NCBI RefSeq assembly: GCF_029582805.1
Contig: NZ_JAKKUT010000008.1
Location: 62,001 to 126,000 of the forward strand
Direction: 5' to 3'
DNA length: 64,000 nt
From: Candidatus Synechococcus calcipolaris G9
Lineage (GTDB): Bacteria > Cyanobacteriota > Cyanobacteriia > Thermosynechococcales > Thermosynechococcaceae
A program made the translations under genes and the position numbers. Each line of letters begins with the position of its first letter. The first letter of the stretch is position 1. The notes under the pieces were generated by a model. That model worked only from the letters and a program-made list of their open reading frames with translations. It searched no databases and was not told where the DNA came from. Shown here one piece after another: positions 1-64,000 of the stretch.

Positions 1-729
1 ATCCGCCATCGTACTGCCCTTATCCCCCACCAGCAAATGATTCGCTAGGAGTAATTCTGCCGAGTTTTCCTCGTTATAGGCCAGTCGCCAGGTGCGTTTT
101 TTCAGGTCTACCCCATCCTTGAGGGCCGTCATAATCTCTTTAACGATGTCCATTTCCATTTCTTCGGGGTTGCCATCCATTAGCCCCATCATTTGAAACA
201 CCTGCTGGGCCCGGAAAAAGGCTTCCCGCTGCATCTGGCTGTGGAGATTCGTGCGAATTATACCCTCTGGCTCTAAAACGGATTTCATCGCCTCTAGGCC
301 CTTCACCGCATCGGGGAGCAGGTATAGCACCTCATCGCAGTTGATATAATCAAAGGTCAGACCGAGTTCCGGCAAGTCATAGATAGAGAGGGTATAGAAT
401 TTCGCATTATCAAATTTATGGAATTTTAGCCGTTCCTCTGCCAACTTAACGGAGGCTTCGGAAATATCAATGCCAATGATTTCCGCCTCTGGATTCGCCT
501 CTGCCAACAGAAGACCCTTGTAGCCACTGCCACAGCCCGCATCCAATATCCGTTTACCCTGGGTATTCACGACCTTCTGATAGCGAAGATAGTAGGGAGT
601 GACGAGGTTATGGAAGAATAGCTGGTTATTATCTTCCTTTGGGGTCTTCTCAACGGGAATCCGCGGATAGGGGCCAAAGTCAAACTGCTTTCTAATGCGC
701 TCTAACTCTTCCGATTCGGGGCTACTCAT
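1..729 (-). CDS. Class I SAM-dependent methyltransferase (3' part cut off by window edge)
   Basis: The reading frame opens at ATG 729 and runs off the left edge of the window, so only the first 243 codons are seen. Residues 61-70 (ILDAGCGSGY) are the glycine-rich motif I of class I SAM-dependent methyltransferases, and an acidic residue ending the next strand (IIGIDIS) would bind the ribose of SAM. The short N-terminal part before motif I is rich in charged residues. The substrate cannot be deduced. The gene lies 109 nt downstream of the DUF1822 gene on the same strand and may be transcribed separately. Confidence 0.8.
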   Translation of the reverse strand, partial: MSSPESEELERIRKQFDFGPYPRIPVEKTPKEDNNQLFFHNLVTPYYLRYQKVVNTQGKRILDAGCGSGYKGLLLAEANPEAEIIGIDISEASVKLAEERLKFHKFDNAKFYTLSIYDLPELGLTFDYINCDEVLYLLPDAVKGLEAMKSVLEPEGIIRTNLHSQMQREAFFRAQQVFQMMGLMDGNPEEMEMDIVKEIMTALKDGVDLKKRTWRLAYNEENSAELLLANHLLVGDKGSTMAD

Positions 730-838
730 GGCAGGGACTCCCAGAGGTAAACAGCCCTAGAATAGCAGGAACAGCCCGCTTGGGCTAAATTATTCAGAAT
801 AATTCAGAGAACTAGACCAGGGAATTAGGCCCAGAGAA

Positions 839-1732
839 CTAAACAGAGCCTAGATCAGAGAGGGAAGTTAGGTTGGCCCCATCGTGATCCTGAGCATAGC
901 CCTGAAAGGCCTGAATTAAACGGGCAATGGCTTCACCATCCTCACAGCTACTCGCAGGGGTGGCGGCAATGGTCTCCCGTCCGGGAAAGCTGGCTTGGGT
1001 TCCGCTTAATTGCTCAATCAGGGTGGCTAATTCTGGAATGGCACTGACTTGGGCCGCATTGATATTTGTCTTGCGAACCTGTAATTCTTCCGGGGCTGTG
1101 TCCGTAGGAACTTCTGGCAGGGGTTGAAGGTAACTAATTTGCTCCGATAGGTAGTAAATGGGCTGCAGGTCTGCGATGGGAAACTGGCCATAGCCCTGGG
1201 CATCGGGGGGATATTTTTGCCAGTGTTCAATGAGGGTGCGGCGATCGCTAAATCCTAGCAATGCGGCCCGGCGATCGCTGCGGTCTAGGTGAACGGCAAC
1301 GGCCAAATCCGCATTCACGACCCCCAGAAAGGTGGGGCAATGAATTTTTAGCTGATCAGGGTCATCTTCGACTGGATAAAACGAAAGCTGAATCCCCTCA
1401 ACATTGAGATCGGCAACATCCACTAATTCCAACACATCAGCCCGTTCGCACCAGGTCGTACTCAGGGATAGTTCCGCCGCAGGTTCATAGCCCTCATCCC
1501 ACAATTCATCGGATTCATCAGGCTCGGCATTATTTATGGACAACCCGGGCTGGGCAAAGCGAGGTGCTCCCTCGGATTCCCACCACGTCAAAAAGCTATA
1601 CAAGGACAACAGATAGGGTAAGGCTTGCCGCTGACGGTGGGGACTACAGTGCTGTAATACCTGAAGGGCAGCATCTAGCTCAAGCCGGCCGATGGGAACA
1701 ATTGGGGCGAAGGGAAACGTCATAGGGTTCAT
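839..1732 (-). CDS. DUF1822 family protein
   Basis: The product is a protein of about 297 residues resembling the cyanobacterial DUF1822 family, whose function is unknown. The N-terminal part carries the family-like segment PYLLSLYSFLTWWESEG, followed by an acidic stretch and a region rich in beta-strand-like sequence. No membrane segment or catalytic motif is visible. ATG 1732 is chosen; a TTG at 1744 and an ATG at 1723 are in the same frame and cannot be excluded. It follows the sigma-like gene on the same strand after a short gap, so the two are probably co-transcribed; this pairing is, to my knowledge, recurrent in cyanobacteria. Confidence 0.7.
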   Translation of the reverse strand: MNPMTFPFAPIVPIGRLELDAALQVLQHCSPHRQRQALPYLLSLYSFLTWWESEGAPRFAQPGLSINNAEPDESDELWDEGYEPAAELSLSTTWCERADVLELVDVADLNVEGIQLSFYPVEDDPDQLKIHCPTFLGVVNADLAVAVHLDRSDRRAALLGFSDRRTLIEHWQKYPPDAQGYGQFPIADLQPIYYLSEQISYLQPLPEVPTDTAPEELQVRKTNINAAQVSAIPELATLIEQLSGTQASFPGRETIAATPASSCEDGEAIARLIQAFQGYAQDHDGANLTSLSDLGSV

Positions 1733-1770
1733 AATCCAAACCAATGATTCGAGGGTTATTTGGGCCAGGC

Positions 1771-3264
1771 CTAGGGGAGGTAGTAGATACTATTGTGACT
1801 ACACCAATCCGAAAGTCTGGCTTCTATTTGTTCGTCAATTTGCTTGGCTGAGTACACGCCCCGCGCATATTCCGGGTGGATGTCCCGCCGAGCTTGCCGC
1901 CGTTGGTGCGGACTGGGGATATTTTGAGTCTCATACCATCGCTTCATCCATTCAGGAATCTGTTGATCCTTGAAGAATCTACGATAGAGCCAGAGGCGAT
2001 ATTCACGACCGAGACATCGAGAGATCGTGGGCTGGCTGACAAAGAGTTCCCGGGCAATTTCCGCCTGGGTGCGTCGCTTTTCACACCAGTCTCGAACCCA
2101 GGTGGGGGTTTCCGGATCATTGAGAAATTCCACAATACATTCAAGACCCTGACTACCCGGATTGGGCAGGGTGCGAGCATCGGGGTAATTATCGATCCAT
2201 TCCTGATTACTATCGGTAGAGGTAATATTGAGCGATCGGGTGGACTGCACATAGCGGCCCAAAATTCGCCGCACCTGTTGATGAATTTCGCGGGTGTACT
2301 CAATCGTCCAACCCAAGAGTTGGGCAATCTGCTGCCGTAGGCGAGTGGTGGAGGCGCGAATGCGGGGATCCGTAATCTCGGATTGGACAATCTGGATCAG
2401 GGACAGGCAGGCATCCATATCCAGTTCTTCCTGGACATTGCTTTGGGCTACGGCATACCGTTCTCGGAAGACATGAACCGCCCGATTGTCATAGAACAGG
2501 AGTTCATCGGCTTCCCGTTTCAGTAACTTCCGTTTTTCGTCCGCGAGTTTGTTATTGACAACGGTGCGTACCCAGGCCTCAAAGGTGGGGCGGCCATGTC
2601 CCGTGGCACTAAAGGGCTTGAGGGGGTCAAAGGACTTCATGGCTTCCCAGAGCCAGCCCGTGAGATTACTCTGGCACAGATCCGGATCCGGGGCCCCTAA
2701 ACAAACACTGCGGAGCAGATCTCGGTATTCTTGGCGGAAACGGGGACTGAGGAGTACGGCGGCCCCCAATTGCTGCCGCAGACATTGGATAAAGTAGGCG
2801 AGAAAACATTCTGCCTCGGTCAGGGTGGGGGGTGTGGATTTACTGGCTAGAGGAGGGCGGCTAAAGGCGAGAACTAATTGCTTTAGGGGAATATTGTAGT
2901 GGCCCCGATTAAAGCGATCGTACTCTTCCCGAATTACGGTCATGGGGATTTGCAGGAGTCGCTGCACGGTTTTATTGAGGGCTTGCTGTTGCAGTTGGCT
3001 CCGGGTCATCCCCTCCAAACAACGGGGAAATAGACGAAAGTAGGCTTCCACCAGTCGCTGTAGGTAGCCGCCGCGTTGCTGCCCGTCCGTACTATCGATA
3101 GGTCGCTCTAGAATAACTCGGAGGGATTTGACGAGTTCTTGATGGGCATTGACGGATCGCTCCTTGGGCGATCGCTCACTTCCTAAATGACGAGAACGGG
3201 CCGCTTGCAGGAGTTGCGGCAGTTGCTCAACGTGAATGTCAGGACTGCGGGTAGGAAGGCTCAT
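1771..3264 (-). CDS. Sigma-70-like / HTH regulatory protein
   Basis: This 497-residue protein has two segments that recall sigma-70 factors. Residues about 200-250 (LTGWLWEAMKSFDP, then TFEAWVRTVVNNKLADEKRK) look like region 2, and residues about 397-421 (RTQAEIARELFVSQPTISR) form a helix-turn-helix resembling region 4. The N-terminal 190 residues and the linker are not typical of housekeeping sigma factors, and the protein is much longer than an ECF sigma factor. It precedes the DUF1822 gene with a 26-38 nt gap. It may be an alternative sigma factor or a DNA-binding regulator derived from one; the target promoters are unknown. Confidence 0.6.
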   Translation of the reverse strand: MSLPTRSPDIHVEQLPQLLQAARSRHLGSERSPKERSVNAHQELVKSLRVILERPIDSTDGQQRGGYLQRLVEAYFRLFPRCLEGMTRSQLQQQALNKTVQRLLQIPMTVIREEYDRFNRGHYNIPLKQLVLAFSRPPLASKSTPPTLTEAECFLAYFIQCLRQQLGAAVLLSPRFRQEYRDLLRSVCLGAPDPDLCQSNLTGWLWEAMKSFDPLKPFSATGHGRPTFEAWVRTVVNNKLADEKRKLLKREADELLFYDNRAVHVFRERYAVAQSNVQEELDMDACLSLIQIVQSEITDPRIRASTTRLRQQIAQLLGWTIEYTREIHQQVRRILGRYVQSTRSLNITSTDSNQEWIDNYPDARTLPNPGSQGLECIVEFLNDPETPTWVRDWCEKRRTQAEIARELFVSQPTISRCLGREYRLWLYRRFFKDQQIPEWMKRWYETQNIPSPHQRRQARRDIHPEYARGVYSAKQIDEQIEARLSDWCSHNSIYYLP

Positions 3265-3609
3265 CCGAAGGGGGGACTCTAAATGATGGTGATTATGGTA
3301 ACTTTTTTACCTAGTCTAAGGGCATGGTGGACTGTGACGGTAGGGTACATGTCAAGATTCGGATAAATTTTGGATTCTAAACCTGAATTTAGCTCTATTC
3401 GTTTGATCGAGTTGGTATACAGAATACCCCCCTGGGTCTAATTTGGTCTAATCTTGGCCTAACTTCGTCACAGCATTGATCCCTTGGACTTGGATTGATG
3501 ATTTGGGATTGATGACTTGGGTTTTATTATGGCGAGGGACGGCCAAGTTACGATATACCGTAAATAGCGGCCCACCGAACCACGGATCAATACGGATCAA
3601 TATTGTCCT
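3265..3609. other. Divergent intergenic region
   Basis: This 345-nt spacer separates the divergently transcribed sigma-like gene and the coiled-coil gene, so it should hold promoters for both. It contains short T/G-rich reiterations (GGTCTAAT, TGGTCTAATC, TGGCCTAAC at about 3437-3462) and a 14-bp tandem duplication that is listed separately. No convincing open frame, RNA gene or factor site was recognised. Confidence 0.5.
3492..3521. repeat. Short tandem duplication, 14-bp period
   Basis: GGATTGATGATTTGGG (3492-3507) is followed, sharing two bases, by GGATTGATGACTTGGG (3506-3521). The copies differ at one base. It lies about 90 nt upstream of the start codon at 3610; any role in regulation is speculation. 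Confidence 0.6.
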
Positions 3610-4500
3610 ATGCTATACACCCTCTCTCAACCGGCCCATACCTTCTTGAACACCTATGTTCTAATTGGCTTTACGGTGACAGGTTTATCATTGTTACGCT
3701 CCGTTGTAAAACACCAGTACAGCGGCCCTCTGAAAATTTTTTGGGAACAAATTCAGCATCTTCGCCAAGATTTACAGGCAAAGGCTGAGCGGATTCATGG
3801 TCTCAAGGATTTAGTCTATCGATCTAACCAGGAACGGGATAGATACCGACTGGAAGCGGTTCAACTCCGGGAACAACTGGAGCAACTGACCTTGGCCCAT
3901 CAAGATTTGGGCGATCGCCACCAGGACTTAGGGCAACAGGCCCAAGAACAACTGGCGCAAATCCAACAGGTCGAAGCGTTTTGCCATGATCTCAAGGCCC
4001 AACTGGAGCGGGCCACTATCGAGAATGAACAATTGCGCCAGACCTGCCAGGAGCAGGTCCAGGAACTAGAGGCACTTCATATTCAACGGGAGCAACTCAC
4101 CGCTGACTATCAGGAGCAGCTTCGCCAGCAGACTGAAGCTCTAGAAATTGAACGGCAGCAATTGCAGGCCCACTACGAGGAGCAAGCCCTCGCCCAGAAT
4201 GAAAAGGAGCGTCAACTAGCCCAGGCCGACCAAGCATTAAGCCTTGAACGGGAACAGTTCCAGAAAAGTCTAGGGGAACGGGAGGAAACGATCGCCCATT
4301 TGCGCCAGGATATCGATCGTCTGACGGTGGTGAATCGCACCAAGGAACGAGCGGTCTACCAGTTGGGGATCTATCAACGTTGGCTAGGGAGTCTCACCAC
4401 CCTGATGACCTCGGTAGTTTTAATCTATGCCGGTGGGCCTTGGAGTCCTCTACGCACTGTCTGGGAAAGTATTTATCCCCATTTGCCTTTTCTTCACTAG
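3610..4500 (+). CDS. Coiled-coil protein with a membrane segment at each end
   Basis: The 296-residue product begins with a hydrophobic stretch (residues about 10-30, TFLNTYVLIGFTVTGLSLL). It continues with roughly 200 residues of almost uninterrupted Gln/Glu/Leu-rich heptads (about 45-255) that predict a long coiled coil, and ends with a second hydrophobic segment (about 260-285, LTTLMTSVVLIYAGG). I recognise no catalytic domain. The arrangement suggests a membrane-tethered rod or spacer, for example in envelope or division-site organisation, but nothing in the sequence fixes this. A hairpin terminator follows about 60 nt after the stop. Confidence 0.7.
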   Translation: MLYTLSQPAHTFLNTYVLIGFTVTGLSLLRSVVKHQYSGPLKIFWEQIQHLRQDLQAKAERIHGLKDLVYRSNQERDRYRLEAVQLREQLEQLTLAHQDLGDRHQDLGQQAQEQLAQIQQVEAFCHDLKAQLERATIENEQLRQTCQEQVQELEALHIQREQLTADYQEQLRQQTEALEIERQQLQAHYEEQALAQNEKERQLAQADQALSLEREQFQKSLGEREETIAHLRQDIDRLTVVNRTKERAVYQLGIYQRWLGSLTTLMTSVVLIYAGGPWSPLRTVWESIYPHLPFLH

Positions 4501-4558
4501 TGGATAATTAATGGATAGATGCCATTTTTCCGGCGTATCTTTAGCTGAAGAAACATCC

Positions 4559-4595
4559 AATAACCTCTGAACTCAACCTCAGGGGTTATTTTTTT
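4559..4595 (+). terminator. Rho-independent terminator
   Basis: A 12-bp stem (AATAACCTCTGA pairing with TCAGGGGTTATT, one G-T pair) encloses an 8-nt loop and runs into seven T residues at 4589-4595. It lies in the right place to end the coiled-coil gene on the plus strand. On the minus strand it follows the mannosyltransferase gene but has a much poorer T tract, so it may work less well there. Confidence 0.85.
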
Positions 4596-4606
4596 GGGTA
4601 CCTGGA

Positions 4607-6028
4607 TCAAATCCAGGATCGCAGCCACATTCGTCGGTAAAACTGATCGGGGGTAAGGGGCAGGCCCAGGTAAATGGGGAGCCAAAAGATAAAGCTAGCC
4701 AGGATCAGTCCGATTCCGAGGATAACTAATCCCTTTTGCCAGGGGCGATCGCCCTGCCAAGACCGATCCATGAGCCAGGCCAGGGCCATAAAGCTATACA
4801 GGGCCGCAGGCATGTAGTGGTAGAGAAAAACACAGCGGCCCACAATCATCCAAGGGAAAAAATTTGCGCCATAGTTGCCCCAGATAAAAAGGGGGATGAT
4901 CAGGCGTTCCGGTTCCCGGTGGCGATGCCAAAGTTGCCGGAGGCCAAAAAGGGCAAGGATGCCTAGGGCAACGGTAGATAGCCAGATTAATGCGGGATTA
5001 AAGAGGGCATGGACATCATAGACCCAGACCGTAGCGGATGCAGGTAACGGGGGGCCAAATCCGGGAATGGGATCCTCTAGGGTCAGGGCCCGCTGATAAA
5101 AATAGCCTACGGAGCGGAGCATTAGGGGCCAGCTATACCATGGGGAGCAATAGGGATGGGCTGTATCGGTGATACTGCGATGGTAGCCAAGGATTTGCTC
5201 ATGCACTTGCCAGAAACTGGTTCCCGGATTTTGGAGCAGATGGGGCCACCACCAGAGGCCATACACTCCCAGAGCGATCGCCGGTAACACCAGACCGATT
5301 TCCCAGCCCCGCCAGGCACCTAAATTGCCGAAGTTAGGGTTAGGATGATTAGGATAACTAGGACAAGGCTTCTGGTGCGCCTCCCTAGGAACTGGCGGTA
5401 GCCATCGCTTCAGCAGCCGACTGGCGATCCAAATCCCATAAATCCCTAACAGATAGCCCAACCCATTCCATTTGACGGCGACACAGCAGCCGAGGGCGAT
5501 CGCCCCAACCATTAATCCCAATCTTCGCCTCACCCCTTGGGGATGTCCCGGATCCGTCCCTTTCGGCCCTAGCCCCCACAAAAGGGCAGCCTGGGCTAGG
5601 AGTCCAAAGAAAACAAGATAGATATTAATCAGGGCATAGCGAGACTCCACTAGGACCAGGCCATCTAGGGAGAACAGCAGGGCCGTTAAAAAAGCAAAGC
5701 GATACCGTCCGGTCAAGCCATAGGCGATCGCCGCCCCCAGGAGGGGGATCAATGAGCCAATCACCGCATTCATCCAGCGGTACCCCCAGGGATCAAACTG
5801 ACCGGATAGGGCAATGCCTAGGGCAATGAAATACTTCCCTAGGGGGGGGTGGGCATCAAAAAAAGGATAGCTTGCTAAGTAATGGCGGCCAAAGCGAGCA
5901 AAGTAAACCTCGTCAAAGACAAGGGTATGGAACCGCGTCAGCCCCCAAAAACGAGTGGCTAGGGCAAACAGCCAAACGCCGCCTAACCCCAACCACCAGA
6001 ACGGGGCCCGTTGATGTCCCCAGGGCAT
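4607..6028 (-). CDS. Dolichyl-phosphate-mannose-protein mannosyltransferase (PMT/GT39) family membrane protein
   Basis: This polytopic protein of 473 residues matches the protein O-mannosyltransferase/ArnT superfamily, which moves a sugar from a polyprenyl-phosphate carrier to protein or glycan outside the cytoplasmic membrane. Near the N terminus it has the hallmark acidic pair in the first periplasmic loop (VFDEVYFARFG), followed by FDAHPPLGK, another conserved PMT segment. At least nine further hydrophobic helices follow. It begins 3 nt after the stop of the HtrA-like protease gene, so the two form a tight transcription unit and the transferase may act on exported proteins. The true sugar and acceptor are not known. 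Confidence 0.8.
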   Translation of the reverse strand: MPWGHQRAPFWWLGLGGVWLFALATRFWGLTRFHTLVFDEVYFARFGRHYLASYPFFDAHPPLGKYFIALGIALSGQFDPWGYRWMNAVIGSLIPLLGAAIAYGLTGRYRFAFLTALLFSLDGLVLVESRYALINIYLVFFGLLAQAALLWGLGPKGTDPGHPQGVRRRLGLMVGAIALGCCVAVKWNGLGYLLGIYGIWIASRLLKRWLPPVPREAHQKPCPSYPNHPNPNFGNLGAWRGWEIGLVLPAIALGVYGLWWWPHLLQNPGTSFWQVHEQILGYHRSITDTAHPYCSPWYSWPLMLRSVGYFYQRALTLEDPIPGFGPPLPASATVWVYDVHALFNPALIWLSTVALGILALFGLRQLWHRHREPERLIIPLFIWGNYGANFFPWMIVGRCVFLYHYMPAALYSFMALAWLMDRSWQGDRPWQKGLVILGIGLILASFIFWLPIYLGLPLTPDQFYRRMWLRSWI

Positions 6029-6031
6029 TCC

Positions 6032-7165
6032 CTAGGTGGCTCCCTGAAGTTCTGCCGTGCGTACCCCCACCTGTCGGGTTTGCTCCCCACGCCGTAGTTT
6101 GATCTGCAACAGTTGGCCGACGCGACTGCCATCAACAAGCCGTTGTAACTGATCCGCCGAGGTGATGGGGGTACCATCTACGGCGGTAATCACATCCCCC
6201 CAGCGGAGTCCAGCCTTAGCCGCGGGTGTATTGGCTAACACCTGAACCACTAAGACCCCATCCACTTCCGGCAGGAGAATGGGGGAATTGGGATTTTGAT
6301 TATTTTCCTGGGCCATGGCCGGCGTTAGGGTGGTCATCTGTACCCCTAAATAGGCATGACTAATTTTCTCGCCGCGAATTAACCGATCTTGGAGTGTTTT
6401 GGCTTTATTAATGGGAATGGCAAACCCAATCCCCATGGCATCGGCCCGAATGGCTGTGTTGATGCCAATCACTTCCCCAGCTTGGTTGAGGAGGGGACCA
6501 CCGGAGTTGCCGGGATTGATGGCGGCATCGGTTTGAATAAATTCCAGGCGTTTATCGGGGATGCCCACTTGGGCGCTGGAGCGGTGCAGGGTGCTAACAA
6601 TTCCCAGGGTAACGGTATTATCCAAGCCGAGGGGATTCCCAACGGCGATCGCCCAATCACCTACCTGAACTGAACTGGAATCCCCCAAACTAGCCGCGGG
6701 TAAGTCTGCCGTTGCTCCCTTCAGTTGGACGATCGCCAAATCTGAGACCTCATCCACGCCGCGCACTTCGCCCTGGAAAACCCGCCCATCCTTGAGGGTA
6801 ACCGTGACGGTATCGGCGGCACTGACCACATGGGCGTTGGTCATAATAATGCCGGAGGCATCAATAATAAACCCAGACCCCTGGCCCCGTTGGTGATCTT
6901 CCTGGGGCATGGGACTCAATCCGGGAAAAAATTGACGAAAGAAGGGATCATTGAGCATGGGATCCGGCGATCTCACAATGGTGCGTTCCGTATCAATTCG
7001 TACCACCGCCGCTCCCACCTTCTCGACGGCCTGGGCAATAAAACTATGGCCATTGGCATCCATTAACTCCGTTGCAGCCGCCGGCCATGACCAGTTGATG
7101 ACGACTAAGCTCAAAACGAAAACCCAACCCAGAAGGCGAGAAAAATGACGATAAAACCGCTGCAT
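6032..7165 (-). CDS. HtrA/Deg-family serine protease with PDZ domain (HhoA/HhoB type)
   Basis: The protein starts with a signal sequence or membrane anchor (residues about 10-31, ending PAAATE), so it should act in the periplasm or thylakoid lumen. The trypsin-like domain shows the full triad: His112 in TNAHVV, Asp142 in SDLAIV and Ser221 in GNSGGPL. A single PDZ domain follows (about 265-370, with [17 protein letters not shown]). Its length (377 aa) fits the cyanobacterial Hho proteases that degrade or refold damaged exported proteins. HhoA, HhoB and HtrA cannot be separated with confidence from sequence memory alone. It is the first gene of a pair with the mannosyltransferase. Confidence 0.88.
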
Positions 7166-7241
7166 TGGGGCAAAATCCTCCAGTAATCTCTACGGAATAT
7201 ATTCTTTCCATTTTAGGGGGTTGTTTTATCTCCTAGGATAG

Positions 7242-7940
7242 ATGGAGATTGGGGAACGATCCCTTAGGATCAAGGGCTTGGGGAGGCATCCTTTGCGTTT
7301 AATTTTGATCCGCCACGGCGAAGCCCAGGGAAATGGTGAGGGGCAAATGCTCGGTCATAGGGATGTTGCCCTGACGGATCGGGGCCACAACCAGGCGATC
7401 GCCCTAGGGGAATACTTGGGCCAAAGAACGCCCCCAAATTACATCTATACCAGTCCTCTCCAACGGTGTCGGCAGACTGCCGAAGGACTTAGTAAGCAAC
7501 TATCCCTAGCCCCAGAGATACGGATTGCCCCCGACCTGATTGAACTGGATCAGGGGATTTTTACGGGACTCACCTGGCCTGAAGCCAAAAACCAATATCC
7601 CGATTTCTGCCATCGCCTAGAAACCCAATCGGAGTTAGAAAGTATTCCCGGAGCAGAATCTTTAGAGCAGGGGATCAGGCGTACCCAAGAATTTTGGCAG
7701 AACATTTTTGCCACCCATACCCCCCTGGATTGCCTGTGGCTGATTAGCCATGGCGGTATCCTCCAATGCTTGATTTCAACCCTTTTGGGGTGCGATCGCC
7801 TCTGGGGCATCTCCATTCCACCGGGGGCCTGGTTTGATATTTCTGTAGAGCTTGATCAAGATCAATTCCATAGCATCAGCCACCGCCATAACCCAATGGC
7901 GCAGCGAATTCATCGTTTTAATGCCAGCCTACCGTCCTAA
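7242..7940 (+). CDS. Histidine phosphatase family protein (phosphoglycerate mutase-like)
   Basis: The 232-residue product contains the catalytic RHG motif (LIRHGEAQGN, His25), the arginine-bearing SPLQRCRQTAE segment, an acidic residue in ELDQGIFTG and the second histidine in WLISHGGIL. These are the four parts of the histidine phosphatase active site, which forms a phosphohistidine intermediate. Family members include cofactor-dependent phosphoglycerate mutases and many broad phosphatases (sugar phosphate, alpha-ribazole phosphate); the substrate here is open. Its last 12 nt overlap the end of the convergent pentapeptide gene. Confidence 0.85.
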   Translation: MEIGERSLRIKGLGRHPLRLILIRHGEAQGNGEGQMLGHRDVALTDRGHNQAIALGEYLGQRTPPNYIYTSPLQRCRQTAEGLSKQLSLAPEIRIAPDLIELDQGIFTGLTWPEAKNQYPDFCHRLETQSELESIPGAESLEQGIRRTQEFWQNIFATHTPLDCLWLISHGGILQCLISTLLGCDRLWGISIPPGAWFDISVELDQDQFHSISHRHNPMAQRIHRFNASLPS

Positions 7941-9101
7941 TTTATTTGGAATTCCTTCACATCCCCCTGGAATGGTTTCTCGAGTTTTGTTTCCGCCCCA
8001 GGCACAGCAATAGTAGCGTTGCTCATCCGAGAGATTTTTGACATTGGTCAAATTAGCATCTTCAATCACCACACCGGTTTGGGCCCCCGTCCGATAATTG
8101 GGCGGATTTAGGCGATCGCGGGGCGTGGCATGGTCAATTTCGCCATGGAAAAAACGGGTGCGGCTTAGATCAGACTCGCTCAGATCTGCCCCTTGGAGAA
8201 TGGTGCCACAGAGGTTAGCTCGCATCAGATTACAGTTGGTCAGTTGGGCTCCGGAAAGATTGGCCTCACTCAAGTCCGTCCAGCGCAGATCCGTACCGCT
8301 CAGATCGCAGCCCACGAGCATACTACCGAGGTTAATCACCCGTACCCCGTATTCAATATCCTCTTCGTAGCCCCCTAAGCCATCAAAAATCGGCCGCCCC
8401 AAGCGACGATCCCGCTTTAGGGGAGCCAACAACTTCGCACTGGAGAGAAAACGAATAATCTTTGCTCGGCCTTCCGCATCCAGTCCCCCTAAAATAGCCG
8501 CGGTGCGTCCCTCGGCGATCGCCCGTTCCTGGGGCCAGTCCTCCAAGAGGCCTTGATCATCCAAAATTAAATCCGCAACCCCCTGGAAATAGCTATCAAT
8601 GGTCTGTTGCTGGGTAATACGGTTTTGCTGGGTTGTCAGTTCCTTGGAAATAACGTACTGTTGCCAGGCCACATAGGCCGCGAGTAGAGCCACCAAAATT
8701 TGCCCCAGGGCACCAAATCCTTCCGCCAAGGCCCCCACCGCATCCCAGTTTGTTCCCTGGAAGCGCATCCGTAGCCAGCCCATGGCCCCACTCATGCCCA
8801 CCAATGCCACCAAGGACAGGGCAACCCCAAAAATGGCAAAAATGAGGCGGCGTTGGGATTCCGATAGATCGCCGTAAAACCAACTCGTCATTCCCCGCCA
8901 AAGAATGGGCAGACTCAAGGAGAGAAGAACCGCTGCTGCTAAAACACCAACGAGGTCAAAATCAATCACCCAGGCAATGATCAGGGCAATGGTGGCGATA
9001 GTAATAACACCGACCCGTGCAGACTGCCATAGACTTCGCCAACGGTTGCGTATCAACGGCACTTTGGGATATGCCGATAAACGAGGCTGATCGTCTCCCA
9101 T
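7929..9101 (-). CDS. Membrane protein with C-terminal pentapeptide repeats
   Basis: About four hydrophobic helices are seen in the first 150 residues (near 31-47, 50-67, 86-105 and 125-147). A charged linker is followed by a run of pentapeptide repeats at about 264-318 (CDLSGTDLRWTDLSEANLSG, then further A(D/N)LSx units). Such repeats fold into a right-handed quadrilateral beta helix and probably mediate contacts. The C-terminal tail has a pair of cysteines (YYCCAWGG). The specific role is unknown; combinations of membrane anchor and pentapeptides are common in cyanobacteria. Confidence 0.75.
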   Translation of the reverse strand: MGDDQPRLSAYPKVPLIRNRWRSLWQSARVGVITIATIALIIAWVIDFDLVGVLAAAVLLSLSLPILWRGMTSWFYGDLSESQRRLIFAIFGVALSLVALVGMSGAMGWLRMRFQGTNWDAVGALAEGFGALGQILVALLAAYVAWQQYVISKELTTQQNRITQQQTIDSYFQGVADLILDDQGLLEDWPQERAIAEGRTAAILGGLDAEGRAKIIRFLSSAKLLAPLKRDRRLGRPIFDGLGGYEEDIEYGVRVINLGSMLVGCDLSGTDLRWTDLSEANLSGAQLTNCNLMRANLCGTILQGADLSESDLSRTRFFHGEIDHATPRDRLNPPNYRTGAQTGVVIEDANLTNVKNLSDEQRYYCCAWGGNKTRETIPGGCEGIPNKLGR

Positions 9102-9718
9102 AGCTCTATCCCTTGTCCCTCAATGGTTTGGCGTCATCATCATAGTACAGACACCCCCAGATTGATAGGCATTTCCGGAAAGACTCCCTAAATTCATCGA
9201 CACCTAGGACAATTAGTGAAAGTGTCACAGGTAGATTTGACGGAACTTCCCCCTTCTGGGTGACTGTTGCCAAGGTAACAATATTAAAAGAATCTATAGT
9301 TCCTTGAGATATTCACGAATTTACTTATTACCGGTCTTAGCTATTTAAGTGTTTTTGCGGAAGGGCGATGATTTCTCAAGCTCTGACTGTTAAAGGCATT
9401 GAAGTTTAATCTCTTCAATAGAAATATTTATTTTTCTATGGATGCACCTTTATTTCTTTGGTTCTCCGTGGCGATCGGGTTTGCCAAAGGCTTGTCATTC
9501 GTCCACAGATTAGGTAAAGTCACCTAGAAGTTTGATGTTGCCCCAACTGCCCTTTGCATAAGCACGTAAGTATGACAGTTCTATTCAGTAGGCAACAAAA
9601 AGCTTCATCCCTTGGGTTAAATTGGTTTGAACTGTTCCTGTTGACCGTTTTGTCTAAGTTTTGTCTGATGTGTTGTTTAGTCGAATCACTTTAGATAGTG
9701 TGTGCGAGGAGGTTTACA
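9102..9718. other. Long AT-richer intergenic region
   Basis: About 617 nt separate the divergent pentapeptide and M23 peptidase genes. No open frame with protein-like composition, no tRNA and no long hairpin was found. Because the peptidase gene starts at its right end, a long 5' leader or an undetected small RNA is possible. The only clear signal is the ribosome-binding site at 9707-9712. Confidence 0.45.
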
Positions 9719-11206
9719 TTGAGCGACCAAACCCTTTACTCCCCTAATCCAACCCCACCGGAGCATATAATTTCTAATTCTCTTAGTCGTCGGATCCGCC
9801 AGGTTTGTTCCTATCTGCCTCTCATAACGGCGACGACTGGTTTGACGGCGGCCATCACCCCTGGTGTCTATGCCCTTGATTCATTGCTGTTGGTTCATCC
9901 CCCTACAAGCTCATCTGAAAGCCTCAGTAGGTTAAATCAGGATCCTATCCGTCCCTTAGGTTCGTCCTCCACCTCTGATCTTGATGGCAACTCGCAAGAG
10001 AGTCTTTCCGCCACAATCAACGAAAATATTCTTGCCGATATTATTCAAGGCTCTCTCAAAAAAGCAATTCTACCGGAGTCTAAACTCCCTCTCACAACAG
10101 GCTCCCTTACATCCAGTCCTGTTCTCTCGGCCTATCCGCAGTTAGCATCTTCTAGTCAGATTTCATCTCCTTCCTTTAAGGTGATTGATCGTCGCCAAGC
10201 CGGAACCGATGATCTGGCAACCCTGGTGACTAAATCAACCACGGCAGTGCTGGCGGCCCTTCCCACAGGAGATATGTCCTTAGGGATGGGGGGAACCTGG
10301 GAAGAAACCTCTGGGATGCAGCCGGTGGATATATCCCTAGAGGAATCGACTCCTGCTACGGCAACTGATCTTTCTCCAGCAGCGGCGGATCTACTGGCCA
10401 TTGCCCCGGAAGAGCCGGTAGAGGATACTTCTTCCGCAATTGCCTATGCTCCTCAACAGTCTGACCCCAATTCCCGGGTGCAGTTCACGGGCAGTCGTCG
10501 CGGCGTTCCGGTGCCCTTTGGCCGCAGCTATCAACGCCAGAATCACCAATCTCGGCCCGTGTCAACCCGTACCGCTGCTACCTCTATTCCTGCCAATTCA
10601 ATTCCAACAACGCCGGTCGTCAGCCCTCGCCCCAGTACTGTTACCGTTAGTCCGGTTACACCTCGTCCTAATCCTGCTCCGGCGACTGCCCCGGCTATTC
10701 CCCAACCCATGGCTGCCCCTGTTCCCGTTAAGGTGGCACGTCAAGTAATTTCGCCCCAATTACCCGATCTAGACTTGCCCCCGCTTCCTGCCTCTGATCG
10801 CTATTTACCCAGTCCCATTACGAATCAGTTTGTTTGGCCTGCCCAGGGTGTGTTTACCTCTGGCTTCGGCCCACGCTGGGGGCGGATTCACCGGGGCATT
10901 GATATAGCCGGGCCCGTGGGCACACCCGTGGTTGCCGCAGCTTCTGGGGTTGTGACATTTTCTGGCTGGAATTCCGGTGGTTTTGGTAACCTAGTGGAAA
11001 TTCGCCATACAGACGGAACCCTCACCCTCTATGCCCACAATCATCGGAATATTGTCCGTCAAGGTCAATATGTTCAGCAGGGAGAGCAAATTGCCCTGAT
11101 GGGTAGCACGGGTCGGAGTACGGGGCCCCACGTCCACTTTGAAATCCATCCCCAGGGGCGGGGCGCGGTGAATCCGATGAATTTCCTCCGCCGCTCTCAA
11201 GGCTAA
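9719..11206 (+). CDS. M23 family metallopeptidase (LytM-type envelope protein)
   Basis: The C-terminal 120 residues form an M23/LytM domain: FGPRWGRIHRGIDIAGPVG holds the first zinc ligands (H and D), and GPHVHFEIH holds the HxH motif. This family cuts peptide cross-links in peptidoglycan, or activates amidases when degenerate; here the zinc ligands are present. A hydrophobic stretch near the N terminus (LPLITATTGLTAAITPG) suggests export, and the middle 300 residues are a low-complexity Ser/Pro/Thr linker, as in cell-wall proteins. TTG 9719 is preferred over GTG 9698 because an AGGAGG Shine-Dalgarno sequence at 9707-9712 lies 6 nt before it. That gives 495 residues. Confidence 0.85.
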   Translation: MSDQTLYSPNPTPPEHIISNSLSRRIRQVCSYLPLITATTGLTAAITPGVYALDSLLLVHPPTSSSESLSRLNQDPIRPLGSSSTSDLDGNSQESLSATINENILADIIQGSLKKAILPESKLPLTTGSLTSSPVLSAYPQLASSSQISSPSFKVIDRRQAGTDDLATLVTKSTTAVLAALPTGDMSLGMGGTWEETSGMQPVDISLEESTPATATDLSPAAADLLAIAPEEPVEDTSSAIAYAPQQSDPNSRVQFTGSRRGVPVPFGRSYQRQNHQSRPVSTRTAATSIPANSIPTTPVVSPRPSTVTVSPVTPRPNPAPATAPAIPQPMAAPVPVKVARQVISPQLPDLDLPPLPASDRYLPSPITNQFVWPAQGVFTSGFGPRWGRIHRGIDIAGPVGTPVVAAASGVVTFSGWNSGGFGNLVEIRHTDGTLTLYAHNHRNIVRQGQYVQQGEQIALMGSTGRSTGPHVHFEIHPQGRGAVNPMNFLRRSQG

Positions 11207-11274
11207 TAGCTCCTGGCAAATCGGGAGTCTGTAACGAGGAATCTAAATCTAGGAATCCTGAGTAGTACCTGTGC

Positions 11275-11907
11275 TTAGGGAGGTTGACTTAACCAAGCGA
11301 TCGCCTCCCGAAGCCAGTCCTCAGGATTCTTGCTTTTGCTGAGGGTGGTATGTTCACCTAGGGCCATTAGAGCCTGTTGAATTTCTGTATCGGTATAGCC
11401 CAGGGCCCCTAGGGTCAGTTCTACGTCTTCTTGAATATCAGGGGTGGGGGTTGCCGGCGGCCGAGTGATCAGACCCGTGTCCTGTCGCCATTGGGCTAGT
11501 TTTGTTTTCAGTTCTAGGGCAATGCGCTCGGCGGTTTTTGTACCTACCCCAGGGGTGCGACTTAAGGTACGGGTATTACCGCTAATAATGGCCTGAACTA
11601 ATTCCTGTAGGCCCAGGGCATCTAGAAGGGCAAGGGCGAGTTGGGCCCCTACCCCGTTGACGCTAATGAGTCGCTGAAATAGATCCCGCTCCGCCCGAGA
11701 GAGAAACCCATAGAGGAGAAGTTGATCCTCCCGCATTTGTAGATGGGTAAAGAGTTGAACCGTCTCCCCTGATTCGGGTAATTCCTTGAGTAAACGACTA
11801 GTGACCACTAGGCCATAGCCCACACCATTAACTTCTAGATCAATTAGGGCCCGATTGGCGTGGGTTTTGTGAATGCCGGTGATCTGGCCTTTAAGGTAAG
11901 TAACCAT
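11275..11907 (-). CDS. ruvA: Holliday junction branch migration protein RuvA
   Basis: The 210-residue protein fits RuvA throughout. The N-terminal OB-fold begins [12 protein letters not shown] and includes NGVGYGLVV and [15 protein letters not shown]. The helix-hairpin-helix pair is seen as [16 protein letters not shown] and [20 protein letters not shown]. The C-terminal domain III ([18 protein letters not shown], then [11 protein letters not shown]) would contact RuvB. RuvA binds four-way junctions and loads the RuvB motor during recombination repair. No ruvB or ruvC lies in the window, which is normal for cyanobacteria. Confidence 0.95.
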
Positions 11908-11963
11908 GGGATCTCATTACAGGGCGATCGCCACGGAAAGTATCGTCAAAATCAAAATAGGGG

Positions 11964-12308
11964 TTAGGCCTCGTCTAGATATTGGTTGAGGTCATCAATT
12001 AAGCGGGTCAATTCCGCTTCCGTGGTAATTCGAATGCGATCGTCCCGCAGGGTCAGGAGTACCTTGGCAGCAAAGGGGCCAGCCCAGATATTGGGATTGC
12101 AAAAGACCTCTAAGAAAATGTCCCCAGTGTGTTGATATTCCATGACGGGCTGGGGGTCAGGACGATTTCCGGCGGATTTTGCACTGGCAATGGTGCGGAG
12201 CCGCAGTAATAGTTGATCAATCTCCTTTTTGAGGTCTTGGGCCGCTGCGACGGTAAAGCGAAAGCTCACGGAACCTTCCACCAAGTTAAGACGCACAGGT
12301 TGGGTCAT
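11964..12308 (-). CDS. Conserved hypothetical protein
   Basis: A 114-residue soluble protein with a basic, beta-strand-rich N terminus (VRLNLVEGSVSFRFTV), a central lysine-rich helix and a C-terminal helix ending LIDDLNQYLDEA. It resembles small conserved cyanobacterial proteins of unknown function, though I cannot name the family. It lies 56 nt upstream of ruvA on the same strand and may share its transcript. No motif, signal peptide or membrane segment is visible. Confidence 0.65.
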   Translation of the reverse strand: MTQPVRLNLVEGSVSFRFTVAAAQDLKKEIDQLLLRLRTIASAKSAGNRPDPQPVMEYQHTGDIFLEVFCNPNIWAGPFAAKVLLTLRDDRIRITTEAELTRLIDDLNQYLDEA

Positions 12309-12649
12309 AGTCGATTACTCCAACAGGGAAAATTTAGATTGATACTCATACTGAGTCAGACTCCTGAAAATTACCCTTGAGAAATGGGTGTTTATCGCAC
12401 AATTGGTATCCGAGGCCATAGAAAAAACTAAGCCTCTATTGTACCTATGCTATACAGGACTGGAGTGATCGACCAGAGAGAAGGAGAATTGGCTAACCTA
12501 TTATCAAGATGCCCTGACATAATTCCAGGGAGTGATAGAGAAAATGAGATGCCTGGTTTTGCTGGTCACATCGTCCATCCCAGAGGCAGAAAGAGAGAAG
12601 CAAAGGGGTAAAATGGGTCTGGAATAATCATTGGGTTAGGTCAACGTAG
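12309..12649. other. Intergenic region without recognised features
   Basis: About 341 nt between divergent genes. I read both strands and found no plausible small gene, RNA or strong hairpin. Promoters for both flanking genes must lie here, but no boxes are distinctive. Confidence 0.4.
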
Positions 12650-12916
12650 ATGCCCTGGTTTGTCAAAATTGAGCGGGGAGTTGTGGATAAGCCGGTTTTT
12701 GATCGATACGTGGCGGCCCATCGGGCCTATGTGCGACAGTTAATTGACCAAGGTCATCGGGCTAAGACAGGCTACTGGGGGGAGTTGGGAGGTGGAATGA
12801 TGATTTTTGAGGCGGACTCCCAGGCGATCGCCCAGATTATTATTGCCGAAGATCCCTTAATCAAAAACCATTGTGTAGATTACGAGTTACACGAGTGGAA
12901 AATCGTCGAGGAATAG
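12650..12916 (+). CDS. YciI-like protein
   Basis: This 88-residue protein resembles the YciI/muconolactone-isomerase-like small ferredoxin fold. It starts MPWFVKIERGVVDKPVFDRYVAAHRAY, with the histidine-containing helix that ends the first half in that family, and follows with GGGMMIFEADSQAIAQIIIAEDPL, the typical second beta-alpha unit with an acidic Asp. YciI proteins are thought to have catalytic or small-molecule-binding roles that are poorly known. The gene stands alone. Confidence 0.7.
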   Translation: MPWFVKIERGVVDKPVFDRYVAAHRAYVRQLIDQGHRAKTGYWGELGGGMMIFEADSQAIAQIIIAEDPLIKNHCVDYELHEWKIVEE

Positions 12917-13110
12917 AAATAATTTATCTTGAATTTAGAGTTAAGGGCACCTGCATCTATCCATACAGAGTTAGCTTCTTGCTTAGCTAAGAGAACAGCT
13001 GGTAAGTACATATCTATGCTGTCTTTGTATCAAATTGTATTAATATTCATCAAATAATTCAAAATGATGTCACTTAAGACCAATATTAATGTACTCAAGG
13101 AATAGTCAGA

Positions 13111-13635
13111 ATGAAGACCATCTTACGCTTTATCGGATCAACACTCATACTCGGAATGTTAGCTTGGGTGTTGATAGTTAATGTGGCGATCTCTCCATCT
13201 CAGGCAACTATTCGCCAGTTAGAAGAAGCACCAGGGCAGGTGGTTTACCAATCTCGCCAAGTGCTCAAGGATCAAAAGGGTGCTAGTTGGCAAGCGATCG
13301 CCTTCAAGCGAACTTTCCCCGATCGTTCGGACAGTATATACTTACGTCTGGTTGGGTTTCCAGGAACAGCAAACATCGATCACTCACAGCCACTAACCCT
13401 TACCAACTCGATGGGCAAAACACTAACTGCCGCCGATGTATCCCACGATATGTTTGTGGATCCAACTCAGATAAAACCTGATGTCGCACAGTATGATTTA
13501 CAGCCGATCTTGATGAAGTTAGAATTGGGAATCCCATTGCGACTAATCCTGCCAACCCTCGACCAATCAGAGATTACCCTGAATGCTTCTACTGATCTTG
13601 TTGAAGAATGGCGATCTCTAATAGGTCAGAAATAG
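13111..13635 (+). CDS. DUF3122-like exported protein
   Basis: The 174-residue product has an N-terminal signal peptide (hydrophobic residues about 8-28, then SPSQA before the mature part), so it is exported or lumenal. The mature domain (RQLEEAPGQVVYQSRQVLKDQKGASWQAIAF and beta-rich sequence onwards) resembles the cyanobacterial DUF3122 family. The function is unknown. It is monocistronic as far as can be seen, and the downstream spacer leads to the broken dps gene. Confidence 0.65.
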   Translation: MKTILRFIGSTLILGMLAWVLIVNVAISPSQATIRQLEEAPGQVVYQSRQVLKDQKGASWQAIAFKRTFPDRSDSIYLRLVGFPGTANIDHSQPLTLTNSMGKTLTAADVSHDMFVDPTQIKPDVAQYDLQPILMKLELGIPLRLILPTLDQSEITLNASTDLVEEWRSLIGQK

Positions 13636-13838
13636 TTCTCGTTCAGCTAATTGGCTATGCAGCGATAGCGTCATTCAAGGTGTGCAACTGTTTTAGAGAT
13701 CATCATGAATAGATAATCTAGCACCTTTCAAGCCCTAATCGTAGCTTTTTCCATCCTATTACCATGCGGATTTTGCTTTTGATAATGTCTGAAGGCACAA
13801 CTACCTAACTTAAGTTCAATAATTTGGAGACCAACATT

Positions 13839-14319
13839 ATGCAGACCATGCCAATCAACATCGGAATCGAAGAAAAGAATCGCCGCGAGATTGCTCAAGG
13901 GCTTTCCCATCTACTGGCGGATACTTACACCCTGTACTTGAAAACCCATAACTTCCACTAGACCGTCACAGGACCGATGTTTCGGACATTGCATCTCATG
14001 TTTGAAGAGCAGTATAACGAGTTGGCTTTGGCGGTGGATCTAATTGCTGAACGCATCCGGGCACTGGGGTTTCCGGCTCCAGGCACCTACAAGGAATTTG
14101 CCCAGCTCTCTTCAATTAGTGACGAGGATGGCGTTCCCAGCACCGAGGACATGATCCGCAAGTTGGTGGAAGGTCAGGAGGCCGTTGTCCGCACAGCACG
14201 ATCGCTGTTTATTGTGTTGGAGGGTTCCCATGATAAGCCGATCACAGACTTGCTCACCCAAACGTATACAGGTTCATGAAAAAACAGCTTGGATGTTAAG
14301 GAGTTTACTGGCACAATAG
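13839..14319 (+). pseudogene. dps-like ferritin gene, broken by a stop codon and a frameshift
   Basis: Reading from ATG 13839 gives 40 residues of a Dps/miniferritin N terminus ending KTHNFH. TAG then stands at 13959-13961, where the family has Trp (HNFHW), so TGG to TAG is the simplest change. The frame continues with TGPMFRTLHLMFEEQYNELALAVDLIAERIRALG, the ferroxidase-bearing helix. Near 14265 one extra A (CAAACG where CAACG would keep frame) shifts the end, and the other frame restores the usual tail QVHEKTAWMLRSLL to a TAG at 14317-14319. Dps proteins store iron and protect DNA from peroxide. With two separate lesions the gene is probably dead, although a second start at 13977 (an ATG) could give a 100-residue fragment. 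Confidence 0.85.
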
Positions 14320-14546
14320 TGAATTCTGCTGAATTAACAAAATTTTTTAAGCCAAGTATTAATAATTTTACAAAGGTAAATCTACCGACTGCTCATCCTC
14401 ACCATTCAAGTAATGCTCCCAACCGTTCAAGACCCAGGTACGGTGATCCCAAATTTAAGGGGGGGTAGAGCCGAACCCTTCTTTTATCGGGCTAGAGTTA
14501 CCTTAGAAATGTAAGTTTAATCGCTAAAAAAAAAGGAGCAAATGCT

Positions 14547-14990
14547 ATGGCACTCGTGCGTTGGCAACCGTTCCGGGAAGTGGATGATATTCAACGGGAA
14601 ATGAACCGTCTCTTCGATAATCTAGTAACCAGTAATAACTCCCAAGAAGGGATTGGTCTTGGCTTTGTCCCTCGGGCTGAATTAGTTGAAAATGGTGATA
14701 GCTATACCCTGCGCCTAGAACTGCCGGGGATGGATGTAAAAGACTTAGATATTCAGGCGACGGCGGAAGCGGTATCCATTTCTGGGGAGCGTAAAACCGA
14801 ACGTCAAAGTGAAGAAAATGGCGTGACTCGCAGTGAGTTTCGCTATGGTAAATTTCAACGGGTGATTCCCTTGCCGGGCCGGATTAATCATCAGGATGTA
14901 GGTGCCAATTACCAGGATGGTATTTTATCCCTAACCCTACCGAAGGCTGATGAAGAAAAAAATAAAGTGGTTCGCATCAATCTAGGTTAA
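14547..14990 (+). CDS. hspA: Small heat-shock protein, Hsp20/alpha-crystallin family
   Basis: The 147-residue protein starts MALVRWQPFREVDDIQREMNRLFD, typical of class A cyanobacterial Hsp20. The alpha-crystallin domain spans about 45-140 with the signature LRLELPGMDVKDLDIQ and GILSLTLPKADE near the end. It is an ATP-independent chaperone that holds unfolding proteins. A purine-rich ribosome-binding site (AAAAAAAAAGGAGC) precedes the ATG. No CIRCE operator was found. Its stop lies 1 nt from the end of ccmM, which is convergent. Confidence 0.92.
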   Translation: MALVRWQPFREVDDIQREMNRLFDNLVTSNNSQEGIGLGFVPRAELVENGDSYTLRLELPGMDVKDLDIQATAEAVSISGERKTERQSEENGVTRSEFRYGKFQRVIPLPGRINHQDVGANYQDGILSLTLPKADEEKNKVVRINLG

Positions 14991-14991
14991 T

Positions 14992-16932
14992 TTAAGTTCC
15001 ATAGATCTCATCTGGGGCGATCGCCTCCGGTTCACGGGTGACCTGAAGCTGCGGCCCACTCTGCCAAGACCCCGTCCGATAACGACGGGCATCCACATGT
15101 TCAATGCCTAAGCGAAACCCGCTCTGTAGAAGCTGACGCACCTGATTCACCACATCCCCACTCAAACGACTCGAACTGGAGTGGGAACGGCTAGAGGAAC
15201 TAGAGCTAGATTTGGCCGATGGGGTGGGAGCAAATCCCTTACCCCGCGTACTGGAGCCATTATTACTGCCCTTGCCATTGGGCCGCTGAATAATGGTTTC
15301 CATCAACCGCTTTTTCAGTTTTGGATCTACACCCACAAGGCGAACATAATCCCCTGGATGATCCGCCAGAAATGCACTCAAGTCCGCTAGGGCGTGCATG
15401 GAGGTAATGTTTATGCCACTGTGCCAGGAGCTGGTGCGAAAGCGGCGCGGATCCGCATACTCGGTGGTGACTTGACATCCCTGGGACAAAAGGGACTGAA
15501 TTTGGTTGAGGACATCGTTACTCAGTACCGTATCCTGGGGTGTTCCATAACTTGCTGGGGTTGCCGTAGGAAAGGAGGATTTCGTCCCAGAACCATTACC
15601 TCGAGACCCATTGGAGGTAACAGGGCCATCGGGCCGCTGAATAATTTGCTCCAATACCCGCCGCTTGGCCTTACTATCAATGCCTAATAAACGCACGTAT
15701 TCGCCCTGATGCTCTTGCAGACAAGCTTCTAGGGCAGCAATCACCTCAGGTTCGCGGTTGGATTGAATGGGGGCGCAGCTATACCAAGAACTGGTGCGAT
15801 AATGCCGTGGGTCGGTGTGTTCCGTACCAATTTGATAGCCCTGCTGGAGGAGTTGGCGAATTTGGCCAATAATGGATTGATCCAAACTTCCACGACTTGT
15901 CGTACTGGCAGCATAGGAGGTGTAGGCAGTACTTGGGGAAGAAGAGCCACCACTGGAAAAGGTTGCTCCCATACTGGTGGGTTCTCCAGGCCGATGAATC
16001 GTCAGTTCCCGCACCCGTCGCTTGGCTTTAGGATCAACCCCAATCAGGCGCACATAATCCTGGGAATGGGCCGACAAACATTTCTCAACCTCCGCAACTA
16101 CTTGTCGCTCCTGCTGGGCCTGGATCGGTGGCTCACTTTGCCACGAACTGGTGCGATAGCGGCGGGCATCGGCGTATTCTAGGCCAATGTGATAGCCCTG
16201 GCTGAGTAACTGGCGGATTTCGCTTAAAATATCGGGATTTGTGGCTTGGGTCATGACTTGGCCTCCCCCATCCTGTTGAAGATTGATTTGAACATCATGG
16301 GTTTTTTTAAGTTCGTTACGGATTGGTGCAATACAGGCAATATTTTCAGCGCAGCGATAGCCCGATCTCAGGGCATCATTAATGCCCACCACATGCTGGG
16401 CAAAGTGAATATCGGTTTCCTCGGCATTGGGTAGGCGATTGGCCTGCTGTTGATTGGTGATAATCGTGCCTGAGGCAACGTATTTCCCCGGTGGAATTTC
16501 CACATCTTGAATTAGGGCGTGCATCATCACCACGCAACCTGGGCCCACCCGAGCGTTAAACACCGTGGAGCGAAAGCCAATAAAACAACCCGAGCCAACG
16601 TAAACGGGGCCATGAATCAAGGCCATGTGGGTAATGGAGGCATCATCGCCAATCCAGACGGAATACTCCTTGCCATCATCCCCAAGGACACGGCCATCCT
16701 GTAGCCCGTGAATAACCACCCCATCCTGGATATTGGTGCCCTCGCCAATATGAAAGGGAGTTCCCTCATCTGCCCGAATTGAAGTTCCTGGGGCAATGTG
16801 AACATCATCCTTGATCCGCACATCACCAATTAGGTTGCAGGAGGAATGGATGTAGGCTGAGTCAGCAATTTTAGGTTTAGCTAGATCCGTTGACCAGGGG
16901 GTGGGAGGAGCCGCATAACTTTTAACCGCCAT
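14992..16932 (-). CDS. ccmM: Carboxysome assembly protein CcmM with three full and one truncated SSUL repeats
   Basis: The 646-residue protein organises Rubisco in the beta-carboxysome. Residues 1-205 form a gamma-carbonic anhydrase left-handed beta helix with zinc-type histidines at His75, His102 and His107, and a Cys194/Cys200 pair of the kind that makes the activating disulfide. Rubisco-small-subunit-like (SSUL) modules follow at about 234-316, 352-434 and 472-552, each with the core RTSSW and YVRL(I/L/V)G(V/I)D, joined by Ser/Gly-rich linkers. A fourth begins at about 592 with RTGSW but ends at residue 646, about 35 residues early, with PDEIYGT. An internal start at codon 227 could give the short form without the anhydrase domain. 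No ccmN follows. Confidence 0.95.
16252..16269 (-). promoter_or_regulatory. Internal ribosome-binding site for a short CcmM (CcmM35-like)
   Basis: Inside ccmM the complement reads GGGGGAGG (16269-16262), then 7 nt, then ATG at 16254-16252 (codon 227), just before the first SSUL repeat. This is the place where beta-cyanobacteria initiate the short CcmM35 form, made only of SSUL repeats. Seen directly are the sequence and spacing; use of the site is inferred from the family. Confidence 0.7.
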
Positions 16933-16947
16933 GGAAGGAATCTCCGA

Positions 16948-17247
16948 TCAATACTGGGTGCGCTTACTGTAAAGAAGTTGATTATCTTTGCTCACGGTGT
17001 CAATAATCGCCACCACTGCTGCATCAATGGGTTTTGTTTCACCATTGACAATAAATCGAGCGGCACTGCCTCGACTGACCAAGACCCATTCATCCAACCC
17101 CGCACCAACGGTATCGGCGGCAACGGCGTAGTCGGGGAGTAGTTCGCCTTCCCCGCCCATCCATTGAACCACTAAAAACTTGACGCCAGTGAGGGTGGAC
17201 TCTTTTTGGGTGCTGGTGACAGTGCCACACACTCGAGCAATTTTCAC
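16948..17247 (-). CDS. ccmL: Carboxysome shell vertex protein CcmL
   Basis: The 99-residue product begins MKIARVCGTVTSTQKESTLTGVKFLVVQW and belongs to the EutN/CcmL pentamer family that caps the twelve vertices of the carboxysome shell. The later segment GAGLDEWVLVSRGSAAR is the conserved core, and the protein ends near DNQLLYSKR. Translation starts with GTG overlapping the ccmK1 stop by one base (TAGTG), so it should be coupled to ccmK1. It sits 15 nt before ccmM. Confidence 0.95.
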   Translation of the reverse strand: MKIARVCGTVTSTQKESTLTGVKFLVVQWMGGEGELLPDYAVAADTVGAGLDEWVLVSRGSAARFIVNGETKPIDAAVVAIIDTVSKDNQLLYSKRTQY

Positions 17248-17588
17248 TATGGGCGGCCCATGGGACGAATACCACTAACGCTTTCCCGGAACTGTTCCAC
17301 GGCTTCGGTGTAGCGAATGGGGAGGACGTATTCCAGGTTCTCGTGGGGACGGGCAATGATGTGGGTAGACAGGACTTGACCGCCATTCACCCGCTTTACA
17401 TTTTCTACGCCTGCGGCGACGGAGGCTTGCACTTCCGAGACATCACCGCGAACAATGACGGTGACGCGCCCACTCCCAATTTTTTCATAGCCGACCAATG
17501 TGACACGGGCAGCTTTGACCATGGCATCAGCGGCTTCAACAACGGCCGGAAATCCCAGGGTCTCAATCATTCCTACTGCAATTGCCAT
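17247..17588 (-). CDS. ccmK1: Carboxysome shell protein CcmK1 (hexameric BMC)
   Basis: The 113-residue protein is a single BMC domain starting [21 protein letters not shown], with the KIGSGRV pore-loop segment, and has a short C-terminal extension ending IRPMGRP that the neighbouring paralogue lacks. Hexamers tile the flat shell facets and their central pores pass bicarbonate and ribulose bisphosphate. ATG 17588 is used rather than an upstream in-frame codon because an AGGAG site precedes it. It is second in the operon. Assignment as K1 and not K2 rests on order and the extension. Confidence 0.92.
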
Positions 17589-17684
17589 TTTGATAACTCC
17601 TAAGGTTAATGAACTGTTGGCAAAAATAATTCTAAACACACGGATCTAGATAGAATCTAGATCTATTTAGGTGAAGAAACTTCC

Positions 17685-17993
17685 CTAATTTCGGAATTGT
17701 TCAACGGCTTCGGTATATCGAATGGGTAAAACGTATTCCAAGTTTTCATGGGGACGGGCAATGATGTGGGTGGAGAGAAGTTCACCACCATTCACCCGCT
17801 TTACATTTTCCACGCCTGCGGCAACGGAGGCTTGTACTTCTGAGACATCTCCCCGCACAATGACGGTGACACGCCCACTGCCGATTTTTTCATAACCGAC
17901 TAAGGTGACACGGGCAGCCTTGACCATAGCATCTGCTGCTTCGACGACGGCCGGAAATCCCTTCGTTTCGATCATTCCGACAGCAATTGGCAT
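17685..17993 (-). CDS. ccmK2: Carboxysome shell protein CcmK2 (hexameric BMC)
   Basis: This 102-residue BMC protein differs from the second paralogue by only a few substitutions in the first 100 residues (for example [13 protein letters not shown]) and stops at EAVEQFRN without the extension. It is the first gene of the carboxysome operon and probably the most abundant shell protein. A GGAG site lies a few bases before the ATG. The gap of 96 nt to the next gene is free of coding sequence. Confidence 0.92.
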
Positions 17994-18096
17994 GAGTTGA
18001 TTCTCCTAAAAACGAACTAGGGGTAAGGGTGGCTCAATCTAATTGTGGCTGATAGGCGATCGCCACGGATTGAAGACGGAAAATGCCATTTTAAGA

Positions 18097-18123
18097 ATTA
18101 CGTCATTGTAATAATTACGTAAT
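18097..18123. promoter_or_regulatory. Candidate operator: paired ATTAC/GTAAT dyads upstream of ccmK2
   Basis: ATTAC-N6-GTAAT (18097-18112) is followed after one base by the perfect palindrome ATTACGTAAT (18114-18123), about 105-130 nt upstream of the ccmK2 start. The first dyad includes TTA-N8-TAA, the shape I recall for CmpR, a LysR-type regulator of inorganic-carbon genes. The region is AT-rich, so a chance match is quite possible. Confidence 0.35.
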
Positions 18124-18432
18124 AATTTATGTTGATGACCGTCTTTGCTATCTATAAATCAAGCATAGGGTTAGGGGTTTCATTTGACAACAGAATCGTT
18201 GATAATAATTTCTGGTTTAGAATATTACAAAACCTGATTTATACCGGAGGTTCCCAGTCCTAGCGATCGCCGGGGTGGAGTGTATGGCCGCAAAGATAGA
18301 TAAATATCTAAGCTTAGATTCGGGAGCATTGACGACCCATTGGGCCTTACTGACCTACCGATTGGATTCCGATTCTGATTATAGGCTTTATCAATACATT
18401 AATAGTTTTTAATAAGTTTACATCTATAAATA

Positions 18433-18453
18433 TTGTGTTAACTTTTGACACAA
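18433..18453. promoter_or_regulatory. Inverted repeat upstream of the peroxiredoxin gene
   Basis: TTGTGT and ACACAA arms of six bases are separated by nine bases, ending 45 nt before the ATG at 18499. It could be an operator. No known regulator was matched. Confidence 0.3.
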
Positions 18454-18498
18454 AACTTTAGGTTGACGGTTCGTTTTTCAATGTTCAGGAGTGATGTT

Positions 18499-18969
18499 AT
18501 GTCATTGACGGTGGGCGATCGCGCCCCAGACTTTTGTCTAGCCAGTGCCACTGGAGATCAGGTGTGTTTAGGGGATTTTCGGGGGCAGTGGTTGATTTTA
18601 TATTTTTATCCACGGGATAATACCCCTGGCTGCACAAAGGAGGCCTGTGGCTATCGGGATGTTTACGAAGCGCGGCAAGATCAAAACCTGGCGATCGTTG
18701 GTATCAGCGGCGATTCTGCCCAATCTCACCAAAAATTCATCCAGAAATATCGCCTGCCCTTTCCCCTCCTCTGCGATTTGGATGGAACGGTGGCCAGGGC
18801 CTACGACAGCTATGGCCCCAAAAAGTTTATGGGCAAAGAATACGAGGGGATCTACCGCAATACCTTTTTGATCGACCCCCAGGGCAATCTGGCAGGTATT
18901 TATCTAAAGGTTAAGCCGGATGCCCATATTGATCAGGTAATGGCAGATTTTCAGGCCCAAGCATCTTGA
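18499..18969 (+). CDS. Thioredoxin-dependent peroxiredoxin, PrxQ/BCP type
   Basis: The 156-residue protein carries the peroxidatic cysteine in PGCTKEAC (Cys45) with the resolving cysteine five residues later (Cys50), the hallmark of atypical two-cysteine PrxQ/BCP enzymes that reduce hydrogen peroxide and organic peroxides with thioredoxin. The thioredoxin fold is clear from LILYFYPRDNTPG through FLIDPQGNLAGIY. ATG 18499 is selected because an AGGAG site at 18487-18491 precedes it at 7 nt; a longer frame starting at 18445 adds atypical residues. It stands alone, divergent from the carboxysome genes. Confidence 0.9.
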   Translation: MSLTVGDRAPDFCLASATGDQVCLGDFRGQWLILYFYPRDNTPGCTKEACGYRDVYEARQDQNLAIVGISGDSAQSHQKFIQKYRLPFPLLCDLDGTVARAYDSYGPKKFMGKEYEGIYRNTFLIDPQGNLAGIYLKVKPDAHIDQVMADFQAQAS

Positions 18970-19130
18970 CTGTAAGGAGTTAGTTAATTCTGGAACAGGG
19001 GGGTTTTAGTGAAGTGAAGGCTTTTGAGGCTTGGCAGATGATTCTTGAGAAAACGAACTGATCACGGAATTCTGGATCAGCCCGAAAGTAAGACTATTTC
19101 TCCGAGAGAGGTTGATCCAGAGTTAAATGA

Positions 19131-20090
19131 TCACGTTTTGGCTCCTTGGAGTTGTGCGAGCGTTAGTGGCTGTGGGGTGCAAAGACGTTTACGGAAGCGG
19201 TGCAGGGTGTTTAGCGCGTCTGGATATTCTGGGTAGGCTAGTTGAATAAATCGGGCGAAGTCCTCGATGGTGCAGGGTTTTGAGGTTCCGCCTTGGTATT
19301 GATGGAATTCTTTGTGAATGCTTTCTTTGATGGTGAGGAGGTTGTCGAGGCTATCGGCTAGGTGGGGGTAATGGGTTTGATCGTAGAGGTGGTGAACGGC
19401 AAGGGGTATGGGGCTGTCGATCGTCTGCTTTTCTTGGGTGATTTGGCAGGTGTTGTTATCTCTGGCTTTGGCGCGGTTTTTGGCTTGATTGATGCGCTGG
19501 TTTTGGCTGCTGGCGGTGTCTTTTTCGACTGATTTGGTGTGGATTGTGACGTTTTTGCACCAGGTTCGGGTGGTGGAGTTATTGTGGTTCTCTGCGAGGT
19601 ACTCAGATAGTTTGCCAATGCCGGAAAAGGAGTAGTAGGTGACTTCCTCTATACGGCGAAATTCGGTCTCGTGGGTAAGGGGGGAGGGAGTTTTCTGTAC
19701 TGCTTCAAAGGTTTTATTGAGGGTTCTCAGTCTAATTTTTAGGATGGTGGCAACTTTGTCTTCGGGGAGGAAGTTGATGTTGTTGATTTTGACTATTTGG
19801 CTATTTTCGAGGACGGTTTGGCGGATGAGGGCATGGAGAGCTTGTTGTTTGCGATTGTGGACTAATGCCTTGAGTAGTCTGGCTTTGGGGCGGTATGGAG
19901 GGGATGCCTGAAGAGCGTTGTAGAGTTTTTGAATACCATTTGTGGTGTAGAAGCAGGCTTCGGATGCACTGAGTTTGATGTAGTCGGTTTGGGGGACTAA
20001 ATTTAGCTTTCTTCTGATGTTAAGAAGTTTTTGACGTGAGATGTTTAGGCTCTGTGCGATCTCAGAGTCTTTGATGAGAAATTCGGTCAT
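19131..20090 (-). CDS. HNH-type endonuclease-like protein with duplicated N-terminal DNA-binding-like modules
   Basis: The 319-residue product ends with an HNH-like nuclease region at about 205-265: CQITQE, then LAVHHLYDQ (His233, His234), DSLDNLLTI (Asn250) and ESIHKEFHQ (His259, His263). The first half has two related segments, about 4-62 and 107-168, each an HTH-like helix pair followed by a (Y/F)Y(T/S)xxGIxKLxxxL motif, which looks like an internal duplication. The start overlaps the stop of the J-domain gene by ATGA. The coding strand is rich in A and C, and no HIP1 site occurs in it, unlike its neighbours, so it was probably acquired. Its substrate is unknown. Confidence 0.65.
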   Translation of the reverse strand: MTEFLIKDSEIAQSLNISRQKLLNIRRKLNLVPQTDYIKLSASEACFYTTNGIQKLYNALQASPPYRPKARLLKALVHNRKQQALHALIRQTVLENSQIVKINNINFLPEDKVATILKIRLRTLNKTFEAVQKTPSPLTHETEFRRIEEVTYYSFSGIGKLSEYLAENHNNSTTRTWCKNVTIHTKSVEKDTASSQNQRINQAKNRAKARDNNTCQITQEKQTIDSPIPLAVHHLYDQTHYPHLADSLDNLLTIKESIHKEFHQYQGGTSKPCTIEDFARFIQLAYPEYPDALNTLHRFRKRLCTPQPLTLAQLQGAKT

Positions 20091-20629
20091 GGCTTGTACG
20101 TGAGGCTGCGATACATTTGTTCGAGACGCTCAAAGATGCGCCTGTTACCTGTTTTGGGGTTGTCGGGGTGGTAGATTTTGCTGAGGCGATGGTATGCGTC
20201 TCTGATGTCTTTGTCGGTGGCGGCTTCAGGATCTAAGCTGAAGACTTGCCAGGGGCGGAAGTAGTTAAAAATATTGATGCCGTTGATGCAGTCGGGCCCG
20301 GTCTGGTGTTGCTCGTTGGGCAGGACATCAATGAGATCGCGATATAGCTGCTCCCAGGTGGCTTTGAGAGCGTAGTTGAGGGGTTCAGTGCCGTCTATGG
20401 CCATCTGAAATTTGCCGTTTTTGCGGAGGGCAACGGTGCTGGTGACGTTGAATTTTCGGTAAAGGGCTTGCTTGAGTTGGGGGAGGGTGAGGGGCTTGTT
20501 TTTTTTGTCTTTTGGGGGTTTGGTGAGGACTAGCTGGGCAAAGACTTGGAGGATTTGCGGATCGTAGTTGTGGGCCTGATGCAACCGCTCGATTTCAGTG
20601 AGGATGTGAGGGGCAAGCTTGGCAGGCAT
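20087..20629 (-). CDS. J-domain protein with unknown N-terminal region
   Basis: This 180-residue protein ends with a J domain at about 125-178: helix II with AYHRLSKIY, the HPD tripeptide at 154-156 and then FERLEQMYRSL. The HPD motif would stimulate an Hsp70 (DnaK) ATPase. The first 120 residues match nothing I recognise; they include a Lys/Pro-rich stretch at 37-50 and an aromatic segment FNYFRPW. It is the first gene of a two-gene unit with the HNH protein. A placement of a J domain at the C terminus with no G/F or zinc domains makes it a class III J protein, probably specialised for its partner. Confidence 0.7.
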   Translation of the reverse strand: MPAKLAPHILTEIERLHQAHNYDPQILQVFAQLVLTKPPKDKKNKPLTLPQLKQALYRKFNVTSTVALRKNGKFQMAIDGTEPLNYALKATWEQLYRDLIDVLPNEQHQTGPDCINGINIFNYFRPWQVFSLDPEAATDKDIRDAYHRLSKIYHPDNPKTGNRRIFERLEQMYRSLTYKP

Positions 20630-20778
20630 GGGAAGAACAGGAGAGAAAACAAACTTTGACTTGAGAATGTCTTTGGTTTTACTTTATCACAGGTGATCAT
20701 AGTGCGTACCTATTAATATTGACAGATAAGCACTACATCTTGTATGTTCACATTCCTAGCTGTAGGAATTCAGATTTG

Positions 20779-21294
20779 CTACTGTAAACGCGCTGCCCCA
20801 AACGTGGCATTAAATTTGCGACACCAAATGGCTACCGACGGATAGGCTGCCAAGTCCACATTGTCAGGAATGGTATAGGTTTGGGAGCCGGTAAACTGCT
20901 TTAGGGGAGCAAGGATCAGGTAGTCCCCCGATTTCAGGGCGTAGGCGGGGGGTTTGGTAGACCCAAGCACATTTTCAGAACGATGGAGAATCACCACCAA
21001 ATCCGGGCCCATGGAAAATGTACTAAAGGTTTGATCCAGTTCCAGAATCCGCTTTCCCCCTTGATTGATGATTTTTGCGCCGCCCTTGGTGGGATGTTCA
21101 CCGGAGGCAAAACTGCCGGAGCGCAGGATTGAATTGGCTTGAACGACGAGTTCAGGAGGGGGATTCACAGAGGGTTCTGACATGGCGATCGCCGGATCCG
21201 ATTCTGGGTGACGGATGGTATTCAGCCCAAAAATTACCGCTACGGGTATGAGGCATAAACCAAGAACAGACATTATTTTGTGTGAATGTTTCAT
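20779..21294 (-). CDS. DM13 domain exported protein
   Basis: A signal peptide or anchor (residues about 8-25) is followed by a DM13-like domain: SGSFASGEHPTKGG, then DLVVILHRSEN, PLKQFTGSQTYTIP and the cysteine-containing AIWCRKFNATFG. DM13 domains are thought to take part in redox reactions through a conserved cysteine. The 171-residue length fits a single domain plus leader. The gene is separate from the accessory pair downstream and regains HIP1 sites. Function in cyanobacteria is unproven. Confidence 0.75.
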   Translation of the reverse strand: MKHSHKIMSVLGLCLIPVAVIFGLNTIRHPESDPAIAMSEPSVNPPPELVVQANSILRSGSFASGEHPTKGGAKIINQGGKRILELDQTFSTFSMGPDLVVILHRSENVLGSTKPPAYALKSGDYLILAPLKQFTGSQTYTIPDNVDLAAYPSVAIWCRKFNATFGAARLQ

Positions 21295-21508
21295 TGTTCT
21301 ATTTCCAATTATTTTGCTACTACGTATATTTTCAGCCTTGTCTCGTTTGATTATGGCTTTCCTTCCTGAGATTTCCCTAAGGGTTATCTAAGTTCAGGAT
21401 GAGCGTCATTGCCAACAGAGAAATGTAGGGTTTGCTTTGATTCAACGTCGGGAATGATGTCACACTAGCTATCGTACTTACCTATTCAGACTAGAGATTC
21501 TCCTCACC

Positions 21509-24139
21509 ATGACTGGCTTTGACACCGAAACCACTAATGCCTTTGCCCTGGCGGGATCCCGTCCCCACTACAGCCCCGATCGCCCCGGCCAGGTGGAGCA
21601 TATTTTTCTAGATCTTAGTTTAGACTTGGAGCAACAACGGTGTTGGGGGCAATGCCATATTCGCCTCCGCCCAATCCGTACAGATCTTACTCATCTGGAA
21701 TTGGATGCGGTTAACCAAACCATCCATAACGTAAAAGTCAATGATCAGGCTCAAAAATTTGACTATGACGGTGCAGTACTCATTGTTCACCTAGACCCAG
21801 GTTTAGGGATCAATCTCCATGATCTCCTCACGGTTTCCGTGGACTACAGCCTAGAGCATCCCCAGCGCGGCCTCTACTTTATTGCCCCCGACCATGACTA
21901 TCCCCATAAGTCCCGCCAAGCTTGGACCCAAGGGGAAGACGAAGATTCCCGCTACTGGTTTCCCTGCTTTGACTATCCGGGGCAATTGGCAACCTCAGAA
22001 GTGCGAGTACGGGTCGCCCATCCCTATCTAGCCATTTCCAATGGGGAACTGCGCTATGTGACGGAAGAAGGGAGCGATAAAATTTATCATTGGTATCAGC
22101 CCCAAGTGCATCCCTCCTATCTGATTACATTGGCGGTGGGGGATTTTGCCCAACTGGAGGATCACTGGCAAGGCAAACCCGTCACCTACTATGTGACCAA
22201 GGGGCGAGAAGAGGATGCCCGTCGCACCATGGGGAAAACCCCACGGATGATTGAGTTTTTTAGTGATATTTTTGGCTATGCCTATCCCTACAGTAAGTAT
22301 GCCCAGGTCTGCGTCGAGGATTTTATCTTTGGCGGCATGGAGAACACCTCCACCACCCTCCTCACCGATCGCTGTCTTTTGGATGAACGGGCTGCCCTAG
22401 ATAACCGCAGCAGTGAAAGCTTAGTGGCCCACGAATTGGCCCATCAATGGTTTGGGGATTTAGTTGTCATTAAACATTGGTCCCATGCCTGGATTAAGGA
22501 GGGCATGGCCTCCTATGCGGAAGTGTTGTGGACGGCAGCGGAATACGGCCCCAATGAGGCCGCCTACTACCGCTTGAATGAGGCCCGTAATTATTTACAT
22601 GAAGATAAAAGTCGTTACCGTCGCCCCATTGTCACCCATGTTTATCGGGCGGCCATGGAACTCTACGATCGCCACCTCTATGAAAAGGGGGCCTGCGTCT
22701 ATCACATGATGCGTCAAGAATTGGGGGATGAGCTATTTTGGCGGGGGATTCACACTTTTTTGCAAACCCATGCCCATAAAACCGTGGAAACGGTGGATCT
22801 GCTACGGGCCATGGAAACTGCCACCGGCCGCAATCTCTTACCCCTCTTTGATCAGTACGTCTTTCGCGGCGGCCATCCCGACTATCACGTCACCTATGGT
22901 TGGGATAAGGATGGGTCTTTGGCGGTACTGACGATTAAGCAAAAGCAGGCGAAGGAGGGCACCCATTGGCTAGAGCAGGGACTTTTTGATCTGAAGTTGC
23001 CCATTGGCTTTGGCTATGTGGCGGACGATGGGGCGGTGACATTAGATCAAGTAACGATTCGGGTGCAGGAGGCGGAGCAACGTTTTTATTTCCCCCTCAG
23101 TCGTAAGCCTAGTTTTATTAGCTTTGATGTGGGCAACCATACGTTAAAAACAGTGACGTTGGCGTATCCCTTGCCGGAACTTAAAAGCCAATTGAGCCAT
23201 GATCCCGATCCCCTGAGTCGGTTGGAAGCAGCCAAGGCGATCGCCAAAAAGGGACATTTAACGGCGGTGCAGAGTTTGGTGGAACAGCTTAAAACCGAGG
23301 CATTTTGGGGGGTGCGCCTAGAAATTGTCAAAGCCTTGGCGACAATCAAACTGGATCAGGCCCTAGAGGGGTTAGCCCTGGCCTTGGGGGATGGAGATGC
23401 ACGGGTACGGCGGGCTGCGGTGACGGCGATCGCCGATATTAAAACCTATGCCGCCTATAAGCTCCTAAAACCCATTGCCGAAAAGGGGGATGCCAGTTAC
23501 TCCGTAGAAGCCGCGGCCCTAAAAGGCATTGGCGCGATCGCTGGGGCCCAGACCGGGGAAAAACCCAAACCCACAAAGGTCTTAAAGATTTTGCAGACGG
23601 CCCTAGAAAAACGCTCCGGCTGGAATGAAGTCGTGCGCTGTGGGGCGATCGCCGGTTTAAGTGCCCTCAAGGATCTGCCGGAAGCCGTAGAGCTTATTTT
23701 GGCATACACCCAATTGGGAACACCCCAAGCCCTGCGTTTGGCAGCGGTGCGGGCCCTGGGAACCCTGGGCAAGGGGCCCTCAGATTATCAGGATAAAATT
23801 TTCCAGCGATTACACCACCTGGCGGATGAACCCCTCTTTTTAACCCAGGTAGCGGTGGTGAATGCCCTAGGGCAGATGGACTCCCCCAAGTCCCTGGGAT
23901 TACTGCAACAGTTGCGGGAACGAACCCTTGATCATCGAGTCAAGCGATCGGCGGATGAAGCCATTCCCAAGGTACAAAAAGCCATGGGCAGTACCCAAGC
24001 CCTCAAGAGCCTAGAGGAAACGGTGGCGGAGTTAAAACGGGAAAATCAAACCTTGAAAAGTCGCCTAGAGAAATTGGAAGTAAAATCCAATGTCACGCCT
24101 TCAGAGAATGGATCTGACACAATTAAGAACGGTAGTTAA
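21509..24139 (+). CDS. M1 family aminopeptidase with C-terminal HEAT-like repeats
   Basis: The 876-residue protein is a zinc aminopeptidase of the M1 family. The substrate-side exopeptidase motif is G275-G276-M-E-N, and the zinc site is HELAH (His308 and His312 with Glu309) followed by Glu331 in WIKEG. The first 450 residues match the catalytic fold. From about 560 to 830, repeated alpha-helical units (for example DGDARVRRAAVTAIADIK) resemble HEAT repeats, and the last 40 residues form a short coiled coil ending in a Ser/Asn tail. It trims N-terminal residues from peptides in the cytoplasm. The HEAT extension is typical of cyanobacterial members as far as I recall. Confidence 0.88.
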   Translation: MTGFDTETTNAFALAGSRPHYSPDRPGQVEHIFLDLSLDLEQQRCWGQCHIRLRPIRTDLTHLELDAVNQTIHNVKVNDQAQKFDYDGAVLIVHLDPGLGINLHDLLTVSVDYSLEHPQRGLYFIAPDHDYPHKSRQAWTQGEDEDSRYWFPCFDYPGQLATSEVRVRVAHPYLAISNGELRYVTEEGSDKIYHWYQPQVHPSYLITLAVGDFAQLEDHWQGKPVTYYVTKGREEDARRTMGKTPRMIEFFSDIFGYAYPYSKYAQVCVEDFIFGGMENTSTTLLTDRCLLDERAALDNRSSESLVAHELAHQWFGDLVVIKHWSHAWIKEGMASYAEVLWTAAEYGPNEAAYYRLNEARNYLHEDKSRYRRPIVTHVYRAAMELYDRHLYEKGACVYHMMRQELGDELFWRGIHTFLQTHAHKTVETVDLLRAMETATGRNLLPLFDQYVFRGGHPDYHVTYGWDKDGSLAVLTIKQKQAKEGTHWLEQGLFDLKLPIGFGYVADDGAVTLDQVTIRVQEAEQRFYFPLSRKPSFISFDVGNHTLKTVTLAYPLPELKSQLSHDPDPLSRLEAAKAIAKKGHLTAVQSLVEQLKTEAFWGVRLEIVKALATIKLDQALEGLALALGDGDARVRRAAVTAIADIKTYAAYKLLKPIAEKGDASYSVEAAALKGIGAIAGAQTGEKPKPTKVLKILQTALEKRSGWNEVVRCGAIAGLSALKDLPEAVELILAYTQLGTPQALRLAAVRALGTLGKGPSDYQDKIFQRLHHLADEPLFLTQVAVVNALGQMDSPKSLGLLQQLRERTLDHRVKRSADEAIPKVQKAMGSTQALKSLEETVAELKRENQTLKSRLEKLEVKSNVTPSENGSDTIKNGS

Positions 24140-24206
24140 TTTTTGCAAAGGATATATAAAGTCATAAAGAACCTATAAAAATAGGGGATGTTACCAACCA
24201 AGAGAT

Positions 24207-24548
24207 TCAAAGTCCGTGAAGGGCGTGGCGGGCGATGATTTTGCGTTCTTCGCGATTAAAGGCTGGGATGGCGGAGATGATTTGCTCCAGGCTTGGGTGA
24301 GTTGGTTGCCCCTCCCTGTATTGCGCCTGCGCCTTGATCTCAGCTTTGATGCGTTCTTTTTCTTCATATGGGCTAAAGTTAGCCTGTTCTTGGAGATGTT
24401 GAATTTCGGTACTTGGAATGAATTCGGGTACAGGTTCAGGAGGAAGTCCGAGGAGGGTGAGGTAAGTTTCAACTTTGCTAATCATGCCAATCGCCAAGAA
24501 CATCGAGAAGAACAAGAAAAAAGCTTTTCCAGCCAGCGATACCACCAA
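24207..24548 (-). CDS. Small hypothetical protein with one membrane segment
   Basis: A protein of up to 113 residues opens with a hydrophobic helix (residues about 5-25, AGKAFFLFFSMFLAIGMI), then has a Pro-rich turn and a charged, helical C-terminal part (EEKERIKAEIKAQAQYREG and FNREERKIIARHAL). The coding choice over the two overlapping frames rests on this composition. TTG 24548 is the listed start; an ATG 45 nt later (residue 16) is an alternative. It lies 12 nt after the end of the next small gene and probably belongs to one operon with it and the acyltransferase-like gene. No homologue was recognised. Confidence 0.5.
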   Translation of the reverse strand: MVVSLAGKAFFLFFSMFLAIGMISKVETYLTLLGLPPEPVPEFIPSTEIQHLQEQANFSPYEEKERIKAEIKAQAQYREGQPTHPSLEQIISAIPAFNREERKIIARHALHGL

Positions 24549-24560
24549 TACAAAGCTGAA

Positions 24561-24710
24561 CTAAGCAAATGAAGGCGCATCCGACAGCAAGCCCTTGAGA
24601 CCCAAGATCAGTTTAAGTTCAAGGTTGCCCAAAGCAATAATCGTTTGCTGGATACCTAGTTCACGTTTGGCCGCGTCTAGTTGATTTTGTTCGTCTTCAT
24701 TTAACTTCAT
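24561..24710 (-). CDS. Small hypothetical protein, 49 residues
   Basis: ATG 24710 opens a 49-codon frame (MKLNEDEQNQLDAAKRELG, then a hydrophobic LELKLILGLKGLL end) closing with TAG at 24561. It has a charged amphipathic N-terminal helix and a weakly hydrophobic C-terminal helix. It lies 15 nt downstream of the acyltransferase-like gene and 12 nt upstream of another small gene, all on one strand. The composition and tight spacing favour a real gene, but it has no recognised family and the ribosome-binding site is weak. Confidence 0.5.
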   Translation of the reverse strand: MKLNEDEQNQLDAAKRELGIQQTIIALGNLELKLILGLKGLLSDAPSFA

Positions 24711-24725
24711 AGCGTTTGGTGTGAT

Positions 24726-25973
24726 TTATCGGTTGTTAGAGGCTGTTTTTTGCATGGGTTTGCCCATCAACAATGCAACGGTGGAGGCTAAAAACCATTC
24801 AAAGCTAAATTTGCCCTTGATTTTGTCCCACTGCACCAGTACGGGATAGTAAAGGGCCATCAAAACGATGGCTAATCCTAAGGCTAACCCCGTACTCATT
24901 AAGTCGTAAAGGTAATCATTTCCGGTGAAATAGTCAATCAATCGCAAAGGAATAAAAAAGAGGGCAAAATGGCTAATATAAATAGTGAGGGAGTAGCGAC
25001 TCAACTGGCGCAAATAGGCTAAAGACCCCCGTAAAAATTTCGACTCCAGGGGCCGCGAATCGTAGAGATGCCACAAGCCGGTAAAAACAAGGAGGATGAT
25101 TCCCAAAAGTAGCGTATTCATACTAAAGGACAGGGGATAAAACGAGAGGGGGGTCAGGTATCCACCGACAACATCGTGGGGGGGATTATTGGCTGCCCAG
25201 AAGGCTTTGCCCAAGCCAGCCACCGCAAAGAGAGTCCCCAAACCGAGCAACATCGGCGTATCTTTGGCCATGAAACCACCCACCAGACGGCGACCCACCA
25301 CCAAACCCACTAGGGGAAAGGTAATCCAGGGGAAAAGGGGAAATTGTGCCCCATAGAGAAACCCCACAAAGATATCAACGGCTTTTCCCGTCGGTTCATA
25401 GTCGCTGGCCGGATCGAATAGGACATTGGGGAAGTAGTCGGAAATCCAATCCACGGGCAAAAATTCACCGCCATAGAAGGGGGCAATGGGCGTGAGCGAT
25501 CGCACTTGGGGAGTCACAAGCCAAATCACCGCTGCCAGGGCGATAATTGCCCAGGAGGGCAGGGGACGGCAAAACCCCAAAACAATCGTTGCCGCTGCAA
25601 TAAAGGTGAGAATATCCCAAATCCAGAGATTTTCAGGGCCCTGCACCAAAAACAAAAAGAGCAAGCCATAGGCAAATAGAACGCCCCCTCGCGTCAGATA
25701 GCGACGCACATCATAGACGGAGATTTCACGTTTTTGGCTAGAGAGGACGACACTTACCCCCACTAAAAATACAAACCAAGATGCGGGGAAGTCCCCCAAT
25801 AAATGATTGGAGACAAAATATAGGGCACGATCGCCCTCCTCACCACTGGAGAGAAAAATTGGGTAGTGACATAAGACCATGCCCAGTAAGGCCAAGCCCC
25901 GCATGACATCCACACAGTTGACCCGTTGAGAAGATTTTGCATCTTTTACTTGAGATTCTGGTGAATGAGCCAT
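24726..25973 (-). CDS. Polytopic acyltransferase-like membrane protein (HGSNAT/DUF1624 or DUF418-like)
   Basis: The 415-residue protein has about ten membrane helices. Its start, RVNCVDVMRGLALLGMVLCHY at residues 18-38, is the conserved first helix of heparan-alpha-glucosaminide N-acetyltransferase-like and DUF418-type transferases, which use a histidine near the membrane face to move acetyl groups. A basic cytoplasmic region (DVRRYLTRGG) follows. The acceptor cannot be named; a sugar or envelope component is plausible. Two small genes follow on the same strand. The protein-level family call is moderate. Confidence 0.6.
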   Translation of the reverse strand: MAHSPESQVKDAKSSQRVNCVDVMRGLALLGMVLCHYPIFLSSGEEGDRALYFVSNHLLGDFPASWFVFLVGVSVVLSSQKREISVYDVRRYLTRGGVLFAYGLLFLFLVQGPENLWIWDILTFIAAATIVLGFCRPLPSWAIIALAAVIWLVTPQVRSLTPIAPFYGGEFLPVDWISDYFPNVLFDPASDYEPTGKAVDIFVGFLYGAQFPLFPWITFPLVGLVVGRRLVGGFMAKDTPMLLGLGTLFAVAGLGKAFWAANNPPHDVVGGYLTPLSFYPLSFSMNTLLLGIILLVFTGLWHLYDSRPLESKFLRGSLAYLRQLSRYSLTIYISHFALFFIPLRLIDYFTGNDYLYDLMSTGLALGLAIVLMALYYPVLVQWDKIKGKFSFEWFLASTVALLMGKPMQKTASNNR

Positions 25974-26109
25974 AGTGGATTAGCCATAAATGATAAATAC
26001 TTGATTCTTGGTAAAGGCCCTAACGTCCCTGGGATTAAAGATACGTTAATCTAGACCCTGATTAAACGGTTATTGGATATTTTTGATAAAAACAGATGAT
26101 AGAAACAAG

Positions 26110-28554
26110 ATGATGGATATTAACCCTGAGCAACGGGCGATCGCCCAGCATATCCATGGGGCCCTATTAGTTTTAGCCCCTGCCGGAACTGGAAAAACGG
26201 GAATTTTAACCCAACGAATTCTCCGGGCGATCGAGGCTGGGATTGAAGCCAGGGAGATATTGTGTCTCACCTTTACAAATCGGGCGGCCCAGGAAATGCG
26301 TCAACGGATTGCCCAGATCGATGGTTCCCTTGCCCGCCAACTCACAATTAAAACCTTCCATGGCCTGTGTGTGGCCATGCTGCGCCAGGACGGTGCGGCC
26401 TTGGGCTTGGCGGCAAATTTCACGATTTATGATGATTACGATTCCTTTGAACTCATTAAGGAGATTTTTAACCTTCAGGGCGATCGCCAAGCGTGGGACA
26501 TGACCCAGCAAATTATGAACTGCAAAAGTCAGCATCATTTGGGGAGTGGTGCATCTTTGCCGGAAATTTTTGCCCTGCTAGGGGATGAACATGCAATCCA
26601 TGCCCTTCGCTATCAACGGGCCCTGCAAGTCCGTCAGGCAGTGGATTTTGCGGATTTGGTCTACTACGGTCAACAACTGTTTACAGATAGGGATATTGCG
26701 GAACGCTGGGGCGATCGCTTTCACTTTATTCAAGTGGATGAGGTGCAGGATACCCACTTAAGTGAGTACGAAATTGTTGCCCACCTGGCCCGCAACCATG
26801 GCAATTTAATGCTTATTGGCGACCTAGATCAAACGATTTTTTCCTGGCGGGGGTCAGAGCCAGAGCAGGTTCTGCAAAAATTTGAGCAGGAGTTTCAGCC
26901 CACTCGTTATTCCCTTGTTTGGAACTATCGCTCTACCCAGAGCCTTTTGCAGGCCGCCGATACCTTTGCCCATTCCTTTAGCGATCGCCATACCCAGATT
27001 GAACCCGCCCCCACCTGCCCCCTGGGTGAACCCATTTGCGCCCATAGTGCCCCCACCCCCCAAGCCGAAGCCGAGTGGATTAGTGAGCAGATTAAAGCCC
27101 TGGCCCAAACCCAAGCCAATTTTAGTTATCAGCGGGTCGCGGTTTTAGCCCGTACCAATTGGCGGATTAAACAGTTAAGTAGCTATCTTGAACAATTGGG
27201 CATTCCCTGTATTACCAGTGACCAACTGGAGTTTTTTCAGCAGCCCGCCATTAAGGATGCCCTGGCATTACTGCGAATTTTGCTCAATCCCTTTGATAGC
27301 AATGCCCTGCGGCGGGTTTTGCCCCAACTCCTCCCGAATATTGAACCCAAGATACTGCAAACCATTGAACAGCAAGGACGTATTTGCGGCCTGTGGCTGA
27401 CGGATCTCGTGAATCTTACGGCCCTGAAGGATGGGGATCCCCTAGGGGCTTTGATTGAGGACTGGGAGCAGGGAACAGTCATTGTTTTTGATGTGGAAAC
27501 CACCGGCTTTTCCGTTGTGGATGATGAGGTCATTGAACTGGCGGCCTCCCGCTTTGATCAGGGTCAATTTACCCTACCCTTTCAACGCTATGTCCAAAAT
27601 AATAAACCCGTGGCGGAGACGGAGCAGGTCCATGGCTACAGTGATGAATTTCTGCGGATCAATGGTCGTCCCCCCAAGGAAGTGTTTCGGGATTTTGCCC
27701 GATTTGCCCAACGGGGCCTTTGGATTGGCCATAATCTTGGCTTTGATGTCAAAATGGTGGCGGCCCATGCCCGCCGAGTTGGTCTTGAGCTAGAGATCAA
27801 TCGCTGGGGAGATACCCTCAATTTGGCCCATCGGTTTGTGCGGAATGTGGAGAACTACAAATTAGGAACCCTAGCCACCCATTTCCAGCTAGAAAGTACT
27901 CCCACCCACCGCGCCGATGCTGATGTGCGCACCACCGCTGAACTCTTTGGTTTACTAATTCAACGGGCTAAATCCGGCTGTCAAGAACGACGACACCTGA
28001 TCCAAACCTATCAACCCCACTTCTATGGGTTTGCCCAACAACTAAGTAATTGGCAACAGGCTAGTGATGTTTTACGGCCCCAGGAGTTGCTGATCCAAAT
28101 CCTGGAGGAATCGGGTCTGTATGCCCATTACGAAAATAAAGGAGACGGCACAGAGAGCCTGCAACAGTTAATTCACCTCTTTGGCGATCGCGACCAACCC
28201 CATCTCCACCCCCATACGGCCCTGCGGGAGATGATGGAATACACCTCCCTGATGAAAAATATTGATCATCTAGCGGCGATCGAGGCGCGGGTTCCCATTA
28301 TCACCGTTCATCAATCCAAGGGACTGGAATTTGATACTGTATTTTTGGCGGGTCTGGTGGATGGGGAATTTCCCAACGGCCGTAGCCATCAAGAGGGTTT
28401 ACTGGAGGAAGAAAAACGCCTCTTTTATGTCGGGCTAACCCGGGCCCAAAAACAGTTATTTCTCTCAACCCATGAACAGGATGATCGGGGTAGTTTACGC
28501 TCTCGTAGTGGGTTTATGGATGTACTAATTGAGGCGGGCCTGTTGGCGGTGTAG
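26110..28554 (+). CDS. UvrD/Rep-like SF1 helicase with an embedded DEDDh 3'-5' exonuclease
   Basis: Residue numbers here count from the in-frame codon 26083; ATG 26110 is used as start (814 residues). SF1A helicase motifs are Walker A APAGTGKT (about 32-39), DEVQDT (219-224), GDLDQTIFSWRG, LVWNYRS, TVHQSKGLEFD (741-751) and VGLTRA. Between the fourth and fifth motifs, at about 464-628, lies a complete DnaQ-type exonuclease with DVETTG (Asp470, Glu472), HNLGFD (Asp555) and HRADAD (His609, Asp614). That insertion sits where subdomain 2B is found in UvrD. The enzyme may unwind and trim DNA ends in repair or replication restart. No DNA-repair partner is adjacent. Confidence 0.88.
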   Translation: MMDINPEQRAIAQHIHGALLVLAPAGTGKTGILTQRILRAIEAGIEAREILCLTFTNRAAQEMRQRIAQIDGSLARQLTIKTFHGLCVAMLRQDGAALGLAANFTIYDDYDSFELIKEIFNLQGDRQAWDMTQQIMNCKSQHHLGSGASLPEIFALLGDEHAIHALRYQRALQVRQAVDFADLVYYGQQLFTDRDIAERWGDRFHFIQVDEVQDTHLSEYEIVAHLARNHGNLMLIGDLDQTIFSWRGSEPEQVLQKFEQEFQPTRYSLVWNYRSTQSLLQAADTFAHSFSDRHTQIEPAPTCPLGEPICAHSAPTPQAEAEWISEQIKALAQTQANFSYQRVAVLARTNWRIKQLSSYLEQLGIPCITSDQLEFFQQPAIKDALALLRILLNPFDSNALRRVLPQLLPNIEPKILQTIEQQGRICGLWLTDLVNLTALKDGDPLGALIEDWEQGTVIVFDVETTGFSVVDDEVIELAASRFDQGQFTLPFQRYVQNNKPVAETEQVHGYSDEFLRINGRPPKEVFRDFARFAQRGLWIGHNLGFDVKMVAAHARRVGLELEINRWGDTLNLAHRFVRNVENYKLGTLATHFQLESTPTHRADADVRTTAELFGLLIQRAKSGCQERRHLIQTYQPHFYGFAQQLSNWQQASDVLRPQELLIQILEESGLYAHYENKGDGTESLQQLIHLFGDRDQPHLHPHTALREMMEYTSLMKNIDHLAAIEARVPIITVHQSKGLEFDTVFLAGLVDGEFPNGRSHQEGLLEEEKRLFYVGLTRAQKQLFLSTHEQDDRGSLRSRSGFMDVLIEAGLLAV

Positions 28555-28562
28555 CGTTTTAT

Positions 28563-29486
28563 TTAGTTGGCATCGGGAAAAACAATTTTAGGCAAGAGAA
28601 CAGAGTCTTTCAGAATACCTAGGCCCAAGCAATGCCCCTCTGGTTGGCGACTGATCAGACAGGGTTGGGAATCCTGATCAAGGGGGAGGGGGGGTAGGGA
28701 AGCAATATTATTTAATGGCTGATTCTGGGAATCGCTCAGCGTCAGCGATCGCCCCTGATACCAATCTTGAATTTGCAACCCCCCAATTGGAATGTGGGGT
28801 AAATGGGCCAAGGCGGCAATGGGTGAGATTAAAGGCAGATGGTCTATGATAACGGCTTCTAGAGGCGTGCTCTTGGATAGGCTAAAACCACAACTGAGGG
28901 TACGCTCTAGGGCGGCTAAGGTTCCGCCAACCCCGAGAAGGGCCCCTAAATCCCGTGCCAAGGAACGAATATAGGTTCCGGGCCCACAGGCGATCTCCAG
29001 GGTTAATTCCGGGTTGGGGCCCGGCTGCCAGTCCAAAATCTTCAGATCATAAATTTCAACCTGTCGCGGGGGTACATCTATCCGTTGGCCTTGGCGGGCA
29101 AGGTGATAGAGTCGCTTCCCCTCTATTTGCACCGCACTATAGGCGGGGGGAATTTGAGATAGATGACCCATAAATTGGGGCAATAGGGCCTGAATCTGCG
29201 TCAAGGTGAGGTGGTCACTGGACTGTTGATTAAGAATGTGTCCCGTCACATCATCCGTATCCGTTGAAAGTCCAAAACGGATCCGGCCAATATAGGCTTT
29301 CTCTGGGGGTAAGTAGGGTAACAGGCGAGTCGCCGGCCCCAGGGCAATGGGTAAAACCCCCGTCGCCATTGGATCTAGGGTTCCCCCATGGCCGATTCGC
29401 TTGATTTTGAGCCTTCGCCGTAGTTGGGCCACACAATCATGGGAGGTTAACCCCATGGGTTTTGCCAGGTTCAAAAAACCGAGCAT
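28563..29486 (-). CDS. truB: tRNA pseudouridine(55) synthase TruB
   Basis: The 307-residue protein begins MLGFLNLAKPMGLTSHDCV and contains GGTLDPMATGVLP with the catalytic Asp38, followed by the conserved YIGRIRFG strand and GTYIRSLARDLG. It makes pseudouridine 55 in the T-arm of tRNAs. The C-terminal part is longer than the catalytic core and less conserved. It begins at an ATG that overlaps the stop of the upstream TolC-family gene by one base (TAATG), implying translational coupling. Confidence 0.95.
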   Translation of the reverse strand: MLGFLNLAKPMGLTSHDCVAQLRRRLKIKRIGHGGTLDPMATGVLPIALGPATRLLPYLPPEKAYIGRIRFGLSTDTDDVTGHILNQQSSDHLTLTQIQALLPQFMGHLSQIPPAYSAVQIEGKRLYHLARQGQRIDVPPRQVEIYDLKILDWQPGPNPELTLEIACGPGTYIRSLARDLGALLGVGGTLAALERTLSCGFSLSKSTPLEAVIIDHLPLISPIAALAHLPHIPIGGLQIQDWYQGRSLTLSDSQNQPLNNIASLPPLPLDQDSQPCLISRQPEGHCLGLGILKDSVLLPKIVFPDAN

Positions 29487-31009
29487 TATTCACCAATGGT
29501 TGGGGCCGTACTGGCTGGCTCAGGATTTAGGGGTAAACCACTGACAAACCGTTGTAGGGCAGAAATTGCCCGGTTGTAGTCAATCACCGCACTCAGTAAA
29601 TTACTCTGGGCCTGAATCAGAGAGGTTTCTGCATTACTCACTTCCTGCTGGGTGCCAACCCCTGCTTGAAATCGCAGTCGGGCTAGCCGTAATCCCTCCG
29701 TAGCAGCATTCACCGCCGCTTGGTTCGTACTAATATTTTCTTGGCTAGATTTGAGGGTGAAGTAGGATTGTTCCACTTGGAAGCGAATCAGGTTTTTGAA
29801 TGAGGCAAACTGAGTCTCGGCGATCGCCGCTGATGCCTCCTGTTGGGCCGCACTGGCCCGGGACACACCCCCATCAAAAATCGTTAAATTCATCTGACCA
29901 CTGACAGAATAGCCCCACTGGGGAGCCAAACTATCCGTGAGTTCATCGGTGGTATTAAAGGTTCCGCCCACGGATAATTGAGGACCTAGGTTGCCCAGAG
30001 CCACTCGCCGCTGCTGGAGAGCCACATTTCGCTGGGTCAATTGCTGTTCCAATTCCACTCGATTCCGAAAAGCAAGGGCGATACTATCATTCAGGGAAAG
30101 GGTCCAGTCCCCCACCACTTGAATGGGATCCGCCGCAGATAAATTGGCCCGGTCATTAAGGCTCAGGGTTTGGGCTAACTGACGACGGGCAATCTGTAAT
30201 TGACTTTCGGACTGCACCAATTGCTGTTGGTTATTGGCTAACTGAACCTCAGAGGTCAACACATCAAAGAGGGTTCCCAAGCCGGCCCGTTCCCGGGCAA
30301 CGGCATCCCGTAGACTAATTTGGGAATTTTCCACCGCCGCCTGGCCAATCCGCACAAGGGCATCGGCCTGTTGAATGTTGTAGTAGTCATCGGTGACATC
30401 TTGACGCAGTTGTTCCCATTGCCGTTGTAGGTCTAATTCCGCATTCCGAACCTGCTCTTGGGCAGCGCGAATACTGCCGGGCCGCTGACCAGAGGTAAAA
30501 ACGTTATACCCCACTTGAACATTGGAATTCCAGGTATTGGAAACACTACTAAAGTTTAATGTGGTTGGTTGCATAGCACCCCCAGCCATCGATGCCTGAT
30601 TCCGTCGGTTTTGTTGGATCTGGGCATTTTGCAGTCTGGCGGCGGCAGAATCGGAACGCCCCAAAGAGGACTGAAAGGAAATGCTGGGGTAGAGGGCGGC
30701 CTGGGATTGGCGGAGGGTTGCTCGACTTTGTTGTAGTTGCTGTTCAGTCACCTGAAGTGAGCGATTATTGCGCCGCGCTAATTCTAGGGCTTGATTGAGG
30801 GTAATGGGTTGATCGAGATCAATCTCGACCTGTTCCGGCTGAGTCGGTAAATATAACGGGTCTGGATTGGGATTGAAGGGAATTAAATCGCTGGCGGTAC
30901 TGGGAGGATTGGGGGTAGATTGGGCCAGCAGTTCGGGGGCGATCGCCCAAGGAAGAGTTAGGACACCAAGCCCGAGAGCACATTGTCGCAGCCAAGTCAA
31001 ACTAGCCAT
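29486..31009 (-). CDS. TolC family outer-membrane channel protein
   Basis: A signal peptide (residues about 8-30, ending ELLAQS) precedes a 470-residue alpha-helical protein with two outer-membrane-efflux repeats. The first repeat carries LELARRNNRSLQVTEQQLQQS and the second ELEQQLTQRNVALQQRRVALGNLG, both with the long helical pattern of TolC barrels. Such proteins form the outer-membrane exit duct of type I secretion and multidrug pumps. No inner-membrane pump or adaptor lies next to it. It is the first gene of a unit with truB. Confidence 0.85.
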   Translation of the reverse strand: MASLTWLRQCALGLGVLTLPWAIAPELLAQSTPNPPSTASDLIPFNPNPDPLYLPTQPEQVEIDLDQPITLNQALELARRNNRSLQVTEQQLQQSRATLRQSQAALYPSISFQSSLGRSDSAAARLQNAQIQQNRRNQASMAGGAMQPTTLNFSSVSNTWNSNVQVGYNVFTSGQRPGSIRAAQEQVRNAELDLQRQWEQLRQDVTDDYYNIQQADALVRIGQAAVENSQISLRDAVARERAGLGTLFDVLTSEVQLANNQQQLVQSESQLQIARRQLAQTLSLNDRANLSAADPIQVVGDWTLSLNDSIALAFRNRVELEQQLTQRNVALQQRRVALGNLGPQLSVGGTFNTTDELTDSLAPQWGYSVSGQMNLTIFDGGVSRASAAQQEASAAIAETQFASFKNLIRFQVEQSYFTLKSSQENISTNQAAVNAATEGLRLARLRFQAGVGTQQEVSNAETSLIQAQSNLLSAVIDYNRAISALQRFVSGLPLNPEPASTAPTIGE

Positions 31010-31190
31010 ACACCATCTCTACTCCTGAAACCACACGAACCAATCATTCCTTATAGGGAGAAGTTTAGTGATAACTCGCTCCATGCCAATTCCAAAGGTC
31101 AGTATAACCTAATTCTTTTTGGTGAATAATCCTTTTGGGTCACAATATGGAGAGCCAGCAGAGGGGCAATGATGTCCCTAAAATAGGAAA

Positions 31191-32036
31191 ATGCGAGATA
31201 ATCTGTGCAAATACCTAGCCGAAAAATATCCCACCGCCTTTACCCAGTGGCTCCTGAATGATTTCTCGGAAGATGTATCCATCCTGAAAACCGAACTGAA
31301 CTTAGAACCGATCCGCGCCGATTCCGTGACATTGGTACAAACCCAAAACTGTATTCTCCATTTGGAATTTCAGGTAGAGCCAGAACCGACATTGCCTCTG
31401 CGGATGCTGGACTATTGGCTCAGACTATATCGCACCTATCACTGTGAAATTGTTCAAGTTTTGATCTTGCTAAGACGGACAAGGGTGCATGTGCCCGATG
31501 TGTTCGAGTTGCCAAGCACTATTCATCGCTATCGGGTGGTTAAACTCTGGGAAGAAGACCCCAACCAATTTTTTCAGATTCCTGCCCTATTACCCTTTGC
31601 AGTTCTTGGAAAAACAGACAACGAAAGCGCCCTTTTGCAAGCCGTGGCGAATCAAATTAATCAAATTGAATCTGAGCAGACTCGAAAAGAACTGAGTACC
31701 GTCGTTCAACTATTGGCTGGGTTACAGTACAGTAAGGAGCTTATTCAAAGCATTTTTCGGGAGGGAATGATGCGGGAATCAGTAATTTATCAAGAGATTC
31801 TTCAGGAAGGGGAACGCAAAGGACGGCAAGAAGGACGACAAGAGGGACAACGGGAGGAAGCCTGTACGCTTATCCTGCGTCAACTCACCCGTCGAGTGGG
31901 GCCCATCCCTAATACATTTGTGACCCAAATCAATGCTCTATCCCTCAACGAGTTGGAATCCTTGGGGGAAGACCTGTTAGATTTTCAACACCTCCATGAC
32001 CTAGAAATGTGGCTAGGCTCCCGGCTCGACGGCTAG
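31191..32036 (+). CDS. Rpn-type / DUF4351 nuclease-like protein
   Basis: The 281-residue protein has an N-terminal region with a probable PD-(D/E)XK core: Asp44, then Glu59-Phe-Gln61 in LHLEFQVEPE. The Rpn (recombination-promoting nuclease) family has this layout. A Gly/Arg/Glu-rich linker (KGRQEGRQEGQREE) leads to a DUF4351-like C-terminal domain (about 225-281, LILRQLTRRVGPIP). Such genes are plentiful in cyanobacteria, often as multigene families, and may be selfish or regulatory. No inverted repeats that would define an insertion sequence were found around it. Confidence 0.75.
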   Translation: MRDNLCKYLAEKYPTAFTQWLLNDFSEDVSILKTELNLEPIRADSVTLVQTQNCILHLEFQVEPEPTLPLRMLDYWLRLYRTYHCEIVQVLILLRRTRVHVPDVFELPSTIHRYRVVKLWEEDPNQFFQIPALLPFAVLGKTDNESALLQAVANQINQIESEQTRKELSTVVQLLAGLQYSKELIQSIFREGMMRESVIYQEILQEGERKGRQEGRQEGQREEACTLILRQLTRRVGPIPNTFVTQINALSLNELESLGEDLLDFQHLHDLEMWLGSRLDG

Positions 32037-32107
32037 AACCCTATTTCATCTATTTCATAGGGTGGTTCCGCTTAGCGTTATGAATTTTGTAATTTTTGAC
32101 GAGATGG

Positions 32108-32989
32108 CTAAATATCTAGTTTAACCTGGGCGATCGCCTCAACCAAGCGGGGCTGTAGGGACTGGATATAATCGGGCCAGCCAACAATAATCGGTTGACG
32201 ATGGGTGAGACTGGGAGCCAACAGTGCGGCTTGATCGAATTCTAGGGGATGACCCTCCAGATCACAGCAGACTAATCCTGCCGCCTTAGCCAAGGCCAGG
32301 GGAGCCGTGGTATCCCAGAGTTTGACCCGCTGATTCAAGTAAATGTAAAGGCCCGCCCGACCTAAAATGACTTCAATCACCTTGAGACCAAAACTACCTA
32401 AAAAATAAAATTGAGCTTCCGGCAACAACTGGCTAAAGACCGATCCATAGGTGTCAAAATCTTTCTGGCCAATCATGATCGGGCAAAAGTCTGCCGAGGG
32501 AGGGGCTGGACGCTGGGGAACAAGAGGAACCGTCGGTGTTGCCGCCATCACCTGAAATAGACCCCAATCCTTGCCGCCGTAGAAGAGATGATCCTTGGCG
32601 GGGTTATAGATCCAACCGGCAATGGGAACGTGATCCTGGAGCAGTCCCACCATGACGGAGTAGCCTTCCTTGTGATGGATGAGATCATCGGTGCCATCGA
32701 GGGGATCAATGAGCCAAAAGCGTTGGTGAGAGAGACTAAAGGCAGCGGTTGAATCGGCATTTTCCTCACTGATAATGCCATCACTGGGAAACCAGTCCCG
32801 AAATTTTTGACTCAGTTGCCGATCTAGGAGGCGATCGATACTGGTGGCAAAATCTTGGCGACCCTTTTCAATCACATCAAAGGGCTGTTGAGCCAGTTCC
32901 CTGGCCCGCTGCCCCGCTTGCCGCATCAGTTGATTGATTTGCAGAACCTGAGCCGAAGAAAGGATTGAATCAAGATCGGGAGAAGTCAT
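32108..32989 (-). CDS. Inositol-phosphatase-family protein, CysQ-like
   Basis: The metal-site motifs of the lithium-sensitive phosphatase family are present: SEENAD (about 75-80) and WLIDPLDGTDDLI (about 92-104). A later aspartate in KLWDTTAPLALAKAAG is the third ligand region. Candidates are 3'(2'),5'-bisphosphate nucleotidase (CysQ), which recycles the by-product of sulfate assimilation, or inositol/fructose bisphosphatase; the DPLDGTDD form favours CysQ. It lies 14 nt after the GIY-YIG gene on the same strand. Confidence 0.75.
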   Translation of the reverse strand: MTSPDLDSILSSAQVLQINQLMRQAGQRARELAQQPFDVIEKGRQDFATSIDRLLDRQLSQKFRDWFPSDGIISEENADSTAAFSLSHQRFWLIDPLDGTDDLIHHKEGYSVMVGLLQDHVPIAGWIYNPAKDHLFYGGKDWGLFQVMAATPTVPLVPQRPAPPSADFCPIMIGQKDFDTYGSVFSQLLPEAQFYFLGSFGLKVIEVILGRAGLYIYLNQRVKLWDTTAPLALAKAAGLVCCDLEGHPLEFDQAALLAPSLTHRQPIIVGWPDYIQSLQPRLVEAIAQVKLDI

Positions 32990-33003
32990 TTTTAGGTTTT
33001 CTT

Positions 33004-33543
33004 CTAGGTTTTCAAGTCCAGCAGGCCCGAGTCCTTGAGCTTTGGATTAAAGCGGAGAGGTTCCTGTACCGATCGCCGGGCTAGGTGATCAAAGATTTCG
33101 GCTTCACGGCGGCGGGCGGCTTGCTTCAGGAATTTCTGTTGGGCCAATTCATCTAAATTATTGTAGGCCTCCTGCTCATCCTGACTGAGGAAGGGACGAA
33201 TATCAATGGCCTGTTCCCACAGGGAGCGATCGCCCTCATTCCCCGCAGGCATCCCCGCTTCGGTAATCCAATGTTGGCGAATTTGCTCCAAAAGGGTGCG
33301 ATCGGGGCGTTCAATACATTGGGACTTGATCCAGTAACAATGATCGGGACGGCGGACTAAGTGCTGCTTCAAACTCAAATGCACATCACGGGAATAGCCA
33401 ATATATTCTAGTTTCTGGTCTTGATTAAAGATGGCATAGGCTCCCACCTTACCCATCAATGCTGGTTGGACGTATCCCTCTGCATCCAAAAAGGGAAGAA
33501 AGTCTAAATCCGACAGGGGAAGTAACTTAAGGGCTGGGGTCAT
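33004..33543 (-). CDS. GIY-YIG nuclease family protein
   Basis: A 179-residue protein with a GIY-YIG-like core: GAYAIFNQDQKLEYIGYSRDV near residues 35-55, with the first triplet changed to AYA and the second YIG. Conserved arginine and glutamate positions are represented by RDV and the EQIRQHWITEAGMP helix. A frame extending 26 codons upstream exists, but ATG 33543 (MTPALKLLPLSDLDF) gives a more natural N terminus. Cyanobacteria and plastids share proteins of this type of unknown role. It is the first gene of a pair with the CysQ-like gene. Confidence 0.7.
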   Translation of the reverse strand: MTPALKLLPLSDLDFLPFLDAEGYVQPALMGKVGAYAIFNQDQKLEYIGYSRDVHLSLKQHLVRRPDHCYWIKSQCIERPDRTLLEQIRQHWITEAGMPAGNEGDRSLWEQAIDIRPFLSQDEQEAYNNLDELAQQKFLKQAARRREAEIFDHLARRSVQEPLRFNPKLKDSGLLDLKT

Positions 33544-33790
33544 GATTTTGACAATTTTGACAGGCGGACGAACGGGGCAAATTCCTCTACCCTTCCCAGT
33601 ATGCCCCATGGTTGCAGGCAATCGTTAACCGATCACCAATAGATTGATGACTGATTCTAGCTAGGGCGATCGCCGCAAAAGGAAGGAACATCATCCTAAA
33701 ACTAGATTTCAGCTAACTTCGTCACACTGTTTAGGAGGACAGCCAGTGTAGGATTGATAAGACAATAATTTGAATTTGGCCGGTGTTTCT

Positions 33791-36700
33791 ATGCCCCGTC
33801 GCAGTGATCTTAAAAAAATTCTCCTCATCGGCTCAGGCCCGATTGTCATTGGTCAAGCCTGTGAGTTTGATTATTCCGGTACTCAGGCCTGCAAAGCCCT
33901 GCGCGAGGAAGGTTATGAAGTCATTCTGATTAATTCCAATCCCGCTACAATCATGACGGATCCGGAAACCGCAGATCGCACCTATATCGAACCCCTCACC
34001 CCTGAGATTATTGAAAAAATCATTATTGCCGAACGTCCCGATGCCCTCTTGCCCACCATGGGCGGACAAACTGCCCTCAACCTAGCGGTAACTCTGGCCA
34101 AGTCCGGCGTTTTAGATAAATACGGGGTGGAGTTAATTGGCGCAAAACTGCCCGCCATCGAAATGGCAGAGGATCGGAAACTGTTCAAAGAAGCTATGGA
34201 GCGCATTGGTGTCGGGGTCTGCCCCTCCGGGTTGGCCAATACCATTGAAGAAGCGCGGGAGATTGGCCAAGAGATTGGCTACTATCCCCTAATTATTCGT
34301 CCGGCCTTTACCTTGGGGGGAACCGGCGGCGGCATTGCCTACAACCAAGAGGAGTTTGAAGAAATTGCGGCCTCTGGGCTAGATGCCAGTCCCGTGTCCC
34401 AGATTTTAGTAGAGCAATCCCTAATTGGCTGGAAAGAATATGAACTGGAAGTAATGCGGGATTTGGCGGATAACGTGGTGATTATCTGCTCCATTGAAAA
34501 TCTGGATCCGATGGGGGTACATACGGGGGACTCGATTACGGTTGCGCCGGCCCAAACCCTAACGGACAAAGAGTACCAACGGCTCCGGGATGCCTCCATC
34601 AAGATTATTCGGGAAATTGGTGTGGAAACCGGCGGTTCCAATATTCAGTTTGCCGTTAATCCGGACACTGGGGACATGATTGTGATTGAAATGAATCCCC
34701 GGGTCTCCCGTTCCTCTGCCCTCGCCTCCAAGGCCACGGGTTTTCCCATCGCCAAAATGGCGGCTAAGTTAGCGGTGGGCTATACCTTGCCCGAAATTCC
34801 CAACGATATTACCCAAAAAACCCCCGCCAGTTTTGAACCCACCATTGACTATGTGGTCACTAAAATTCCCCGTTTTGCCTTTGAAAAGTTTCCCGGCGCC
34901 CAGCCGGTCTTGACAACCCAAATGAAATCCGTCGGCGAGGCCATGGCCATTGGTCGCACCTTCCAGGAATCCTTCCAAAAAGCATTACGCTCCCTAGAAA
35001 CCGGCCGGGCTGGCTGGGGTTGCGATCGCCCCGAGAAATTACCCAGTTTGGAACAAATTCGCACCAGTTTACGTACCCCCAATCCCGATCGGATCATAAC
35101 CCTGCGCCATGCCCTGCTGATGAGTATGACCGTTGAGGATATTTTCGAGTTGACGGCCATTGATCCGTGGTTTTTACGGCACCTTGAAGACCTGTTACAG
35201 ACTGAAAAATTCCTCAAACGCCAAAAGCTGGAAGCCCTAAGCGCAGATGATCTGTGGATGGTCAAGCAAAAAGGCTTTAGCGATCGCCAGATTGCCTTTG
35301 CCACTAAAACCAGCGAGGATCAGGTGCGGGCCCATCGTCAGTCCCTAGGGGTGATTCCCGTCTATAAAACCGTGGATACCTGCGCCGCTGAATTTGAGGC
35401 CTATACTCCCTATTACTATTCCACCTACGAACGGCCCACCCAGCAAATCAATTTAGCCACGGGAGAGGTGGAGGTCGTAGCCCCGGAAACGGAAGTCTTA
35501 GCAGCCACGAAGCCACGGGTGATGATTCTCGGTTCGGGGCCCAACCGGATTGGCCAGGGGATTGAATTTGACTATTGTTGCTGCCACGCCTCCTATGCCC
35601 TGGGGGATGATGGCTATGAAACGGTAATGGTCAATTCCAACCCAGAAACGGTGTCCACGGACTATGACACCAGCGATCGCCTGTATTTTGAACCCCTGAC
35701 CAAGGAAGATGTTCTCAACATTATTGAAGTCGAGCAGCCGGAGGGGATTATTATCCAGTTTGGCGGTCAGACTCCCCTGAAGTTAGCCGTTCCCCTGCAA
35801 GAGTATCTAGCCCAGATGGGCGATCGCACCCCTACCAAGATTTGGGGAACCTCCCCGGACTCCATTGATATTGCCGAGGATCGGGAACGGTTTGAAAAGA
35901 TTCTCCGCCAGTTAGATATTCCCCAGCCCCCCAATGGCTTAGCCCGTAGTTTTAATGAGGCCCTGACGGTGGCCCAGCGGATTAGTTACCCCGTCGTGGT
36001 GCGTCCCAGCTACGTTTTAGGGGGACGGGCCATGGAGATTGTCTACTCCGACAGTCAACTTGAGCATTACATGACCTACGCCGTCCAAGTAGAGCCGGAT
36101 CACCCCATTTTGATTGATAAATATCTGGAAAATGCCATTGAAGTGGATGTGGATGCGATCGCCGATGGTGAAGGCAATGTGGTCATTGGTGGGGTGATGG
36201 AGCACATTGAGCAAGCCGGGATTCACTCTGGGGACTCCGCCTGTAGTTTGCCGCCCCAATCCCTTTCCGCTGCTGCCTTAGAAACCATTCGCGCCTGGAG
36301 TATTGCCCTAGCGAAAGCCCTAAACGTCATTGGTCTGATGAATTTACAATTGGCCGTCCAGGGAGAGCAGATCTACATCTTAGAGGCCAACCCCCGCGCC
36401 TCCCGTACCGTTCCCTTTGTCTCCAAGGCGATCGGGATTCCCCTGGCAAAAATTGCTGCCCGCTTGATGTCCGGGAAAACCCTGAAGGAATTAAACTTTA
36501 CCGTCGAGAAAATTCCCGGCTATATCTCTGTAAAAGAAGCCGTTCTCCCCTTTGAAAAATTTGCCGGAACCGATACGGTCTTGGGGCCAGAAATGCGCTC
36601 CACCGGCGAAGCCATGGGGATTGACACCTCCTTTGGGGCCGCCTTTGCCAAATCCCAACTCTCGGCCCATCAACGCCTCCCCCTCTCTGGTACGGTTTTT

Positions 36701-37087
36701 GTCTCCATGAGCGATCGGGATAAGCAAACCATCATCCCCATTGTTAAAGACTTGCAGGCCCTTGGTTTTCATATTTTGGCCACGGAGGGAACCCGCCAGG
36801 CCTTAATCGATGCGGGTCTAGCGGAGATTGAACTGATCTTGAAATTGCACCAGGGGCGGCCCAATGTCCTCGATGCGGTCAAGAATGAGCGCATTCACCT
36901 AATCCTGAATACTCCCTTTGGGGAAGAAGCGCGGCTAGATGGCCAACTCATTCGCCGATCGGCCCTAGCCTATAAAATTCCCATTGTCACAACCATTGCC
37001 GGAGCCAAGGCCACAGCAGCGGCGATCGCGGCCCTCCAGGCTGCCCCCTTGAATGTCCGCACTATCCAGGATTACCATCTGTCCTAG
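33791..37087 (+). CDS. carB: Carbamoyl-phosphate synthase large subunit
   Basis: The 1098-residue enzyme joins ammonia from the glutaminase subunit CarA to bicarbonate and ATP, giving carbamoyl phosphate for arginine and pyrimidine synthesis. Two homologous halves are seen: the first begins [25 protein letters not shown], the second at about 580 with [22 protein letters not shown]; each has an ATP-grasp domain (for example [15 protein letters not shown] and [14 protein letters not shown]). The C-terminal MGS-like allosteric domain (about 945 onwards) ends near [14 protein letters not shown] 33791 is preferred over an in-frame TTG at 33770. No carA is in the window, which is usual for cyanobacteria. 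Confidence 0.97.
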
Positions 37088-37290
37088 GTTTGACTAGGGT
37101 GGGATACAAAGGTGTCCCCACACCTCCCTATCAATGCTACCTTGTACACACAAGTCAAGCTTCACACCTCCTTACTGATGTCAATCCTCTGCAAACTACT
37201 TGTCTCTAAAATAGCTGAAACCTTTGCTATTGAAGCGATTTAGCCTATCTTTTGATATGAGATTAAAATTCGTACTTGTAAATTTCAAAA

Positions 37291-38502
37291 ATGAGCGTTA
37301 AATTGAAATTGGATCGTTTGAGTTTCAATTTAAGGACAAATATTATAAGTATGGATAAGGGCATCTTTACAACCAGTGCCCCTGGAAGACTTTGGGAAAT
37401 CTCAGTAGAAGGTCATAAAGATTGGGCGTTCATCCCTGATCCACTACCAGATGAGTGGGAAGTTTCTACCGATCTGTGGGGTTTGCTAGTTCAGGCGCGA
37501 GAGGAGCTAGCAAGATTGGATGGAGTAGGCAGATATATGCCAAATTACAACCTACTACTGCGTCCCTTACAGCGACGAGAGGCGTTGCGTTCATCTAGTT
37601 TGGAGGGCACGTATGCTACACCGCAACAACTTTTGCTCTTTGAAATTGAACCGAGAGAGCCAAAATCAGCTAATGATCCAGTAAATTCTTGGCAAGAGGT
37701 TTGGAACTACAATAGATCGCTGGAGCTAGCGTTGAGTCTTTTGGAGCAAAGACCTCTTAGCCTGAACTTAATTCGAGCAATGCATCAAGCACTTCTATCA
37801 GGAGTTCGTGGATTTCAAAGAGATCCAGGTAATTTCCGTCGCACTCAAGTTCATATTGGTTCAGATAGAAGGTTTATTCCGCCCCCGCCAAATGAAGTAA
37901 TGCCATGTTTAGACGTTCTAGAAAAATATATTCACAGGGAGAAGGGTATTGAACCTTTAGTTTCGTGTTTCATGGTGCATTATCAATTTGAAGCAATTCA
38001 CCCATTTCTTGATGGTAATGGACGAGTAGGTAGACTTTTATTATCACTGATGATCTATGAGCAATGCCAACTTAGTAAGCCTTGGTTATATTTGAGTGCT
38101 TTCTTCGATAAATATAAAGATGAATATATTAACCTCTTATTTCAAGTCAGTACGGAAGGTAACTGGAGGGATTGGCTTTCCTTTTGTCTACGTGGAACTA
38201 TTGAACAATCGAAAGATGCACTGAGCCGCTTTGATAAACTCCTTAAATTACGTAACCAGTATATGGAGCAGCTAAAACAAGCTGGAGGAAACATCCGGCT
38301 TAATCGCCTTATCGAGCATCTGTTTGAATCACCAGCTATAACAGTTTCTCAATTCGCCAAGATGTGCGGAATACAGTACAATACTGCACGTGCAGATATA
38401 GTACGCCTAGTCAATATAAATATTCTCTCAGAGTCTGACATCGTAGCACGTCCAAAAATTTACTTTGCGCCGGATATTCTAGAGATTGCCTACGGCGAAT
38501 AA
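37291..38502 (+). CDS. Fic family protein with self-inhibitory motif
   Basis: The 403-residue protein holds the Fic core HPFLDGNGRVGR at 237-248 and, upstream, an inhibitory helix SSSLEG (101-106) matching [S/T]xxxE[G/N] of class II Fic proteins. Fic enzymes usually attach AMP to a target hydroxyl. A Fic_N-like region (GRLWEISVEGHKDWAFIPDPLP) precedes it, and a winged-helix-like tail (AITVSQFAKMCGIQYNTARADIVRLV) follows. ATG 37351 (MDKGIFTTS) is a credible alternative start with AAGGA before it. The gene has no HIP1 site and is more AT-rich than carB, suggesting acquisition. Confidence 0.85.
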   Translation: MSVKLKLDRLSFNLRTNIISMDKGIFTTSAPGRLWEISVEGHKDWAFIPDPLPDEWEVSTDLWGLLVQAREELARLDGVGRYMPNYNLLLRPLQRREALRSSSLEGTYATPQQLLLFEIEPREPKSANDPVNSWQEVWNYNRSLELALSLLEQRPLSLNLIRAMHQALLSGVRGFQRDPGNFRRTQVHIGSDRRFIPPPPNEVMPCLDVLEKYIHREKGIEPLVSCFMVHYQFEAIHPFLDGNGRVGRLLLSLMIYEQCQLSKPWLYLSAFFDKYKDEYINLLFQVSTEGNWRDWLSFCLRGTIEQSKDALSRFDKLLKLRNQYMEQLKQAGGNIRLNRLIEHLFESPAITVSQFAKMCGIQYNTARADIVRLVNINILSESDIVARPKIYFAPDILEIAYGE

Positions 38503-38529
38503 AATTAGTATGATAACGGTAATAAAATC

Positions 38530-39348
38530 TTGGTAAAATTGACAGTATATACAGACTATGAGCAGACCCAAACCAGCAAAATTCAGGACTGGCTCGATCA
38601 CCAAGATGTGAATTTTACAAAAGTGATCAGTGGGGCCCTTGCCCCCCTAGAAACATCCATCGAGTCCCTGATTCCCCATCAACCCCTGATCCTGCTCCGT
38701 CAAGCCTGCGATCGCCTCACAGCAAACTGGCACTTAAATTGGCTGTTGATTCAACCCTTTGCCCCAGGGAAAGATTACTCAGACCTGCGCCACGGCTCCC
38801 TGGAAACCTGCGATCGCCTTGCAGAGAAAGTAACATTCATGGCTGAAGGTACGGCGGTTATCGATGGCATCATTGACTCCTTCGCCGAAGGCTTAGGCCC
38901 CCTAGCGGATACGGGATTAGGATTACTCTTGGCCTTGCAAACCATTCAACGAATTGGCCTCTGCTATGGCTTTGCCCCCGACAGTGACATCAATGAAAAT
39001 GTCAATTGGGGAATTTTAGCCACCAGTTTAGCTCCCACCCCCCAGGCCCGTCGCCAGGCGATCTCCGCCACCCTGGCCCTAGAACAGGAATCGGCGGATC
39101 ATGCCCTCAGTCATTTACTCGAAGAAACCACCACCGCCACCGTAGAGGAATCGGTGACCGAACCAATGTTTGAGCAAATCATCATGACCCTAAGTGAAGA
39201 TTTTAGTGGGGCGATCATTCCCGTCGTTGGCTCCGTCTTGGGGGCGATCGCCGAGGAAAAATTTATTTACAATGTCAGTGAAACCGCCCAGCGGATGTTC
39301 CAAGTGCGCTGGCTCCTGAACCGCTATCCCCAAGCACCAAAGGCCTGA
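38530..39348 (+). CDS. EcsC-family-like protein
   Basis: The 272-residue protein has a core that resembles the EcsC family: GLGPLADTGLGLLLALQTIQRIGLCYGFAPDSD (about 117-149), and later FSGAIIPVVGSVLGAIAEEKFIYNVSETAQRMF, a pattern of amphipathic and hydrophobic helices. EcsC proteins may attach to membranes; their function is uncertain. A TTG at 38530 is the listed start. It returns to the HIP1-rich composition of the chromosome and is followed 16 nt later by a small membrane gene. Confidence 0.6.
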   Translation: MVKLTVYTDYEQTQTSKIQDWLDHQDVNFTKVISGALAPLETSIESLIPHQPLILLRQACDRLTANWHLNWLLIQPFAPGKDYSDLRHGSLETCDRLAEKVTFMAEGTAVIDGIIDSFAEGLGPLADTGLGLLLALQTIQRIGLCYGFAPDSDINENVNWGILATSLAPTPQARRQAISATLALEQESADHALSHLLEETTTATVEESVTEPMFEQIIMTLSEDFSGAIIPVVGSVLGAIAEEKFIYNVSETAQRMFQVRWLLNRYPQAPKA

Positions 39349-39364
39349 AATCAAGTTAGCTGCT

Positions 39365-39805
39365 GTGGTCGTCACAATTTTCTCAACAGTCTTAACCGCC
39401 TTGATAGTGTTCAGCGGCTGGTTTCTCGATCAAAACGCTCTGGGTTGCAAAAGTCGCGTTCGAGCCATCTTTGGTTTAGTTCCATTAGCCATCGGCTCGT
39501 GGATTTGCTTAACAATCGTCTTCGCTTTTGCCTTCAAGGTTCCTGGTGCCTACGGCCCCGTGCAATATTGGGTGGGTGACATGGAAGCTTACCGCTTTAT
39601 CTCTGGTCCTCGGACAATTGCCGCCTTTGCGATACTTGGCGGGATATTCTTTGCGATCATATCGGTGCTTGTTACGGCAATTTATGTGGCACTCAACCCA
39701 AGCGGATCCCGACTTAAGGGTATTATTACCCCCTCAGTAGCTTTAGCAATCTATGGATTAGCCTGGTGGATGTTTATCAATTGCGGGTTTTATCCTAGTG
39801 CTTGA
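39365..39805 (+). CDS. Small hypothetical membrane protein
   Basis: The 146-residue product has four predicted membrane helices (about 4-22, 33-55, 83-107 and 121-140) joined by short loops, one containing GPVQYWVGDMEAYRF. The start is GTG. It sits immediately downstream of the EcsC-like gene and probably shares its transcript. No family was recognised. Confidence 0.6.
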   Translation: MVVTIFSTVLTALIVFSGWFLDQNALGCKSRVRAIFGLVPLAIGSWICLTIVFAFAFKVPGAYGPVQYWVGDMEAYRFISGPRTIAAFAILGGIFFAIISVLVTAIYVALNPSGSRLKGIITPSVALAIYGLAWWMFINCGFYPSA

Positions 39806-40019
39806 GATGACAGCTAATGTATTGTTGTCTACTGTCACAAAATTTATCAAAGATTTGGAAAACTTAAACAAAAATTAATTTTTCAGCATAGTCTAATTCA
39901 ACTACGCTATCATCTACAGGTATTCTAGACCTAAAAAATCTAGGATGCTGCGACTAGCCCTCGTAGCCCCTCGATTATCGATCTCTCAATCATTGGTGTA
40001 CTAAGCAGGAGTTGAAGTC

Positions 40020-40187
40020 ATGATCCGTTTCTTTTCTCACCACTGGCCCCAATTGAGTGCCCTCGGCGTATTTTATTGCCTACTAGCAGCCGGCCTAGGA
40101 TACCTTACGAACGCACAGCTAGATGCTATGCAAACTCAAGTGGATACGCTTCAATACGTTAATTACAGCGGATCCCGTGGGTTCTAA
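40020..40187 (+). CDS. Small single-span membrane protein, 55 residues
   Basis: ATG 40020 follows AGGAG at 40007-40011 with an 8-nt gap and opens 55 codons to TAA 40185. The product begins MIRFFSHHWPQLSALG, has one hydrophobic span (VFYCLLAAGLGYL) and a polar C-terminal tail ending in SGSRGF. It lies 19 nt before the M16 peptidase gene on the same strand. No homologue was recognised; the ribosome-binding site makes expression likely. Confidence 0.6.
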   Translation: MIRFFSHHWPQLSALGVFYCLLAAGLGYLTNAQLDAMQTQVDTLQYVNYSGSRGF

Positions 40188-40206
40188 TCATCCCCCAGGA
40201 GAATGA

Positions 40207-41742
40207 TTGTTGCGTTATTTCCGGCAGATACTACTGTTGGTACTCACCGCAGGGGTATTCCTTGGTTTTAGTTGGACAGATAGTGCTCTGGCTCAGTCTC
40301 ATCCGGATGACATTGGGCCCTACTTGGATCGTGCCATGAACCAAGTAACCGAGTTTAGGCTGAATAATGGCATGCGCTTTATTGTCATGGAGCAGCATCA
40401 AGCTCCGGTGGTTTCATTCCTAACCTATGCCGATGTGGGCGGGGTGGATGAACCGGATGGCCAGACAGGGGTTGCCCATTACCTAGAGCATTTAGCCTTC
40501 AAGGGAACCCAGCGCATCGGTACCACCGACTACGATGCTGAACGGATCAAGCTGGAAAAACTAGATCACGTTTTTGATCGGATGCAGGCTCTCAAAGGTT
40601 CCCCAGAGGCCGATGTCATAGAGCAGCGGGTTCAACTCCTAGGGGAATTTAAGCGGCTGCAAGATGAAGCGGAAAAATACGTCATCTCAAACCAGTATGG
40701 TCAGATTGTTCAGCAGGCCGGTGGCGTGGGGGTGAATGCAACCACATCGGCGGAAGCCACCCGCTATTTTTATAGTTTTCCGGCCAACAAGCTTGAACTC
40801 TGGATGTCCTTGGAGTCAGAACGATTTTTAGAACCTGTCTTTCGGGACTTTTACCAGGAAAAGTCGGTCATCTTAGAAGAGCGACGACTGCGTACCGAAA
40901 ACTCCCCCACGGGGCAACTTTTTGATGCCTTTCTGGCAAAGACCTTTAGGGAGCATCCCTATCGTCGGCCGGTAATTGGCTACGAAGAGGATATTCAAAA
41001 TTTAACCCGGGCGAATGTCCAGGATTTTTTTGATAAGCATTATATTCCCAGTCAGTTAACCACGGTGATTGTCGGGGATGTGCAGCCCTCGGAGGTGAAG
41101 CGTCTGGCTGAGATTTATTTTGGTCGCTATCAACCCCGGCCCTTTCAGCCGACGGAGCCAAAACCGGAGCCGCCCCAAACCCGACTACGTCAAGTCAACC
41201 TCAAGTTACCCAGTCAGCCCTGGTATTTGGAAGGGTATCCCTGTCCGCCCCTCAAGGATCCGGACTATTTAGCCTACGAGATGCTCTCCCGCATCCTCAG
41301 TGATGGCCGCACCTCCCGCCTCTACAAATCCTTAGTCCTAGAGCAGGGAATTGCCCTGAATGCCCAAACCTATCTTGGGTTTCCAGGGAATAAATATCCG
41401 AATCGTTTTATTTTTTATGCCCTCACCTCCCCGGGCCATTCCCTGGATCAGGTAGCAAAGGCGATCCATACTGAAATTGAGAAGCTCCAGAGATCGCCCG
41501 TGAGTGAAGCGGAACTTGACCAACTGAAGACACGGGCCCGGATGGAATTATTACAGGCATTAATGTCGAACGAAGGCATTGCCCGCCTCTTGGCTGAATA
41601 TGCGGTTAAAACCGGAGATTGGCGGAAGATATTTACCAAGCTCGAAGCGATCGCCCAGGTTACACCAGCGGATATTCAACGGGTGGCCCAAACCCTAAAA
41701 GCCAGTCAGCGAACTGTTGCCCAGATATTGCCCGAATCCTAA
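40207..41742 (+). CDS. M16 family zinc metallopeptidase
   Basis: A signal peptide (residues about 8-30, ending SALAQS) leads to a pitrilysin/processing-protease fold. The inverted zinc motif HYLEH (His91, Glu94, His95) lies in VAHYLEHLAFKGT, and a distal glutamate is expected in ELWMSLESERF. A peptidase of 511 residues holds one catalytic and one inactive domain (from about 300). The start is TTG, at 40207 or 40210, following AGGAG at 40197. In many cyanobacteria a second, inactive M16 gene follows; here cobS follows instead. Confidence 0.88.
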   Translation: MLRYFRQILLLVLTAGVFLGFSWTDSALAQSHPDDIGPYLDRAMNQVTEFRLNNGMRFIVMEQHQAPVVSFLTYADVGGVDEPDGQTGVAHYLEHLAFKGTQRIGTTDYDAERIKLEKLDHVFDRMQALKGSPEADVIEQRVQLLGEFKRLQDEAEKYVISNQYGQIVQQAGGVGVNATTSAEATRYFYSFPANKLELWMSLESERFLEPVFRDFYQEKSVILEERRLRTENSPTGQLFDAFLAKTFREHPYRRPVIGYEEDIQNLTRANVQDFFDKHYIPSQLTTVIVGDVQPSEVKRLAEIYFGRYQPRPFQPTEPKPEPPQTRLRQVNLKLPSQPWYLEGYPCPPLKDPDYLAYEMLSRILSDGRTSRLYKSLVLEQGIALNAQTYLGFPGNKYPNRFIFYALTSPGHSLDQVAKAIHTEIEKLQRSPVSEAELDQLKTRARMELLQALMSNEGIARLLAEYAVKTGDWRKIFTKLEAIAQVTPADIQRVAQTLKASQRTVAQILPES

Positions 41743-41755
41743 TTTTTGCTAATTC

Positions 41756-44262
<2,507 letters not shown>

Positions 44263-44368
44263 TTAGCATCCCCTTGAAAAATACCAGACTTCCAGGACGT
44301 ATCCAGGTGCGATAGTCTTGACCTAAGAGTTATGGTTCACTGCGACGACGGAGAGGCGTGTTCATAGG

Positions 44369-45946
44369 GTGGGAAAAACAGCCCGATCGCTGGCGAGTAT
44401 TGCCACAATTGTTGCCATTGCAACACTATTTAGTAAATTGGCGGGGTTAGTCCGACAACAGGCGATCGCCGCTGAATTTGGTGTGGGCGCGGCCGTTGAT
44501 GCCTATAACTATGCCTATGTCATTCCTGGTTTTCTGTTTATTTTACTCGGTGGGATTAACGGCCCTTTCCATAGCTCGATTATTAGTGTCGTTCTCAAGC
44601 ATCCCCCGGAAAAAGCGGCCCCCCTAGTGGAAACGATTACGACCTTTGTGGGGGGAGTGTTATTGATCCTCACCGGCGTTTTAATGGTGTTTGCCGAGCC
44701 GATTGTCCAGATCATTGCCCCCGGTGCAGGCCCAGAAATCCAGGCGATCGCCGCCGAGCAGTTTCGGATTATGGCTCCCCTAGCGGTGTTATCGGGCCTG
44801 ATTGGCATTGGCTTTGGCACATTAAATGCGGCGGATCACTACTGGTTGCCGTCCATCAGCCCATTGCTCTCGAGTCTGACGGTGATCATTGGCGTGTGGT
44901 TTTTTGCCGACACCTATGGGCCCACGGTACTGGCCTGGGGAACCTTGGCAGGGGGTGTATTGCAATGGCTTGCCCAGATTCCAGCCCAGTGGAAATCCGG
45001 CATGGGGACGCTGCGCCTGCGGTTTGATTTTAATCGCCCAGAAGTACGAGAACTGGCCCAGTTAATGGGGCCGGCCACCCTTTCTTCGGGAATGCTGCTG
45101 ATCAGCGTCTATATTAGCTTGTTTTTTGCCTCCCAATTGCCGGTGGGAGCCGCTTCCGCCCTAGGGTATGCCCAACTCTTGTTTTTAACGCCCTTGGGTA
45201 TCCTCTCCAATGTGATCCTTGTGCCCTATATGCCCATTTTCTCTAAGTTGGCGGCTCCCGATCGCTGGCCTGACTTAAAGGATCGCATTCGCCAAAGTTT
45301 AATCCTATCCGCCCTGAGTATGATGCCCTTGGGAGCAATGATGGCAGCCCTAGCCTTACCGGCGGTGCGGGTGGTCTATGAGCGACAGGCCTTTGATCTG
45401 GAAGCGTCGGAACTGGTCTCGGCCCTGCTCTTGGTCTACGCCATTGGTATGTTTTTCTACCTGGCGCGGGATGTCATTGTCCGGGTATTTTATGCCCTAG
45501 AAGATGGCCGCACGCCTCTCTATGTCACCCTGTGGGGCCTAGGATTTAATGCCGCCTTTTGTTTTTTATTTACCCAGGCCTTTGGGGCAACGGGTTTGGC
45601 TATGGCCACGGTGGGGGTAAATTTCATTTCCCTGATTGCCCTCATTTGGATGTTGCAACGCCGGTTGGGGGGACTCCCCTGGCCCACCTTGATACCTCCC
45701 ATGGTTGGCATTGCCATCGCTAGTATTGCCGGTGGCCTAACGAGTTGGGGCAGCCTCTGGGGCTTAGAGTACCTTTTGGGCCGGGAGGGTTTAATCGTGC
45801 AATTAGTGCAACTGTCTCTTGCGGGTTTGGTCGGTGTGATCGTGTTTACCCTAGGGATTTGGCCCCTGAAACTGTCAGAGATTAACTTTTTCCTAAATCG
45901 TTTGCAGCGATTTTTACCAAAACGATTTCAAAAAAATAATCCCTAA
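44369..45946 (+). CDS. murJ: Lipid II flippase MurJ
   Basis: The 525-residue protein has about fourteen membrane helices and the MATE-like MurJ signature near its start: IATLFSKLAGLVRQQAIAAEFG and DAYNYAYVIPGFLFILLGG. These regions hold basic residues that face the central cavity. MurJ moves lipid II across the membrane for peptidoglycan synthesis. The start codon is GTG. It lies between pgm and argG without operon partners. Confidence 0.92.
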   Translation: MGKTARSLASIATIVAIATLFSKLAGLVRQQAIAAEFGVGAAVDAYNYAYVIPGFLFILLGGINGPFHSSIISVVLKHPPEKAAPLVETITTFVGGVLLILTGVLMVFAEPIVQIIAPGAGPEIQAIAAEQFRIMAPLAVLSGLIGIGFGTLNAADHYWLPSISPLLSSLTVIIGVWFFADTYGPTVLAWGTLAGGVLQWLAQIPAQWKSGMGTLRLRFDFNRPEVRELAQLMGPATLSSGMLLISVYISLFFASQLPVGAASALGYAQLLFLTPLGILSNVILVPYMPIFSKLAAPDRWPDLKDRIRQSLILSALSMMPLGAMMAALALPAVRVVYERQAFDLEASELVSALLLVYAIGMFFYLARDVIVRVFYALEDGRTPLYVTLWGLGFNAAFCFLFTQAFGATGLAMATVGVNFISLIALIWMLQRRLGGLPWPTLIPPMVGIAIASIAGGLTSWGSLWGLEYLLGREGLIVQLVQLSLAGLVGVIVFTLGIWPLKLSEINFFLNRLQRFLPKRFQKNNP

Positions 45947-45978
45947 GAAAGCCCGTTAGGGTTCCAGCGATCGCCGCC

Positions 45979-47184
45979 CTAGCTCTCCCGTAGCCGTTGA
46001 GACCACACCCGTGTGGGCAGGCCCCAAATATAAATAAATCCTTCGGCGGCTTTGTGATCAAATTGATCCTCTGCCCCATAGGTGGCCAAGTCTGGCGTAT
46101 AGAGGGAATAGTCTGACTTGCGACCAACTACGCTAGCGGTTCCCTTGAATAGCTTAATCCTCACCGTTCCCGTCACACGGGCTTGGGTTTGCAGAATAAA
46201 GGCATCCAAGGCCTGCTTCAGGGGACTATACCAAAGACCGTTATAGACGAGGCGGCTATAGGTTTCTTCAATGCCCCGTTTGTACTGACTCACATCGGCG
46301 GTGAGGGCCAGACTTTCCAGTTCGCGGTGGGCTTGAATGAGTAACAGTAGGGCCGGAGCTTCATAAATTTCCCGAGACTTGATCCCCACCAACCGGTTTT
46401 CAATCATATCCACCCGGCCCACACCATGAAGGCCCGCCCGCCGATTTAAGCGGGTAATAACTTTCACTGGGTCTAGGACATCCCCGTTCACCGTTGTCGG
46501 AATCCCCTCCTCAAAACCAATTTCAATGTATTCCGGTGAGTTGGGAGTGTCATCGATCGCCGTGGTCATGGCATAAATTTCTTCTAGGGGTTCCGTCCAG
46601 GGATCCTCAAGGGGGCCCGCTTCAATACTGCGGCCCAAGAGGTTGCGATCGATACTGTAGGGAGAGGATTTTTTAACGGGGGCAGAAATGCCATACTTTT
46701 CGCCGTAGGCAATGGTTTCTTCCCGACTCATCCCCCATTCCCGGGCTGGGGCCAAGACCTTCAGATCGGGATTCAAGGCGGCGATCGCCACATCAAAGCG
46801 CACCTGATCATTGCCCTTGCCGGTACAGCCGTGGGCCACCGCATCGGCCCCGTACTCAGCGGCCGCATCCACTAAAAGTTTGGCAATGAGGGGACGAGCT
46901 AGGGCCGTGGAGAGGGGATACCGATTTTCGTAGAGGGCATTGGCCTGAATGGAGGGAAAGGCATAGTTCTGAATAAAGGTGTCCTGGGCATCCACAACCA
47001 AGGATTCACTGGCACCAGAATCGAGGGCTTTTTGCTGGATGGGAGCCAGTTCATCGCCCTGACCCAGATCTGCCGCCAAGGTAATGACCTCTTCCACCCC
47101 CCATTCATGCTTGAGGTAAGGAATACACACTGACGTATCGACACCGCCAGAGTAAGCAAGCACAACTTTTTTGGCACGACCCAT
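45979..47184 (-). CDS. argG: Argininosuccinate synthase
   Basis: The 401-residue enzyme joins citrulline and aspartate using ATP, the penultimate step of arginine synthesis. The N-terminal PP-loop AYSGGVDTS is intact, and [12 protein letters not shown] and [13 protein letters not shown] mark the substrate site. ATG 47184 (MGRAKKVV) is chosen over an in-frame start 54 nt upstream because it gives the family length. Together with carB this gives two arginine-pathway genes in the window, but they are not linked. Confidence 0.96.
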
Positions 47185-47403
47185 AGCTAAAACCTGATTG
47201 ATGGCATTGACCCTCCTATTATCAACAAATTGGGCCAACCCTCACCCCCTTATTTAGGAATTCTCAAGGTTTGGTGATATTTAGGGGCAAATCCCCATGG
47301 CCCCATGGCAATAAAATGGCGATAAAAAAACAAAACTTTGTCACAAGAGCATTTATCCTTAGGGCGACAATGGTTAATGAGTGATCATTGAAGGTAATCA
47401 GTC

Positions 47404-48534
47404 ATGGCCCTGGGCGCATCTCTGCATATTCGTAAAATCTGGCGACGTTTCTGGATAGCACTTTGCCTCCTAGTGGGGATTTGGCTACTGCCAGCCTTGC
47501 CGGCCCAGGCCCTTTTACCCATCCCTGGAACTCAAACCCTCATCGCTCGTTTGCCTGCGGGTAATGCGATCACGGATCCCAAGGCCCTGCTGCGGTTGGC
47601 CCTGCCCATTGACAACCCAACGGTGCGGGAACTTCAGACGGATCTAGAGGATATTTCACCTCTCTTGCGGGGAAAACGCTGGTCGAGCATTTCTGCCAAT
47701 GTGAGTAAGGCCAAGGCAATTCTCCGCGATCGCCCCGATCAATTGTTAAGTAGTATTCCTGAGGATCGCCAAGGGCAAGCCCAAACCCTGCTGGCGGAAC
47801 TAGTCCCATCCCTCGATACTCTGCAAGAGGCTGCAAAAAACAAGGATCGCACAACTCTGTTGTCCGCCAAAGCTACCGCATTGGATCTGGTGGGAAAACT
47901 GGAAGAGTTGATGGTACAGGATTTTGCCTACACCCCACCCCCGGAATACGCCGATCTACCCCAACTCCTTGGCCGGGCAACGGTGGAAATGGATACGAGC
48001 CAGGGCCCCCTAACCATTGTTGTGGATGGTTACAGTGCGCCGATTACGGCCGGTAACTTTATTGACCTGGTACAGCGGGGATTTTACAATAAGCTCCCAT
48101 TTATCCGAGCCGAAGAATCCTACGTCCTCCAAGCCGGTGATCCCCCTGGCCCTGAGGTAGGTTTTATTGACCCTAAAACCAAAAAATACCGAGCCATCCC
48201 CCTGGAAATTCTAGTAAAGGGCGATCGCCAACCCCTCTATGGCATTACCCTAGAAGAGGCCGGTCGCTATCTAGAATATCCGGTCTTACCCTTCTCTGCC
48301 TACGGCACCCTCGCCCTAGCCCGCCCCAATGAGGATCCCAATGGCGGTTCCTCCCAATTCTTTTTCCTATTATTTGAGCCGGAACTCACCCCCGCTGGCT
48401 TGAATTTACTGGATGGCCGTTATGCCGTCTTTGGCTACGTCGTGGAGGGGCAAGATGCCTTAGGGAAACTCCGAGAAGGGGATACGATTACCTCAGCAAA
48501 GGTCATTGATGGCCTGGAAAACTTCAAAGCTTGA
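47404..48534 (+). CDS. Thylakoid-lumen cyclophilin of the CYP38/AnaCyp40 type
   Basis: A signal peptide with cleavage after about residue 36 (PALPAQA) is followed by a helical bundle (about 55-170, with SANVSKAKAILRDRPDQLL) and a C-terminal cyclophilin-like domain (from about 190: VEMDTSQGPLTIVVDGYSAPITAGNF). This is the layout of plant CYP38/TLP40 and cyanobacterial Cyp40, needed to assemble and repair photosystem II. The cyclophilin active-site residues depart from the usual set, as in that group, so isomerase activity may be absent. It is transcribed towards the toxin-antitoxin genes. Confidence 0.88.
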   Translation: MALGASLHIRKIWRRFWIALCLLVGIWLLPALPAQALLPIPGTQTLIARLPAGNAITDPKALLRLALPIDNPTVRELQTDLEDISPLLRGKRWSSISANVSKAKAILRDRPDQLLSSIPEDRQGQAQTLLAELVPSLDTLQEAAKNKDRTTLLSAKATALDLVGKLEELMVQDFAYTPPPEYADLPQLLGRATVEMDTSQGPLTIVVDGYSAPITAGNFIDLVQRGFYNKLPFIRAEESYVLQAGDPPGPEVGFIDPKTKKYRAIPLEILVKGDRQPLYGITLEEAGRYLEYPVLPFSAYGTLALARPNEDPNGGSSQFFFLLFEPELTPAGLNLLDGRYAVFGYVVEGQDALGKLREGDTITSAKVIDGLENFKA

Positions 48535-48587
48535 GGCCCAATCCTGGTGGGCTGCTTGGTATTTCGTTGTCATGTGAGGTGTTTTTT

Positions 48588-48824
48588 ATGGTGAATGTAA
48601 CTGTTGATGAGATCCAACGTGATCCATTAAAATACCTGCGCCAAGTAGAGGCAGGTAAAACTCTTGTCATTGTTAGATCTAATCAGCCGATCGCTGAACT
48701 TAGACCTATTGCCAGTAACAAGCAATTACGACCATTTGGTTTGTGCTCAGGCGAGTTTACCGTTCCAGATGATTTTGATGCTCCTTTGCCAGAAGACCTT
48801 CTCAGTGCATTTGAGGGCAAATGA
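48588..48824 (+). CDS. Phd/YefM-family antitoxin
   Basis: The 78-residue protein (MVNVTVDEIQRDPLKYLRQVEAG) has the Phd/YefM-like DNA-binding N-terminal fold and ends in a polar, partly disordered tail that would wrap the toxin. ATG 48588 is chosen because it starts at the family's N terminus. The stop overlaps the start of the PIN toxin gene by ATGA, which couples their synthesis. Antitoxins of this type repress their own promoter and neutralise the nuclease. Confidence 0.85.
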   Translation: MVNVTVDEIQRDPLKYLRQVEAGKTLVIVRSNQPIAELRPIASNKQLRPFGLCSGEFTVPDDFDAPLPEDLLSAFEGK

Positions 48825-49204
48825 AGATTTTGTTAGATACACACATCTTCTTATGGTTCATCAGCGGTGATACCCAACTATCAACAGATGTTCGGGATGT
48901 CATTCGCGATCCAGACAATGAGGTCTATCTGAGTGCAGTTTCAGTCTGGGAAGCAATTGTCAAATACCAGTTAGGCAAGTTACCCCTGCCGGAACATCCT
49001 GAAACGTATCTACCCAAACAACGAGATTTGCATCAAATTGCCAGTCTTACTCTTGACGAAGGTAGTGTAACTCAACTGGCTAAACTGCCACCATTACATC
49101 GTGACCCGTTTGACCGAATGCTGATTTGTCAAGCTTTACAAAATAGTTTAACAATTGCGACTGTGGATACAGCAGTTCGTACCTATTCAGTCAGCGTTAT
49201 GTAG
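48821..49204 (+). CDS. PIN-domain toxin (VapC-like ribonuclease)
   Basis: The 127-residue protein shows the four acidic positions of the PIN fold: Asp6 in LLDTHIFLW, Glu44 in SVWEAIVK, Asp98 in RDPFDRML and Asp116 in TVDTAV. VapC-type toxins cut tRNA or rRNA to slow growth. It overlaps the antitoxin gene by 4 nt. The stop codon (49202-49204) is only 2 nt before an attC-like palindrome, the geometry of an integron gene cassette. Confidence 0.9.
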   Translation: MKILLDTHIFLWFISGDTQLSTDVRDVIRDPDNEVYLSAVSVWEAIVKYQLGKLPLPEHPETYLPKQRDLHQIASLTLDEGSVTQLAKLPPLHRDPFDRMLICQALQNSLTIATVDTAVRTYSVSVM

Positions 49205-49206
49205 CA

Positions 49207-49298
49207 GCCCAACGCAACAATTCAAATACAGTGGACGGTTGAAAGCCGCTAGTGTTGAATTCAAGGTTATCTGCGGCCGCTGATTTGAGCCGTTAGCT
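49207..49298. other. attC-like recombination site (candidate integron cassette end)
   Basis: GCCCAAC at 49207-49213 fits the R'' consensus RYYYAAC, and GTTAGCT at 49292-49298 is close to R' (GTTRRRY, with one mismatch). The arms fold: 49221-49227 (TTCAAAT) pairs with 49283-49289 (ATTTGAG), then 49229-49234 pairs with 49277-49282, and 49236 with 49276, leaving A49228 and A49235 unpaired. Such extrahelical bases mark attC sites. A variable loop lies between. No integrase gene is present, so this would be an orphan site. It could also be an unrelated imperfect palindrome. Confidence 0.6.
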
Positions 49299-49436
49299 GA
49301 AAAATCTTTGCCTGCCATCCCCACTAGAACCATGTTCAACCGAGGGAGACTCCAGGGATGTTTGTTGTCAATTCCTGACCTATATCTTGAAAAATTAACG
49401 TATGATCCTGAGGGTATTCTTGAGGAGGATGTTATT

Positions 49437-50513
49437 GTGGCCCATGCAGTCACCCTAGTTCGCGGCGATGGAATTGGCCCAGAAGTGGCCAAGGCGACCC
49501 AAACGGCGATCGATGCCACTGGCGTAGCGATTAATTGGCAGATTGTCGATGCTGGGATTGACATGATGGACAAGTATGGCACTCCTCTACCAGAAAATGT
49601 CTTGGATGCCATTAAAGAAACGAAAACAGCGATCAAGGGGCCAATTACGACTCCCGTGGGCACTGGCTTTCGGTCTGTGAATGTGGAAATTCGCAAACGC
49701 CTAAATCTCTACGCCAACCTGCGGCCCGCTAAATCCATCCCTGGCGTGAAGAGCTACTTTCAAAATATTGATCTGGTGATTGTCCGCGAAAATACAGAGG
49801 ATCTCTACGCTGGCATTGAGTTTGAATATACCTCCGAGGAAGCCGCCCAGGCCCGCAAATTTCTATCGGAGCTTTCTGGAAAGCCTCTGAAAGAGGATGC
49901 TGCCATTGGCATTAAGCCGATCTCTGTTACCGGCAGTGATAAAATCCTCGAATTTGCCTTTAAGTATGCCCAATCCCACGGCCGCAAAAAAGTAACGGCG
50001 GTTCACAAAGCAAATATCATGAAATTTACCGATGGTTTGTTTCTAGATCGGGCACGGCTCATGGCCCCCAGCTATGCTGATATTGAGTTTGAAGATCGGA
50101 TTGTTGACAATATGTGTATGCAGTTAATGCAGAAGCCCGAACTCTACGATGTCATGGTCATGCCCAACCTCTACGGTGATATTTTGTCCGATCTCTGTGC
50201 GGGCATGATTGGTGGATTAGGGGTTGCTCCGGGGGCCAATATTGGTGATGACTATGCGGTCTTTGAAGCGATCCATGGTTCTGCGCCAAAATATGCCGGG
50301 CAAAATAAAGCCAACCCCACAGCCCTAATCCTTTCCGGTGTGTTAATGCTTCAATACCTGGGGGAAATGGAGGCAGCCCAACGCTTACAATCGGCGGTGG
50401 AAAAAGTGATCAGTGAGCGAAAGGCTGTCACCTATGATCTCACACCGGTGGGTCAAACTCCAGTGGGAACCCAGGAAATGGCGGCGGCGATCGCTGAGTA
50501 TGCGGCTCCCTAG
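49437..50513 (+). CDS. Isocitrate/isopropylmalate-type dehydrogenase
   Basis: This decarboxylating dehydrogenase of 358 residues begins [14 protein letters not shown], has the substrate arginines in [24 protein letters not shown], the catalytic Tyr segment [11 protein letters not shown] and the metal-binding aspartates in [13 protein letters not shown]. The [17 protein letters not shown] form resembles NAD-type isocitrate dehydrogenases more than isopropylmalate dehydrogenase. It is shorter than the canonical NADP-dependent Icd of cyanobacteria (about 475 residues), so the physiological substrate is uncertain. GTG 49437 with GAGGAGG at 49422-49428 is a strong start. Confidence 0.8.
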
Positions 50514-50604
50514 GCTCAATGATTGGTTGATCATGGATTGACCGGCCTGTAGCTTCAAAAAGATTCAAGGGCCATTCGCCAATACCAATGGTAGAATCAG
50601 GCCA

Positions 50605-51399
50605 ATGAGCCTCTATAGGTTTCCCATGCTATCTGTCAATAATTCCGCTGACTCCCTCAACTCAGGGGAAGGGCTAAATACAGCAACGACTCAGGTTTTA
50701 GTGGTTGAGGACGAGGAACTGATCCGTGAAACCCTGGTTTTAGCACTGAGCGAAGAAGGTTACGATGTCATTGCCGCCACCGATGGCCATCAAGCCCTAG
50801 ACCTCATTAATACTCGCCTACTGCAAACCAATCTTTCTCCCCATTCCCCTTCATCCCTGGGACTAATTATTTTAGATTTAATGCTGCCTGGGGTGAGCGG
50901 TCTAGACCTATGCCGATTTATTCGACGGGAAGGATGTACGGTTCCCATTTTAATGATTAGTGCCAAGGGCAGTGAAATTGATCGGGTAGTCGGTCTGGAA
51001 ATTGGCGCCGATGACTACCTTTCCAAACCCTTTGGGATGCGGGAGTTAATTGCCCGCTGTCGCGCCCTTTTGCGTCGAGTGAGTGGCCATGGTGCCAGCA
51101 CGCCGGTGTTCCGCTACCGTGACCTCAGTCTCTATCCCCAGGAATGTCGCGTCCTTTTACGGGGGACAGAAATTAATTTATCTCCGAAAGAATACAAGCT
51201 TTTAGAGTTATTTATGAGCCAGCCTCGGCGAGTGTGGCCTAGGGAACAGCTTTTAGACCGAATTTGGGGTCATGATTTTATTGGGGATAGTAAAACCGTT
51301 GATGTTCATATTCGATGGTTACGGGAAAAAGTTGAAGAGGATCCGAGCCATCCCGCCTATATTTTGACGGTGCGTGGATTTGGCTATCGCTTTGGTTAA
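50605..51399 (+). CDS. sphR: OmpR-family response regulator, probably SphR
   Basis: The receiver domain (about 28-150) holds the acidic pair in VVEDEEL, the phosphorylated Asp91 in IILDLMLPG, and Lys in LSKPFGM; a winged-helix DNA-binding domain (about 165-264) ends with the typical TVDVHIRWLREKVE and VRGFGYRF. A short insertion after the third helix (about 74-86) is seen in cyanobacterial phosphate regulators. ATG 50626 is an alternative start. It lies 22 nt upstream of a histidine kinase with the SphS layout, which supports a PhoB-like role in phosphate starvation. Confidence 0.7.
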   Translation: MSLYRFPMLSVNNSADSLNSGEGLNTATTQVLVVEDEELIRETLVLALSEEGYDVIAATDGHQALDLINTRLLQTNLSPHSPSSLGLIILDLMLPGVSGLDLCRFIRREGCTVPILMISAKGSEIDRVVGLEIGADDYLSKPFGMRELIARCRALLRRVSGHGASTPVFRYRDLSLYPQECRVLLRGTEINLSPKEYKLLELFMSQPRRVWPREQLLDRIWGHDFIGDSKTVDVHIRWLREKVEEDPSHPAYILTVRGFGYRFG

Positions 51400-51421
51400 T
51401 GGTTAATCCTTAGGAGCCACG

Positions 51422-52759
51422 GTGGTTGTCTGGTCGTTTTTGCTAGGACTATTCCTAGGGCTAGGCCTATGGGCAGCGTGTCGCTATTTTTTTTATTACC
51501 AATTTAGCCAAATATTGCGAGGCTACAATGCCCGCCCCCTCAAGTCACCCCTGATCAATCGGGTGAAAACCGTTCTTACTTCCCTGCAACATTCCCTTGA
51601 TCAACAGGCCGAGGATATTAAAATTTGGCAGAAAATTGTTGATCTTAATCCCGTGGCCTATCTTCAGGTAGATCAAGATAACCTGTTGCTATGGTGTAAC
51701 CAAGAGGCGCGATCGCTCTTAGGGATTCAGTATCCACCGGGTCGCCTGCTCCTAGAGTTAGTCCGCTCCTACGAATTAGATTGCTTGATTGAAGATGTCC
51801 GTACCCTACAGCAATGTTGTCAGCGGGAATGGCTACATACCTGTGTTTATTCGGGGGATCATTCCTATCGGAAACCCTTGCGGGCTAATGGCTTACCGTT
51901 ACCAGAGGGCCAGGTGGGTATTTTTCTGGAAGATCGCGAAGAAGTGCGAGTTTTACGGGATGAGCGCGATCGCTGGGCGGCGGATGTGGCCCACGAGTTA
52001 AAAACGCCCCTGACTTCCCTTCGTTTAGTGGCGGAAACCCTTCAAAATCGCATTGATCCGAGCCTACGTCATTGGGTCGATCGCCTCGTCAATGAAATTA
52101 TTCGCCTGAGCCTGCTTGTGCAGGAGCTATTGGAACTAAATCGCCTCTCCTTGACCGCCATGGACGACATTCAACGGGAATCCCTGGATTTGGTTAACCT
52201 GATCCATACCGCATGGCATAGTCTCGAACCCCTGGCCACCGCCAAACAGATTCAGTTGAACTACGACGGCCCCCAAACCTTGATTTATAGCGGCAATGAA
52301 GCCCAACTCTTTCGCCTGCTGCTGAATGTTTTTGACAATGGGATCAAGTACAGTCCTGAGCAGGGAGTACTCCAGATTCACCTCAAGGTCACACCTAGAG
52401 TCGATGGGGGAGTTGATGGGGGCGGCGATCGGGAAGTGGATGGGGATGGCAGATCATTTCTGTGTCTTGAAATTATTGATAGTGGCCCTGGCTTTAAGGC
52501 AAAGGATATTCCCTATATTTTTGATCGCTTTTATCGGGCTGACCAAGCACGGGTTCATCGACCGCTGCAAATGATCTCTTCGGTGGCGATCGCCCATGGT
52601 ACCCAGGAGGAAACCACCCCCATTGGCTCCGGCAGTGGTCTTGGCTTAGCCATTGTGTATCAAATTGCCCAGCATCATGGTGGCCATGTCCAGGCAGCCA
52701 ATCATCCAGAACGGGGGGGAGCCTGGCTACGCATTTTCCTACCCATGCCCCATTCTTAA
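51422..52759 (+). CDS. sphS: Sensor histidine kinase, probably SphS
   Basis: One N-terminal membrane helix (residues about 3-28) is followed by a PAS-like domain (about 72-170, starting IVDLNPVAYLQVDQDN), a dimerisation domain with phospho-acceptor His191 in DVAHELKTPLTSL, and an ATPase domain with NVFDNGIKYSPE, DSGPGF and GSGLGLAIV. The single N-terminal helix with PAS and no periplasmic sensor domain matches SphS and PhoR-like kinases that sense phosphate through a transporter partner. A run of Asp/Gly repeats (about 325-342) is inserted before the G1 box. The start is GTG after AGGAG. Confidence 0.75.
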   Translation: MVVWSFLLGLFLGLGLWAACRYFFYYQFSQILRGYNARPLKSPLINRVKTVLTSLQHSLDQQAEDIKIWQKIVDLNPVAYLQVDQDNLLLWCNQEARSLLGIQYPPGRLLLELVRSYELDCLIEDVRTLQQCCQREWLHTCVYSGDHSYRKPLRANGLPLPEGQVGIFLEDREEVRVLRDERDRWAADVAHELKTPLTSLRLVAETLQNRIDPSLRHWVDRLVNEIIRLSLLVQELLELNRLSLTAMDDIQRESLDLVNLIHTAWHSLEPLATAKQIQLNYDGPQTLIYSGNEAQLFRLLLNVFDNGIKYSPEQGVLQIHLKVTPRVDGGVDGGGDREVDGDGRSFLCLEIIDSGPGFKAKDIPYIFDRFYRADQARVHRPLQMISSVAIAHGTQEETTPIGSGSGLGLAIVYQIAQHHGGHVQAANHPERGGAWLRIFLPMPHS

Positions 52760-52797
52760 CTATTAGCTTCTTAACCATCAGCCGGTCAGCAAAACCT

Positions 52798-54117
52798 ATG
52801 CGCGTCAATGCCAGTCGTACCTACCATGATCCGCTCCATGGTGCCATTACTCTCGATTCTGGAGTTCCAGAGGAGCATTTACTCATTCAACTCATTGATA
52901 CCCCTGGGTTTCAACGGCTGCGGCGAATTCGCCAGTTGGGGCCCGCCAGCTTAACCTTCCATGGGGCAGAAGGATCCCGATTTACCCATTCCCTGGGGGT
53001 GATGCACATTGCCCGCCGCTGCTTTGATCGCCTCGTCAAACACCATCCCCACTTACAACCCTACCGAGCCGCCCTTTTAGCCGCCGCCCTCCTCCACGAC
53101 ATTGGCCATGGCCCCCTCAGTCACACGGCGGAGGAAATTTTTGCCACCCACCACGAAGCCTGGACAAAGCGAATTCTTCAAGAGTCTCAATCAATTCGTA
53201 CCATTTTAGATACCTACGATCCTGGGTTGGCCGATGATTTGGTGCGTATCTATAACAAAACTTTTCCAGTGCCCTTAGTTTGGCAATTAGTCTCTAGTCA
53301 GTTGGACTGCGATCGCCTGGATTACTTAATGCGAGATAGTTATTTCACCGGCGCATCCTACGGAAAGTTAGATCTAGATCGAATTTTAATGGCCATCGAC
53401 TACGAACCCAAAACCCAACAATTAGTGGTTGCCCGCAAAGGCCAAGCCGCCATTGAGCATTACCTATTTGTGCGCTACTTTATGTATGCCCAGGTATACA
53501 ATCACCCGAAAAACTTGGCTGCGGCCTGGGTCCTTGAGAAGATCACGGAACGGGGGCGATCGCTCTTGCAGGAGGGTAAGATTTTTGCGGATGCCACGAT
53601 GGCGGCCTGGCTTAGTCCCCGGGCCGATGCCCTCACCTTGGAACGGTATTTAGGGGGGGATGACATTGTTTTTCTCTACCATCTCCAGCAGTGGCAACAG
53701 TCCCAAGATGCGGTGTTAGCGGATTTGTGTCGTCGCTACTTAGATAGAGATATCCTCAAAGCCCTTGATATTAGTGACTTAAGCGAAACTGATCAAACCC
53801 ACTGCTTAAACGAGGCTATCCAGTTAGCCCATCGGGCTGGATTCTCGGAAACATTCTATGTGGGATTGCGAGTCTCCCTAAGTCGTGGTTATACCCAATA
53901 CCAAAAAGGGATTAAGTTAGCCGTGGGCGATCGCCTAGATGAAATTACCACCCACTCTCCCCTGATTTCCGCCCTTATTACCCCGATGCGGCGAACCTGG
54001 TTAATCTATCCCCGCGAGATTGAATCTTCTCTGATCTCCCTCAAGATGGCATCAACCACGATCAACGAACATAGTCATCAGTTGCGACCTGACCATGAGA
54101 ATTCTAAGGTTCCCTAG
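52798..54117 (+). CDS. HD-domain phosphohydrolase (SAMHD1/dGTPase-like)
   Basis: The 439-residue protein carries the metal motif H...HD...D of SAMHD1-like dNTP hydrolases: His64 in RFTHSLGVMH, His100-Asp101 in LLHDIGHGPLSHT, and Asp in LDCDRLDYLMRDS. The first residues (YHDPLHGAITLD) are also characteristic of this group. Members remove the triphosphate from dNTPs or act on other phosphate esters. It lies 38 nt after the sphS-like gene and might be in the same transcript, but a functional link is not evident. Confidence 0.85.
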   Translation: MRVNASRTYHDPLHGAITLDSGVPEEHLLIQLIDTPGFQRLRRIRQLGPASLTFHGAEGSRFTHSLGVMHIARRCFDRLVKHHPHLQPYRAALLAAALLHDIGHGPLSHTAEEIFATHHEAWTKRILQESQSIRTILDTYDPGLADDLVRIYNKTFPVPLVWQLVSSQLDCDRLDYLMRDSYFTGASYGKLDLDRILMAIDYEPKTQQLVVARKGQAAIEHYLFVRYFMYAQVYNHPKNLAAAWVLEKITERGRSLLQEGKIFADATMAAWLSPRADALTLERYLGGDDIVFLYHLQQWQQSQDAVLADLCRRYLDRDILKALDISDLSETDQTHCLNEAIQLAHRAGFSETFYVGLRVSLSRGYTQYQKGIKLAVGDRLDEITTHSPLISALITPMRRTWLIYPREIESSLISLKMASTTINEHSHQLRPDHENSKVP

Positions 54118-54159
54118 TTGGCCACAGCAATATAGATAAGCCATTTTAATATGACCATC

Positions 54160-54837
54160 TCAAGGGAGTAAAAAACGAGCATCCCCCGTGGGCGTTGGTC
54201 GCGGTTCCTGACGGGGGCTAAGTAACTGGGCCTCCCCAGGCTGGGAAGCCGGGGGTAATTGGGGTGTGACCACGTCCGGTTCTACCATCGGCCGGCTCGG
54301 TTGCTGGGGGGATTCTAGGGGAATGCCCGCCAAGGGAGAGTAATAATTCACCAGGGTTTGGATCAATTGCTGCCGTTCCTGGCGATTTAAAGCCTGGATC
54401 ACCGCCATATCTCCTGCCATCGGGTTTTCCTTGAGATAGGACGTACCTGGATAAGTACTCCCTTGCAGAAAATCATTTACCCCCAGAAAGTCCCCTAGGG
54501 TGATCTTCCAGTCCAATCGATAGACCGGAGAACGTCCCTTCACTGTGGTGTGGTAGACAATCAGCCGCTCAATCAACGTACTTTCACTGGCTACCTGATT
54601 GGTTTCCTGGCGAATATAGGTGTTTTCCAAGGGGAAGTTGGGCAGTTTTGCGTAAATTTCCCCAGCCACTTGACGGGGATTGGCAAAAACAGGGGCCGTT
54701 TGGGCAACGCTAACGGCGGCGGGTTTGCCCAGGATTAGCGGCTCAGTATGGCCCAAAAATAGGGCGAAAAATGCCGCTAAGATACCCAGGACTAGGCAGC
54801 CCACAAATCGCTGATATCGCCCAAGACTACGTCCCAT
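54160..54837 (-). CDS. Conserved hypothetical exported protein
   Basis: The 225-residue product opens with a basic stretch and a hydrophobic helix (about 8-30), probably a signal peptide or anchor. A middle domain (about 55-160) is rich in aromatic and charged residues (IRQETNQVASESTLIERLIVYHT), and the last 60 residues are Pro/Gln-rich and probably disordered. It resembles a protein common in cyanobacteria, but no function is known to me. It follows rpoZ on the same strand. Confidence 0.6.
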   Translation of the reverse strand: MGRSLGRYQRFVGCLVLGILAAFFALFLGHTEPLILGKPAAVSVAQTAPVFANPRQVAGEIYAKLPNFPLENTYIRQETNQVASESTLIERLIVYHTTVKGRSPVYRLDWKITLGDFLGVNDFLQGSTYPGTSYLKENPMAGDMAVIQALNRQERQQLIQTLVNYYSPLAGIPLESPQQPSRPMVEPDVVTPQLPPASQPGEAQLLSPRQEPRPTPTGDARFLLP

Positions 54838-54931
54838 ATCCTCACCTAAATCATTGATGGATCATTGATGCTGACACTCCCCAAATAGGGAAAGTTGCCA
54901 TTGGTCAATTCCGTTTATATCGAGAAGGTTG

Positions 54932-55159
54932 TTACTCCGGCAATAGTTCCGGTTCAATCATTTCATCGGACATATCAATAATGGCGCGGGTAACGGGTTT
55001 CATCGAGACCTCCTCGAACTCCTCCGCATCAATGGTGCGCTGCTGTTTAGCGCGATTGGCGATTTGTACCGTAATCCGATAGCGATTTGAGGAATGCCTC
55101 ACCAATTGCTCTGCCCGACGCATCACATCAGAGGTGGAATAGGACACTCGTTTTTGCAT
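54932..55159 (-). CDS. rpoZ: RNA polymerase omega subunit
   Basis: The 75-residue protein begins MQKRVSYSTSDVMRRAEQLVRHSSNRYRI and ends near PVTRAIIDMSDEMIEPELLPE, matching the cyanobacterial omega subunit (ycf61 type). It supports assembly of the beta-prime subunit into RNA polymerase. ATG 55159 is preferred to a longer frame. It lies about 94 nt downstream of mnmA, in one orientation. Confidence 0.85.
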   Translation of the reverse strand: MQKRVSYSTSDVMRRAEQLVRHSSNRYRITVQIANRAKQQRTIDAEEFEEVSMKPVTRAIIDMSDEMIEPELLPE

Positions 55160-55253
55160 GGGTAGTAGTCTCTCAGGTGCAGAAATAAACGAAAACTGTA
55201 ACGCAAACTGTGAATTAAACCATTTTAGGACGGGGCACGGGTTTAGGAGGGGG

Positions 55254-56342
55254 CTATGGGGAAAAAGGCTCAATAATTCCGCCCCCGAGGAGGTGATCGC
55301 CCTGATACCAGACGGCAGCTTGGCCCGGTGTCACCCCAAATTGCGGTTCATCAAAGATCAATCTTACCCGTTCTCCTTGATCTTCTGCCAGGGGAATAAT
55401 CGTAGCAGCCACGGGAGCGGTGCGATAGCGAATCTGCACCTCAACGGCAATGGGTGCTTTTGGGGCAGCAATGGAGACCCAATTAATCCGCTGAACATGA
55501 CAGTCAGGTTGCCCTCCACTGCGGCGATCGCCGACAACGACTTGATTTTTAGCCACATTCAATCCAATCACGTAGAGGGGTTCACTGGCGGCAATTCCCA
55601 GACCCTTCCGCTGACCAATAGTATAGTGATGCACCCCCTGGTGGGTTCCTAGAACCTTTCCTTGGCGATCGACAATATCCCCCTTTTGGGGAGCAATGTA
55701 CTGATCTAAAAACTTAGCCATAGAGCCATGGGCCTCAATTAAACAGAGATCTTGGCTTTCTGGTTTTTCAGCGGTATGTAGATTAAACTGAGCCGCAATC
55801 TGGCGAGTGATGTCTTTTGTCTGATCTCCCAGGGGAAATATGACTTGGGCCAGTACATCCTGGGGTAAATCATAGAGAAAGTAGGACTGATCCTTCTGGG
55901 AATCCACCGCCCGCCAAAGTTCATAACGCTGGGTGTCTGGATTGTAATGAATGCGGGCATAGTGACCGGTGGCAATGTGCTCTAGACCCAATTCCTGCCG
56001 CGCATAGGCCAACATCGGCCCAAACTTGACGGCACGGTTGCACTGGGAACAGGGTAGGGGCGTAATTCCCGCGCTATACCCCGCCACCAGATAATCCACA
56101 ATCTGGGACTCAAACACCTGGCGACTGTCCACAACATGGTGATCAACCCCTAAGTCCTGGCAAAGCTGGGCCGCATCCACCATACCATCGGAGCAGCACT
56201 GACCTTTCCCCTTCATCAGCCATAGAGTTAGCCCCACTACCGGATACCCTTGCTTTTGCAGCATGACAAGGGCGACGGAGCTATCTACTCCGCCGGATAA
56301 TCCTACGACAACCCCTGATAAAGTCCCTGGCAAACGTGACAT
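55254..56342 (-). CDS. mnmA: tRNA 2-thiouridine(34) synthase MnmA
   Basis: The 362-residue enzyme puts sulfur on U34 of Lys, Glu and Gln tRNAs using ATP. The PP-loop is [12 protein letters not shown] (about 14-25), the first catalytic cysteine is Cys101 in [12 protein letters not shown], and the second is Cys200 in ESQDLCLIE. The tRNA-binding region [18 protein letters not shown] is also recognisable. It lies upstream of rpoZ. Confidence 0.95.
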
Positions 56343-56598
56343 TGTTAAGTTTCAAAACAAATCTCCTATTTTCTAGGGTAGCACCGAGATTTATTCACCG
56401 TCAGTTGTGTAATTTAGCTATAATCCTATAGTTAAGGTTGGCGAGATGCCTTGGGCACGCTACCGCTATCGCTAATCCCTCTGTTTGGTTGAGGCGGTAG
56501 GTGAATTCGGTTACAGGGAAGGTTTGTTATGGACAGTCATCTCTCCGAAGTCAGCGTCAACGTTTAGGTTCATTTTTGCTTTGGAGCAAGATCAGATT

Positions 56599-56889
56599 AT
56601 GTCTATTTATGTCGGCAACCTTTCTTACACTGCCACCCAGGAAGATCTAGAGGCCGTATTTGCCGAGTACGGCGGTGTCAAGCAAGTGTATTTGCCCGTC
56701 GATCGCGACACTGGGCGGAAGCGCGGGTTTGGCTTTGTGGAAATGTCAACGGATGCAGAGGAAGACGCTGCGATCGCTGATCTCGATGGTGCCGAATGGA
56801 TGGGACGGCAGTTGAAAGTCAACAAGGCGCGTCCTCGGGAAGCCATGAGCGGTGGCGGTGGTCGCGGTGGTTACTCCCGTAATCACTAA
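56599..56889 (+). CDS. RRM-type RNA-binding protein (cyanobacterial Rbp)
   Basis: The 96-residue protein is a single RNA-recognition motif with RNP2 IYVGNL (3-8) and RNP1 RKRGFGFVEM (about 41-50), plus a short Gly/Arg-rich tail (SGGGGRGGYS). Cyanobacterial Rbp proteins bind mRNA, and several are cold-induced or localise mRNAs near thylakoids. ATG 56599 starts at the usual MSIYVGN. The 256-nt leader before it is unusually long for the window, as in cold-regulated rbp genes, but no distinct thermosensor hairpin was resolved. It lies 50 nt upstream of ilvC. Confidence 0.88.
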   Translation: MSIYVGNLSYTATQEDLEAVFAEYGGVKQVYLPVDRDTGRKRGFGFVEMSTDAEEDAAIADLDGAEWMGRQLKVNKARPREAMSGGGGRGGYSRNH

Positions 56890-56915
56890 AAGGCTCCTCC
56901 TAGCATAATTTCTAG

Positions 56916-57935
<1,020 letters not shown>

Positions 57936-57970
57936 GCCCCATCTATTAAGCTATCAATTTAAGCTATTAA

Positions 57971-58387
57971 TTAGAATTTAATCCATAACCCACCCCGACC
58001 TTTCCCTGGGTAATGATAGGGCTGATGGTTGGGATAATAGTTTGGGTAATAGTTAGGCTGCACCTGCTGAAACCCCGATGGAGCATAGACCCGTGGGAAA
58101 TAGGTGCGCTGCTGATAGATCACCGATGTTCCTGGGCCTGGGTCGGGGGCAATAATGACCGGCTGGCTATAGGGTGTGCGTTGATATATGATCGGTGCCC
58201 CTTGGGAGACCCCAGGTTGAGAAACTCCAGGATAGCCAAAATGGTTAAAGGGGACATTATTATTAATCCCCGATTGATGGAATTGATGCCAGGACGCATT
58301 GGCAGGGCCCATGGTAGTCAAGGAAGCCATTGTCCCTAGGGTGAGGGCAGCAGGGATGAGTAGTGATAGTGAGCGAGGAGAAATCAT
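57971..58387 (-). CDS. Hypothetical exported Tyr/Pro-rich protein
   Basis: A signal peptide (hydrophobic residues about 7-25, cleavage near GPANA-SW) leads to a mature protein of about 107 residues that is rich in Tyr, Pro, Asn and Gln with repeating NYYPN units near the end. It looks like an unfolded exported or surface protein. No domain is recognised. The gene is convergent with ilvC. Confidence 0.6.
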   Translation of the reverse strand: MISPRSLSLLIPAALTLGTMASLTTMGPANASWHQFHQSGINNNVPFNHFGYPGVSQPGVSQGAPIIYQRTPYSQPVIIAPDPGPGTSVIYQQRTYFPRVYAPSGFQQVQPNYYPNYYPNHQPYHYPGKGRGGLWIKF

Positions 58388-58457
58388 AGGTGATCACCTG
58401 ATGATGGTGTATCTGGAGGAGTTATATCCGTCCTATTAAGTCGCAGACGAAATATTC

Positions 58458-59804
58458 CTAGGAAAGTTCCTGGAGAACTTCTGTTAATATCCTAGCCATT
58501 GTTTCAATGTGGGGGGTTTCAATAATAAGGGGCGGTGAAAGGGCAATAATATCTCCCGTTACCCGGATCAAGAGTCCTTTTTCATAGCAACGGCGTAAAC
58601 AGTCCATACCCCTAGTTCCTGGTTTTCCAGGGCGAGGTTCCAGTTCAATGCCCGCCACCAAACCAAGGGTGCGAATATCAATGATATGGGGCAGTCCCCG
58701 CAATGACTGAATGACAGCTTGCCAAGTTTCGCCCAATTCCTGGGCCCGCTGAAATAGGTTTTCTTTTTGATAAAGATCAAGGGTGGCGATCGCCGCTGCA
58801 CAGGCAAGGGGATGACCGGAATAGGTATAGCCATGGAAAAATTCAATCTGGTTTGCCGGGCCGTCCATAAAGGCATCATGGATCTCTTGACGCACTAAGA
58901 CGGCTCCCATGGGAACGGCACCATTGGTAATGCCCTTCGCTAAGGTGATTAAATCTGGAATAACACCAAAATAATCCGCAGCAAAGGCAGTGCCGAGTCG
59001 CCCAAAGCCGGTAATCACTTCATCAAAAATCAATAAAATCCCATGGCGATCGCATATCTGGCGCAGACGTTCTAAGTACCCCTTAGGCGGAATTAATACC
59101 CCGGTGGATCCGGCCACCGGTTCCACAATCACCGCTGCGATCGTTGTTGCATCATGGAGGGAAATGATCCGCTCCAGTTCGTCTGCTAGATGAATCCCCC
59201 AGGTAGGCTGTCCCAAACTAAAGGCATTTTCCTTGAGGTTGTGAGTATGGGGCAAATGATCCACCCCTGCTAAGAGCGAGCCAAAAAACTTACGATTGGG
59301 GGCAATACCGCCCACGGAAATTCCACCAAAACCCACGCCATGGTAGCCCCGTTCTCGGCCGATCAAGCGTTGACGGGAGCCTTCCCCCCGCACACGATGG
59401 TACGCCAGGGCAATTTTCAGGGCCGTGTCCACTGCCTCTGAACCAGAATTGGCAAAAAAGACGCGATTAAGACCCGTGGGTGCGATTTCAATGAGTTTGT
59501 TGGCCACCTGAAAGGGGCCGGGATGACCCATTTGAAACGTGGGGGCAAAATCCAGAGTTGCAGCCTGTTGGGCGATCGCCTCGGCAATTTCAGGGCGACA
59601 GTGACCCGCATTCACACACCATAATCCAGCGGTACCATCTAAAATCTGACGCTGATCGTGGCTGGTATAATACATTCCCTTCGCCGCAATAAGTAGGCGC
59701 GGTTCTTGCTTAAATTCACGATTAGCCGTAAAGGGCATCCAAAAGGCATTTAGGTCAATTGCCCTAGGGGAGAAGGATTTGTCTTGGGGTGGGATGTCAG
59801 CCAT
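58458..59804 (-). CDS. Class III PLP-dependent aminotransferase (omega-amino acid:pyruvate type)
   Basis: The 448-residue enzyme has the class III fold with GSEAVDTALKIALAYH (cofactor phosphate loop), FDEVITGFGRLGT (Asp261) and the Schiff-base lysine Lys290 in ITLAKGITNGAVPMG. The start, FWMPFTANREFKQEPRLL, resembles beta-alanine/omega-amino acid:pyruvate aminotransferases. The amino donor is unproven; beta-alanine, polyamine breakdown products or an aldehyde are candidates. The gene stands alone. Confidence 0.85.
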   Translation of the reverse strand: MADIPPQDKSFSPRAIDLNAFWMPFTANREFKQEPRLLIAAKGMYYTSHDQRQILDGTAGLWCVNAGHCRPEIAEAIAQQAATLDFAPTFQMGHPGPFQVANKLIEIAPTGLNRVFFANSGSEAVDTALKIALAYHRVRGEGSRQRLIGRERGYHGVGFGGISVGGIAPNRKFFGSLLAGVDHLPHTHNLKENAFSLGQPTWGIHLADELERIISLHDATTIAAVIVEPVAGSTGVLIPPKGYLERLRQICDRHGILLIFDEVITGFGRLGTAFAADYFGVIPDLITLAKGITNGAVPMGAVLVRQEIHDAFMDGPANQIEFFHGYTYSGHPLACAAAIATLDLYQKENLFQRAQELGETWQAVIQSLRGLPHIIDIRTLGLVAGIELEPRPGKPGTRGMDCLRRCYEKGLLIRVTGDIIALSPPLIIETPHIETMARILTEVLQELS

Positions 59805-59952
59805 GATTGATTATCTTATGTATAAATTTTAATACTTCAAGTGTAATGTTTCAAAGTCATACTTACTGCCATCTTGCCATCCCCAGGAACCCTTAGGGGC
59901 ATCCTCGCCCTATGATAGAAAGCAATAGTCCCAACAAATTCACACCCATACC

Positions 59953-60726
59953 ATGGATATTATTCCAGCCATTGATCTATTGGGGGGGCAATGCGTCCGC
60001 CTTTTCCAAGGAGATTACAACCAAGTTGACGTTTTTGACTCTGACCCGGTGCAGGTAGCATTTCGCTGGCAATCCCAGGGTGCTCCTCGCTTACATTTAG
60101 TGGATTTGGATGGGGCAAAATCGGGGCAACCCATTAACCATGGGGCGATCGCCAGCTTAGTTAAAGCCCTGAATATTCCAGTTCAGGTGGGGGGAGGCTT
60201 GCGAACCTGGCAACAGGTGACAGACCTTTTATCCCTAGGGGTGGAACGGGCCATTTTAGGGACAATCGCCCTAGAGAATCCCCAACTGGTGCAAACCCTA
60301 GCGGCTGAATTTCCGGGGCAAATTTGGGTGGGGATTGATGCCCGCAATGGATTTGTGGCCACCCGGGGCTGGCTGGAAACCTCGGAAATCAACGCCATTG
60401 ATCTGGCCCAGCAGATGGCTAACTTGGGAGTGGCGGGGATTATTTATACCGATATTTATCGAGATGGGACGATGCAAGGGCCGAATATAGATGCGCTACG
60501 GCAATTATTAGCCGTGGTCAATGTGCCGGTGATTGCCTCCGGTGGCATTAGTTCCCTCACGGATATTCTCAATCTGTTCCCTTTGCACTATTCTGGACTA
60601 GTTGGGGCGATCGTCGGTAGAGCCTTATATACCGATGCCCTATCCCTACCAGAGGCAGTTCGAGCCGTTGGTCAGGGTCGCTGGCAAGATGTCCCCCCGG
60701 ATTTGGGATCCTCCGCATGGGCCTAA
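59953..60726 (+). CDS. hisA: Phosphoribosylformimino-AICAR-phosphate isomerase HisA
   Basis: The 257-residue TIM-barrel protein begins MDIIPAIDLLGGQCVRLFQGDY with catalytic Asp8; the second aspartate lies in GIDARNG. Repeated half-barrel phosphate sites are seen in VGGGLRTWQQV and ASGGISSL. It performs the Amadori rearrangement in histidine synthesis. It is followed closely by the ABC exporter, probably without functional connection. Confidence 0.95.
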   Translation: MDIIPAIDLLGGQCVRLFQGDYNQVDVFDSDPVQVAFRWQSQGAPRLHLVDLDGAKSGQPINHGAIASLVKALNIPVQVGGGLRTWQQVTDLLSLGVERAILGTIALENPQLVQTLAAEFPGQIWVGIDARNGFVATRGWLETSEINAIDLAQQMANLGVAGIIYTDIYRDGTMQGPNIDALRQLLAVVNVPVIASGGISSLTDILNLFPLHYSGLVGAIVGRALYTDALSLPEAVRAVGQGRWQDVPPDLGSSAWA

Positions 60727-60776
60727 CCCCATGGCTGTGCCTTCGTCGGATTCCTGTACTTCATCCTATGGTATGA

Positions 60777-62633
60777 ATGCTTAAATATCCCCTTATCAAG
60801 CAACTGCGTCGACTCTGGGATTTATTCGATCAAAGAGAGCGTTGGCAAGTGGTTGGCATACTCTGCCTGATGCTCATGGGGACATTTTTAGAAGCCTTGG
60901 GGATCGGCTTAATCTTGCCCCTGATTACGGCCCTAGAAAAACCAGAGGTGCTTAACAATGTCATCTTTTGGCGGACAGAATCTATCCCCCTTTCCCCCCA
61001 AGAGCAACGGTTTTGGTTAATTGTGATCAGTTCCGGGTTTGGTGCCCTATACCTGGTTAAAAACGTCTATCTCACTTTTTCTAGTTATATTCAAATTAAG
61101 TTTCTGATTCGCAAACAGTTGAAATTTTCAACACGGTTATTTAATAACTATCTTTTTAAGCCCTATACCTTTCATCTTCAGCACAACACGTCTACTTTAA
61201 TACAAAGAATTGGTGGTGAAGTATCTATATTATTTACAGGTGTTTTATTCCATCTTCTTGTTTTTGTGGCTGAAGTTGCGGTTGTTTCAGCTATTGTCGG
61301 TTTACTCATTGCCAATGAACCACTGATTTCGCTGATTGTGGTGGCATGTTTATCGGTTTTGACTTTAGTATTTTATAAACTGTTACGTCGGAAAATTAGT
61401 CAAGCTGGAAAAATCCGACTGGAATACGGGCAAAAAATTACTCAAAACCTATTGGAAGGCTTAGGGGCCGTTAAAGAAGTTAAGGTGCTGCAAAGGGAAA
61501 ATTTTTTCTTGGATGATTATATCCACAATTTTCAAATTTCCCAATCATCTAATCTTTTTCTACTCGTGGCGAATGTATTGCCTCGCTTCTACATTGAAAC
61601 CCTAGCGATTGTTAGTTTAGTTTTAATTATTGTTGTTGGACTTCTCCAAGATAATAACATTAGTTCAATTTTGCCAACGGTTTCACTCTTTGCAGTGGCA
61701 GCCTTCAGGTTAATGCCTTCCGTGGGACGGATCATGGGATCCATGAATAGCGTTATCTATTCGATTCATGCCGTGGATGCAATCTATGATGATTATTTGG
61801 AATCCACCCATACCTTACCTTTGGCAAATCAGAATCAAGAATCTGAAAGTCCGAATTATCGTGGACAACTCTTGGGCGATCGCATTGAATTATTGGATGT
61901 CCACTACCAATATCCACAGTCAGATAAAAAATCCTTGGATGGGGTTTCCTTAAAGATTCATCAGGGGGAAATGGTGGGCTTTGTTGGCTCTTCCGGGGCG
62001 GGGAAAACCACGGTCATTGATGTTATTTTGGGCCTGTTAAGGCCCAGTCAGGGCGATGTCCAGGTTGATGGCCAAAGTATTTACGAGAATCTGGGGGGCT
62101 GGCAGCGGCAAATCGGTTATATTCCCCAGGCGATGTTTTTATCTGATGATACCCTCCGCAATAATATTGCCTTTGGTTTATCGGCGGATCTAATTGATGA
62201 AACGGCCCTGATGACCGCCGTTCGAGCCGCTCAATTAGAAGACTTTGTGGCAGAACTACCCCAAGGACTCGATACCATGGTGGGGGAACGGGGAGTACGA
62301 CTCTCCGGGGGGCAACGGCAACGCATTGGTATTGCCCGGGCCATCTATCATAATCCCTCGGTTTTGGTCATGGATGAAGCCACGGCGGCCCTGGATAATC
62401 AAACGGAAGCCGGGGTGATGGAAGCGGTGCAAGCCTTTAGCGGTGAAAAAACGATTCTGATTATTGCCCACCGTCTAAGTACGGTAATGAATTGCGATCG
62501 CCTGTATTTGCTCGACAAAGGTCAGATTATTGCCCAGGGAACCTACAGAGAATTACTAGAGACCTCTCCCCAATTTCAGGCAATGGCCCGCAGCTATGGC
62601 CAGGCAGAGCAAGACTTAGCAAAGGGTTCCTAA
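60777..62633 (+). CDS. ABC exporter, fused membrane and ATPase domains (MsbA/PglK-like)
   Basis: The first 330 residues contain about six membrane helices and start FLEALGIGLILPLITAL, a pattern seen in PglK-type lipid-linked oligosaccharide flippases. The nucleotide-binding domain has Walker A GSSGAGKTT, signature LSGGQRQRIG, Walker B VLVMDEAT and the switch His in IIAHRLS, all in order. As a homodimer it would move a lipid or glycan across the membrane. The cargo is unknown, and no glycosyltransferase cluster is visible. Confidence 0.85.
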   Translation: MLKYPLIKQLRRLWDLFDQRERWQVVGILCLMLMGTFLEALGIGLILPLITALEKPEVLNNVIFWRTESIPLSPQEQRFWLIVISSGFGALYLVKNVYLTFSSYIQIKFLIRKQLKFSTRLFNNYLFKPYTFHLQHNTSTLIQRIGGEVSILFTGVLFHLLVFVAEVAVVSAIVGLLIANEPLISLIVVACLSVLTLVFYKLLRRKISQAGKIRLEYGQKITQNLLEGLGAVKEVKVLQRENFFLDDYIHNFQISQSSNLFLLVANVLPRFYIETLAIVSLVLIIVVGLLQDNNISSILPTVSLFAVAAFRLMPSVGRIMGSMNSVIYSIHAVDAIYDDYLESTHTLPLANQNQESESPNYRGQLLGDRIELLDVHYQYPQSDKKSLDGVSLKIHQGEMVGFVGSSGAGKTTVIDVILGLLRPSQGDVQVDGQSIYENLGGWQRQIGYIPQAMFLSDDTLRNNIAFGLSADLIDETALMTAVRAAQLEDFVAELPQGLDTMVGERGVRLSGGQRQRIGIARAIYHNPSVLVMDEATAALDNQTEAGVMEAVQAFSGEKTILIIAHRLSTVMNCDRLYLLDKGQIIAQGTYRELLETSPQFQAMARSYGQAEQDLAKGS

Positions 62634-62750
62634 GAATCCTAATTCAAATTTCTTTACAAAATCGTTACAATGGGCAAAAGGTTCCTGTGGGTTTGAATTT
62701 GCCTTTTGATCCTTGATCTATTTTAACCACTATGATGTTTCATTCTTTCC

Positions 62751-64000
62751 ATGGCTGACTTGACCGTACCCCCCAGCAATCGCCCTGGTTCTCCTCACAC
62801 TCCCAGCAGTTGCATTCATATTCGGGGAGCGCGGCAGCATAATCTCAAAAACATTGACCTCGTTTTACCCCGCGATCGCCTGATCGTGTTTACAGGGGTA
62901 TCGGGTTCCGGTAAGTCTTCCCTGGCCTTTGATACAATTTTTGCCGAAGGTCAGCGGCGGTATGTAGAATCCCTCAGTGCCTATGCCCGTCAGTTTCTAG
63001 GGCAACTGGATAAGCCAGATGTGGACGGGATAGAGGGATTAAGTCCAGCGATTTCCATTGATCAAAAGTCTACTTCCCATAACCCCCGCTCGACGGTGGG
63101 AACCGTGACAGAAATTTACGACTACCTACGGTTATTGTTTGGCCGGGCCGGGGAACCCCATTGTCCCCACTGCGATCGCCCCATTTCGCCCCAAACCATT
63201 GATCAGATGGTGGATCAGGTGATGCAGTTAGCCGATAGGACTCGATTTCAAATTTTAGCTCCCGTGGTGCGTGGGAAAAAAGGAACCCATAAAAAATTAC
63301 TCTCTAGCTTAGCCAGTGAGGGCTTTGTTCGCGTCAACGTAAATGGGGAGGTACGGGATATCAGTGATGCCATTGACCTAGATAAAAATCATCAGCATAC
63401 CATTGAGATTGTGATTGATCGCCTCGTCAAAAAAGCAGGCATTGAAGAGCGGTTGGCCGATTCCCTAAGTACCTGTCTGAAGCAATCGGGGGGAATTGCC
63501 ATGATTGATCTCCTGGCTAACGCCCCATCTCAAACCACGTCTGGCAAAGATCAGCCTCACCTAACCCTAGTCTCTAGGTCATCTGCGGGCGACGATGGGG
63601 ACACAGGATCAGACGATAGGGCCGGCAGCTTAAAGGTTGCAGAGGCGGCACATCAATACCATGCCCCTAGGGAAAATTTAATCTTTTCTGAGAATTTTGC
63701 CTGTCCTGAGCATGGGGCCGTGATGGAGGAGTTATCCCCGCGCCTATTTTCCTTTAATTCTCCCTATGGAGCCTGTCCCCATTGCCATGGTCTGGGGTAT
63801 TTACCGACATTTTCCGAAGATTTAGTGGTTCCCAATCCAGAGTTGCCCGTTTATGCGGCGATCGCCCCCTGGGCCGACAAAGATCATAGCTACTATTTTT
63901 CCCTTTTGGTGAGCGTGGCAGATGCCTTTGACTTTGACATTAATACGCCCTGGAAAAACCTAAGTCAACTGCACCAGGATGTCCTTCTCCATGGCTGCGA
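62751..64000 (+). CDS. uvrA: Excinuclease ABC subunit A (5' part, cut by window edge)
   Basis: The frame from ATG 62751 stays open to the window end (416 codons). It contains Walker [10 protein letters not shown] (about 49-57), [15 protein letters not shown] and a first zinc-type cysteine cluster CPHCDRP, with a second cysteine set later ([11 protein letters not shown]). UvrA scans DNA for bulky lesions and loads UvrB in nucleotide excision repair. No LexA-type box was recognised upstream. Confidence 0.95.

Follow-up and report, generated by a model that had tools for sequence, protein, structure and literature searches.

A probable single integron cassette with a VapBC-type pair and its own attC site in Candidatus Synechococcus calcipolaris G9

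Introduction

Cyanobacteria are already among the published integron-bearing phyla, and a taxon-specific attC model exists for them (Ghaly et al. 2021; PMC8352920). In sedentary chromosomal integrons, toxin-antitoxin (TA) pairs occur as cassettes and are thought to stabilise the arrays. Groups of attC sites without a neighbouring integrase are known as CALIN; by default, IntegronFinder 2 requires at least two attC sites to call one, so lone sites like the one described here go unreported.

We analysed a stretch of 64,000 nucleotides from Candidatus Synechococcus calcipolaris G9 (contig NZ_JAKKUT010000008.1, positions 62,001 to 126,000; hereafter the window), in which a TA pair is followed by a long imperfect palindrome. 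We consider it very likely that this locus is a single integron cassette, composed of a VapBC-type pair and its own attC, that was moved here by IntI either directly or by way of an array since broken, and that is now stranded. Cyanobacterial integrons as such are known: the interest lies in the dispersed pattern of the cassettes and in the decay of the integrase.

Results

A toxin-antitoxin pair and the palindrome behind it

The pair is flanked by a peptidyl-prolyl isomerase gene on one side and an isocitrate/isopropylmalate dehydrogenase gene on the other. It has the composition of a VapBC system, a PIN-domain toxin with an antitoxin gene upstream: the PIN match is above the curated cut-off, whereas the antitoxin matches are weak and all below it (NCBIfam NF050009 VapB, E 4e-5; TIGR01552, E 2e-4; Pfam PF02604, E 8e-4). 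Upstream of the antitoxin ATG, no clear similarity to homologous cassettes was found.

The toxin stop codon, TAG at 49202-49204, is directly followed by an imperfect palindrome at 49205-49298, which inspection of the sequence confirmed as the first-pass annotation had described it. Both adenines that it singled out as unpaired, A49228 and A49235, are indeed extrahelical bases of the L'' arm, and the family alignment likewise leaves the matching columns unpaired. Its assignment of the boxes held in part: GCCCAAC (49207-49213) and GTTAGCT are both present, but the R'' box is ACGCAAC. We rejected GCCCAAC as R'' because it is 5 nt out of register, according to both the covariance model R1 described below and the distance to the toxin stop at 14 homologous loci. 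The R'' box of the window is degenerate and pairs poorly with R'.

The palindrome thus contains the boxes of an attC site in the order R''-L''-L'-R', and the match to R1 spans positions 1-87 of 87. The genes lie directly upstream of it in the same orientation; 7 nt separate the toxin stop from R'', a distance that is similar in 14 other species.

Table 1 Features of the cassette in the window and of the integrase relic elsewhere in the genome
Feature	Position	Strand	Basis
Interval holding the left cassette boundary	48535-48587	+	between peptidyl-prolyl isomerase stop and antitoxin start; boundary placed no finer
Antitoxin gene, Phd/YefM-VapB type, 78 aa	48588-48824	+	weak profile matches, below curated cut-offs
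PIN-domain toxin gene, VapC type, 127 aa	48821-49204	+	Pfam PF01850 PIN, E 2.6e-12, above cut-off
attC site	49212-49298	+	covariance model R1, 81.4 bits, E 1.1e-20; site outside the training set
R'' box, ACGCAAC	49212-49218	+	register from model and homologous loci; alternative GCCCAAC at 49207-49213
L''-side arm, TTCAAAT(A)CAGTGG	49221-49234	+	extrahelical A at 49228, and another directly behind the arm, at 49235
L'-side arm, CCGCTG-ATTTGAG	49277-49289	+	sequence and R1 match
R' box, GTTAGCT	49292-49298	+	cassette boundary expected between G49292 and T49293
intI relic	L015 8234-8674 = G000:C2:1916233-1916673		internal deletion and frameshift

Comparative evidence for an attC site

Thermodynamic folding of the single sequence did no better than shuffled sequence on either strand (z -0.18 and -0.96). 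The window alone is therefore no proof, and comparative evidence is needed. A DNA search of the source genome (3.3 Mb in 8 contigs) identified several other clear copies of the site. From 18 aligned sites of this and related genomes, with the window site left out, we built the covariance model R1; the structure imposed on the alignment comprised R''/R', L''/L' and the stem, with two unpaired bases in the 5' arm. Paired cells amounted to 86.9% in this alignment, against 75.4% when shuffled and 26-50% when slid. Both-sided, compensatory changes were seen in 14 of the 23 pairs, and in 6 of 23 among homologous copies of the TA cassette alone.

The first-pass annotation had called the palindrome attC-like and had named a covariance model as the way to check it. 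Searched with R1, the window gives a single match, on the plus strand at the palindrome (81.4 bits, E about 1e-20), which, together with the 14 covarying pairs, bears out that identity. A scanner of our own, looking for boxes plus arms, had too many chance matches, and the covariance model replaced it. As judged by this comparison of sequences, the PIN toxin gene is followed by a true attC hairpin.

Dispersed sites in the source genome

The further copies that the first-pass annotation had proposed to look for are numerous: R1 finds 38 sites in the source genome at E < 0.002, arranged as six same-strand clusters of 2-6 sites and 20 isolated ones. An ORF stops within 30 nt of R'' at 22 of 40 sites, compared with 17% of random positions, and several genes end on a TAA lying inside R''. 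With its one R1 match, the window is no CALIN, which would take at least two attC inside a few kb and no intI; six other places of the genome do qualify.

A remnant of about 110 bp from an insertion sequence, present in about 20 genome copies, abuts R' at three sites (C2:682610, 680944 and 1918770), cut each time at the identical base and with different DNA beyond; at a fourth (C2:841735), R' is adjoined by the opposite end of the same insertion sequence. The remnant could be an attC-targeting element or a product of recombination. The copies of the insertion sequence were rejected as intragenomic empty sites, since their junctions do not match G^TT. In two pairs of sites, C2:1562635/1734433 and C2:843714/682851, the sequence following R' is shared within the pair (CACCACTCTCCTGTTGAGACGTGG and TACTGCGCTGGGAACC, respectively), as though one downstream unit had become attached at two places.

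A broken integrase gene

No integrase is encoded in the window, as the first-pass annotation had stated; genome-wide the statement fails. A search with TIGR02249, the integron integrase family, uncovered an intI relic (match at C2:1916305-1916550). Its N-terminal 75 residues match an intact cyanobacterial IntI at 73% identity; the sequence then skips about 213 residues to the conserved FDIRTVQELLGHKDVK and departs from the family before the catalytic tyrosine. On its array side, the relic is followed by two genes, one with a TIR domain and one of a family unknown to Pfam, and both have an attC oriented away from intI. These two sites, at C2:1918000 (a weak match) and 1918770, occupy the classical position, and the whole resembles what is left of a classical, ancestral integron. 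A complete integron, with a functional intI by attI and an array, is found neither in the window, which holds no intI, nor in the genome, which holds the relic only. As this broken gene is the sole recognisable integron integrase of the genome, the roughly 38 attC-bearing cassettes would be stranded units that were once mobile.

Integrases and attC sites in relatives

Counting the source genome, intI scores above the curated cut-off in 16 of 58 genomes searched and R1 sites occur in 41 of 57. R1 has no match at E 0.01 in six genomes of a related genus, each complete and in a single contig (G004, G011, G014, G020, G024 and G026); they are a natural negative control for the model.

Nearly all loci that combine an intact intI with a nearby match have their R1 sites on the 5' side of intI, oriented away from the integrase gene: L264, L265, L266, L271, L275, L276 and L087, and less clearly L083 and L263. 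The exception is L083, with one weak match about 7 kb off on the other side of intI. Gene order and site orientation at these intact intI genes indicate the layout of a classical integron. A tandem array on a megaplasmid of Kovacikia minuta packs six R1 sites into about 5 kb; one of the six is 89% identical to the window site. An integron integrase gene is present on a second plasmid of this strain. In phage and viral collections, no carrier was found. In one relative (G018, locus L239, 5033-6736), a single attC follows two genes, one for a DNA methyltransferase and one of 221 aa that has no Pfam match; this unit is perhaps a restriction-modification cassette.

The same cassette in other cyanobacteria

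Homologues of the TA gene pair occur in 55 of 340 cyanobacterial genomes. We read 30 of these loci, 28 of which keep the 3' end of the toxin. Behind the toxin stop, at a near-constant distance, R1 places an attC in 15 of the 28, from 15 species and 10 families, the window included. The sites are of two types, one with GCGTTG (13 loci) and one with TTCAAAT (the window and G333); since both follow the same TA genes, the attC of the cassette appears to have been exchanged.

IntI cleaves R' at G^TT. Over the last 20 nt before R', the mean pairwise identity of the 15 homologous cassettes is 0.81; the three bases of GTT reach 1.00, 0.87 and 1.00, and beyond, positions 7-46 fall to 0.26. Similarity between species hence stops right after GTT and continues at chance level, which is the boundary predicted by IntI cleavage. 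A locus fixed in all relatives with identical flanks, which the first-pass annotation had listed among the outcomes that would speak against a cassette, is not what we see: other species carry the cassette in different neighbourhoods. The toxin keeps 89-93% identity in several other cyanobacterial families, whereas the neighbouring isomerase stays at or below 77% even within the same family, a difference that points to horizontal transfer.

Some copies seem to have lost their hairpin. In L290, L291, L303 and L056, GCCCAAC behind the toxin stop runs straight into TTYACYG, leaving GCCCAACTTYACYG. This junction apparently arose when the hairpin was deleted between two CAAC repeats, one in R'' and one in L', and the resulting sequences are possible scars of cassette fixation. 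Slippage across the hairpin may thus fix cassettes in place.

Discussion

We now propose how the cassette reached its place. An IntI tyrosine recombinase would have moved it by acting on the folded single strand of its attC, and would have inserted it either directly at its present place, as a secondary, attG-type site, or in an array that fell apart afterwards. The cassette would now stay where it is unless an integrase comes from outside; the TA genes probably help it to persist. Recombination of the window attC by IntI is predicted by analogy, the same site family adjoining intact intI in relatives. The first-pass annotation had spoken of an orphan cassette or the trace of an old array: this description is supported, and the evidence fits single insertion as well as array break-up.

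To insertion by IntI as a single unit at a secondary chromosomal site we give an even chance. It agrees with the finding that R' and the sequence beyond it differ in every species bearing the cassette, and integration at non-classical attG sites has a published precedent (Loot et al. 2024, as cited in PMC11023631). Against it, no empty site was found in the relatives, where the flanking gene order is unconserved in all those examined, and the left boundary is bracketed only to the interval in Table 1. The isomerase and dehydrogenase genes were nowhere adjacent in the other loci, many of which came with only about 1.5 kb of flank; the flanks of two single sites in a related genus were likewise non-adjacent in the genomes compared.

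The cassette may also be a true one that was isolated when rearrangement broke an ancestral array, a reading we hold to be plausible though short of even. Gene order around the sites is unconserved between related genomes and six same-strand clusters persist in the source genome, as it would have it; on the other hand, about half of the sites stand alone, with neighbouring genes that differ from site to site, and related genomes repeat the pattern of one cluster plus singles.

That the hairpin belongs instead to a dispersed palindromic repeat foreign to integrons (of the REP, MITE or small-RNA type), lying behind genes by chance, is very improbable. Such a family would account for some 38 dispersed copies, roughly half of them isolated, with well-conserved internal sequence. 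It would not account for R'', L'', L', R' and the two unpaired bases being kept while the arms change in compensation, for interspecies similarity that stops at G^TT and not at symmetric hairpin ends, or for genes that travel along with the hairpin; the copies in classical arrays adjoining intI had already largely refuted it. A rho-independent terminator of the toxin gene, suggested by a hairpin directly past the stop codon, is hardly credible given the lack of a T run beyond it, the long arms with fixed unpaired bases and the membership of the same hairpin family in intI arrays.

With a stranded integron cassette as the preferred reading, we tentatively extend the picture: cyanobacterial cassettes might spread mostly as scattered single units, outlive their integrase and be fixed progressively by loss of the attC hairpin, forming a large pool that default searches miss. 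As the TA cassette is traceable over 10 families, and its gene pair over 55 of the 340 genomes, cassette exchange among cyanobacteria may be undercounted. The source genome offers a system for asking how cassettes disperse and become fixed after the integrase has decayed.

Among known systems, the attC sites of cyanobacterial chromosomal integrons (Ghaly et al. 2021) share phylum and box architecture with the window site, which differs in being isolated, with an integrase that is broken and elsewhere in the genome. CALIN and single-attC elements, as treated by IntegronFinder, resemble it in having attC without a neighbouring integrase; unlike a CALIN, the window has a single site, as do about half of the genome's 38. 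The sedentary chromosomal integron of Vibrio cholerae likewise holds TA pairs as cassettes, whereas the cassette described here lies outside any array, is of the VapBC type and ends in an attC of the cyanobacterial family.
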